This document shows positions 1 to 44,505 of a stretch of DNA of 44,505 nt, piece after piece. The stretch is from Phycisphaerae bacterium SM23_30 (GTDB lineage Bacteria; Planctomycetota; Phycisphaerae; Sedimentisphaerales; SM23-30): NCBI GenBank assembly GCA_001303695.1, contig LJUC01000030.1, positions 1-44,505 on the forward strand, written 5' to 3'. The notes beneath the pieces are model-generated. The model was given only the letters and a program-made list of their open reading frames with translations, ran no database searches and had not been told where the DNA came from. The stretch's first letter is position 1. Every line of letters starts with the position of its first letter. The position numbers were made by a program, and so were the translations under genes.

Positions 1-5
1 ATAAA

Positions 6-389
6 TTACACACGTCTTCTTTTTTTGGGACGACAACCGTTATGGGGCAAGGGGGTGACATCCTCGATGGAAGCAATTCTCATACCGGCGCTCTGGAGGG
101 CGGTGATGGCCGACTCCCGACCGGAGCCAGCGCCCTTTACGCGGACCTCAAGCTCGACGACGCCGAATTTCCTGGCGGTGTTGGCGCATTTTTCCGCGGC
201 CCGCTGAGCGGCGAAGGGGGTGCTTTTACGGGAGCCTTTAAAGCCCAGGGTGCCGGCCGAATCCCAACACAAGGTTTCGCCATTCACGTCGGTGATGGTA
301 ATCAAGGTGTTGTTAAAGGAGGCCTTGATGTGGGCGACGGCCTTGCCGATGTTGCGTCTTACTTTTCTTTTTCCCGATTTTTTTGCCAT
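6..389 (-). CDS. rpsK: 30S ribosomal protein S11
   Basis: Translated protein [38 protein letters not shown]...[11 protein letters not shown] is a recognisable S11; position after rpsM. Confidence 0.97.
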
Positions 390-432
390 ATATATATACT
401 CCTCATGGAGGGATATTCATCTAATCACCATA

Positions 433-819
433 CTATGATCTCATTTCCTTGACGCCCTTCTTACCGGCGACGGTCTTCCGCGGGCCTTTACGGGTGCGGG
501 CATTGGTGCGGGTGCGCTGGCCGCGGACAGGCAGGCCGCGCCGGTGGCGGAGGCCTCGATAGGCGGCGATGTCCCGCAAACGAGCGATGTCCTGACTGAC
601 CTGGCGTCGTAACTGTCCTTCAATAACGTAGTTACGATCGATAACGCCGCTGATGCGACTGAGCTCATCCTCGTTGAGTTCCTTGGCGCGAATAGTATCA
701 GAAATCTGGGCTTCCTTAAGAATCTCGCGGGCCAAATGGGGGCCGATGCCATGAATATAAGTCAAGGCGATCCAAACCGGCTTTTCACTAGGTACATCAA
801 TACCAGCAATACGGGGCAT
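433..819 (-). CDS. rpsM: 30S ribosomal protein S13
   Basis: [26 protein letters not shown]...[19 protein letters not shown]. Confidence 0.97.
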
Positions 820-831
820 ACCAATACCTCA

Positions 832-951
832 CTACTTACCCTGCCGCTGCTTGTGTCGGGGATTGGCCTTACAAATGACCCTGACTACGCCGCGGCGTTT
901 GACAATTTTGCAGCTTTCACAAATCCTTTTAACTGAACTACGTACTTTCAT
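832..951 (-). CDS. rpmJ: 50S ribosomal protein L36 (not in supplied ORF track)
   Basis: Manual translation of reverse strand: [39 protein letters not shown]; zinc-ribbon CxxC...C...H; correct position between infA and rpsM. Confidence 0.95.
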
Positions 952-974
952 GGTTACACCTATTAAACCGGCAA

Positions 975-1190
975 CTATTTCCGCAGGATGATACGTCCTC
1001 TGGAGAGGTCATAAGGGCTGACCTCCACGGTCACGGTGTCGCCGGGTAATATTCTAATAAAATGCATACGCATTTTTCCGGAGACGTGGGCGAGGATTTC
1101 ATGGCCGTTTTCCAAAGCCACCTTGAAAACGGCATTGGGTAGAGCTTCCAATACGGTAGCATCAACCTTAATGGCTTCATTTTTGGCCAT
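975..1190 (-). CDS. infA: Translation initiation factor IF-1
   Basis: [71 protein letters not shown] (71 aa); the track ORF is extended by 20 non-conserved residues. Confidence 0.95.
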
Positions 1191-1295
1191 ATTCGATTCC
1201 CATTTCAGCCAAGCGATACGATCTTGACTCCGGGGGCTCAAGACCCACACATAAATACCTTTAGACGCTCAAAAATCCCTTTCTGAGCGTATGGA

Positions 1296-1313
1296 TTCCC
1301 GCTTTCACGGGAA
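1296..1313. repeat. Short palindromic element GGATTCCCGCTTTCACGGGAATGAC between map and infA
   Basis: TTCCCG-CTTTCA-CGGGAA perfect stem; adjacent to a second inverted repeat ACGCTCA/TGAGCGT at 1265-1290. Confidence 0.6.
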
Positions 1314-1357
1314 TGACATCTCTTTACAACCTGCGGTTCAGGTTATGCTTACGCAAC

Positions 1358-2143
1358 TCAGTTCCGAGCGGTCTCGGTGAGGACCTCGGCGCCATTTTGA
1401 GTAATCGCCAAGGTATGCTCAAAATGAGCCGCGGGTTTTCCATCAGCGGTAATTACCGTCCAGCCGTCGGGCCTTACCTTAACCTTATAACTACCCATGG
1501 CAACCATGGGCTCCACCGCCAGGATCATGCCTTTCCGCAGGAGGATATCATTTTGCAGCAGTTCCTGACTGACGAAATTGGGCAGTTTCGGGTCCTCGTG
1601 CATTTTTCTGCCGATGCCATGGCCGACATAATCCCTGATGACGCCAAAGCCGGCCTGCTCCGCATGATGCTGCATGCGGCGAGCAATTTCACTCCACCAG
1701 CAACCCGGTTGAGCCTGGTCAACAGCGATATCAAGCAACTCGCGGGTGACATGGACCAAACGCTGCACCTGTGGGGTCGGCTGGCCTATCATAATCGTGA
1801 CGGCGGCATCACCGCAATAACCATTTAATTTTACGCCGCAGTCGATACTAATGATGTCACCGAAGTTCAATTTTCGAGGTCCGGGGATACCATGAACCAC
1901 CTGCTCATTTATGCTGGCACAAATACTGGCCGGGAAGGCGGTCTTGGCCGTGGGATTTTTAACGCCTTTAAATAAAGCTACGGAGCCGGTTTCGGCGATA
2001 ACGGCGTCGGCGATCTCGGCCAAATGGGCGGTGGTGACGCCCGCCTCGGCGACTTCCTGCAAATTTTTCAATATTCGAGCGACAATTCCTCCTGCATTAC
2101 GGATTCTTTCAATTTCACGTTCGGTGCGTATGGCGACGGCCAT
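1358..2143 (-). CDS. map: Type I methionine aminopeptidase
   Basis: MAVAIRTEREIERIRNAGG...; metal/catalytic motifs VHGIP, SIDCG, GDAA, YVGHGIG, LAVEP, HFEHT all present; ATG at 2143 preferred over the TTG extension at 2212. Confidence 0.93.
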   Translation of the reverse strand: MAVAIRTEREIERIRNAGGIVARILKNLQEVAEAGVTTAHLAEIADAVIAETGSVALFKGVKNPTAKTAFPASICASINEQVVHGIPGPRKLNFGDIISIDCGVKLNGYCGDAAVTIMIGQPTPQVQRLVHVTRELLDIAVDQAQPGCWWSEIARRMQHHAEQAGFGVIRDYVGHGIGRKMHEDPKLPNFVSQELLQNDILLRKGMILAVEPMVAMGSYKVKVRPDGWTVITADGKPAAHFEHTLAITQNGAEVLTETARN

Positions 2144-2190
2144 AATTTTGGTTCTCACATTATCATTGACCGCCTGCAGGCCGTCGATCA

Positions 2191-2658
2191 CCTGAAACAT
2201 ATCGGCGGTCAATTGTTCAATTTCTATATCACCGTTGAGAATATCAAGAAGACCTCATTCGTAATAATATGCCACCAAAGGGGCGGTTCGCTCATAATAA
2301 GTCCTTATTCGTTTGGGGACGATCTCCGGAATATCATCAGGGCGCTGGATGAGGATTTGACCATCCGCGTCGCAGAGCTCCTGCTTTTTGGGGGATTGAA
2401 GGTAATATGATAAACGGCGCCGCACTGCGGACAACTGCGGCGACCGGTTATTCGATCCAGGGTCATCATGAGTTCGTCACACACCAATTGACCGTTGTCC
2501 ATATAGGTTTGAGCTTTTTTGCCCCCCTCGGTGCCGTTTTTGATTTCCCGGCGTAAGCTATCGCCACTGGAAATATGCTGAAACTGATAACGATCAGCTA
2601 ACAATTTACCTTGCGTGCCTTTATCAGCGCCGGGCGGACCAAGAAAAACAATGATCAT
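2191..2658 (-). pseudogene. adk: Adenylate kinase (zinc-LID type), degraded
   Basis: MIIVFLGPPGADKGTQ... (P-loop G to D), core missing between DELMM and TLDRITGRR, frameshift after FNPPK, in-frame TGA at 2255-2257 followed by homologous GLLDILNGDIEIEQLTADMFQVIDGL. Confidence 0.85.
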
Positions 2659-4000
2659 GCGTAGGCCCCCTTAATTCGACCGCCTTCCATGAAGCCGGCA
2701 TAGTTTCGCATAATCAGGTTGGTCTCAATTCTCTGGACCAGGTCCAAAGAGACGGAGACCACGATCAATAAACCGGTACCGCCCAGAAAAGTCGAGACGG
2801 TCCAGGGCACCTGCAGCCAAAGGAAGACGACGGTGGGGACCACGGCGATGATGGAGAGAAACCCGGCGCCGACATAGGTGATGCGCGCCATGACTCTTTC
2901 AAGATATTCGGCGGTACGTCTTCCGGGCCTGAGGCCGGGGATAAAGCTGCCGTAGTCCCGGAGGTTGTTGGCCATTTCCTTGGGCTGAAACTGGACGGTG
3001 GTCCAGAAATAAGCAAAGAAGTAAATCATGGCAATGTATAAAAGATTATAAATAAAAGATTCATATTGAAAGGCGTCATTGATTTCAGCGACGACCCGAG
3101 ACTGAGTAAAACTGAAGAGTTGGCCAAAGACCAGCGCCGGAAAGAGCATGATGGTAGAGGCGAAGATAATAGGCATGACGCCGCCATGATTAACCCGCAG
3201 GGGCAGGTACTGTCGCTGGCCGCCATAGACGCGTCTGCCGCGCATCATTTTGGCCTGCTGAATAGGGATACGCCTTTGGGCCTGGGTGATAAAGATGGCG
3301 CCGGCAATGACCCCGATAAAAGCCAGGAAGAGAAAGATAAGCTTGGAGGGTCCGATGGCATTGGCGGGAGCATTAATCGTGAAATCAGCCTGTTTGACGA
3401 CCATGTAAATTGCGGAGGGCATACGGGCGAGCTGATGCCGTTGCCGATACCGTACTCATCAATTTGCTCGCCCAACCACATGAGAAAGATGGTGCCGGCC
3501 GTCATGGCCACGATCCCCATAAAGAAAAACATAAACCAATGGTTTTGTTCGATGTCGGGGTAAACAAAGTTGTTTTTACGCATATAAGACAGCCAAAAGG
3601 CGGCCTGGATCAAACAGATGCCCACGGTGGCATAGCGGGTATATTCCTGGATTTTTTTTCTACCGGTTTCGCCTTCCTTATGGAGTTTTTCCAGGAAAGG
3701 GACCACGGTGACCATTAATTGGAAAATAATGGAAGCGGAGATATAGGGCATAATCCCCAGTCCAAACAAGCTGCTCTGGCGGAGGCTGCCGCCGGTGAAT
3801 AACTGGAGATAGTCGGCGACTTTGCCGAAAGGCGAGGTGCTCTCACCCTGCTGCTGAGTTACGCGGCGGAGCTCATCCTGGTTGATGCCGGGCACGGGCA
3901 CATGAAAACCGATGCGGTAGATACAGAGCATGGCGACGGTAAATAAGATCTTCCTGCGGAGCTCCGGGATTTTGAATATGTTAAAAATGGTATTAAACAT
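2655..4000 (-). pseudogene. secY: Preprotein translocase SecY, disrupted by an approximately 22-nt deletion (or assembly error)
   Basis: N-terminal ORF 3245-4000 ends in frame at ...DEYGIGNGIS then shifts; C-terminal ORF 2655-3422 begins ...LARMPSAIYMVVKQADF; together nearly a full SecY, but the LII.AGIV-type segment is missing and the frame changes near 3430-3440. Confidence 0.85.
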
Positions 4001-4024
4001 AACGATTTCAAGGTTGATCAGGGA

Positions 4025-4480
4025 TTATTTTTTCTCCTCGGCCAATTCGGCGGCGCCGCCGGCGCTGGTGATTTTCTGGTGGGCGGAGCGGCTGAACTTG
4101 TGGGCCACGACCGTCAAGCGGCGATTGAGCTCACCGTCACCCAGAATTTTCACTCTCAGGTCAGCGTTGCGGATGAGTCCGGCCTGCAACAAGAGGAGCG
4201 GATCGACGCGGGAGCCTTCCTCAAATTTCGCTAACTGGGAGACGTTGACAATAGAATAACGGCAGGCAAAATTAGCGTTGTTGAATCCGCGTTTGGGCAG
4301 ACGCCGGAACAGGGGCATCTGACCGCCTTCTTTGGTGAAGGGCGGACGAGAACCGGCTCGGGACATTTGTCCTTTATGGCCGCGGCCGCAGGTTTTGCCC
4401 AGACCGCTGCCGGGGCCTCGTCCCAGACGTTTGCGGCGTTTATGTCTGCCGGCCAAAGCCGTAATCTGATGTATCATCAT
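4025..4480 (-). CDS. rplO: 50S ribosomal protein L15
   Basis: GRHKRRKRLGRGPGSGLGKTCGRGHKGQMSRAG...PLFRRLPKRGFNN. Confidence 0.96.
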   Translation of the reverse strand: MMIHQITALAGRHKRRKRLGRGPGSGLGKTCGRGHKGQMSRAGSRPPFTKEGGQMPLFRRLPKRGFNNANFACRYSIVNVSQLAKFEEGSRVDPLLLLQAGLIRNADLRVKILGDGELNRRLTVVAHKFSRSAHQKITSAGGAAELAEEKK

Positions 4481-4492
4481 ATCAATTAATCC

Positions 4493-5008
4493 TTATACGT
4501 TTATGCTCAAACCGCGTAATTTTTCGACCTGCTCTTTACTACATAAAGACGTAAGAGCTTTCATGGTGGCCTTGACGACGTTTTTTGCGGAGGTGCTGCC
4601 AAAAACCTTGGTCAGAACGTCATGCACGCCGGCTAATTCCAAAACGGCCCGAGCGGCAGAACCGGCGATGACGCCCGTGCCTTCGCTGGCGGGGACTAAA
4701 ACCACCTTGGTAGCGCCGAATCTGCCGGCGACCTGATGAGGAATGGTGGTGCCTAACAGGTTAATGGGGACGACATTTTTACGGGCCTCCTTGATGGCTT
4801 TTTCCACCGCGGGGGGCACCTCGTTGGCCTTGCCATAGCCCAAGCCGACCGAACCATTGCGATCGCCGACCACCACCAAAGCAGCAAAGCTGAAACGCCG
4901 ACCGCCTTTAACAACGGTGGAACAGCGATATACTTTCACCACCTGCTCCTCGTAAGGACTTTCCTCCTGAAACGCTTGCTTTTGTCTTTGTGGTCCTAAT
5001 TGAGCCAC
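4493..5008 (-). CDS. rpsE: 30S ribosomal protein S5
   Basis: [43 protein letters not shown]. Confidence 0.96.
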
Positions 5009-5054
5009 TTTTCACTCCCAGAGGCCGTCGGTTACCCGACAGCTAGCATTTAAA

Positions 5055-5423
5055 TTAAAATATAAGTCCGGTTTTGCGGGCGGCTTCAGCTAAAGCCCGG
5101 ATCCGACCGTGATACTTATAGCCGTTACGATCAAAGCACACCCGTCTAATGCCCAGGGCCAAGGCCTTGCGAGCCAGGTCTTCACCCACCAGAGCCGCGG
5201 CCTTAACATTTCCGCCCGACTCGCCCCGGTCGGCAAAGTCCTTGTTAAGGGTGCAGGCGGAAATGACCGTAATCCCATTGTCGTCGTCAATGATCTGGGC
5301 ATAAATATGACGCAGGGAACGGAACACCGACAACCGAGGCCGATCGGAACCGCCAAAAACTTTTTTGCGCACCCGTCGTTTGCGTTTGACTCTTTTATTA
5401 TTTTCAAATTTCTGCTTGTTCAT
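5055..5423 (-). CDS. rplR: 50S ribosomal protein L18
   Basis: RPRLSVFRSLRHIYAQIIDDDNGITVISACT...FDRNGYKYHGRIRALAEAARKTGLIF. Confidence 0.96.
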   Translation of the reverse strand: MNKQKFENNKRVKRKRRVRKKVFGGSDRPRLSVFRSLRHIYAQIIDDDNGITVISACTLNKDFADRGESGGNVKAAALVGEDLARKALALGIRRVCFDRNGYKYHGRIRALAEAARKTGLIF

Positions 5424-5477
5424 GGCTAAAACATCTCACCGAGACGCGCCGTGCTCGATGAGCTTACCTGTTAAATA

Positions 5478-6053
5478 TTAAGTTCCACTGGCAAAGGCCT
5501 TGCCTGCCTTGTGTTTTACGTGTTCATTAGCGTAGCGAATACCCTTTCCAAGGTAAGGCTCCGGGGGACGCAGGCTCCGAACGGCGGCGGCGAACTGACC
5601 GACCCGGCATTTATCGGCGCCGACGACACTAAACTCGGCGGGCACGTCGTTACCCCGGGTAGCGGGCGTTTTGATGTCCACCTTTATGCCTTCGGGCAGC
5701 GGTAGTGATATGGGCCTGGCGAAACCCACCGAGACCATGAAATTATTGCCCTGCAGTTTGACATTATAACCGGTGCCGTAGATTTGCAGGTCTTTTTTAA
5801 AGCCCTGAGTGACCCCGTGTATCATATTGGCGATCAGGGCCCGGGTAGTGCCGTGAAGGGCGCGATGTAAGCGCGTCTCGCCCCGGCGGGCAACCTTAAT
5901 CTGAGCGGCCTTTTGATCATATTCGACCTTAACTTCCGGTCGAAGATCCACAGACAGGGCGGCGGCCGAGCTGCTGACTTTCAAATGAGCGCCGTCCAAT
6001 TCGACTTTAACGCCCTGGGGGACGGACACCGGTTTTTTTCCAATACGACTCAT
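5478..6053 (-). CDS. rplF: 50S ribosomal protein L6
   Basis: MSRIGKKPVSVPQGVKVELDG...LRPPEPYLGKGIRYANEHVKHKAGKA. Confidence 0.96.
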   Translation of the reverse strand: MSRIGKKPVSVPQGVKVELDGAHLKVSSSAAALSVDLRPEVKVEYDQKAAQIKVARRGETRLHRALHGTTRALIANMIHGVTQGFKKDLQIYGTGYNVKLQGNNFMVSVGFARPISLPLPEGIKVDIKTPATRGNDVPAEFSVVGADKCRVGQFAAAVRSLRPPEPYLGKGIRYANEHVKHKAGKAFASGT

Positions 6054-6108
6054 ATATTCATCCGTATCCGATTATTAGTATTCCATAACCAGGCGCCCAC
6101 CGAATGCC

Positions 6109-6507
6109 TCAGCAAACGGTGCACAATAATTCACCTCCGACGTTTTGCAGGCGACATTGTTGATCGGAAAGTACGCCTTTATTGGTGCTGATGATGCTGA
6201 CACCCAACCCGCCCATGACCGGCGGCAGGTCTTTGACGGTACAATAAACCCTGCGGGCCGGTTTGCTACAGCGCTTAATCTCATGTATGACCTTTTCTCC
6301 CAAGGGTCCATAACGGAGTTTAAGGCGAAGAAGGTCCTGGCCGCAGGCGGTGGGAATACGATCATAATCTTCGATATACCCCTGCTCGCGGAGCACCCGG
6401 GCGACACCTTCACAGACCTTCGAGGCCTGGACATTAACCTCGGGCTTTTCCATATGAACCGCATTACGAATGCGGGTGAGCATATCAGCAATCGGGTCAG
6501 CGTGCAT
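6109..6507 (-). CDS. rpsH: 30S ribosomal protein S8
   Basis: MHADPIADMLTRIRNAVHMEKPEV...GVSIISTNKGVLSDQQCRLQNVGGELLCTVC. Confidence 0.96.
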   Translation of the reverse strand: MHADPIADMLTRIRNAVHMEKPEVNVQASKVCEGVARVLREQGYIEDYDRIPTACGQDLLRLKLRYGPLGEKVIHEIKRCSKPARRVYCTVKDLPPVMGGLGVSIISTNKGVLSDQQCRLQNVGGELLCTVC

Positions 6508-6537
6508 AATTACTTAACTCCCTGGCGTGGGGCGAAA

Positions 6538-6723
6538 TCACCAACTGGCCTTTCGAACCCCGGGGATTTTACCTTCATTAGCCAACACTCTAAAACATAT
6601 CCGGCAAATTTTAAATTTTCGATACACGGCGCGAGGCCGCCCGCACAGAAGACAGCGGGTATAATGGCGCACCTTAAATTTTGGTGCTCGTTGCGCTTTA
6701 ATTATCAAGGCCTTAGTTGCCAT
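6538..6723 (-). CDS. rpsN: 30S ribosomal protein S14, zinc-binding type
   Basis: 61 aa with [22 protein letters not shown] (two CxxC). Confidence 0.95.
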
Positions 6724-6831
6724 GTGCTCCTCTTTTAAGCAATTAATTTTTTCACTTTTTTCTTTCGCACAGGTCTCAAGGTTGTTTCCGGTGCCCCAGG
6801 CCGGGAAAGCACAAAGTACTCCCAGCCGAGG

Positions 6832-7380
6832 CTAACTGTCGCGTAACGGCATTCCGAACAGTTTAAGCATCCGCCGGCCTTCGTCATCGGTTTTGGCGCT
6901 AGTGACCAGCGCGACATTCATCCCCTGGGTGGCCTCACACTGGTCGGGATTGATCTCCGGAAAAACCATCTGTTCGGTGAAACCCAGGTTATAATTTCCA
7001 TGCCCGTCGAAAGCGGAAGGGCTGAGCCCTCGGAAATCCCGAACACGGGGGATGGCCAAACTGATCATACGATCCAGGAATTCATACATCCGCCGGCCTC
7101 TCAGGGTAACCTTAAGACCAATATCCATGCCCTGACGAAGCTTGAAATTGGAGACGCTTTTTTTGGCCTTACAAATCAAAGGTTTCTGGCCCGTGATCTG
7201 GGCCAGATCGCGGGCGGCCCCTTCGATCAATTTTTTTTCGCGGGCGGCCATACCGACCCCCATCGAAACTACAATTTTCTCGATTTTGGGCACCTGCATT
7301 TTATTGGAGTACTTAAACTCGCTCATCATACCGGGAATAATTTTATCTTGATATATTTCTTCCAGCCGGGACATTTTCAT
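6832..7380 (-). CDS. rplE: 50S ribosomal protein L5
   Basis: VPKIEKIVVSMGVGMAAREKKLIEGAARDLAQITGQKP... Confidence 0.96.
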   Translation of the reverse strand: MKMSRLEEIYQDKIIPGMMSEFKYSNKMQVPKIEKIVVSMGVGMAAREKKLIEGAARDLAQITGQKPLICKAKKSVSNFKLRQGMDIGLKVTLRGRRMYEFLDRMISLAIPRVRDFRGLSPSAFDGHGNYNLGFTEQMVFPEINPDQCEATQGMNVALVTSAKTDDEGRRMLKLFGMPLRDS

Positions 7381-7386
7381 CTGCCT

Positions 7387-7722
7387 TTACTTCGATGCAT
7401 GTCTGATAACATCGAGAGGCGTGCCATCAAGGGCGACGCGCTTTTTTTCTCCATTTTCATCGGTAATAAAACGTACGCGGGTGGCTCGATCGGTCTTGGG
7501 ATTAACCGGCAGCACGTTGCTGATGTCAAGGGGTTGTTCGACCTGCAGGCGGCCGCCCTGGGGATTGCGCCGGGAAGGCCGGACATGCCGATAGGCACGG
7601 TTGCGGCCTTCAACAACGACTTTGCGGTTAACAGGGTCCACGCGGAGGACTTTGCCGCGCTCGCCCTTGTCGTCGCCCGCGATAATTTCGACCAAATCAC
7701 CTTTTTTTACGTGCAAGGCCAC
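7387..7722 (-). CDS. rplX: 50S ribosomal protein L24
   Basis: MALHVKKGDLVEIIAGDDKGERGKVLRVDPVNRKVVVEG. Confidence 0.95.
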   Translation of the reverse strand: MALHVKKGDLVEIIAGDDKGERGKVLRVDPVNRKVVVEGRNRAYRHVRPSRRNPQGGRLQVEQPLDISNVLPVNPKTDRATRVRFITDENGEKKRVALDGTPLDVIRHASK

Positions 7723-8109
7723 TTAAACCACCTCCGAAGCTAAAGAGATTATCTTCATAAAATTCTTTTCTCTCAACTCCCGGGCCACCGCTCCGAAGAT
7801 GCGGGTGCCCAGGGGATTGCCGTCGTTGTCGATCAAGACGCCGGCATTGCGGTCAAACCGGACGTAACTGCCGTCAGGCCGACGGGTGGGATAGCTGGTG
7901 CGAATAATAACCACCCGGTGCACTTTCTTATCATCCAGAGTGAGGGTGGGTAAAGCCTTCTTGATGGCGACCACCACCACGTCTCCCACCCCGGCGGTGC
8001 GACGTGTAAATTGACCGCGCCCGGTGCTGCCCCCCAGGACCTTAACGACCAGGGCGGTCTTGGCGCCGGTGTTGTCGGCAATATCAATTATGGTTTCCTG
8101 CTGGATCAT
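7723..8109 (-). CDS. rplN: 50S ribosomal protein L14
   Basis: [27 protein letters not shown]...[28 protein letters not shown]. Confidence 0.96.
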
Positions 8110-8369
8110 TATTTCGATTCGATCACGCGTATTAAGCGCCAGTTTTTGGTTTTACTGAGCGGCCGACACTTGCAAATTTCCACCACGTCTCCCACTTTCG
8201 CCTGTTTGTCGGCATCATGCACGTGGGCGACGGTGCTGCGTTTGAGAATTTTTCCGTACTTGGGGTGCCGGGTGAGATAGTCCAGGACCACCCGAATGGT
8301 CTGGTCGCCCGATTCTCGGGAAACCACGCCTCGGTATTTAGTTAGGGGTTTTCTCGGCTTTTCGCTCAT
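8109..8369 (-). CDS. rpsQ: 30S ribosomal protein S17
   Basis: [40 protein letters not shown]. Confidence 0.95.
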
Positions 8370-8398
8370 AACAGGCCTATCCTATGACATTTTTTTCA

Positions 8399-8629
8399 TT
8401 ATTCATGTTCATTTTGATCCTTTTTCTCGGCTTTTTGCCGAGCCAGTTGCCGTTCACGCAGAATAGTCTTTAAGCGGGCGATATCACGTTTGACCTTGGT
8501 TAACTGGGTGGGATCCTCCAGTTTTTCGGTGACGGCCTGGGTGCGGATGTCGAAGAACTTTCGTTGCAGGTTCTCCAGCTCGTCGTCCAGCTCATCGGGA
8601 TTCATTTCTCTGATTTCACTAGCTTTCAT
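8399..8629 (-). CDS. rpmC: 50S ribosomal protein L29
   Basis: MKASEIREMNPDELDDELENLQRKFFDIRTQ... Confidence 0.93.
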   Translation of the reverse strand: MKASEIREMNPDELDDELENLQRKFFDIRTQAVTEKLEDPTQLTKVKRDIARLKTILRERQLARQKAEKKDQNEHE

Positions 8630-8674
8630 ATTTCACCCGCTCTCATATCATCTGGCTTCGTTTAATTATAGTTT

Positions 8675-9094
8675 CTATCCGGCGTGCCGGCGGGTTACGA
8701 AACGACACCTCACGGGCATTTTGTGCGCCACCCGCAAGAGGGCGGCGCGGGCGACGTCTTCCGGGACTCCGCCTACCTCATACAAAATGGTACCCGGTTT
8801 GACCTTGGCCTCCCAGTGATCGGGCTCGCCTTTACCTTTTCCCATACGGGTCTCCAGGGGTTTGGAACTGACCGAGCGGTGGGGAAAGATTCTAATATAA
8901 ACCTTGCCGACCCGATGCAGGAAGTGAGTAGCGGCGATCCGACCCGCCTCAATCTGCTGACCGGTGATACGGCCCGGCTCCAGCGACTGAATGCCGTACT
9001 CACCATAAGCAACGTAATTGCCCTTGGTAGCATTTCCCTTGATCCTGCCGCGCTGGTATTTGCGCCATTTTACTCTTTTGGGCATTAAGGCCAT
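8675..9094 (-). CDS. rplP: 50S ribosomal protein L16
   Basis: MALMPKRVKWRKYQRGRIKGNATKGN...PLETRMGKGKGEPDHW. Confidence 0.96.
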   Translation of the reverse strand: MALMPKRVKWRKYQRGRIKGNATKGNYVAYGEYGIQSLEPGRITGQQIEAGRIAATHFLHRVGKVYIRIFPHRSVSSKPLETRMGKGKGEPDHWEAKVKPGTILYEVGGVPEDVARAALLRVAHKMPVRCRFVTRRHAG

Positions 9095-9199
9095 AAATCA
9101 ATCCTTACGGCGTTTTTTTAAAGTTTTCATTTTTATTTTATATGCTTCTGCTGGGCAAAAGCATGTCGCCAAATTTCTTTTTTATTTCGAGTCCGCCGC

Positions 9200-9883
9200 T
9201 CACCGGCGCGACTTGCGGGACGGGGCAGGCGGTGCTTCAACCTGTTCGCCAAAGTTGCCCCGATATACCCATACTTTCACTCCGATCACGCCATAAGTGG
9301 TGCGGGAGACGGCAAAGCCGTAATCCACATCGGCCTGCAGGGTGTGCAGGGGAATACTTCCCATGGTCTGTCTTTCCGAGCGGGCGATTTCGGCGCCGGC
9401 GAGTCGGCCGCTGATGATAATCTTAACGCCTTTGGCGCCGACCGCCATAGTCTGCTCGCAGTGCTGCTTCATGGCCCGACGAAAAGCGGCGCGTCTTTTA
9501 AGCTGTTCGGAAATGGCCTCGGCGACCAACTGGGCGTTCAAGTCGGGCTGCTTGATTTCCATAATATTAATAGTCACCTTCCGGTCGATCAGGTCCTCCA
9601 GTGCTTCACGAAGTTTATCGACTTCGGCGCCTTTGGGTCCGATAACCAGACCCGGCCGGGCGGTGTGCAGGACGACGCGGACATCATCACGGGTGCGTTC
9701 GATCTCGACCTCGGCAATGGCGGCATAAGGGGGCTGGCGATTCAGGCGATTGTCGATATAACGCCGGATTTGAGCATCCTCAACCAGGAAATCTCCAAAG
9801 GCGTTTTTGGGGGCGAACCACCGACTTTTCCAGCCCAGGGTTATGCCGGTTCGAAATCCAATTGGCGAAACCTTTTGGCCCAT
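9200..9883 (-). CDS. rpsC: 30S ribosomal protein S3
   Basis: MGQKVSPIGFRTGITLGWKSRWFAPK; KH motif VIGPKGAEVDKL. Confidence 0.96.
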   Translation of the reverse strand: MGQKVSPIGFRTGITLGWKSRWFAPKNAFGDFLVEDAQIRRYIDNRLNRQPPYAAIAEVEIERTRDDVRVVLHTARPGLVIGPKGAEVDKLREALEDLIDRKVTINIMEIKQPDLNAQLVAEAISEQLKRRAAFRRAMKQHCEQTMAVGAKGVKIIISGRLAGAEIARSERQTMGSIPLHTLQADVDYGFAVSRTTYGVIGVKVWVYRGNFGEQVEAPPAPSRKSRR

Positions 9884-9915
9884 TCTATTTCCTCAAATTT
9901 TCGTCCAGGAGGGCA

Positions 9916-10473
9916 TTAAAATCCTTTTTCCACATCGACCGCCACGTGGATATGGCAGGCCTTTCGGCTCCAGGGCACGGCCCGGCCGCGATCTTTAGGT
10001 CGCCAGCGTCTGGTATTAAGCCGGACGCCAGCGTAATCCACCCGGGCCTGACAGACGTATAAGCGTTCGATATCAGCTTCCTGTTCATCGGCACTGGCAA
10101 TAGCGCTGCGGAGCACCTTGTCAACAAAGACCGCCGCTCTTTTATTGGCGAACTTGAGCACATCCAGGGCATCCTGCACGCTGCGGCCGCGTATCAGATC
10201 GGCAATGAGCCTGACCTTTCGGGGAGCAATGGGAGCAAAGCGATGGGAGGCCGACCAGACCACCAAATCCCGAGGCGAGATCCCCATCGCCCGCGCCAGG
10301 CCCTCAATATCACCGGACTTAGGTTCAGGCTTCAGATATTCGCGCTCCCAATTTTTCACCGCCGCGCAGGCCTGGTCTGCCGTTAAACCGGCGGGAATAA
10401 GAGCCGAGGCCAAATCCTCAACATTCATACCTACCGCCGTGCGCCATTGTCTTAGTTTTTCTCCGCTGAGCAT
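9916..10473 (-). CDS. rplV: 50S ribosomal protein L22 with N-terminal XRE-like helix-turn-helix extension
   Basis: C-terminal RFAPIAPRKVRLIADLIRGRSVQDALDVLKFANKRAAVFVDKVLRSAIASA... is L22; residues 1 to about 74 (LRQWRTAVGMNVEDLASAL...AVKNWERE...DIEGLARAMGISPRDLV) resemble an XRE/Cro-type HTH. Confidence 0.92.
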   Translation of the reverse strand: MLSGEKLRQWRTAVGMNVEDLASALIPAGLTADQACAAVKNWEREYLKPEPKSGDIEGLARAMGISPRDLVVWSASHRFAPIAPRKVRLIADLIRGRSVQDALDVLKFANKRAAVFVDKVLRSAIASADEQEADIERLYVCQARVDYAGVRLNTRRWRPKDRGRAVPWSRKACHIHVAVDVEKGF

Positions 10474-10512
10474 ATCGCTCTATCCTGATATTGTGCTGAT
10501 TTCTTTGTTGTT

Positions 10513-10782
10513 CTATCTTGCTTTACTGCCACTGTGTCCTTTGAAGATCCGGGTAGGAGAAAATTCTCCCAGTTTGTGGCCGACCATATCCTCGGTTACG
10601 TATATTTTGTTAAAAATTTTTCCGTTATGGACCATAAAGGTGTGGCCCACGAACTCGGGCACGATGGTGGATCGGCGGGCCCAGGTTTTGATGGGCGTAC
10701 GATCCCCATTTTCCTGCTGGCGGAACACTTTTTTCAGCAGTTTTTGATCTACATAAGGTCCTTTTTTCAGTGATCGTCCCAT
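10513..10782 (-). CDS. rpsS: 30S ribosomal protein S19
   Basis: [19 protein letters not shown]...[17 protein letters not shown]. Confidence 0.96.
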
Positions 10783-10798
10783 GCCGGGGTCCTTACTT

Positions 10799-11650
10799 TT
10801 ATATAGCTACCTGAATTCCTCGTGCAGTTTTTCTTCGACGAATAATACGTTTGTTTGAGTTTTTTCGCCTGTTTCTGGTTTTACCCCCTTTAGCCGGGAC
10901 ACCGGTGGGCGAGCAGGGATGGCGCCCGCCATTGCTGCGGCCCTCGCCGCCGCCCAAGGGATGGGCAACGGGATTCATGGCCTTTCCACGAACGTGAGGT
11001 CGGCGACCCATGTGGCGTTTTCGTCCGGCTTTGCCGATATGCACGTGCTGATGGTCCACGTTGCCCAGTTGGCCAATAGTTGCACGGCAGGCAACCGGTA
11101 TCATTCTAATTTCACCACTGGGCATAATAATGTGAGCCCACTTGCCTTCTCGGGCTGCCAGGGTAGCTACCGCACCGGCTGAGCGTACGAGCTTTCCGCC
11201 CTGGCCCTGTTTCATCTCGATATTGTGTATTTCCAGCCCGGTAGGGATGGCCGCCAGCGGCATACAATTGCCGACTTTAGGCTCGACCCGCGGACCGTTT
11301 TCCACCGTGTCGCCGACGGTCAGGCCCTGAGGGGCGAGAATGTATCTTTTTTCTCCGTCGGCATAGTGAAGCAAAGCAATGCAACAGGAGCGATTGGGAT
11401 CGTACTCGACGGCGGCGACGCGGGCGGGGATGTTATCTTTATTGCGTTTGAAATCGATGATGCGATAAATTCGGCGGGCCCCGCCGCCCCGGAAGCGGGC
11501 GGTGATTTTGCCGCTGTGGTTTCTGCCGCCGTTCTTTTTGATACGTCTGATAAGTGATTTTTCCGGCCGGGAGCGGGTGACTTCGGCAAAGTCGTTCACC
11601 GAGGAGTAGCGTCGGCCGGGACTGGTAGGCTTATAGTTTCTAATACCCAT
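10799..11650 (-). CDS. rplB: 50S ribosomal protein L2
   Basis: [18 protein letters not shown]...[34 protein letters not shown]. Confidence 0.96.
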
Positions 11651-11697
11651 TTTATCACGTTAAACCATTTGGTTTCCCAGGGGTTTGAAAGTTCTCC

Positions 11698-11979
11698 TTA
11701 GAATAAATCGATGCGGGAATTCTCATCCAGCACCACTACCGCCTTCTTCCAATGGGCCGTGATGCCGACAGTTCGACCACGACGGCGGCGTTTACCTTTG
11801 CGATTAGCTGTTCTAACATCAACCACCTTAACATTGTATATCTTCTCGACCGCCTGCTTGATCTGGGTTTTATTAGCCAGAGAGTGCACCTGAAAAGGGT
11901 AGGCGTTTAAGGTTTCAGCCTGATGAGTCCCCTTCTCGGTAATCAGCGGTCTGATAATTATCTGGTAGGGATTATCCAC
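11698..11979 (-). CDS. rplW: 50S ribosomal protein L23
   Basis: MDNPYQIIIRPLITEKGTHQAETLNAYPFQVHSLANKTQIKQAVEKIYNVKV. Confidence 0.95.
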   Translation of the reverse strand: MDNPYQIIIRPLITEKGTHQAETLNAYPFQVHSLANKTQIKQAVEKIYNVKVVDVRTANRKGKRRRRGRTVGITAHWKKAVVVLDENSRIDLF

Positions 11980-12742
11980 TTATATCACCTCGAGCCTCCG
12001 GTGAAGAAAGGCGGCTTTCATTGGGTCTTTTATCCGGTTCAGGCGGTTCCGCAGATTCGGTCTGTTCCGCAAGGTCGGTCTGTTGAGCTGGTTTATCCTG
12101 GTCCGCCGGTTCTGATTGGGGCGGCAGCGGATTGATCAAAGCTTCCAGGGCCGCCCGGGTGAAAAGCAGTTTCTGGCGCTGTAAAATATCACCGGCATTA
12201 AGCTGGGCCACTTCCAGGGCGTCCACACGCGGGATGTTACGGAGTGATTTATAAACCATGGGATTGTACTTTTCGGTGGCGACCAGACAGCTACGATCTA
12301 TTTTAAGATTGTTAAGGATATGCGCAAAGGCAGCGGTGCGCGGTTCATCGAAATTAAGCTGGTCGATGACGATGGCGTTATCACTCTGCATTTTGGCCAA
12401 GATGGCATTATTGCGGGCGAGGCGGCGTTGTTTTTTAGGCATGCGCTGGCGGAAATCACGCGGCATTTTAGCAAACGCGACCCCCCCTCCACGCCTAATG
12501 ACCGTACGGACCGTCCCCATGCGCGCCCGCCCCGTGCCTTTTTGCCGATAGATTTTTCGGGTCGATCCGCTAACCATACCCCGACTTTTCGTCGTCGCCG
12601 AACCCTGGCGTCGATTGGCATGATACATGACCAAGGCCTGCTTCAAAAGGGCGGGTCTGACGCGACCTCCCAGCAGGGTCTCATCGATCTGCAGACGATC
12701 GACCTGTTTTCCTTCTCGATCATATACCGGAATATCCAACAT
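11972..12742 (-). CDS. rplD: 50S ribosomal protein L4 with approximately 53-aa low-complexity C-terminal extension
   Basis: MLDIPVYDREGKQV...STRKIYRQKGTGRARMGTVRTVIRRGGGVAFAKMPRDF; tail NPLPPQSEPADQDKPAQQTDLAEQTESAEPPEPDKRP. Confidence 0.95.
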   Translation of the reverse strand: MLDIPVYDREGKQVDRLQIDETLLGGRVRPALLKQALVMYHANRRQGSATTKSRGMVSGSTRKIYRQKGTGRARMGTVRTVIRRGGGVAFAKMPRDFRQRMPKKQRRLARNNAILAKMQSDNAIVIDQLNFDEPRTAAFAHILNNLKIDRSCLVATEKYNPMVYKSLRNIPRVDALEVAQLNAGDILQRQKLLFTRAALEALINPLPPQSEPADQDKPAQQTDLAEQTESAEPPEPDKRPNESRLSSPEARGDISG

Positions 12743-12779
12743 AATTTTTCATCCCAGCGAGGCCAGGTAAATCTTCGCC

Positions 12780-13421
12780 TCAACTCTTGGTTTTCGCTTT
12801 TGAAACTATAACGTAACTATCGGGAGGTCCGGCCACCGAACCTTTGATCACCAGTAGATGGTTCTGCCGGTCGATAGCGACGACTTTATGATTACGAGAG
12901 GAACAACGGACATGGCCTACATGGCCGGCCATTTTTTTGCCTTTTTTGATGCTGCGGCCGGTACTACCGGAAACCACGCTGATGGAACCGGGACTGCGGT
13001 GTTTTCGCTCGACGCCATGGCTGGCGGGCTGACCTTTAAAGCCATAGCGTTTCACGACGCCGGTAAAGCCCTTGCCCTTGCTGGTGCCGAGGACATCAAC
13101 AAATTTTATTTCCCGAAAAAGATCGACGGTCAGCTCATCCCCGATTTTCTGGGTGGGTTGTTGTTGCAGGGAGACTTCACGCACGAAGGCTTTGACGGGG
13201 GCGCCGGCCTTTTGGGCATGTCCGATTTGGGGTTTCTTTCGGCGAGAACGTTTAACATCTTCAAAACCCAACTGCAGGGCGTTATAACCGTCGGTCTGTT
13301 CGGTTTTTACCTGCATAACCGTACAGGGTCCGGTCCGGATAACGGTCACCGGGACGATGACGCCTTTTTCGTCGTACATGCGGGTCATGCCGATTTTTTT
13401 CCCTAAAAGGGCCTGGGCCAT
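12780..13421 (-). CDS. rplC: 50S ribosomal protein L3
   Basis: MAQALLGKKIGMTRMYDEKGVIVPVTVI...GFTGVVKRYGFKGQPASHG. Confidence 0.96.
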   Translation of the reverse strand: MAQALLGKKIGMTRMYDEKGVIVPVTVIRTGPCTVMQVKTEQTDGYNALQLGFEDVKRSRRKKPQIGHAQKAGAPVKAFVREVSLQQQPTQKIGDELTVDLFREIKFVDVLGTSKGKGFTGVVKRYGFKGQPASHGVERKHRSPGSISVVSGSTGRSIKKGKKMAGHVGHVRCSSRNHKVVAIDRQNHLLVIKGSVAGPPDSYVIVSKAKTKS

Positions 13422-13461
13422 TTTAACTACTCGTTCCTGTTTGCTCTTTTTTCGTTCGGTT

Positions 13462-13489
13462 AAAAAAAGTGCCGCTCAAAAGCCGGCAC
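13462..13489 (-). terminator. Intrinsic terminator/attenuator-like hairpin between rpsJ and rplC
   Basis: Reverse strand GTGCCG-GCTTTTGAG-CGGCAC-TTTTTTT: 6-bp GC-rich stem plus a run of 7 T. Confidence 0.75.
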
Positions 13490-13509
13490 ATTTCACATCT
13501 TATGAGTAA

Positions 13510-13818
13510 CTATACCCGTATCTTGATAAACACGCCCGCCGGGACTACTAAACGGTTGAGAGCCTCCACGGTTCGGGGATTGGCCTCAAAAATATCAATA
13601 AGGCGTTTATGAGTGCGAATTTCAAACTGTTCCCGTGATTTCTTATCGATATGAGGCGATCGAAGGACGGTATAACGCTCGATACGGGTGGGCAGGGGAA
13701 TAGGACCGGAGACCTGGGCGTTGGTGCGCCGGGCATGATCGACTATCTCCTTGGCCGAAGCGTCCAAGGCTCGATGGTCGTAGGCTTCCATGCGAATTCT
13801 AATACGTTCGGTTTCCAC
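13510..13818 (-). CDS. rpsJ: 30S ribosomal protein S10 (GTG start)
   Basis: [45 protein letters not shown]. Confidence 0.96.
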
Positions 13819-13838
13819 ATCCAGGACTCCCAGTTATT

Positions 13839-13905
13839 CCACAGCCCCATATTTTTGTTAATCAACGTTATTCCGGTGGGGCAGGTCTGCTCGCTAAGCC
13901 TGTGG
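13839..13905 (-). promoter_or_regulatory. Candidate structured leader of rpsJ/S10 operon (multi-branched hairpin)
   Basis: CCACA (13839-13843) pairs with TGTGG (13901-13905), GCCCCA (13844-13849) pairs with TGGGGC (13877-13882), intervening AGG...CCT; lies just upstream of the rpsJ start. Confidence 0.4.
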
Positions 13906-14237
13906 GATTCTCAAACACCAGGGCCCGGCGATTTTGACAAACTCATTACATTAGCATTTATAATATTTTAGTCAATAAAAACTTACAAAAAATCCACAAC
14001 CCCCGCTCAACACGAGGTTAAAAGGCCCTCTCCCCCGCCGTTGGGGCTGAATTATAACAACCTATATGGGTAGGGTTTGTTTGATTTAATAACTACCGGG
14101 GGCAGGCCCATTAAAGGCTCAACCCTTCCATCCGTGGATAACTATAGGCTAGACAATAACTTACACTAACGCAGAAAATTCCATTTTTCTGCTCGCAAGG
14201 ATCGAGAACAGAAATTTACTATTTATTTATGATCGTG

Positions 14238-16316
14238 TCAATAGGCTGTTTCCAAAACTTTTTGGGAAATTTGTTCCGGCATGGCGGCATACTTATAGGG
14301 TTCCATGGTGTAGCTGGCCCGGCCCTGGGTATTGCTCCGGAGGTCGGAGGCATAGCCGAAGGTTTCCGACAGGGGCACCAGGGCATCGATGATCCGAATT
14401 TGCTGGCGCTGCCGAGCGTGCCGAATGACCGCCCTTCTGCGGGTAAGATCGCCCTGTACCGCCCCGTAGTACTGCTCTGGGGTGACGATTTGCATTTTCA
14501 TGATGGGCTCAAGCAGGACAGGCTGTGCCTTTTTTACGGCATCATAAAAAGCCAAGCTGGCGGCCTGTTGGAAGGCAATGTCAGAGGAATCCACTGTGTG
14601 ATAGGAGCCGTCCATGATGGAGATTTTAATGTCAATAAGCGGAAAACCGGCCAGGACGCCACTGCCGGCGGCGGCGGAAACACCCGTTATAATAGAGGGA
14701 ATGTATTCTTTGGGGATGGCACCATGGGATACCCGATCCTCGAAGATCAGGTGATCTTCGTCCGGTTCCGGCTGATGAGGTTCAACAGATAGTACGACAT
14801 GGCCGTACTGTCCGCGGCCGCCGGTTTGTTTGATAAATTTCCCTTCGCCCTGAGCGGTCAGGGTTATGGTTTCCTTATATGCCACTCTTGGTCGGCCCAC
14901 ACGAATATTCAGACCCATATCCCTGGTTATTTTATGCTGCAGGATTTCCAGGTGTAATTCTCCCATGCCGCTGATAATGGTTTGCCCGGTTTCGGAGTTG
15001 AAATCAGCGGCAAAAGTGGGGTCCTCGCGTTTGAGGATATCAAGGGCCTGGCCGAGTTTGGCTCTTTCGCCGGCAGTGCGGGGTTCAATAGAAAGGCTCA
15101 TCACAGGCTCAGGGAATTTAATCCCCTCAAGGACAATAGGTTTTTTCGCGGAACAGAGGGTATCGCCGGTAAGGGTATGCTTCAGGCCCACCAGGGCCAC
15201 AATATCGCCGGCGATTGCCTGCTGGCACTGGATTCGGTGGTCGGCGTGCATCCGATAAATTTTGGTGATGTTTTCCTTACGGTCCCGAGAACTGTTTAAG
15301 AGCTTTATGTTGGTTTTCAGAGTACCAGAATAAATCCGGGTGTAGATAAGATCGCCGTGCTGGCCGGCGGTGATCTTAAAGGCCGTGGCCACCAATATAC
15401 CCTCCGGATCACATTGGTATTTAAGAGTTTTTTCGGGTTTGCCGGGGGCGTATCCGGGGATATACCGGCGATCTAAAGGACTGGGTAAATAACGAACCAC
15501 AGCATCAAGTAAGGCGCGTGAGCCGATACTTTGCAGGGCCGCGCCGCACAGGACCGGATGCAGTTTGCCCTCCAGGGTGCCGGCGCGCAGACCGGCAATA
15601 ATTTGATCGGAGGATATGGGCTGATCGTGAATATAAGCCTCCAGGAGCTGACTATCATATTCGGCGGCCTGCTCGATGAGGTCGTGACGGGCCTCTCGGG
15701 CGGCCTCGAGATATGGCTGAGGTATGGCCTGGGCCTCAAAAGTAGCGCCCACCTTTTCTTGTTTGAAAAAGAGGGCCTGCATCTCCAAAAGGTCGATAAA
15801 ACCGAGGAAATTATCTTCGGCGCCCATAGGAAGTTGGACGGGAACCGGTTGGGCGAGTAGTTTTTCGCGCAGACTCCTGACCGACATTTCAAAATCGGCG
15901 CCTATTTTATCCATTTTATTAATAAAGCATATACAGGGCACCTGATATTTCTGGGCTTGATGCCAAACGGTTTCAGACTGAGCCTGCACCCCTTCGCTGG
16001 CGTCAAAAACGGCCACCGCCCCGTCAAGAATAAGCAGAGAGCGCTCCACTTCAATGGTAAAATCGACGTGGCCGGGGGTATCGATCAGGTTGATGGTGTG
16101 ACCTTTCCAGGGACAGGTAGTAGCAGCGGAGGTAATGGTGATGCCGCGCTGCTGCTCTTCGGCGAGATAGTCCATAACGGTGGTGCCCTCATGGACCTCA
16201 CCGATCTTGTGGGTTCTGCCCGTGAAATAAAGAATGCGTTCCGTGACGGTGGTTTTACCGGCGTCAATATGGGCCATGATACCGAGGTTACGAATTTTTT
16301 CCAGGTTGCGACTCAT
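14238..16316 (-). CDS. fusA: Elongation factor G
   Basis: [33 protein letters not shown]...[32 protein letters not shown]. Confidence 0.97.
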
Positions 16317-16337
16317 GTTAATTACGATCCGGTGTTC

Positions 16338-16365
16338 AAAAAATGCTTATGCTTTGCAAAAGCAT
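16338..16365 (-). terminator. Terminator-like hairpin 22 nt upstream of the fusA start
   Basis: Reverse strand ATGCTTTTGC-AAA-GCATAAGCAT followed by TTTTT; one mismatch in a 10-bp stem. Confidence 0.5.
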
Positions 16366-16520
16366 GCCCTTTCATCACAAGATGTTCAATTTTTTTGCGC
16401 GGGGCGACAATCCCCGGCATAAAGCCGGAGCTAAATAAATTATGCGTTATGTTTGTCATGACGATTAATAGGCATTTTTCAGTAGTTAATCGGATTACTG
16501 CGTTTCGCTGAAAAACCATG

Positions 16521-16563
16521 TAAAAAACTGCCACAATCAGGATCGCAGTCCTCATTGTGGCAG
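16521..16563 (-). terminator. Intrinsic terminator downstream of rpsG
   Basis: Reverse strand CTGCCACAAT...AGGA-CTGCGA-TCCT...ATTGTGGCAG followed by TTTTTT. Confidence 0.85.
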
Positions 16564-16580
16564 CAGATAAAAGCAATTGC

Positions 16581-17054
16581 TTACCAGGCAAAATGGGCGA
16601 AAGCCTTGTTGGCCTCGGCCATCCGATGCACATTTTCCCGAGTGGTCATCGCGGCGCCTTCTTCTTTGTAAGCGGCGATAAGTTCCTCGGCGAGCCGAAT
16701 AAACATGGGTTTGCCCTTTTTGCTGCGGGCGGCGGCCAGGATCCAGCGAAAGGCCAATGCCCGCTGTCGATTGGCATTGACCTGCATGGGCACTTGATAG
16801 CTGGCCCCCCCGACCCGTCGGGAACGGACCTCAATGAGTGGTTTGACATTGTTTACGGCGGTTTGAAAGACATCTAAAGGAGGGACGTCCTTGATACGTT
16901 TGGCGATGACATCCATAGCGTCATACATAACCCGCTGGGCGATGCTTTTTTTACCGTCCCACATCAGGCAATTAATAAACTTGGATACCAGCTTACTGTT
17001 GAATTTTGGATCCGGCTTGAGAAATTGAGCCGAAGCCACAAAACGTTTTGCCAT
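16581..17054 (-). CDS. rpsG: 30S ribosomal protein S7
   Basis: [34 protein letters not shown]...[14 protein letters not shown]. Confidence 0.96.
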
Positions 17055-17128
17055 TATTTTATGATCTCCGATTTAATTTAACCAAACATGGTTCACCATT
17101 AACGTTACATCAGGGTTTCTCTTGATCC

Positions 17129-17500
17129 TTATTTTGGTCGGCGGGCGCCGTATTTGCTGCGGCCCTGCTTGCGATTGGCAACCCCAAGGGTGTCAAGGAC
17201 GCCCCGGATAATATGATATCGAACCCCCGGCAGATCGCGGACCCGTCCCCCGCGAACCAGGACGATACTGTGTTCTTGCAGATTATGGTCGATCCCGGGA
17301 ATGTATGCGGTGACCTCTCTCCCGTTGCTTAATCTGACCCGGGCGACCTTTCGGAGAGCCGAGTTGGGCTTTTTAGGAGTTTGGGTTCTGACCTGCAAAC
17401 AGACGCCCCGTTTAAAAGGATGACTGTCCAGGTCAGGGGTATGACCCTTATGGCGCACTTTTTTACGGCCGTTTCTAATCAATTGATTAATGGTGGGCAT
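17129..17500 (-). CDS. rpsL: 30S ribosomal protein S12
   Basis: [24 protein letters not shown]...[21 protein letters not shown]...[14 protein letters not shown]. Confidence 0.97.
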
Positions 17501-17525
17501 CTAACACTCCAATTTCATATAATCT

Positions 17526-20500
17526 TTACTTTTCCGGTGTTAATCCCAAGGCTTCCTTGATGGCGGCCTCGGCACGAATCTCCTTTTCTTTACGTTTGAT
17601 CAATTCTTCGGTTTCGAGTTCCGGCGGCGTCGGCGGGGCGGCCAGGTGTTCAACCTGGATATCCATGTAAGGTTTGAATCCGGTGCCCGCCGGTATTAAA
17701 TGTCCCAGTATAACATTTTCTTTCAGGCCCAGCAAGCGGTCCTCTTTGCCGGAAATGCTGGCTTCCGTCAGGACGCGGGTGGTTTCCTGGAAGCTGGCGG
17801 CGGAAACGAAACTCTCGGATTGTAACGACGCCTTGGTAATACCAAGCAGCAAGGTGGCGGCAGTGGCCGGCCGACACTTGCCGCCCTGGGCTATATCACC
17901 CCCAATGGCAGAGATAGGCTCGTTGATACGATCTAACTCTTCCTTGGTGATAATGGCGCCCACCTTCAGATCCGAATCACCGGGATCGGTGATTTTAAGA
18001 CTATGGGAAATCCTTTGATTGGTGGCTCGAAAGCGGAATTTGTCCAACACGTCGCCAGGCAACAATTCCGTATCACCGGGATTTTCCACCTTTACCTTAC
18101 GCAACATCTGGGCGACGATTACTTCGACGTGCTTGTCGTTGATTTTAACGTTTTGGGCCCGGTAAACGTTTTGGATTTCCACCAGCAGATAGTTCTGCAG
18201 GGCTTCCTCTCCCCGGATCCGGAGGATGTCATGGGGGACGAGGGGGCCATCGGTGAGGGGTTCGCCGGCATCGACGTAGTCTCCCGTGTGAACATTAAGG
18301 TGCTTATCATGGGGTACATGGTGTTCGATTTCGAGGCCGGATTCGGATCGGACGATAATGGTCATTTTTCCCCGACGCTTGTCACTACGGAGTTCGACGC
18401 GACCGGAGATTTCGGCCAAGGCGGCTGGTTCCTTGGGCCGACGAGCCTCAAATACTTCGGTTACCCGGGGCAGACCCCCGGTGATGTCCTGGGTGCCGGT
18501 AATAGCTCGCGGCTGCAGGGCCAATAAGGCGCCGGCGGGAATTTCCTGACCTTCTTCAACCTGGATGATGGCTTTGGCCGGCAGATAATGGAAGTCAAGT
18601 ATGGTGCCCTGTTTATCTTCGATAACGATGCGGGGGTGTTTTTCGCCTTTATGTTCGATGACCATGGATTTTTGGCGGTGTCCGGCGGGGTCGATTTCGG
18701 TGCGGATGGTTTCGCCTTCTTCGACGTCTTGGCAGCGGACGATCCCGGCCACTTCGGAGAGGATGGGGATGCGGTGGGGGTCCCATTCACACAGGACGTT
18801 TCCTTTGGAGACGGTTTGTCCTTCCGTCACCAATATATGGGCGCCGTAGCTCACCCGGTATCTTTCCATTTCTCTATTTTTATTATCGACGATGATGATT
18901 TCCCCGTGTCTTTTGAGGGCGATTCTTTGGTTTATTTGCTCTGGTTGGGTCACCTCGACGGCGTTAAGTTCGTGATATTTCACGTATCCCGTCACGTTGG
19001 TTTTGGTTTGATGTTCCATGACGTCGCGTTCGGCGATGCCCCCGGTATGGAAGGTTCTCATGGTCAGTTGGGTCCCGGGTTCGCCGATGGATTGGGCGGC
19101 GATGATGCCCACGGCCATCCCTTCTTCGACCGGTCGTCCGCTGCTGAGATCGACGCCGTAGCATTGGGCGCACATACCCAGGTTCGCCTCGCAGGTCATC
19201 GGCCCCCGCACGCGGATGGTATCGATGCCCAGCTTTTCTATTTGCCGGGCGACGGTGTCCGTAATAATCTCATTTTCCGCCGCAATAATCTTGTCGTTGA
19301 TCGGGTTTCTTATGGTGTCGCGGGCGGTGCGGCCAAGGATGATCTCCCGTAAGGGGATTGAAACCTGCTCCCCTTTATAGATAGCGCTTTTGCTGATACC
19401 CTGGAGGGTGCCGCAGTCGTGTTCGGTGACAATGACGTTCTGGGCGACATCGGCAAGTTTACGGGTGAGATAGCCGCTGTCGGCAGTTTTCAGGGCGGTG
19501 TCCGCCAGGCCCTTGCGAGCACCGTGAGTGGAACTGAAATACTCCAGGACGTTGAGGCCTTCGCGGAAGTTGGCCTTAATAGGAGTTTCGATAATTTCCC
19601 CGGAGGGCTTGGCCATCAAGGCCCGCATGCCGCAAAGCTGTTGAATCTGATCGACCTTTCCCCGAGCCCCGGATTCGGTCATGATAAAGATGGGATTAAG
19701 GTAGGGCGCGCCCTCGCGCGTGTCTTCCTGGAGTTCTTTCATCATCTCACCGGTCACTTCGACGCGGGCATGGGTCCAGGCATCGATGATCTGGTTATAT
19801 CGTTCGCCCTCGGTGAGGGCGCCGGCTTGATAATTACGTTCGATGCGGTCCACGCGTTTTTGGGTTTTTTCGATAATTTCTGGCTTGCGGCTGGGGATGC
19901 GCAAATCGGTGAGACAAATGGATAAACCTGCGAGAGTGGCCTGTTTAAAGCCGCTTTCTTTGATCTGGTCGAGAAGTTCGATAGTGGCCGAGCGTCCGAC
20001 GTACTGAAAACAATCACTTATGACGCGGCTCAATCCTTTGGAACCGAGGGGAAAGTTATAAAACGGCATCCCCTCAGGAAGAATGTCATTAAAGATACAT
20101 CGTCCCACGGAACTTTCAACAAGAGCGCCATATTCACTGAACTTGTCATCGGCACCAATGGCCCGTTTGTTTTTAGGCAGACGCAGTTTGATATTAGCGT
20201 GCAAGGTGGTTTTATTATGTTCGTAGGCTAATATGGCTTCGAAGGGGCTGCTAAAAACCATCCCCTCGCCCTTTTGGCCGGGTCGGATAAGGGTGATATA
20301 GTAATTACCCAGAACGATGTCCTGGGAAGGCGACATGATAGGCGAGCCATTGGCCGGAGAAAAGATATTGTTGGTAGCCATCATCAGGGAATGGGCTTCC
20401 GCTTGGGCTTCAACACTCAAAGGCAAATGGACCGCCATTTGGTCGCCGTCGAAGTCGGCGTTAAAACCCCGGCAGACAAGGGGGTGAATTTTGATAGCAT

Positions 20501-21818
20501 TGCCTTCTATTAACACCGGTTCAAAGGCTTGAATACCCATGCGGTGCAAAGTAGGCGCCCGGTTCAACAAGACAGGGTGTTCGCGGATGACTTCCTCGAG
20601 GACATCCCAGACTTTATCTTCGCGGCGTTCGAGCATTTTTTTAGCACTTTTGATGGTGTCGGCCAAACCCAGTTCTTTAAGTCGCCGGATGATAAAGGGT
20701 TGATAAAGCTCCAGGGCAATACGCTTGGGCAGGCCGCATTGATGGAGATTGAGTTCGGGGCCGACGACAATCACCGAACGAGCGGAATAGTCAACACGCT
20801 TGCCAAGCAAATTTTCCCGGAAACGTCCCTGCTTACCTTTGATCATATCGGTAAGGCTTTTAAGGGGACGATTGCTGGAACCCAGGACGGGCCGACGGCA
20901 GCGGCCATTATCAAAGAGGGCGTCACAGGCCTGCTGCAGCATGCGTTTTTCGTTGCGAATAATAACTTCGGGGGCGTTCAGATCTACCAGTTTTTTCAAC
21001 CGGTTGTTGCGGTTGATGATCCGCCGGTAAAGATCATTAAGATCGCTGGTGGCGAAATTACCGCTTTCCAAGAGGACCAGAGGTCTTAGGTCCGGAGGGA
21101 TAACGGGCAAAACATCCATGACCATCCACTCGGCCTTGTTGTCGCTGAGCCGCAGCGATTCGACGATTTTCAGGCGTTTGCTGATGTCCTTGGCCTTTTG
21201 CTGGCTGTTGGTTTTACTCAAATCTTCGCGGAGCAAGGCCATTTCCCGTTCCAAATCAAGGGTGGCCAGGAGCGAACGAATGGCCTCGGCGCCCATTTCG
21301 GCCGTGAAGGTGTCGCCATATTTTTCCAGAGCCCGGCGATATTCTTCCTCCGTGAGCAATTGTTTGAGTTTTAAGGGCGTGTCACCGGAATCTGTGACAA
21401 TATAGTCCTGGAAATAAACAATTTTTTCGATGTCGGTGGTCTTCATGGCCAACAGGTTGGCCAGGCGGGAGGGCATGGCCTTGAAAAACCAGATATGAAC
21501 CACCGGGGCCGCCAGGTTAATATGGCCCATCCTTTTACGACGAACGCGGCTGTGGGTGACCTTTACCCCACAACGGTCACAGATAATGCCTTTATATTTG
21601 GTCCCTTTATACTTACCGCAGGCGCACTCCCAATCGCGTTCGGGACCAAAAATTCGTTCACAGAACAAACCGTCCTTTTCCGGTCGATAGGTACGGTAAT
21701 TGATGGTTTCGGGTTTGCGGACCTCCCCGAAAGACCAACTCCGAATATCATTGGGGCTGGCAAGGTTAATTTTTACCGAACCATAATCGTTGATACGGTC
21801 GTAAATCGACTCAATCAT
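17526..21818 (-). CDS. rpoC: DNA-directed RNA polymerase subunit beta-prime
   Basis: Contains [16 protein letters not shown], zinc-ribbon [24 protein letters not shown]; start placed at [10 protein letters not shown]. Confidence 0.97.
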
Positions 21819-21852
21819 TTCTGGTTCTCTCCTCAATTATTACCATTTAGGA

Positions 21853-24800
21853 TCAAATGATCCTCTTTTTCTCTAATTGGATGTTAAGACCCAGGCCGCG
21901 GATTTCGTTGCACAGTACGTCAAAGGATACCGGGGTTCCGGCTTCGAGGCAGTTGAGCCCTTTGACCATGGATTCATAAATTTTGGTGCGGCCTTCCACG
22001 TCGTCGCTTTTGACGGTCAATAATTCCTGGAGGATATACGCGGTGCCGTAGGCCTCCAGGCCCCACACTTCCATTTCCCCGAAGCGTTGGCCGCCGGTGC
22101 GTGCCTTGCCACCCAGAGGTTGCTGGGTGATCAAGCTGTAAGGTCCGGTGGCCCGGGCATGGATCTTGTCATCGACCAGGTGATGCAGTTTCATCAGGTA
22201 GATGTAGCCCACTGCTATACCCTGATCGAACGGTTCGCCCGTCCGTCCGTCATATACCGTAACTTTGCCTCCAAAAGGCATCTCCACAAACAACTGATCC
22301 GGTTGCGGGGCCAGCTTATTTTCTTCGACTTTTTGATTGACTTTATAAATTTCTTGATTTGCCTGATTCAACACATCATGGATGTCTTGTTCGATGGCGC
22401 CGTCGAAGACGGGGGAGATGGCCTGGAAGCCGAGGATTTTAGCGGCCCAGCCGAGGTGGGTTTCGAGGATTTGTCCGACGTTCATACGACTGGGTACGCC
22501 CAGGGGATTTAGCAGTACGTCCAAAGAGGTACCATCTTCCAGGAAGGGCATATCCTCTTCGGGCAGGATACGGGCGATAACGCCCTTGTTGCCGTGACGG
22601 CCGGCCATTTTATCACCGACGGCCAGACGGCGTTTGGTGGCGATATAGACCTTGACCATTTCCAGAACGCCGGACGGCAGTTCGTCACCGCGTTTCATCT
22701 GCTGTAACTTGCGTTGTTTTTCTTCCTGGAGTTCCCGGATCCGGGTCCAGAAGGGCTCCATGATATTCAGGGCGTCTTTACGCTTAACGGCAGGTTTGAT
22801 CCAGGTTTCCACGAAGCTATCCACCTGCTCCAGAATGACATCGTCGGAATCACTGACGCCCATTTTTTGCCGGGTGGCGGGGTCCACGACCACGATTTTG
22901 AGCTGCTCGGTGACCAGGCGGGACATTTGACGAAAGACCGTGGAGATTTTATGGTCCATTTTCTGACTGTATCGCCTCATGGCGGCGTTATGGGCTTTAC
23001 GCTGTTCATCACTCATATACATCCGCCGAGAGAAGCGTTTGGTGTCGATAACAATGCCTTCCTGGCCGCTAGGGACTTCTAAAGAATCGTTTTTAACGTC
23101 CTCCCCGGCCCGACCGAAAATGGCATAGAGTAATTTTTCTTCCGGGGAAAGTTCGCTTTTACTCTTTGGAGAAACCTTACCCACCAGAATATCTCCGGGT
23201 TTGACGTAAGTGCCGACGCAAACGACGCCCCCTTCATCAAGACTGGCCAAGGCCTTTTCCGAAACATTGGGAATATCGCGGGTGAATTCTTCGCGTCCCA
23301 GTTTGGTCTCGCGGATTTCAATTTCATATTCCTCGATATGAATACTGGTGTAGATGTCGTCTTTGACCAGTTTTTCACTGATGAGGATGGCATCTTCAAA
23401 GTTATAGCCGTCAAACATCATAAAACCGACCAGGACGTTGCGGCCCAGGGCCAATTCTCCCTGACAGGTGGCGGCGCCGTCGGCAATGACATCACCTTCT
23501 TTAACGGTTTGACCGACCTTTACGATGGGTTTCTGGTTCAAACAGGTGCGTTCGTTGAGACCGACGAACTTGCGTAAAACATATTCATCCGCCTCGTCGA
23601 TAACAATTCTGAGAGAATCCACATAAGTTACTTTACCGCTGCGGCGGGCCCGGATGACCATGCTGCTGTTCTGGGCGACCATTTTCTCCATACCGGTAGC
23701 CACCATGGGCGGCTCGGTCTGTAAGAGAGGGACGGCCTGGCGCTGCATGTTAGAACCCATCAAAGCGCGGTTGGCATCGTCGTGCTCCAAAAAGGGGATC
23801 AAAGCGGCCGAAACCCCCACGGTCTGCCGGGAAGCCACATCAACAAACTGGACCTCGGAACTATCCACCTGGGAAAGATCACCGTCAACCCGGGCTAAGA
23901 CCATACCTTTTTTTAGTTTTTTGCCGCCCGGCTCCAGGGCATCGGTGGGGGCCAGTACTGCTTCCAACTCCTGGTCGGCGCGGAGATTAACAATCTCGGT
24001 AACCTTTCCTTTTTCCACTTTTCGATAAGGCGTAACTAAAAAGCCATATTCGTCCACGCCGGCATAGATACTCAACGAAGAGATTAGTCCGATATTGGTG
24101 CCTTCGGGAGTTTCGATGGGACAGATTCGGCCATAGTGGCTGATATGCACATCGCGGACCTCGAAACCAGCGCGTTTTCTGTTAAGGCCGCCCGGGCCCA
24201 AGGCCGAGAGGCGCCGCTCATGGGTCAACTGACTCAGGGGGTTGGTCTGATCCACCACCTGGCTCAATTCCCCCCGACCAAAAAAGAAATCGATGCTGCT
24301 GCTGATACTTTTGCTGTTGACCAGCTCGGCAATACGACCCAATTGTTCCGGATCTTTAATACTCATACGTTCCTGCACCGAACGCCGGAGCTTGAGAAAA
24401 CCCTTACGTAATTCGTCGATCGACAATTCATCAATGGTGCGTAGCCGACGATTCCCCAGATGATCAATGTCATCAACATGGCCCTCACCATTACGCAAAG
24501 CGACAAGATACTTCAGAGAGTTAAGAAAGTCCGCCGGCCGAAGGGTCATCTCGTCTTCAGCAAAATTCTGCCCAAACTTTCGATTCAAACGAAAGCGACC
24601 CACACGACCCAAACGGTAGCGATTGGCATCATAAAACTTTTCCTGGAAAAGCGTTTTGGCCTTATCCAGCTGAGCGGGATTGCCGGGACGCAGGCGGGTG
24701 TAAATGCGGAGCAGGGCCTGCTCATGGTCCACGCAGGCGTCCTCGGCCAAAGAGTTGAAAATAATCGGATCGGCGACTTTTTCGACGACTTCGACCTTTT

Positions 24801-25593
24801 TCAGGCTGGACTGCTGGATTCTCACCAAGGCTTCCCCGATCTGGCAGCCGGCCTTGACCAGCACCTCTCCGGTTTCTTTGTCAACGACAGGCCCTACCGC
24901 CCACATTTCCGGTTTAAGGTTATCCACCGCGATTTTTTTTGTGGGATAGAACTCGCGGACGATAGCCTCGGTGGAACTGAAGCGTTCATCCATGGCCCTC
25001 AGGAAAGTAGTGGCGCTGAGTTTGGCGGATTGGTCGATACGAACGACTATAATTTCCTTTTTGGTGACGCTAATCTCGATCCAACTGCCCCGTTCCGGAA
25101 TGATTCGGCACCCATGCAGGGGTCGGTCGCTCTCCTGCGATTCAATGACGAAATCGACGCCGGGGCTGCGGTGCAATTGATTAACGATAACCCTTTCGGC
25201 GCCGTTAATAATGAACTCGCCGCCGCCGATCATGAGAGGCAGCTCACCCAGATAAACGCTGTCCTCCATGATTTCGCCTTTATCTTTGCGAATCAGCCGA
25301 CAGCGAATGCGGAAAGGCACTCCGTAGGTCAGCCGTAAATGGCGGCATTCGTCCGGGGTATAACGAGGTTTGCCTAACTCATAATTGAGATACTCCAGTT
25401 GCAGGTTTTCGTCATAACTGATAATAGGAAATATTTCCTTGAGCAAGGCTTCCAAACCTATATTTTCACGTTCTGCGGGCAGGATATTCGCCTGCAGCAG
25501 CCGTTCATAACTAACCCGTTGCAGTTGGCTCAAGTCCGGTATCTTAATGGCTTCGGAGGCATTACCAAAGGAGCGAGTTTCTTTGAAATACAT
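21853..25593 (-). CDS. rpoB: DNA-directed RNA polymerase subunit beta
   Basis: Contains [46 protein letters not shown] and C-terminal [24 protein letters not shown]. Confidence 0.97.
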
Positions 25594-25620
25594 ATTAGTT
25601 TCCTCGCAATATAAAAAACT

Positions 25621-25974
25621 TTACTTAACCTCGACAGTAGCACCTACTTCTTCCAAGGCTTTGGCGATTTTTTCCGCATCTTCTTTATTTAAACCTTCTT
25701 TGACGGGCTTGGGGGCGGATTCCACCAGCTCCTTGGCCTCTTTAAGCCCCAACCCGGTGGCGGCCCGTACTTCCTTGATGACCTTGATCTTCTGATCGCC
25801 GACGACCTTTAAGATGACGTCGAAGGCGGTCTTTTCCTCTTCGGCGGCGGCTTCGGCGGCGCCCGGGACGCCCGGGACGGCGGCAACTACCGCGGCGCCG
25901 GCGGCGGGAGCGATACCATGTACCTCCTTGAGATAATCGCTTAATTCCTGGGCCTTCAAAAGGGTCAAGCCCAC
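25621..25974 (-). CDS. rplL: 50S ribosomal protein L7/L12 (true N-terminus probably upstream)
   Basis: [45 protein letters not shown]; the in-frame upstream peptide [17 protein letters not shown] extends the conserved N-domain without an ATG/GTG/TTG. Confidence 0.9.
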
Positions 25975-26051
25975 AATTGTATCGCCTAGCTGTTTGATTT
26001 CGTCGCTATAAGTTTTCTCCGCGTTATTTGCTTAGTTATTGCTATAAGCGG

Positions 26052-26579
26052 CTAAGCGGCATCGGCGCTGTGTTCATCGATCAGCGCCTTAATGCAACCG
26101 GCGACCAGGCCGGCGGGACTAATAATGGCGGCGGCGACCTTACTGCCCGGAGAGGTCATTTGCCTGACCACAATGCCGCTAAGTTCCCGACGGTTAGGCA
26201 TCTTTGATAGATCTTTGGCCGCCAGGGAGTCCAGGATTTTGCCTTCGAGGTAACCGCCTTTGATTTCCAACGGTTCCAGTTTTTCACTCCATCCCACCAG
26301 CGCCTTGGCTACATCCACGATACTATCACCGCCATAGGCTATAGCACAAGGTCCGGTGAGAAGCTGTCCCATGGCGTCCATGCCCAAGTCTCGAAAAGCC
26401 CGACCGGCCAGGGAATTTTTAACCACGTTAATATTTATTTGCTTTTTCAGCAAATCACCCCGTAATTGGTTGTTTTCCACTCCTTTGAGACCTCGAATAG
26501 AAACCACCAGGCAGTCGTGGACGTTTTCCCAGCGAGATTTTAGCTCTTGTTGCATTAACGTTTTTATCTTTTTACTCAT
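26052..26579 (-). CDS. rplJ: 50S ribosomal protein L10
   Basis: MSKKIKTLMQQELKSRWENVHDCLVVSIRGLKGVENNQLRGDL...KNSLAGRAF. Confidence 0.93.
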   Translation of the reverse strand: MSKKIKTLMQQELKSRWENVHDCLVVSIRGLKGVENNQLRGDLLKKQININVVKNSLAGRAFRDLGMDAMGQLLTGPCAIAYGGDSIVDVAKALVGWSEKLEPLEIKGGYLEGKILDSLAAKDLSKMPNRRELSGIVVRQMTSPGSKVAAAIISPAGLVAGCIKALIDEHSADAA

Positions 26580-26604
26580 ATTGGCCTCTTAATCATCATA
26601 GACG

Positions 26605-27285
26605 TTACGAGATATCCACCTGCACGGACGGGCTCATCGTAGCACAAATACAGATCTTTTTAACGTATGTGCCTTTGGCGGCGGAAGGTTTCAGGCGCCT
26701 GATATAACCGACAAAAGCCTCGATGTTTTCGACCAATTTCGGGGGGTCGAAACTGAGTTTACCCACCAAGGCATGCACGTTGCCGCCGCTGTCATTGCGA
26801 AACTCAACCTTGCCGGCGGCATAATCCTTAACGGCCCCGACCACCTCGGGCGTAACGGTACCGCTTTTAGGGGAAGGCATTTTGCCCTGAGGCCCTAAGA
26901 TGCGGCCCAGTTTGCCGACTTTGCTCATCATCCGCGGGTGGGCGACCGCCACGTCGAAATCCAGCCAACCGCCTTGCACTTTTTCCACCAGTTCATCAGC
27001 GCCGGCCTCGACCGCCCCGGCGGCGCGGGCCTGGTCGGCATCGTCACCTTCGCAAAAGGCAATAACGCGCAGGGTTTTGCCGATACCATGGGGCAGGGAA
27101 ACTGCCCCCCGAACCGTTTGTTCGGCGTGTCGGGTGTCGATGCCTAACTGGACCACGCATTCAACCGATTGATCGAACCCAGCGGTGGCCCACTGCTTAA
27201 CCTTGTCAACTGCTTCGGTTAGGGGTAAGGGTTTGCTGTCGGCCTGGTCGGCAAGCTTTTTATAGCGCTTACTTCGAAAACGCAT
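26605..27285 (-). CDS. rplA: 50S ribosomal protein L1
   Basis: MRFRSKRYKKLADQ...KVGKLGRILGPQGKMPSPKSGTVT. Confidence 0.96.
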   Translation of the reverse strand: MRFRSKRYKKLADQADSKPLPLTEAVDKVKQWATAGFDQSVECVVQLGIDTRHAEQTVRGAVSLPHGIGKTLRVIAFCEGDDADQARAAGAVEAGADELVEKVQGGWLDFDVAVAHPRMMSKVGKLGRILGPQGKMPSPKSGTVTPEVVGAVKDYAAGKVEFRNDSGGNVHALVGKLSFDPPKLVENIEAFVGYIRRLKPSAAKGTYVKKICICATMSPSVQVDIS

Positions 27286-27500
27286 TTTTCACCTCGCAAG
27301 TATCTGCTCGCTCCCACTGTTACCGGCCGTGGTGCGCCGTTTTAAATCTTTATTTTAAGAGGGCCAAAAGCACCTGTCTAGTTTTCCTGTTATTTTCCCC
27401 CGTCCCTTTTATATCTTACTTATTGCTTACTTTAAGGGGCATTCTATGCTCCATATGGCGTCTGTTTTTCACGATAACCTTGCCGAGAAGACCAGCGGCT

Positions 27501-27935
27501 TCAATCGGTTATCTCCACTCCCATGCTGCGGGCGGTGCCTTCGATGATCTTAACGGCATGCTCCATGGAAAAAGCGTTCAGATCGTCAAACTTGGTTTTA
27601 GCAATCGATTCGATCTGCTGCCGCGTAACCGAACCCACCTTTTCCCTGTTGGGAACGCCGCTGCCTTTAGCTATGCCGACGGTCTGTTTCAGCAGTTCGG
27701 CAGCCGGGGGACTTTTGCAGACAAATTCAAAAGTCTTGTCCTGGTAAACCGTGATCACCACGGGGATAATGGTGCCGTTATATTCCTTAGTACGTTCGTT
27801 AAACTGTGAGACAAACTGACCGATATTGACGCCATGCTGACCTAGAGCGGGCCCTATGGGAGGAGCCGGGGTGGCCTGACCGCCCGGGGCCTGCAACTTA
27901 ATCTGCGCTATAATTTCTTTACCTTTTTTCGCCAT
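27501..27935 (-). CDS. rplK: 50S ribosomal protein L11
   Basis: [34 protein letters not shown]. Confidence 0.97.
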
Positions 27936-28014
27936 ATTGATTTTTGCGTCTTACAAAAAGATTACGTTACACAAGTAAATTTATAAAAACATAGTTTTTT
28001 GGGTCGGGAGCTAT

Positions 28015-28578
28015 TTAAAGTTTTTCTAATTGCCAATATTCGATGTCCAAAGGGGTTGCCCGGCCAAAAATAGTAACGATGACCCTGACGGTTCCCTTTT
28101 CGGAGTCGATGTCCTCGATGTCGCCTTCAAAACCTTCAAACGATCCGCCCTTGATTTTGATGCGGTCGCCTCTTTTGAATTCCATTTGGATGGAAGGCGT
28201 TTCTTCGGGTCTTTCGGCTTGATTAAGCATCTTGGCAACTTCGACATCGCTCATAGGCGAGGGTTTACCTTCGGTGCCGATAAAATCTCCCACGCCGGTG
28301 GTCTCTTTAATGATAAACCAGGATTCCTCCTGCACATTGCCGTCATCGGTGGGGGCCATTTCTACGAAAACATATCCCGGGTAGAGTTTCCGCTCATAAA
28401 CGCGCTGTTGGCCCCCGCGGACCCGTTTGACCTTTTCGGTGGGCACGAGGATGCGTCCGATCTGTTGGTGCAGTCCTTCGATTTCCACTTTCCGGGCCAG
28501 AGCTTCACGAACCTGCTCTTCCCGGTTGGAGGCCACCCGCAGCACGTACCAACGTTTTGTCGTCTCGGCTTCAGTCAC
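28015..28578 (-). CDS. nusG: Transcription termination/antitermination protein NusG
   Basis: RWYVLRVASNREEQVREAL...RKLYPGYVFVEM...GSFEGFEGDIEDIDSEKGTVRVIVTIFGRATPLDIEYWQLEKL. Confidence 0.96.
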   Translation of the reverse strand: MTEAETTKRWYVLRVASNREEQVREALARKVEIEGLHQQIGRILVPTEKVKRVRGGQQRVYERKLYPGYVFVEMAPTDDGNVQEESWFIIKETTGVGDFIGTEGKPSPMSDVEVAKMLNQAERPEETPSIQMEFKRGDRIKIKGGSFEGFEGDIEDIDSEKGTVRVIVTIFGRATPLDIEYWQLEKL

Positions 28579-28587
28579 CCTACTCCT

Positions 28588-29022
28588 CTATGACAAACTA
28601 AATACCTTTAAAACCCCAATCTCATATAACAAGAAACTAAAAACTACATCTACGACCATCAGCAGGATCGCCATAATAATAACGGTGATAATCACCACGA
28701 TCGTCGAGGAGACAATTTCCTTGCGGCTTGACCAGGAGACCTTTTTCATCTCCCCTTCGGTGGCGATCATAAAATCGGCGCAACGTGGGGAATTGACCAT
28801 TTTCAGGATCACCCACGCCAGAATCAAAAACACCAGCGCCGGCACCCCGGCTCGCAGCCAGGTTTTTATGGCGGGCGTTATCAAACTTTCCTGGCTGGCT
28901 CCGATAGCGTCCAACTTATCGTAGAGACGATAACAGCCTAAAGCGGTTAGGATGCCGGCCGCGATGGCCGAGCATAAGCGGGTATAATAACCTTGGCCTT
29001 TCTTGTAAAATTCTAACCCCAT
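28588..29022 (-). CDS. secE: Preprotein translocase subunit SecE (long form)
   Basis: C-terminal ATEGEMKKVSWSSRKEIVSSTIVVIITVIIMAILLMVVDVVFSFLL; two extra hydrophobic segments N-terminal; start at MGLEFYKKGQG. Confidence 0.88.
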   Translation of the reverse strand: MGLEFYKKGQGYYTRLCSAIAAGILTALGCYRLYDKLDAIGASQESLITPAIKTWLRAGVPALVFLILAWVILKMVNSPRCADFMIATEGEMKKVSWSSRKEIVSSTIVVIITVIIMAILLMVVDVVFSFLLYEIGVLKVFSLS

Positions 29023-29040
29023 ATATAACTTACTCCTCAA

Positions 29041-29114
<74 letters not shown>

Positions 29115-29138
29115 GGGCGTTTTCTTCGATTTTTTCGC

Positions 29139-29306
29139 TTATTTTTTACGCAACTTGTGTAGGGTTCTTTTACGCTGGCGCTTGCAAAATTTTTTCAATT
29201 CCAGCTTCGGCACCCCCCCCATGGTATTAACTTCCGTACGGTAGTTGCGGTCTCCGCACTCTTTACATTCCATCCAGAAATATTCTCGTTTGGTTTTTTT
29301 TGCCAT
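29139..29306 (-). CDS. rpmG: 50S ribosomal protein L33 (not in supplied ORF track)
   Basis: Manual translation MAKKTKREYFWMECKECGDRNYRTEVNTMGGVPKLELKKFCKRQRKRTLHKLRKK*. Confidence 0.93.
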   Translation of the reverse strand: MAKKTKREYFWMECKECGDRNYRTEVNTMGGVPKLELKKFCKRQRKRTLHKLRKK

Positions 29307-29480
29307 GGTCTCTCTTTCAACAGGGACCTACCAAAAAACTACTACCTCTACTGAAACCAGGATCATCTCCGGTAAATCATCGGGCCCCACACTTGTTCTG
29401 ATAACCAGGTTTTTTCTATGTTTCCAAGCTCGGCGTCACAGTGTAATCAATTATGCTGAGCCGCGCCTGCTGGTTTGATG

Positions 29481-30686
29481 TCATTCGATTATCTTGGTCA
29501 CGACGCCGGCACCGACGGTGCGGCCGCCTTCCCGCACGGCAAAACGCAATCCCTCTTCCATGGCAATCGGATAAATAATTTCCACTTCTACCGTGATGTG
29601 ATCGCCGGGCATACACATTTCCGCCTCGCCCAGAAGCTTCAAACCGCCCGTCACGTCTGTGGTACGGAAATAAAACTGGGGTCGATAGCCGGTGAAGAAA
29701 GGTGAGTGACGACCGCCTTCTTCTTTGGTCAGCACATAGATATCACCCTCAAATTTAGTGTGCGGGGTAATACTGCCGGGCTGGGCCAAAACCTGACCCC
29801 GCTCCAGTTCATCCTTTTCTATGCCTCGTAGCAGGCAACCGACATTGTCGCCGGCCTGACCGAAATCCAGGGTCTTGTTGAACATTTCGACTCCGGTGAC
29901 AACGGTTTTGCGGGTGTCGCCCAGGCCGACGATCTCCACCTCATCGCCTACCTTGATTTTGCCCCTTTCAATACGACCGGTGCCCACCGTGCCTCGACCC
30001 TTAATAGAAAAGACGTCCTCCACGGGCATCAGGAAAGTTTTTTCGGTATCGCGGATGGGCTCGGGAATATGTTCATCAATCGCATCGAGCAGTTCTTGGA
30101 TGCATTTGGTTTTTTCCGGGTCTTCCGGATTGTTCATTGCCTCGCTGGCCGAACCTTGAATAACCGGGATATTGTCACCGTCAAATTCGTAAGTGGTCAA
30201 CAATTCCCGCACTTCCAACTCCACCAACTCCAACAGATCGGGATCATCGACCAGGTCAACCTTATTTAAAAAAACGACCAGGGCAGGTACATTTACCTGT
30301 CGGGCCAGCAGTACATGCTCCCGGGTCTGGGGCATGGGACCATCAGCCGCCGAGACTACCAGGATGGCGCCATCCATCTGAGCAGCGCCGGTGATCATGT
30401 TTTTGATGTAATCTGCATGACCGGGGCAGTCGATGTGGGCATAGTGACGTTTTTCTGTTTCGTATTCCTGGTGACTGGTGGCAATGGTCAGGATCTTGGT
30501 GGCGTCCCGACGACCCTGGGATTCCGAAGCTTTGGCGACTTCGTCATAGGTTCTCGGCTTGGAAAGGCCCTTAATTGCCTGTACCAAGGTAATAGCCGAG
30601 GTCAAGGCCGTCTTGCCATGATCAATATGTCCAATCGTACCGACGTTTACGTGAGGTTTGGTTCGCTGAAAAACCTCCTTAGCCAT
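29481..30686 (-). CDS. tuf: Elongation factor Tu
   Basis: [33 protein letters not shown]...[50 protein letters not shown]. Confidence 0.97.
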
Positions 30687-30811
30687 GTCTAATGTCCTCC
30701 TGTTTCACGGGTGGAGTCAATACTCATAATTTTATTAATATTTGTCTTTACCCAGGGTAAAAACCTAATCCTTACATAATTCTAAGCTGTTTGCTCAGCG
30801 AGCTTTAACAA

Positions 30812-30883
<72 letters not shown>

Positions 30884-30963
30884 AAGGGTCTCTTTCCCAC
30901 ATTACCCGAGCTGATAAGACTAAAACTCTGCCCAAGCTTGAACCAAACAAACCGCTTTTTATA

Positions 30964-30998
30964 CCCAAAGATCAATTTGTCTGTTCTTTGGGATTTTT
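30964..30998 (+). terminator. Hairpin with T-rich tail, plus-strand orientation
   Basis: CCCAAAGA...TCTTTGGG 8-bp perfect stem followed by ATTTTTATT. Confidence 0.5.
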
Positions 30999-31018
30999 AT
31001 TATTTATCCGTTACCCGG

Positions 31019-31054
31019 ATTATAAATTTACACTATCTCCGCAGAATCCGTCAA
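31019..31054 (-). promoter_or_regulatory. Candidate promoter for the tRNA-Thr/tuf transcript
   Basis: Reverse strand TTGACG (31049-31054), then TAAATT at 18-nt spacing and a consensus TATAAT (31019-31024) slightly too far; approximate. Confidence 0.3.
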
Positions 31055-31474
31055 GCTTATAAACCTTGATTTGATAATGCCAAAGAAAAATTAAAAAAAT
31101 TAAATTTTTTTTGTAAAATCCTTTATATAGAGTTCCAAAAGCAATATTGCAAACAATTAGCTTATTATATATCATATATTTCACTATATTTCATAAATAT
31201 ATAATTTTATAGAGATATGTAATAATATCTTTATTTATGACTTAAAGCAATAGATTTACTCATATCCTTGAATCTTGTTTTGGGCCTACCAAAAAATTGA
31301 CAAAGAGCTTATTATAGTATCAAATTAGTTGATTTATAAAGCTATATGTTAAAAATACCCAAGATTTGATCCAGGCAGGCCCGCTGAAATTATTGAATTA
31401 TGTTTCTAATTTTGATAAGTTGGTGCTTCATAATAATGCAATTTTTATAAAATATCATAACAGGAGGTATCCCA

Positions 31475-33226
31475 ATGATGCGTAAGTATTTCACAAAGCT
31501 GATGTTATCACTATTTTTACTTGCAATTTGTAGTTGTAAGGAATCCGATTGGGGGCAGTCACTGAAAGGATACGGTACTACCGCGGATCTGGTGATTACC
31601 AATGCGAAGATTGTGACGATTGATAAGGAGAGGCCGCAGGCAGAGGCAGTGGCGTTTTTGGGGGAGGAGATTATGGCGGTGGGAACCGATGCGGCGATTG
31701 AGAAGTTTATTGAGGAAGGAACCACCGAAGTTATTGACGCAGGGGGCAGGCTGGTGATACCGGGATTCAATGATGCACATACGCATTTTAATGCGCTAGA
31801 TCCGGATTATATTGATTTGAGGTATATAACGGATCCGGCGCTTATCACCGAGCGGGTGAAGGCGCAAGTAGCGAAAGTGGAGCCGGGGGTGTTGATCGAG
31901 GGGGGCCGGTGGGAGCATGAGATGTTTTATAACAAGCAATGGCCGAGCAAGGAGTTGCTCGATCCGGTGGCGCCTGATAATCCGGTGGTGTTGACCCGGG
32001 CGGACGGTCATTCTTACCTGGTGAACAGTTACGTACTTAAATTATCGGGAATAACCAAAGACACGCCGGATCCTGCCGGAGGAGAGATTCAGCGGGATCC
32101 GGCGACGGGCGAACCCACGGGGATAGTTAAAGAAACGGCACGACTGCTGATTAAAACCGGTGTTCAGGAGGAGACTTTATCTCCCGAAGAGCAAGTACAA
32201 AAATCGATGCGGGAATGGCAGGCGGCATTTGATATGGCCAAGCACTTGGGAGTGACTTCAGTGCAAATCGTAAAGTCGTCAACGCAGCCGGGGGGGTATA
32301 TCGATCCGACGATGTATGACAAGTTTCGTGCGGTTGGCAAGCTGACGCTGCGGGTATATTTTTCGGGGTGGTTGACGGCGGACGAAGAGGAATTGGCAGA
32401 ATATCAGACGTTGAAGGAGAAGTATCCGCTGGGGGACAACTGGATAAGGTTCGGGATGCTGAAGGGTTTTATCGACGGTACGCTGGGTTCGGGGACGGCT
32501 TTATTCTTTGAGCCGTTTGCGGATGAGCCGGACAAGTCGGGTTTGCCGCAAATGCCCTATGAAGAACTGGAAAAAAGGGTATTAGCGGCGGACAAGGCGG
32601 GATTTCAAATTGCCATTCATGCTATTGGTGATAAGGGCAATCACTGGATACTTAACGCTTTCGAAAAAGCGCAAGAAGTTAACGGCAAGCGGGACAGCCG
32701 GCATCGCAGTGAGCACGCGCAAATTATTCGCGCGGACGATATACCGCGTTTTGCCGAGCTGGGCGTTATACCATCGATGCAGCCGACGCACTGTATTACC
32801 GACAAACGCTTTGCGGAAAAACGGATCGGGCTCAAGCGCTGCAAGGGGGCATATGCCTGGCGGAGCTTGCTGGATGTGGAGGCCAAAATTGCCTTTGGAA
32901 CTGATTATGCGGTGGAGCCTTTGGATCCAATGGAGGGGCTTTATGCCGCGGTGACGCGGAAAGATCGCCAGGGTGAGCCGGGCGAGGGGTGGTTTTGCGA
33001 GCAGAAACTGACGATGGAAGAAGCGATCGAATTATATACGCTGGGATCGGCATATGCGGAATTCATGGAAGACCGCAAGGGGATGATCAAAGAAGGTTAC
33101 CTGGGCGATGTGGTTATCCTTAACCAGGATTTGATGACTATCGCTCCGGAAGAGATTATGAAGACCAAGGTGGATTACACCATTTTGGGAGGCAAGGTGG
33201 TGTATAAAAGGGAAGGAGCGAGATGA
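31475..33226 (+). CDS. YtcJ-like amidohydrolase family 3, predicted lipoprotein
   Basis: Lipobox LLAICSCKES; VIPGFNDAHTHFNAL HxH motif; AIHAIGDKGNHWILNAFE; RSEHAQIIRADDIPRFAELGVIPSMQPTHC; aggaggt RBS upstream. Confidence 0.9.
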   Translation: MMRKYFTKLMLSLFLLAICSCKESDWGQSLKGYGTTADLVITNAKIVTIDKERPQAEAVAFLGEEIMAVGTDAAIEKFIEEGTTEVIDAGGRLVIPGFNDAHTHFNALDPDYIDLRYITDPALITERVKAQVAKVEPGVLIEGGRWEHEMFYNKQWPSKELLDPVAPDNPVVLTRADGHSYLVNSYVLKLSGITKDTPDPAGGEIQRDPATGEPTGIVKETARLLIKTGVQEETLSPEEQVQKSMREWQAAFDMAKHLGVTSVQIVKSSTQPGGYIDPTMYDKFRAVGKLTLRVYFSGWLTADEEELAEYQTLKEKYPLGDNWIRFGMLKGFIDGTLGSGTALFFEPFADEPDKSGLPQMPYEELEKRVLAADKAGFQIAIHAIGDKGNHWILNAFEKAQEVNGKRDSRHRSEHAQIIRADDIPRFAELGVIPSMQPTHCITDKRFAEKRIGLKRCKGAYAWRSLLDVEAKIAFGTDYAVEPLDPMEGLYAAVTRKDRQGEPGEGWFCEQKLTMEEAIELYTLGSAYAEFMEDRKGMIKEGYLGDVVILNQDLMTIAPEEIMKTKVDYTILGGKVVYKREGAR

Positions 33227-33274
33227 CGCACGTGGGGCAAAGCCTCACCCTGCGAATATAACACCCCCGGCGAT

Positions 33275-33296
33275 CCCCTCTCGGGAGGGGACTTTT
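33275..33296 (+). terminator. Intrinsic terminator downstream of first amidohydrolase
   Basis: CCCCTC-TCGG-GAGGGG-ACTTTT. Confidence 0.6.
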
Positions 33297-33299
33297 AAA

Positions 33300-33338
33300 A
33301 TGACGAATGACGAAACCAGAATGACAAATAACGAAATA
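33300..33338. repeat. Degenerate tandem ATGACGAA-type intergenic repeat
   Basis: atgacgaatgacgaaaccagaatgacaaataacgaa; related copy at 35049-35096. Confidence 0.6.
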
Positions 33339-33351
33339 TGGGAGAGTAATT

Positions 33352-35052
33352 ATGTCCGGCTGCAGATCGTTTTATTTTTTGAGCGGGATTTTTTTAGGGA
33401 TCATTTGCCTGTTTTTGACGGCCGGGTGCGGCGGATCAAGCGATGCGCTGTTGGCGGATATAATTTTTGTCAACGGTCATATAGTAACAATGGATGAGAA
33501 CAATCCGGAGGTGGAAGCGATGGCAGTAAGGGCGGGGAAAATCATAGCTGTCGGCACCACCGAAGAGATGGAGAGATCGTTTTTCTATCCGGAACTTGTG
33601 GATCTCAAAGGTAAAACGTTGATGCCGGGAATTATCGAATCACACGGGCATTTACTGACGTTAGGGGAGAGTTTTTTAAAACTCAACGTCATGGGAGTCG
33701 AGACACCCGATGAAGTGGTTGAAAAAGTCAAAGAACAATTACAAAACATCCCCACAGGCCAATGGTTAATAGGTTGGGGCTGGGATGACGGCGCCTGGGC
33801 CGACAATTATCCGACCAACGAAAAGCTCAACGCAGTGTCGCCGGATAATCCGACATTATTGAACGGATTGCATGGTTTCGCCTTATGGGCTAACGATAAG
33901 GCACTGGAGATCGCCGGTATCACCAAAGACACGCCGAACCCGCCCAATGGTATCATTTTTAAAGATGTTCAAACCGGTCGGCCTACGGGCATCCTAAAAG
34001 ATCAAGCCCAGCAGTTATTGACCAAATACATACCGCCATTGAGCCGCCAGCAGTTGGAAGAGGCGCTGCGTCTGGCAATCGACGAATGCGTAAGATACGG
34101 CTGCACCAGCGTACATGAAGCCAAAACCTCAGGGGAAATGGTGGAAGTATTCAAGAACCTGAAGAAGAAAGACGAGCTTAAAAGTCGTATCTACGTTATG
34201 CTCGACGGGGCGGATGCGGAACTTATCGATCCTTATCTAAGAAAAGGCCCGGTGATCGATCCGGATCATATGTTGACGATTCGATGTATCAAAATTTTTG
34301 TAGATGGGGCACTGGGCTCGCGCGGAGCGGCGATGCTGAAGCCTTACAGCGACGCACCCGAGGAGACCGGGGAGATTGTTACAACTGAAGATGAGCTGTA
34401 TAGCCTGACCAAACGCGCACTACAAAAGGGTTTACAGATGGCCATACATGCCATCGGCGACCGGGGCAACCGGATAACGTTAAATGCTTTCCGCCGGGCT
34501 CTCAAAGAAGTCCCCAAAGCAAAGGACCATCGTCTGCGGCTGGAACACGCCCAGGTAGTGGCATTGGAGGATATATCCCAATTTGCTCCTTTAGGAGTGG
34601 TTTTGAGTATGCAGCCGCCGCATGCGACTTCCGATATGGGCTGGGCGGAGACGCGGGTGGGGCCGGAACGGATTAAAGGGGCTTATGCCTGGCGGTCATT
34701 TGCAGATTCGGGGGTGCATTTAACGCTTAATTCTGATTTTCCGGGCGAGACGCTAAATCCGTTTTACGGGATGTACGCAGCCCTGACGCGACAAAGTCCG
34801 GAGGGCGAACCGGCCGGAGGCTGGTATCCGGAGCAATGTCTTACGCGGGAAGAAGTATTAAGAGGCTATACCGTGGAAGCGGCGTATTCCGGATTTGAAG
34901 AGGGAATTAAAGGACAGATCAAGCCGGGGATGCTGGCTGATCTTATTGTGCTTTCGGATGATATTCTGATGATTAGTCCGCGGGAGTTTTTATCGCTGGA
35001 AGTGGAACAGACCTATTTGGGCGGGAAATTGGTATATGAGAAAGAAAAATGA
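33352..35052 (+). CDS. YtcJ-like amidohydrolase family 3, predicted lipoprotein (paralog)
   Basis: Lipobox FLTAGCGGSS; MPGIIESHGHLLTLGESF; AIHAIGDRGNRITLNAFRRAL; RLEHAQVVALEDISQFAPLGVVLSMQPPHATSD. Confidence 0.9.
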   Translation: MSGCRSFYFLSGIFLGIICLFLTAGCGGSSDALLADIIFVNGHIVTMDENNPEVEAMAVRAGKIIAVGTTEEMERSFFYPELVDLKGKTLMPGIIESHGHLLTLGESFLKLNVMGVETPDEVVEKVKEQLQNIPTGQWLIGWGWDDGAWADNYPTNEKLNAVSPDNPTLLNGLHGFALWANDKALEIAGITKDTPNPPNGIIFKDVQTGRPTGILKDQAQQLLTKYIPPLSRQQLEEALRLAIDECVRYGCTSVHEAKTSGEMVEVFKNLKKKDELKSRIYVMLDGADAELIDPYLRKGPVIDPDHMLTIRCIKIFVDGALGSRGAAMLKPYSDAPEETGEIVTTEDELYSLTKRALQKGLQMAIHAIGDRGNRITLNAFRRALKEVPKAKDHRLRLEHAQVVALEDISQFAPLGVVLSMQPPHATSDMGWAETRVGPERIKGAYAWRSFADSGVHLTLNSDFPGETLNPFYGMYAALTRQSPEGEPAGGWYPEQCLTREEVLRGYTVEAAYSGFEEGIKGQIKPGMLADLIVLSDDILMISPREFLSLEVEQTYLGGKLVYEKEK

Positions 35053-35096
35053 CGAAAGACGAAACTCGAATGACGAATTAATGACGAATATCGAAT
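35049..35096. repeat. Degenerate tandem ATGACGAA-type intergenic repeat
   Basis: atgacgaaagacgaaactcgaatgacgaattaatgacgaatatcgaat. Confidence 0.6.
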
Positions 35097-35209
35097 TTTA
35101 AATATGGAGCGAAAGGTGTGGAGAACAAAGGATGCCCCCTCTTTTACGGTCGGGGCTGGTTGAATGTTCAATTTTGGATAAACAGGTAAATTATTGAGAG
35201 GAAGAAAAC

Positions 35210-37960
35210 ATGAGAAACTACAAACGACAAGTGTTGTTGGTGCTGGTTATGACGCTGTTGCTGGGCCCGGTTATGTCAGGGGCCCAGGGAAGTGATGAGA
35301 AGAAGCCGCTTTCCTTTGAAGATTACAGCCGCTGGCGAAGCATCAGCTCGACGGCCATCTCCGAGGATGGCAACTGGATTACCTATGCTTATGCCGCCCG
35401 CGATAAGGATGGAACGTTGTACATCAAACATCTAACGAGTGACAAGGTCATTGAAGTCGAGCGGGGTTCGGCGCCGCGTTTTTCCGACGACAGCCGCTGG
35501 GTGGCTTATAACATCAATCCGCCGGTAAGGAAACCGGGTGAGCGGCGCGGGCAACAGCCGGGCGGGCAGCCTCAGCAGCCGGGCCAGAGGGGTCAACGAG
35601 GCCCTTCCGAGCCGCGCAAGGTGGAACTTTTGGATCTTTCCACCGGGGACAAATATACAGTGGAGAATGTGTCATCTTTTAGCTTTTCCAAAGGATCGAA
35701 TTTTTTCACGGTCAGAAAAGCCAAAGCCGATCCGCAGGCCCAAGGCCGAGGCACCGATCTTCTGCTGCGTAATCTAAAAACCGGCATGAACGAGTTGATC
35801 GGCAATGTAACACAGTTTGCCTTTAATAAGCCGGGGACGCTACTGGCTTATGTTATTGACGTACCCGATAAAGCCGGCAATGGACTCTATCTGATCGACC
35901 TGGCCGCCAGCGTGCGAAAACCGCTGGATACCGACAAAGCGGTTTATGAACACCTCACCTGGGACGAAGAAGGCACGGCCCTGGCGGTATTAAAAGGTGA
36001 CGAAAAGGAAGGATTCACGCAAAAGGAAAATGCCCTGCTGGCCTTTACCGGATTAGACCAAGCCCAGCCGGAAAAGATAGTATATGATCCGACCACGGCG
36101 TTTGATTTTCCCAAGGATACGGTAATCAGTGAAAAGGCGGGATTTTCCTGGAGTGAGGATCTGAGCAAGGTATTTTTCGGGATAAAAGAACAGGAAAAAG
36201 AACCGCAAGAGAAAGAAGACGCTGAACCGGTAGCCGACGTCGATATCTGGCACTGGCAGGACGACCGGATTCAATCGGTGCAGATGATTCAGGCGAATCG
36301 GGATCGCAATTTCACTTATCAGGCGGTTTTCAATCTCGACACCAAGCGGTTTGTACGGCTGACGGATGAAAAGATGCGGCGGATCAGTTTGACGCGGGAC
36401 GGCAACTGGGGCATCGGCCAGGACGACAGCGCGTATATCTCCGACTGGAAACCATCTTTGGCTGATTACTACCGGGTAGATGTCAATACGGGCGAGCGAA
36501 CGTTGATGTTCAAGGGGCACGAGCGGACGATGGGATTGTCGCCGGACAGCAAGCATTTTCTTTACTGGAAGAACAGCAACGTATGGGATTATAAGATCGA
36601 AAGCGGCGAGTCGGTTAATCTAACGAAATCGGCGCCGGTTAATTTCAGCAATGACGAATATGACCATCCAGGGGAGATACCGCCTTACGGGGTGACGGGC
36701 TGGACCAAGGACGGCGAGTCGGTGATATTGACGCACAAGTATGACCTATACTTACAGCCGCTGGACGGCGGCGAGGCAAGGAACCTCACCAATGGATACG
36801 GCGATAAGAACGAGATTCGTTTCCGCTACGTCAGGTTGGATCCGGAAGAAAGGTTTATAGATTTGTCAAAGCCGATTCTGCTGTCGGCGTTTGGCCAGTG
36901 GACGAAAAAGGCCGGCTACTACGAACTAAATGATAGCCGACTCGAACAATTGATATATGAAGACAAGAAATTCGGCCAGCTGACCAAAGCCAAAAACGCC
37001 GACAAATTAATGTACACCATCGAGACCTTCGCTGATTTTCCGGATTACTACATCAGCGACACGAGTTTTACTTATCCCAAGCGGGTAACCGACGCCAATC
37101 CCTGGCAGTCAGAATACATCTGGGGACACCGGATACAGTTCGACTTCGAAAATAAAAGCGGGGTGCGGCTGCAGGGGACGTTAGCGATACCAGATACTTA
37201 TGAAGAAGGTCAGAAACTGCCTATGCACGTCAATTTTTATGAGAAGAATTCACAGAACCTTCACAGTTACACGGCGCCGCGTCATGCGGGTTCGCCTAAT
37301 TTTGCCGGGATGGTCAGCAACGGTTACCTGGTGATGCAGCCGGACATTCATTTCAACACCGGCACCTCGCACAGCGATATGCTGGAGTGCGTGGAGGCGG
37401 CGGTGCAAAAGGTGATCGATATGGGTTATGCCGATCCCAAGGCCGTCAGCCTGCACGGGCACAGTTACAGCGGCCAGGGTTCGGCGTATATCTCCACACG
37501 GTCAAAGATGTTCGCGGCGATTGTCTATGGGGCCGGGGCCACCAATTTGATCAGTGATTTCAACCAGCTCTGGAAATCGGCGGGCACCAATCAGCATCGA
37601 TATGATATTTACGGCCAGGGGCGTTTCGGCACCAATCCCTATGATGATCGAGAGCTATACGAGCATGAATCGGCGGTTTTCAACGCGCGGTCGATGGATA
37701 CGCCGCTTTTGATTATGCACGGCACCGAGGACGGCTCGGTGGAATGGCTGCAGGCGATTGAGTTTTACAACGCCCTGCGCTTCAATAACAAGCCGGTAAT
37801 TCTGCTGTCCTATCCGGGAGAAGGGCACGGCCTGGGGAGGCTGGAAAATCAGAAAGACTTCCAGCTTCGCACCCGCCAGTTTCTCGATCATTATCTCAAA
37901 GGCAAAGAAGCCCCGAACTGGATGACCAAAGGCGTACCGTTTATCAAGAAGAAAAAATAA
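35210..37960 (+). CDS. Exported S9 prolyl-oligopeptidase-like protein, copy 1
   Basis: Signal peptide; beta-propeller-like N-terminal region; LHGHSYSGQGSAYIS nucleophile elbow, HGTEDGSVEWLQ and YPGEGHGLGR. Confidence 0.88.
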   Translation: MRNYKRQVLLVLVMTLLLGPVMSGAQGSDEKKPLSFEDYSRWRSISSTAISEDGNWITYAYAARDKDGTLYIKHLTSDKVIEVERGSAPRFSDDSRWVAYNINPPVRKPGERRGQQPGGQPQQPGQRGQRGPSEPRKVELLDLSTGDKYTVENVSSFSFSKGSNFFTVRKAKADPQAQGRGTDLLLRNLKTGMNELIGNVTQFAFNKPGTLLAYVIDVPDKAGNGLYLIDLAASVRKPLDTDKAVYEHLTWDEEGTALAVLKGDEKEGFTQKENALLAFTGLDQAQPEKIVYDPTTAFDFPKDTVISEKAGFSWSEDLSKVFFGIKEQEKEPQEKEDAEPVADVDIWHWQDDRIQSVQMIQANRDRNFTYQAVFNLDTKRFVRLTDEKMRRISLTRDGNWGIGQDDSAYISDWKPSLADYYRVDVNTGERTLMFKGHERTMGLSPDSKHFLYWKNSNVWDYKIESGESVNLTKSAPVNFSNDEYDHPGEIPPYGVTGWTKDGESVILTHKYDLYLQPLDGGEARNLTNGYGDKNEIRFRYVRLDPEERFIDLSKPILLSAFGQWTKKAGYYELNDSRLEQLIYEDKKFGQLTKAKNADKLMYTIETFADFPDYYISDTSFTYPKRVTDANPWQSEYIWGHRIQFDFENKSGVRLQGTLAIPDTYEEGQKLPMHVNFYEKNSQNLHSYTAPRHAGSPNFAGMVSNGYLVMQPDIHFNTGTSHSDMLECVEAAVQKVIDMGYADPKAVSLHGHSYSGQGSAYISTRSKMFAAIVYGAGATNLISDFNQLWKSAGTNQHRYDIYGQGRFGTNPYDDRELYEHESAVFNARSMDTPLLIMHGTEDGSVEWLQAIEFYNALRFNNKPVILLSYPGEGHGLGRLENQKDFQLRTRQFLDHYLKGKEAPNWMTKGVPFIKKKK

Positions 37961-38168
37961 AGGAGAACTATAAAGTAGTCACTCCAAATAACATCCGGCA
38001 TAAACATACCCAAGCACAGTATGGGCATGATGCTTTTCCTGCTTGCTGGGCGGTTGAGTATATAAGTAGATGAGTAGAGGGGTAGATGAGTGTATGAGTT
38101 TTAGGTACTGCTGCGCGATGTTGTTTTCAACAGATTTTTCGCTGCGCTCGGAATGACAATAGAAGTCA

Positions 38169-39515
38169 ATGACGGGAGAGAGCTCCAAATTACGACGGGT
38201 GATCGGCCTGCCGCAGGCGACGGCGATGGTAGCCGGGACCATCATCGGAGCATCGATTTTTATTCAGCCATCGGAAATAACCGGCCAGGTCCCCTCGATC
38301 GCCGGCGTGTTTGGGGTCTGGCTGGTCAGCGGCATATTGACCTTTTTCGGGGCTTTGGTTTGCGCCGAACTGGCGTCGATTTTTACCCAAACCGGCGGGG
38401 TATATGTCTATTTAAAAGAGTCTTTTCATCCCGCGCTGGGATTTTTGTGGGGCTGGGCCATGCTGGTAAGCATGCATTCGGGGATCATCGCCGCCATTGC
38501 TAATGTATTCGCCCGCTATACCAACTTCTTTTTCCATCAGGGTGATAATTTTGTCAGAGTAGTGGCCATAGCAATAATTTTACTGCTCTCGGCAATTAAT
38601 TACTTAGGCGTTAAACAAGGCAGCACCCTGCAAACACTTTTCACTATGGGGAAAATCCTGGCTATTTTGTTTATTATCATTATAGGCTTTACGCTGGGCT
38701 CAAGGATTCCGGAGCATTTTATTACCGAAAACCTAGAGGACAACACCGTCTCAACCAGCAGTTTTCTGCAGGCGCTGGTGGCGGGTTTATTTGCCTTTGG
38801 CGGCTGGCACATGGTCACCTATAACTCCGAGGAGACCGTCAACCCGCGCCAAACCATTCCTCGCGCTTTAATGGCAGGTACTTTAATTGTGACCGTGTGT
38901 TACATCGCCTTGAATGCAGTGTACATGTATGTTTTGCCTCTGGATAAAGTAGCATCCTCCCAGCAAATTGCCGCCGACGCCGCTGATGCCGTATTGGGTC
39001 GCGGCGGCGGGGCGTTCATGTCCGGCTTGGTAATGTTTTCCACCGCCGGGGCCTTAACCGGGATTATCCTTTGCGGCCCCAGGGTTTATTACGCCATGGC
39101 GCAAGATGGTTTGTTGTTTAAGTGGGTAGGCGAAATACATCCCCGATATAAAACTCCGCACCGGGCTATCATGATTCAGGCCCTCTGGTCCTCGATCCTA
39201 GTGGCCACGGGGACCTACAAACAACTTTTCACCCGGGTAGTCTATAGCGAATGGATATTCTTTGGCTTGATGGCCGTCGGCTTGTTTGTATTTCGACGGC
39301 GTCCGGAACTAAAGAGGGATTATAAAATATGGGGCTATCCGGTAATCCCGGCGATTTTTATCATTTCATCGTTCGCTATTGTCATTAACCAGGTTATTTC
39401 CGAACCTAATGAGAGCATTTTCGGGCTTTCCATAGTGCTGGTTGGTTTACCGATCTATTTTTTGTGGGTCTATAGGGCCAGAAATAAAGAAAAACAGAAG
39501 GAGTTTAAGGCATGA
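38169..39515 (+). CDS. APC-superfamily amino acid permease
   Basis: RVIGLPQATAMVAGTIIGASIFIQPSEI; multiple TM segments; LFAFGGWHMVTYNSEETVNPRQTIPRAL. Confidence 0.9.
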   Translation: MTGESSKLRRVIGLPQATAMVAGTIIGASIFIQPSEITGQVPSIAGVFGVWLVSGILTFFGALVCAELASIFTQTGGVYVYLKESFHPALGFLWGWAMLVSMHSGIIAAIANVFARYTNFFFHQGDNFVRVVAIAIILLLSAINYLGVKQGSTLQTLFTMGKILAILFIIIIGFTLGSRIPEHFITENLEDNTVSTSSFLQALVAGLFAFGGWHMVTYNSEETVNPRQTIPRALMAGTLIVTVCYIALNAVYMYVLPLDKVASSQQIAADAADAVLGRGGGAFMSGLVMFSTAGALTGIILCGPRVYYAMAQDGLLFKWVGEIHPRYKTPHRAIMIQALWSSILVATGTYKQLFTRVVYSEWIFFGLMAVGLFVFRRRPELKRDYKIWGYPVIPAIFIISSFAIVINQVISEPNESIFGLSIVLVGLPIYFLWVYRARNKEKQKEFKA

Positions 39516-40492
39516 CCATTATTGATTTTCATAATCATTTTTATCCCGCGGAATATTTAAAAGCCTTAGAGACCGGGCCTAGTAATATAAAAATAACCCA
39601 TGATGATGACGGCAATCCGCTTTTGCATTATCCCGGCGATTACAACATTCTGGTGCCCAGTCACCGGGATATTGAGCATCGAGCCAGTGTTCTGGAAAAG
39701 GTAGGCGTGGATAAGCAGATTCTCACCTTCACCACGCCGGGCACCCATATTGAGACGCTGGAACGTTCGGTGGAGCTGGCGAAAATTGTCAATGACGGTT
39801 TTGCTGAGATTATGACGGAGCACAGCGATCGCTTTACGGCATTGGCGACACTGCCCATGAATGATATCGAAGCTTCGGTTGCCGAATTGGAGCGGGCTTT
39901 TAATGAGCTGGGTTTTAAGGGCGTTACGGTTTACAGCAACATCAATGGCGTGGCCTTGAGCGATGAAAGGTTTTGGCCTATATATGAAAAGGCTAATGAA
40001 CTGGGGGCCGTATTCGATATTCATCCTCACTTTCCCGTCGGTGTGGAGGCCATGACGGAATACTGGCTCATGCCCTTGGTGGGATTTACTTTTGATACCA
40101 CCCTAGCGGCGGCCAAGCTGGTTTTCAGCGGGGTAGCGGAAAAATTTCCCAATATCCGATGGGTGCTAAGCCATCTGGGCGGCGCCATTCCTTATCTGGC
40201 GGAAAGACTCGATCGGGGATACTACGCCTTCAAGGAATGTCGAGCATACATCGGCAAACCCCCCAGTGAATATCTCAAACAGTTTTACTTCGACAGTGTA
40301 AACTTCGATTTAAATTGCCTGAATTTGGCTATCAAATTCGCCGGGGCCGATCATATCGTGGCCGGCAGCGATTATCCCCATCAGATCGGCAGCCTGGAGA
40401 AAATGGTTGACAGTATTGCAAAATTGGATATTTCTGAAAAGGACAAAGCCGCCATATATGGAGAAAACGCCCGCAAGTTGCTGGAATTATAA
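39512..40492 (+). CDS. Amidohydrolase 2 / ACMSD-like metal-dependent hydrolase or decarboxylase
   Basis: MTIIDFHNHFYPAEYL HxH; VFDIHPHFPVG; HLGGAIPYLAERLDRG; VAGSDYPHQIG; start overlaps the APC stop by 4 nt (ATGA). Confidence 0.88.
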   Translation: MTIIDFHNHFYPAEYLKALETGPSNIKITHDDDGNPLLHYPGDYNILVPSHRDIEHRASVLEKVGVDKQILTFTTPGTHIETLERSVELAKIVNDGFAEIMTEHSDRFTALATLPMNDIEASVAELERAFNELGFKGVTVYSNINGVALSDERFWPIYEKANELGAVFDIHPHFPVGVEAMTEYWLMPLVGFTFDTTLAAAKLVFSGVAEKFPNIRWVLSHLGGAIPYLAERLDRGYYAFKECRAYIGKPPSEYLKQFYFDSVNFDLNCLNLAIKFAGADHIVAGSDYPHQIGSLEKMVDSIAKLDISEKDKAAIYGENARKLLEL

Positions 40493-40639
40493 TTTTAAGC
40501 TGGGAGCTTCAAATAAATAAGCTGTTGTTTATAAGTTTTTAGATGATAAATCCAAATCGTTATTCCCGCGCCGGCGCGAATCCGGTTTGTTGGCAAAAAT
40601 TGTGTTGGTGTAATAACTTTTTTAAGCAAAGGTAGAATC

Positions 40640-43417
40640 ATGAAAACAAAAAGAAAAATGATGTGGTTGATGGCCGTTCTTGCGGTCATGGTTGTTTGTG
40701 GTAACTTACCGGCTCAAGAAAATAGCGAAAAGAAGCCTTTAAGCATCGAAGATTATATGCTTTGGCGCAATATAGGTTCGACCGCCATCTCCGACGACGG
40801 CAACTGGTTTACCTATGCCTACAGCCGGCGCAACGAGGACGCTTCGTTATACATCAAGCATCTGACCAGTGACAAAATTATTGAAGTGGAGCGGGGTTCG
40901 TCGCCGCGCTTTTCCGATGACTGCCGCTGGGTGGCCTATAACATCAATCCTCCGGCAAGTCAAGGGAGCCAGCAGCGCGGGCAACAACCGAGCCCTCCGC
41001 CTCAGCAACCGGGCCGGCGGGGCCAGCCAAACCAAGCCGGATCACGCAAAGTGGAATTGCTGGATCTGTCCACCAATGAAAAATATTCGGTGGAAAATGT
41101 ATCTTCGTTTAGTTTCACCAAGGGATCAAAATATTTTATTGTCCGCAAAAGAGCATCAGGTTCAGGGGGCAGAGGTTCCGATCTATTGCTGCGGAATCTG
41201 GAAACAGGTATGAACGAATTGATTGGTAACGTATCGGAATTTAGCGTAAATAAAACGGGCGTCCTGCTGGCTTTTATTATTGACGTGGAAGATAAGGCCG
41301 GCAATGGTCTATACCTGATTGATCTGGCTACCCACACCCGTCGGCCTTTGGATACCGATAAGGCGGTCTATGAGCGGATGACCTGGGACGAAGAAGGGAC
41401 GGCTTTGGCGGTGTTGAAGGGTGATAAGAAGGTAAGTTATGTTCAGAAAGAAAATATTTTGCTGGTCTTTATGGATCTGGATAAGGCTCAACCCGACAAG
41501 ACCGTATATGATCCGGCGACAGCGTTTGATTTTCCCAAGGATATGGTGATCAGTGAAAATGCGGGCCTTTCCTTCAATCCCGATTTAACGAAGGTATTTT
41601 TGGGCATCAAGGAACAGGAAAAAGAGCCGGAAAAACCCAAAGACGCCGAGCCGGTGGCCGACGTGGATATTTTCCACTGGAAAGACGATCAGCTGCAAAC
41701 CGTGCAAAAGGTGCAGGCCAGCCGGGATCGTAACTTTACTTATCAAGCGGTGTTTCATCTGGATACCAAGCGTTTTGTGCGGCTGACTGATGAAAAAATG
41801 CGCCAGATCAGCCTTACTCGCAACGGTAAATGGGGTGTCGGTCAAGACAACCAGGCTTACATCTCCGACTGGAAGCCGCGGGTGGCTGATTACTATCGTG
41901 TTAACACCGGCACCGGCGAACGCACCTTAATGTTCAAAGCTCATGAACGAACTATGGGGCTATCGCCGGACAGCAAGCACTTTCTCTACTGGAAAGACCA
42001 TCACGTCTGGGACTATCGCCTGGAAACCGGCGCAACAATCAACCTGACCAAAAACGCCTCCGTCAGTTACATTAACACCGAGGATGACCATACCGGCTCC
42101 AAACGCCCCTACGGCGTGACCGGCTGGACCAAAGACGGCCAGGCAGTGATCTTGACCCATCGGTATGACCTGTATCTGCAGCCTCTGGACGGCGGTGAAG
42201 CCACTAATCTTACCGGCGGTTATGGGGATGACAATGACATTAGCCTGCGCTATGTCAGAGTGGATACGGAGGAGCGATTTATTGATTTATCCCAACCGAT
42301 ATTGTTATCGGCTTTTGGGCAATGGACGAAAAAAGCGGGCTACTATGAATTAAACAACGGCAAGCTGGAACAGTTAATATATGAAGATAAGAAATTCGGT
42401 CGGCTGACCAAGGTCAAAAACGCCGACAAGTTTATTTACACCATCTCCACTTTCCATGATTTTCCCGATTATTATATCAGCGATACTAAATTTACCTATC
42501 CCAAACGCCTCACCGACGCCAATCCGCAACAATCGGAATATAAATGGGGTTATCGTATCCTTTTTGATTACACCAATAACGATGGTGTCCGTCTGCAGGG
42601 TACTTTGGCTATCCCTGATGACTATGAAGATGGTCAGAAGCTGCCTATGCTGGTGAATTTCTACGAAAAATATTCTCAGAACCTGCATAATTATTATTCA
42701 CCGGGGTACGCCTCCAGCCCGCAGTTTGCCGGCTTTGTCAGTCAGGGTTACCTGGTGATGCAGCCGGACGTTCATTTTCGCACCCGCACCTCACACAGCG
42801 ACATGCTGGAATGCGTGGAAGCGGCGGTCAAGAAGGTAATCGAGATGGGATATGCCGATCCAGAACGCATCGGCCTGCACGGTCACAGTTACAGCGGCGG
42901 CGGTTCGGCTTACATTTCCACGCGCTCGAAAATGTTCGCCGCCATTGCCGCCGGAGCTGCCCCGATTAACTTGACCAGCGAATTCAACCAGCTTTTCAAC
43001 AGCAGCGGCCAAAACAACCACAGCTACGATATTTACGGCCAGGGCCGTTACGGCACCAATCCCTATGATGATCCTGAGTTGTATCGAGAGCAATCGGCCA
43101 TTACCCACGTCCGCACCATGAACACCCCGCTTTTATACCTGCATGGCGTGGATGACCCCACGGTGGAATATCTCCAGGGCATGGAGTTTTATAACGGCCT
43201 CCGCTTTAATGAAAAACCGGTGATATTTCTTTCCTACCCGGGCGAAGGGCACGGCCTGCGCAGATTAGAGAATCAGAAGGATTTCACGATTCGCCTGCAT
43301 CAGTTTTTCGACCATCACCTCAAAGGAAAACCCGCTCCCGAATGGATGACCAAAGGCGTACCCTATCTGAAAAAGGAAAAAATGCGGGCCGCGGGCGAAA
43401 TTATCTATAAAGATTGA
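40640..43417 (+). CDS. Exported S9 prolyl-oligopeptidase-like protein, copy 2
   Basis: Strongly similar along its length to the 35210-37960 product; LHGHSYSGGGSAYIS, HGVDDPTVEYLQ, YPGEGHGLRR. Confidence 0.88.
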   Translation: MKTKRKMMWLMAVLAVMVVCGNLPAQENSEKKPLSIEDYMLWRNIGSTAISDDGNWFTYAYSRRNEDASLYIKHLTSDKIIEVERGSSPRFSDDCRWVAYNINPPASQGSQQRGQQPSPPPQQPGRRGQPNQAGSRKVELLDLSTNEKYSVENVSSFSFTKGSKYFIVRKRASGSGGRGSDLLLRNLETGMNELIGNVSEFSVNKTGVLLAFIIDVEDKAGNGLYLIDLATHTRRPLDTDKAVYERMTWDEEGTALAVLKGDKKVSYVQKENILLVFMDLDKAQPDKTVYDPATAFDFPKDMVISENAGLSFNPDLTKVFLGIKEQEKEPEKPKDAEPVADVDIFHWKDDQLQTVQKVQASRDRNFTYQAVFHLDTKRFVRLTDEKMRQISLTRNGKWGVGQDNQAYISDWKPRVADYYRVNTGTGERTLMFKAHERTMGLSPDSKHFLYWKDHHVWDYRLETGATINLTKNASVSYINTEDDHTGSKRPYGVTGWTKDGQAVILTHRYDLYLQPLDGGEATNLTGGYGDDNDISLRYVRVDTEERFIDLSQPILLSAFGQWTKKAGYYELNNGKLEQLIYEDKKFGRLTKVKNADKFIYTISTFHDFPDYYISDTKFTYPKRLTDANPQQSEYKWGYRILFDYTNNDGVRLQGTLAIPDDYEDGQKLPMLVNFYEKYSQNLHNYYSPGYASSPQFAGFVSQGYLVMQPDVHFRTRTSHSDMLECVEAAVKKVIEMGYADPERIGLHGHSYSGGGSAYISTRSKMFAAIAAGAAPINLTSEFNQLFNSSGQNNHSYDIYGQGRYGTNPYDDPELYREQSAITHVRTMNTPLLYLHGVDDPTVEYLQGMEFYNGLRFNEKPVIFLSYPGEGHGLRRLENQKDFTIRLHQFFDHHLKGKPAPEWMTKGVPYLKKEKMRAAGEIIYKD

Positions 43418-43451
43418 TCTAACTGTACTGTCTTATTAAAACAGAACGGGT

Positions 43452-43492
43452 GGCACCGGTGCCATGCCCACGCTTGCGTGGGCATGTTTTTA
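43452..43492 (+). terminator. Double palindrome / intrinsic terminator after S9 copy 2
   Basis: GGCACCGGTGCC then CATGCCCACGC-TT-GCGTGGGCATG followed by TTTTTAT. Confidence 0.75.
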
Positions 43493-43563
43493 TATTGCAG
43501 TAATACAAAGTGCCCAAGTTAACGTATGGAGCAAAGCCCTACCCTATTGACTCTTAATAAAAA

Positions 43564-44505
43564 TCATTGATAGGGGATTGGTTTACAAAGGGCGCGTAAT
43601 TTCTCCGGCGGGGTGTCGCCGGGGATCTCGCAGCCGGCGTTGACAAAATAGGGATTGCCGACGGTTTTATAGATTTCCTCGAAACCCTGCCGGATTTTAT
43701 CGGGAGTGGAATTCCTAACGGCATGAACGGGGTCGAGGTTGCCGGTAAGGACTACCTTATCGCCCAGGATTGCTCGCGCCTTTTCCATATCGACCATCCA
43801 GTCGCAATCTATAATATCGATCCCCAAAGCAGCTATCAGAGGTAAATGCCGATTGATATCGCCGCAGATATGCAGCCGCACTAAACCATCCCTTTCATGG
43901 ATTGCCTCCACCAAACGTATTTCGTGGACCAGCACCAACTGCTCATACATTCTGGGAGAAATCTGGCTGACAATGGCATCGCCCACTCCGATGGTATCTG
44001 CCCCTTCTTCAATTTGCGCCCGGGCAAATGCAATCGCCATATCCACACACAGGGTCATCAGTTCATTACAAAATGTTATATTATCCGTCAGGTCCATCAT
44101 AAAATTGGTCACGCCGCGGAGATTGGCGGCTTCGGCAGCGGGGCCTTCCACCCAACCGGTGATGGAATATTGTCGCCCGCCGAATTCTTTATATGCTCGT
44201 ATTGCTTTAACTGCATTACTCATCCGTTCGGAGTTGACCGGGTTCGGACTTTGCAGTAAGTTCAAATCGGTCCTCTCCTGCAGCGGATGATGTAATACAC
44301 GGGGAATTGTATCTTTCTGATATTCAATTTCGCCGCCGAAGTCGGTCATCTCCCGCCAGGGATCGGACATGATATCCAACTGATCTATGCCGAAATCCTC
44401 TACCAGACGCCGGTTCGCCTCTACCAGCACCTTATAATCCCGGGCGAAATCGGCAAAACTCGCGTTGATATATCGGGCGGCAAAGTGCATCAAAATCGGT
44501 ATCCG
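43564..44505 (-). CDS. Uroporphyrinogen decarboxylase (URO-D)-family protein, probably 5-prime truncated by window edge
   Basis: GRQYSITGWVEGPAAEAANLRGVTNFMMDL...VRLHICGDINRHLPLIAALGIDIIDCDWMVD...VVLTGNLDPV...FVNAGCEIPGDTPPEKLRAL; frame stays open to the window end. Confidence 0.85.
   Translation of the reverse strand, partial: RIPILMHFAARYINASFADFARDYKVLVEANRRLVEDFGIDQLDIMSDPWREMTDFGGEIEYQKDTIPRVLHHPLQERTDLNLLQSPNPVNSERMSNAVKAIRAYKEFGGRQYSITGWVEGPAAEAANLRGVTNFMMDLTDNITFCNELMTLCVDMAIAFARAQIEEGADTIGVGDAIVSQISPRMYEQLVLVHEIRLVEAIHERDGLVRLHICGDINRHLPLIAALGIDIIDCDWMVDMEKARAILGDKVVLTGNLDPVHAVRNSTPDKIRQGFEEIYKTVGNPYFVNAGCEIPGDTPPEKLRALCKPIPYQ

Follow-up and report, generated by a model that had tools for sequence, protein, structure and literature searches.

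The S10-type ribosomal operon in the 44,505-nt stretch of Phycisphaerae bacterium SM23_30 DNA analyzed here (the window; order Sedimentisphaerales, phylum Planctomycetota) contains an rplV gene whose product carries about 73 residues ahead of the canonical ribosomal protein L22. The locus raises the question of whether this additional N-terminus is genuinely part of the protein and, if so, what it is, how it arose, and whether it acts as a gene regulator or as a component of the ribosome. The original prediction described the open reading frame as L22 with an extra N-terminus; our analysis agreed, including the N-terminal residues quoted, and placed the gene on the minus strand. The features discussed below are as follows.

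9916 to 10473, minus strand: rplV, encoding an extended ribosomal protein L22 of 185 amino acids (stop codon counted in the coordinates); open reading frame with a Pfam match to PF00237 (5.9e-28) and an NCBIfam match to TIGR01044 above the cut-off
9937 to 10251, minus strand: canonical L22 domain, residues 75 to 179; Pfam and NCBIfam matches, with ribosomal L22 chains as Foldseek matches
10255 to 10473, minus strand: predicted N-terminal XRE/Cro-C1-like domain, residues 1 to 73; Pfam HTH hits across the family, AlphaFold2 fold with PDB matches, and conservation in the order Sedimentisphaerales and in families f10 and f25
10363 to 10398, minus strand: insertion region between HTH helix 2 and the recognition helix, approximately residues 26 to 37, seven residues longer than in canonical XRE domains by the A22-to-W42 spacing; its limits vary with the alignment used
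10345 to 10380, minus strand: recognition-helix equivalent, residues 32 to 43, with the invariant pair N41-W42; AlphaFold2 helix 32-43 and conservation of the two residues
10483 to 10486, minus strand: AGGA, a Shine-Dalgarno-like motif 9 nt 5' of the long-form ATG, read from the sequence

The L22 part (residues 75-179) scored 95.4 bits against the NCBIfam model rplV_bact (TIGR01044; cut-off, 73.65 bits), which places it in the bacterial L22 family, and neither Pfam nor AlphaFold2 revealed a domain besides the HTH and L22 in the rplV product. The gene is flanked by rpsS (S19, 10513-10782) and rpsC (S3, 9200-9883) within the order L2, S19, L22, S3, L16; we found no sign of a separately regulated unit around rplV, which is an internal gene of a long ribosomal operon. 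An antisense open frame of 209 amino acids (10118-10747, plus strand) overlaps rplV and rpsS and is most likely a shadow ORF. Elsewhere in the window, secY (2655-4000, minus strand) is split into two reading frames by a frameshift near the GIGNGIS motif, and the adenylate kinase gene (2305-2658) likewise runs on in another frame; both breaks are probably assembly or sequencing errors of the draft genome.

The long form begins at an ATG at positions 10473-10471 of the minus strand. All 71 homologues examined retain a start codon at this position, ATG in the order and in family f25 and GTG in family f10, and an AGGA occurs at a comparable position in several relatives of family f1. The internal ATG codes for Met63, a position occupied by leucine in 49 of 53 relatives. 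A wrongly assigned start codon was ruled out by the conserved starts, the upstream AGGA, and the non-conservation of Met63, and the long form, already favored over the Met63 start in the original prediction, is upheld on the same grounds.

The additional residues had been read as an XRE-like HTH domain, and a Pfam scan and a fold model had been suggested as checks. The window's own N-domain gave only sub-threshold matches, below the gathering score, to HTH_31 (0.0016) and HTH_3 (0.0023). When 39 homologous N-domains (alignment A1, in which N41 and W42 are invariant) were scanned one by one, matches were obtained to HTH_31 for 28 (best, 5.5e-7), to HTH_3 for 21 (8.6e-7), and to HTH_19 for 17 (3.8e-6). 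The A1 profile retrieved the Cro/C1 domain of CapH (7t5u) and TniQ chains from the PDB with values of 6e-4 to 1.3e-3. AlphaFold2, supplied with six sequences, predicted a compact helical N-domain (pLDDT 87; helices 4-13, 18-28, 32-43, and 53-63), and in its modeling the domain was joined directly, without a linker, to the first strand of L22. A Foldseek search of the PDB with the N-domain model was led by Cro/C1 DNA-binding domains, including DdrO, C.AhdI, P22 c2, CapH, and SinR, with a probability of 1.00 and TM values of approximately 0.6-0.68, although the E values were only 0.009-0.05. Such modest E values are usual for many helical domains of 70 residues, and since sequence and fold agree, the HTH assignment is firm: residues 1-73 are predicted to form a divergent domain of the Cro/C1 (XRE) type, belonging to that superfamily by modeled fold. 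Both checks returned the HTH that had been proposed.

A survey of relatives had also been proposed, and the extension proved to be present throughout the close relatives. The match to the query reached into the extension in 136 of the 139 Sedimentisphaerales genomes with a match. Among the three exceptions, the match in G144 stops at a contig end and the other two are fragments of 34 and 46 amino acids. Eight genomes, comprising G144 and seven without an L22 match, were rechecked for S3: its gene was also absent in six and was cut by a contig end in one. The loss of S3 as well indicates that the operon is absent from those six assemblies. The extension and its start codon are therefore found in essentially every Sedimentisphaerales genome with an intact rplV, and, fragments apart, each of the order's 79 genera that gave a match has kept the extension, which rules out a chimeric assembly or an oddity of one genome. 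Within the class Phycisphaerae, families f10 and f25 also carry it, and it is absent in the representatives of f8, f9, f11-f24, f26, and f27; outside the class, essentially only the L22 core was covered among the matches listed. Since rplV is a single-copy gene with rare exceptions, all of the L22 in a carrier bears the N-domain.

Comparison of same-genus pairs showed that the N-domain is under purifying selection, with dN/dS mostly between 0.05 and 0.28 (0.01-0.12 for the L22 core). It nevertheless evolves faster than the core, with mean identities of 47% and 70%, respectively. This faster rate, together with the window's ATG codon for residue 63, would suit a tolerated passenger that is possibly cleaved after translation or bypassed by internal initiation; purifying selection, retention across the genera of the order, and a conserved long start paired with an unconserved Met63 make such a passenger very improbable.

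The original prediction also noted a short insertion ahead of the recognition helix, and this proved to be real. In canonical Cro/C1 domains, such as P22 c2 and the Pfam consensus, 13 residues separate the helix-2 alanine from the tryptophan position of the recognition helix. The corresponding A22-to-W42 spacing is 20 in the window and in 61 of 71 homologues (range, 17-28), which amounts to an insertion of 7 residues (range, 4-15). Canonical XRE domains carry polar, base-contacting residues at the beginning of the recognition helix. The equivalent sites, assigned to positions 36-38 by analogy with the 434 repressor, are occupied in the order largely by V/A/I, A/S, and A, and position 36 is often polar in f10 and f25. 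Thus, the N-domain lacks two hallmarks of a DNA-binding HTH, the tight turn with a spacing of 13 and the polar base-contact residues at the recognition-helix start. N41 and W42 are invariant in all 66 non-redundant rows and are preceded by a strongly conserved basic residue (position 40). The net charge of the domain is modest (mean, +3.3) and is negative in some members. The loop before the recognition helix is a further 7-8 residues longer in L004, L006, and L035 of family f1, and L035 contains another 6-residue insertion after W42.

These features bear on the idea, raised in the original prediction, that L22 binds to its own operon, either as DNA or as RNA. According to this idea, free extended L22 would bind S10-operon DNA or the leader RNA and so exert feedback on the synthesis of ribosomal proteins, in the manner of L4 in E. 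coli. The XRE-like fold and the strong conservation of N41, W42, and the basic position 40 are consistent with it, and ribosomal proteins are established autoregulators in other bacteria, which provides a general precedent. However, the variable length of the turn and the small or hydrophobic residues where bases would be read argue against sequence-specific DNA binding, no dimerization region exists outside the N-domain, and rplV is embedded in a long operon. We consider autoregulation unlikely. The alternative offered alongside it, that the domain was captured as an extension of L22, is supported, as are the fusion, the XRE-like fold, and the long start.

We judge it probable that the fused Cro/C1 HTH has a structural role as a resident part of the ribosome close to the tunnel exit and is not a DNA-binding autoregulator. 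On this view, a domain of this type was joined to the L22 N-terminus at an early date, as an in-frame, linker-free fusion, and has since been retained for good as a structural part of the large subunit in the Sedimentisphaerales and in a second lineage (f10 and f25). In E. coli, uL22 lines the tunnel exit, which it surrounds together with uL23, uL24, and uL29 (PMC5071890). The N-domain would accordingly be expected on every ribosome, beside the polypeptide exit on the solvent-facing side where uL22 is located, and may use a surface distinct from the base-reading one to contact rRNA, an adjacent protein, or a factor at the exit. It would have no role as a sequence-specific autoregulator, and it is probably part of the outer surface of the ribosome rather than a gene switch.

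A narrower form of this explanation is that the N-domain does not bind rRNA and instead offers a docking site at the tunnel exit, either to an accessory factor (a chaperone or a targeting or processing factor) or for ribosome-ribosome contact. The position of uL22 at the exit rim (PMC5071890) and the linker-free attachment in the model fit this proposal; any partner is so far putative, and we regard this narrower form as rather doubtful. With respect to the broader structural role, comparison of 23S rRNA between carriers and non-carriers revealed no helix missing specifically in carriers, so that simple replacement of lost rRNA, or compensation for a lost 23S helix, is unsupported. Every Phycisphaerae 23S rRNA sampled (L111-L121), from carriers and non-carriers alike, is shortened at approximately E. 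coli positions 1441-1560 and 1721-1760. In addition, the 23S genes of G282 (L119, family f25) and G003 (L112) contain insertions of approximately 315 bases near E. coli positions 541-560 and approximately 285 bases near positions 1861-1880, respectively, which are possibly intervening sequences or introns.

The phylogeny of the carriers is relevant to how the domain was acquired. In a tree of five operon proteins, the carriers form two clades, the order itself and f10 with f25, and the latter two sit inside a fully supported group with the non-carriers f20, f22, and f24. A single carrier clade was rejected (AU p 1.7e-9). On this tree, either the domain was gained twice, once through an ancient transfer, or it was gained once and lost about six times. 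A profile built from the f10 and f25 N-domains alone matched rplV in 55 of 58 Sedimentisphaerales genomes with up to 79 bits, and no other protein exceeded 18.8 bits. The A1 profile yielded nothing above 19 bits in 80 non-carrier genomes, and a search for a second N-domain copy in the same genome yielded nothing above 16 bits besides rplV. The 55 rplV matches and the empty non-carriers rule out independent recruitment of unrelated XRE domains. Judged by these profiles, the N-domains of the two carrier clades are each other's closest relatives, and because the profile is specific to rplV and the non-carriers are empty, a single origin of the N-domain is most likely. The N-domain distance between the clades is 1.60, near the 2.0 expected from the core distance, which makes a recent horizontal transfer unlikely and leaves it unsupported. 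The L22 core alone did not separate transfer from descent (AU p 0.127). Taken together, a tentative scenario would be that an HTH domain of the phage-repressor type was taken over into L22 as a lasting component, lost its ability to read DNA, gained a surface for rRNA or exit factors, and was passed between, or repeatedly lost from, lineages of the Phycisphaerae. The distribution over two clades is well suited to testing whether segments of core ribosomal genes can be transferred or repeatedly lost.

In the literature searched, with most subscription journals lying outside it, we found no earlier description of an L22-HTH fusion or of a planctomycete L22 extension. Lineage-specific extensions of L22 and of other ribosomal proteins are already known and have been described as common in bacteria; what appears to be new is the fusion of an HTH to L22. 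The NCBIfam entry PRK12279, an "L22/unknown domain fusion protein", is also an L22 fusion, but the score of 47 against a cut-off of 526, with the L22 part alone matching, indicates a different one. Lineage-specific uL22 extensions also occur in L22 of Mycoplasma pneumoniae and in chloroplast uL22c (PMC9534751, PMC5071890). The M. pneumoniae L22 extension, like those of S6 and L29, forms secondary structure in the ribosome, and most ribosomal protein extensions in that species are predicted to be disordered (PMC9534751). No HTH fold is reported for these uL22 extensions in the portions of the two papers on which we draw, whereas the planctomycete N-domain is a complete folded domain, by model, of a DNA-binding superfamily and is order-wide.

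The Cro/C1 (XRE) domains of DdrO, C.AhdI, P22 c2, SinR, and CapH share with the L22 N-domain the helical fold, the motif LA...W...G...P...LA..L, and the hits to HTH_31 and HTH_3; the L22 N-domain differs from them in the insertion of 4-15 residues, the non-polar reading positions, and the fusion to a ribosomal protein. It would offer a clear example, open to testing, of how the fold of a transcription factor was built into the ribosome at the tunnel exit, and one that is fixed throughout an order in which some members have probably been cultured. A use of the Cro/C1 fold in ribosome and rRNA binding is known from MBF1/EDF1: in EDF1/Mbf1, the cro/C1 HTH is held between the 18S rRNA helices h16 and h33, and the HTH of archaeal MBF1 associates with the 30S subunit (PMC7486125). 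MBF1, however, is a separate protein of the small subunit that adjoins uS3 and is reported to be absent from bacteria, whereas the L22 N-domain is part of a large-subunit protein, and no MBF1 or zinc-ribbon N-terminal domain lies beside its HTH, residues 1-73 being followed directly by L22. If our interpretation is correct, the domesticated HTH on L22 would be a bacterial large-subunit counterpart to the use that MBF1 makes of the same fold.
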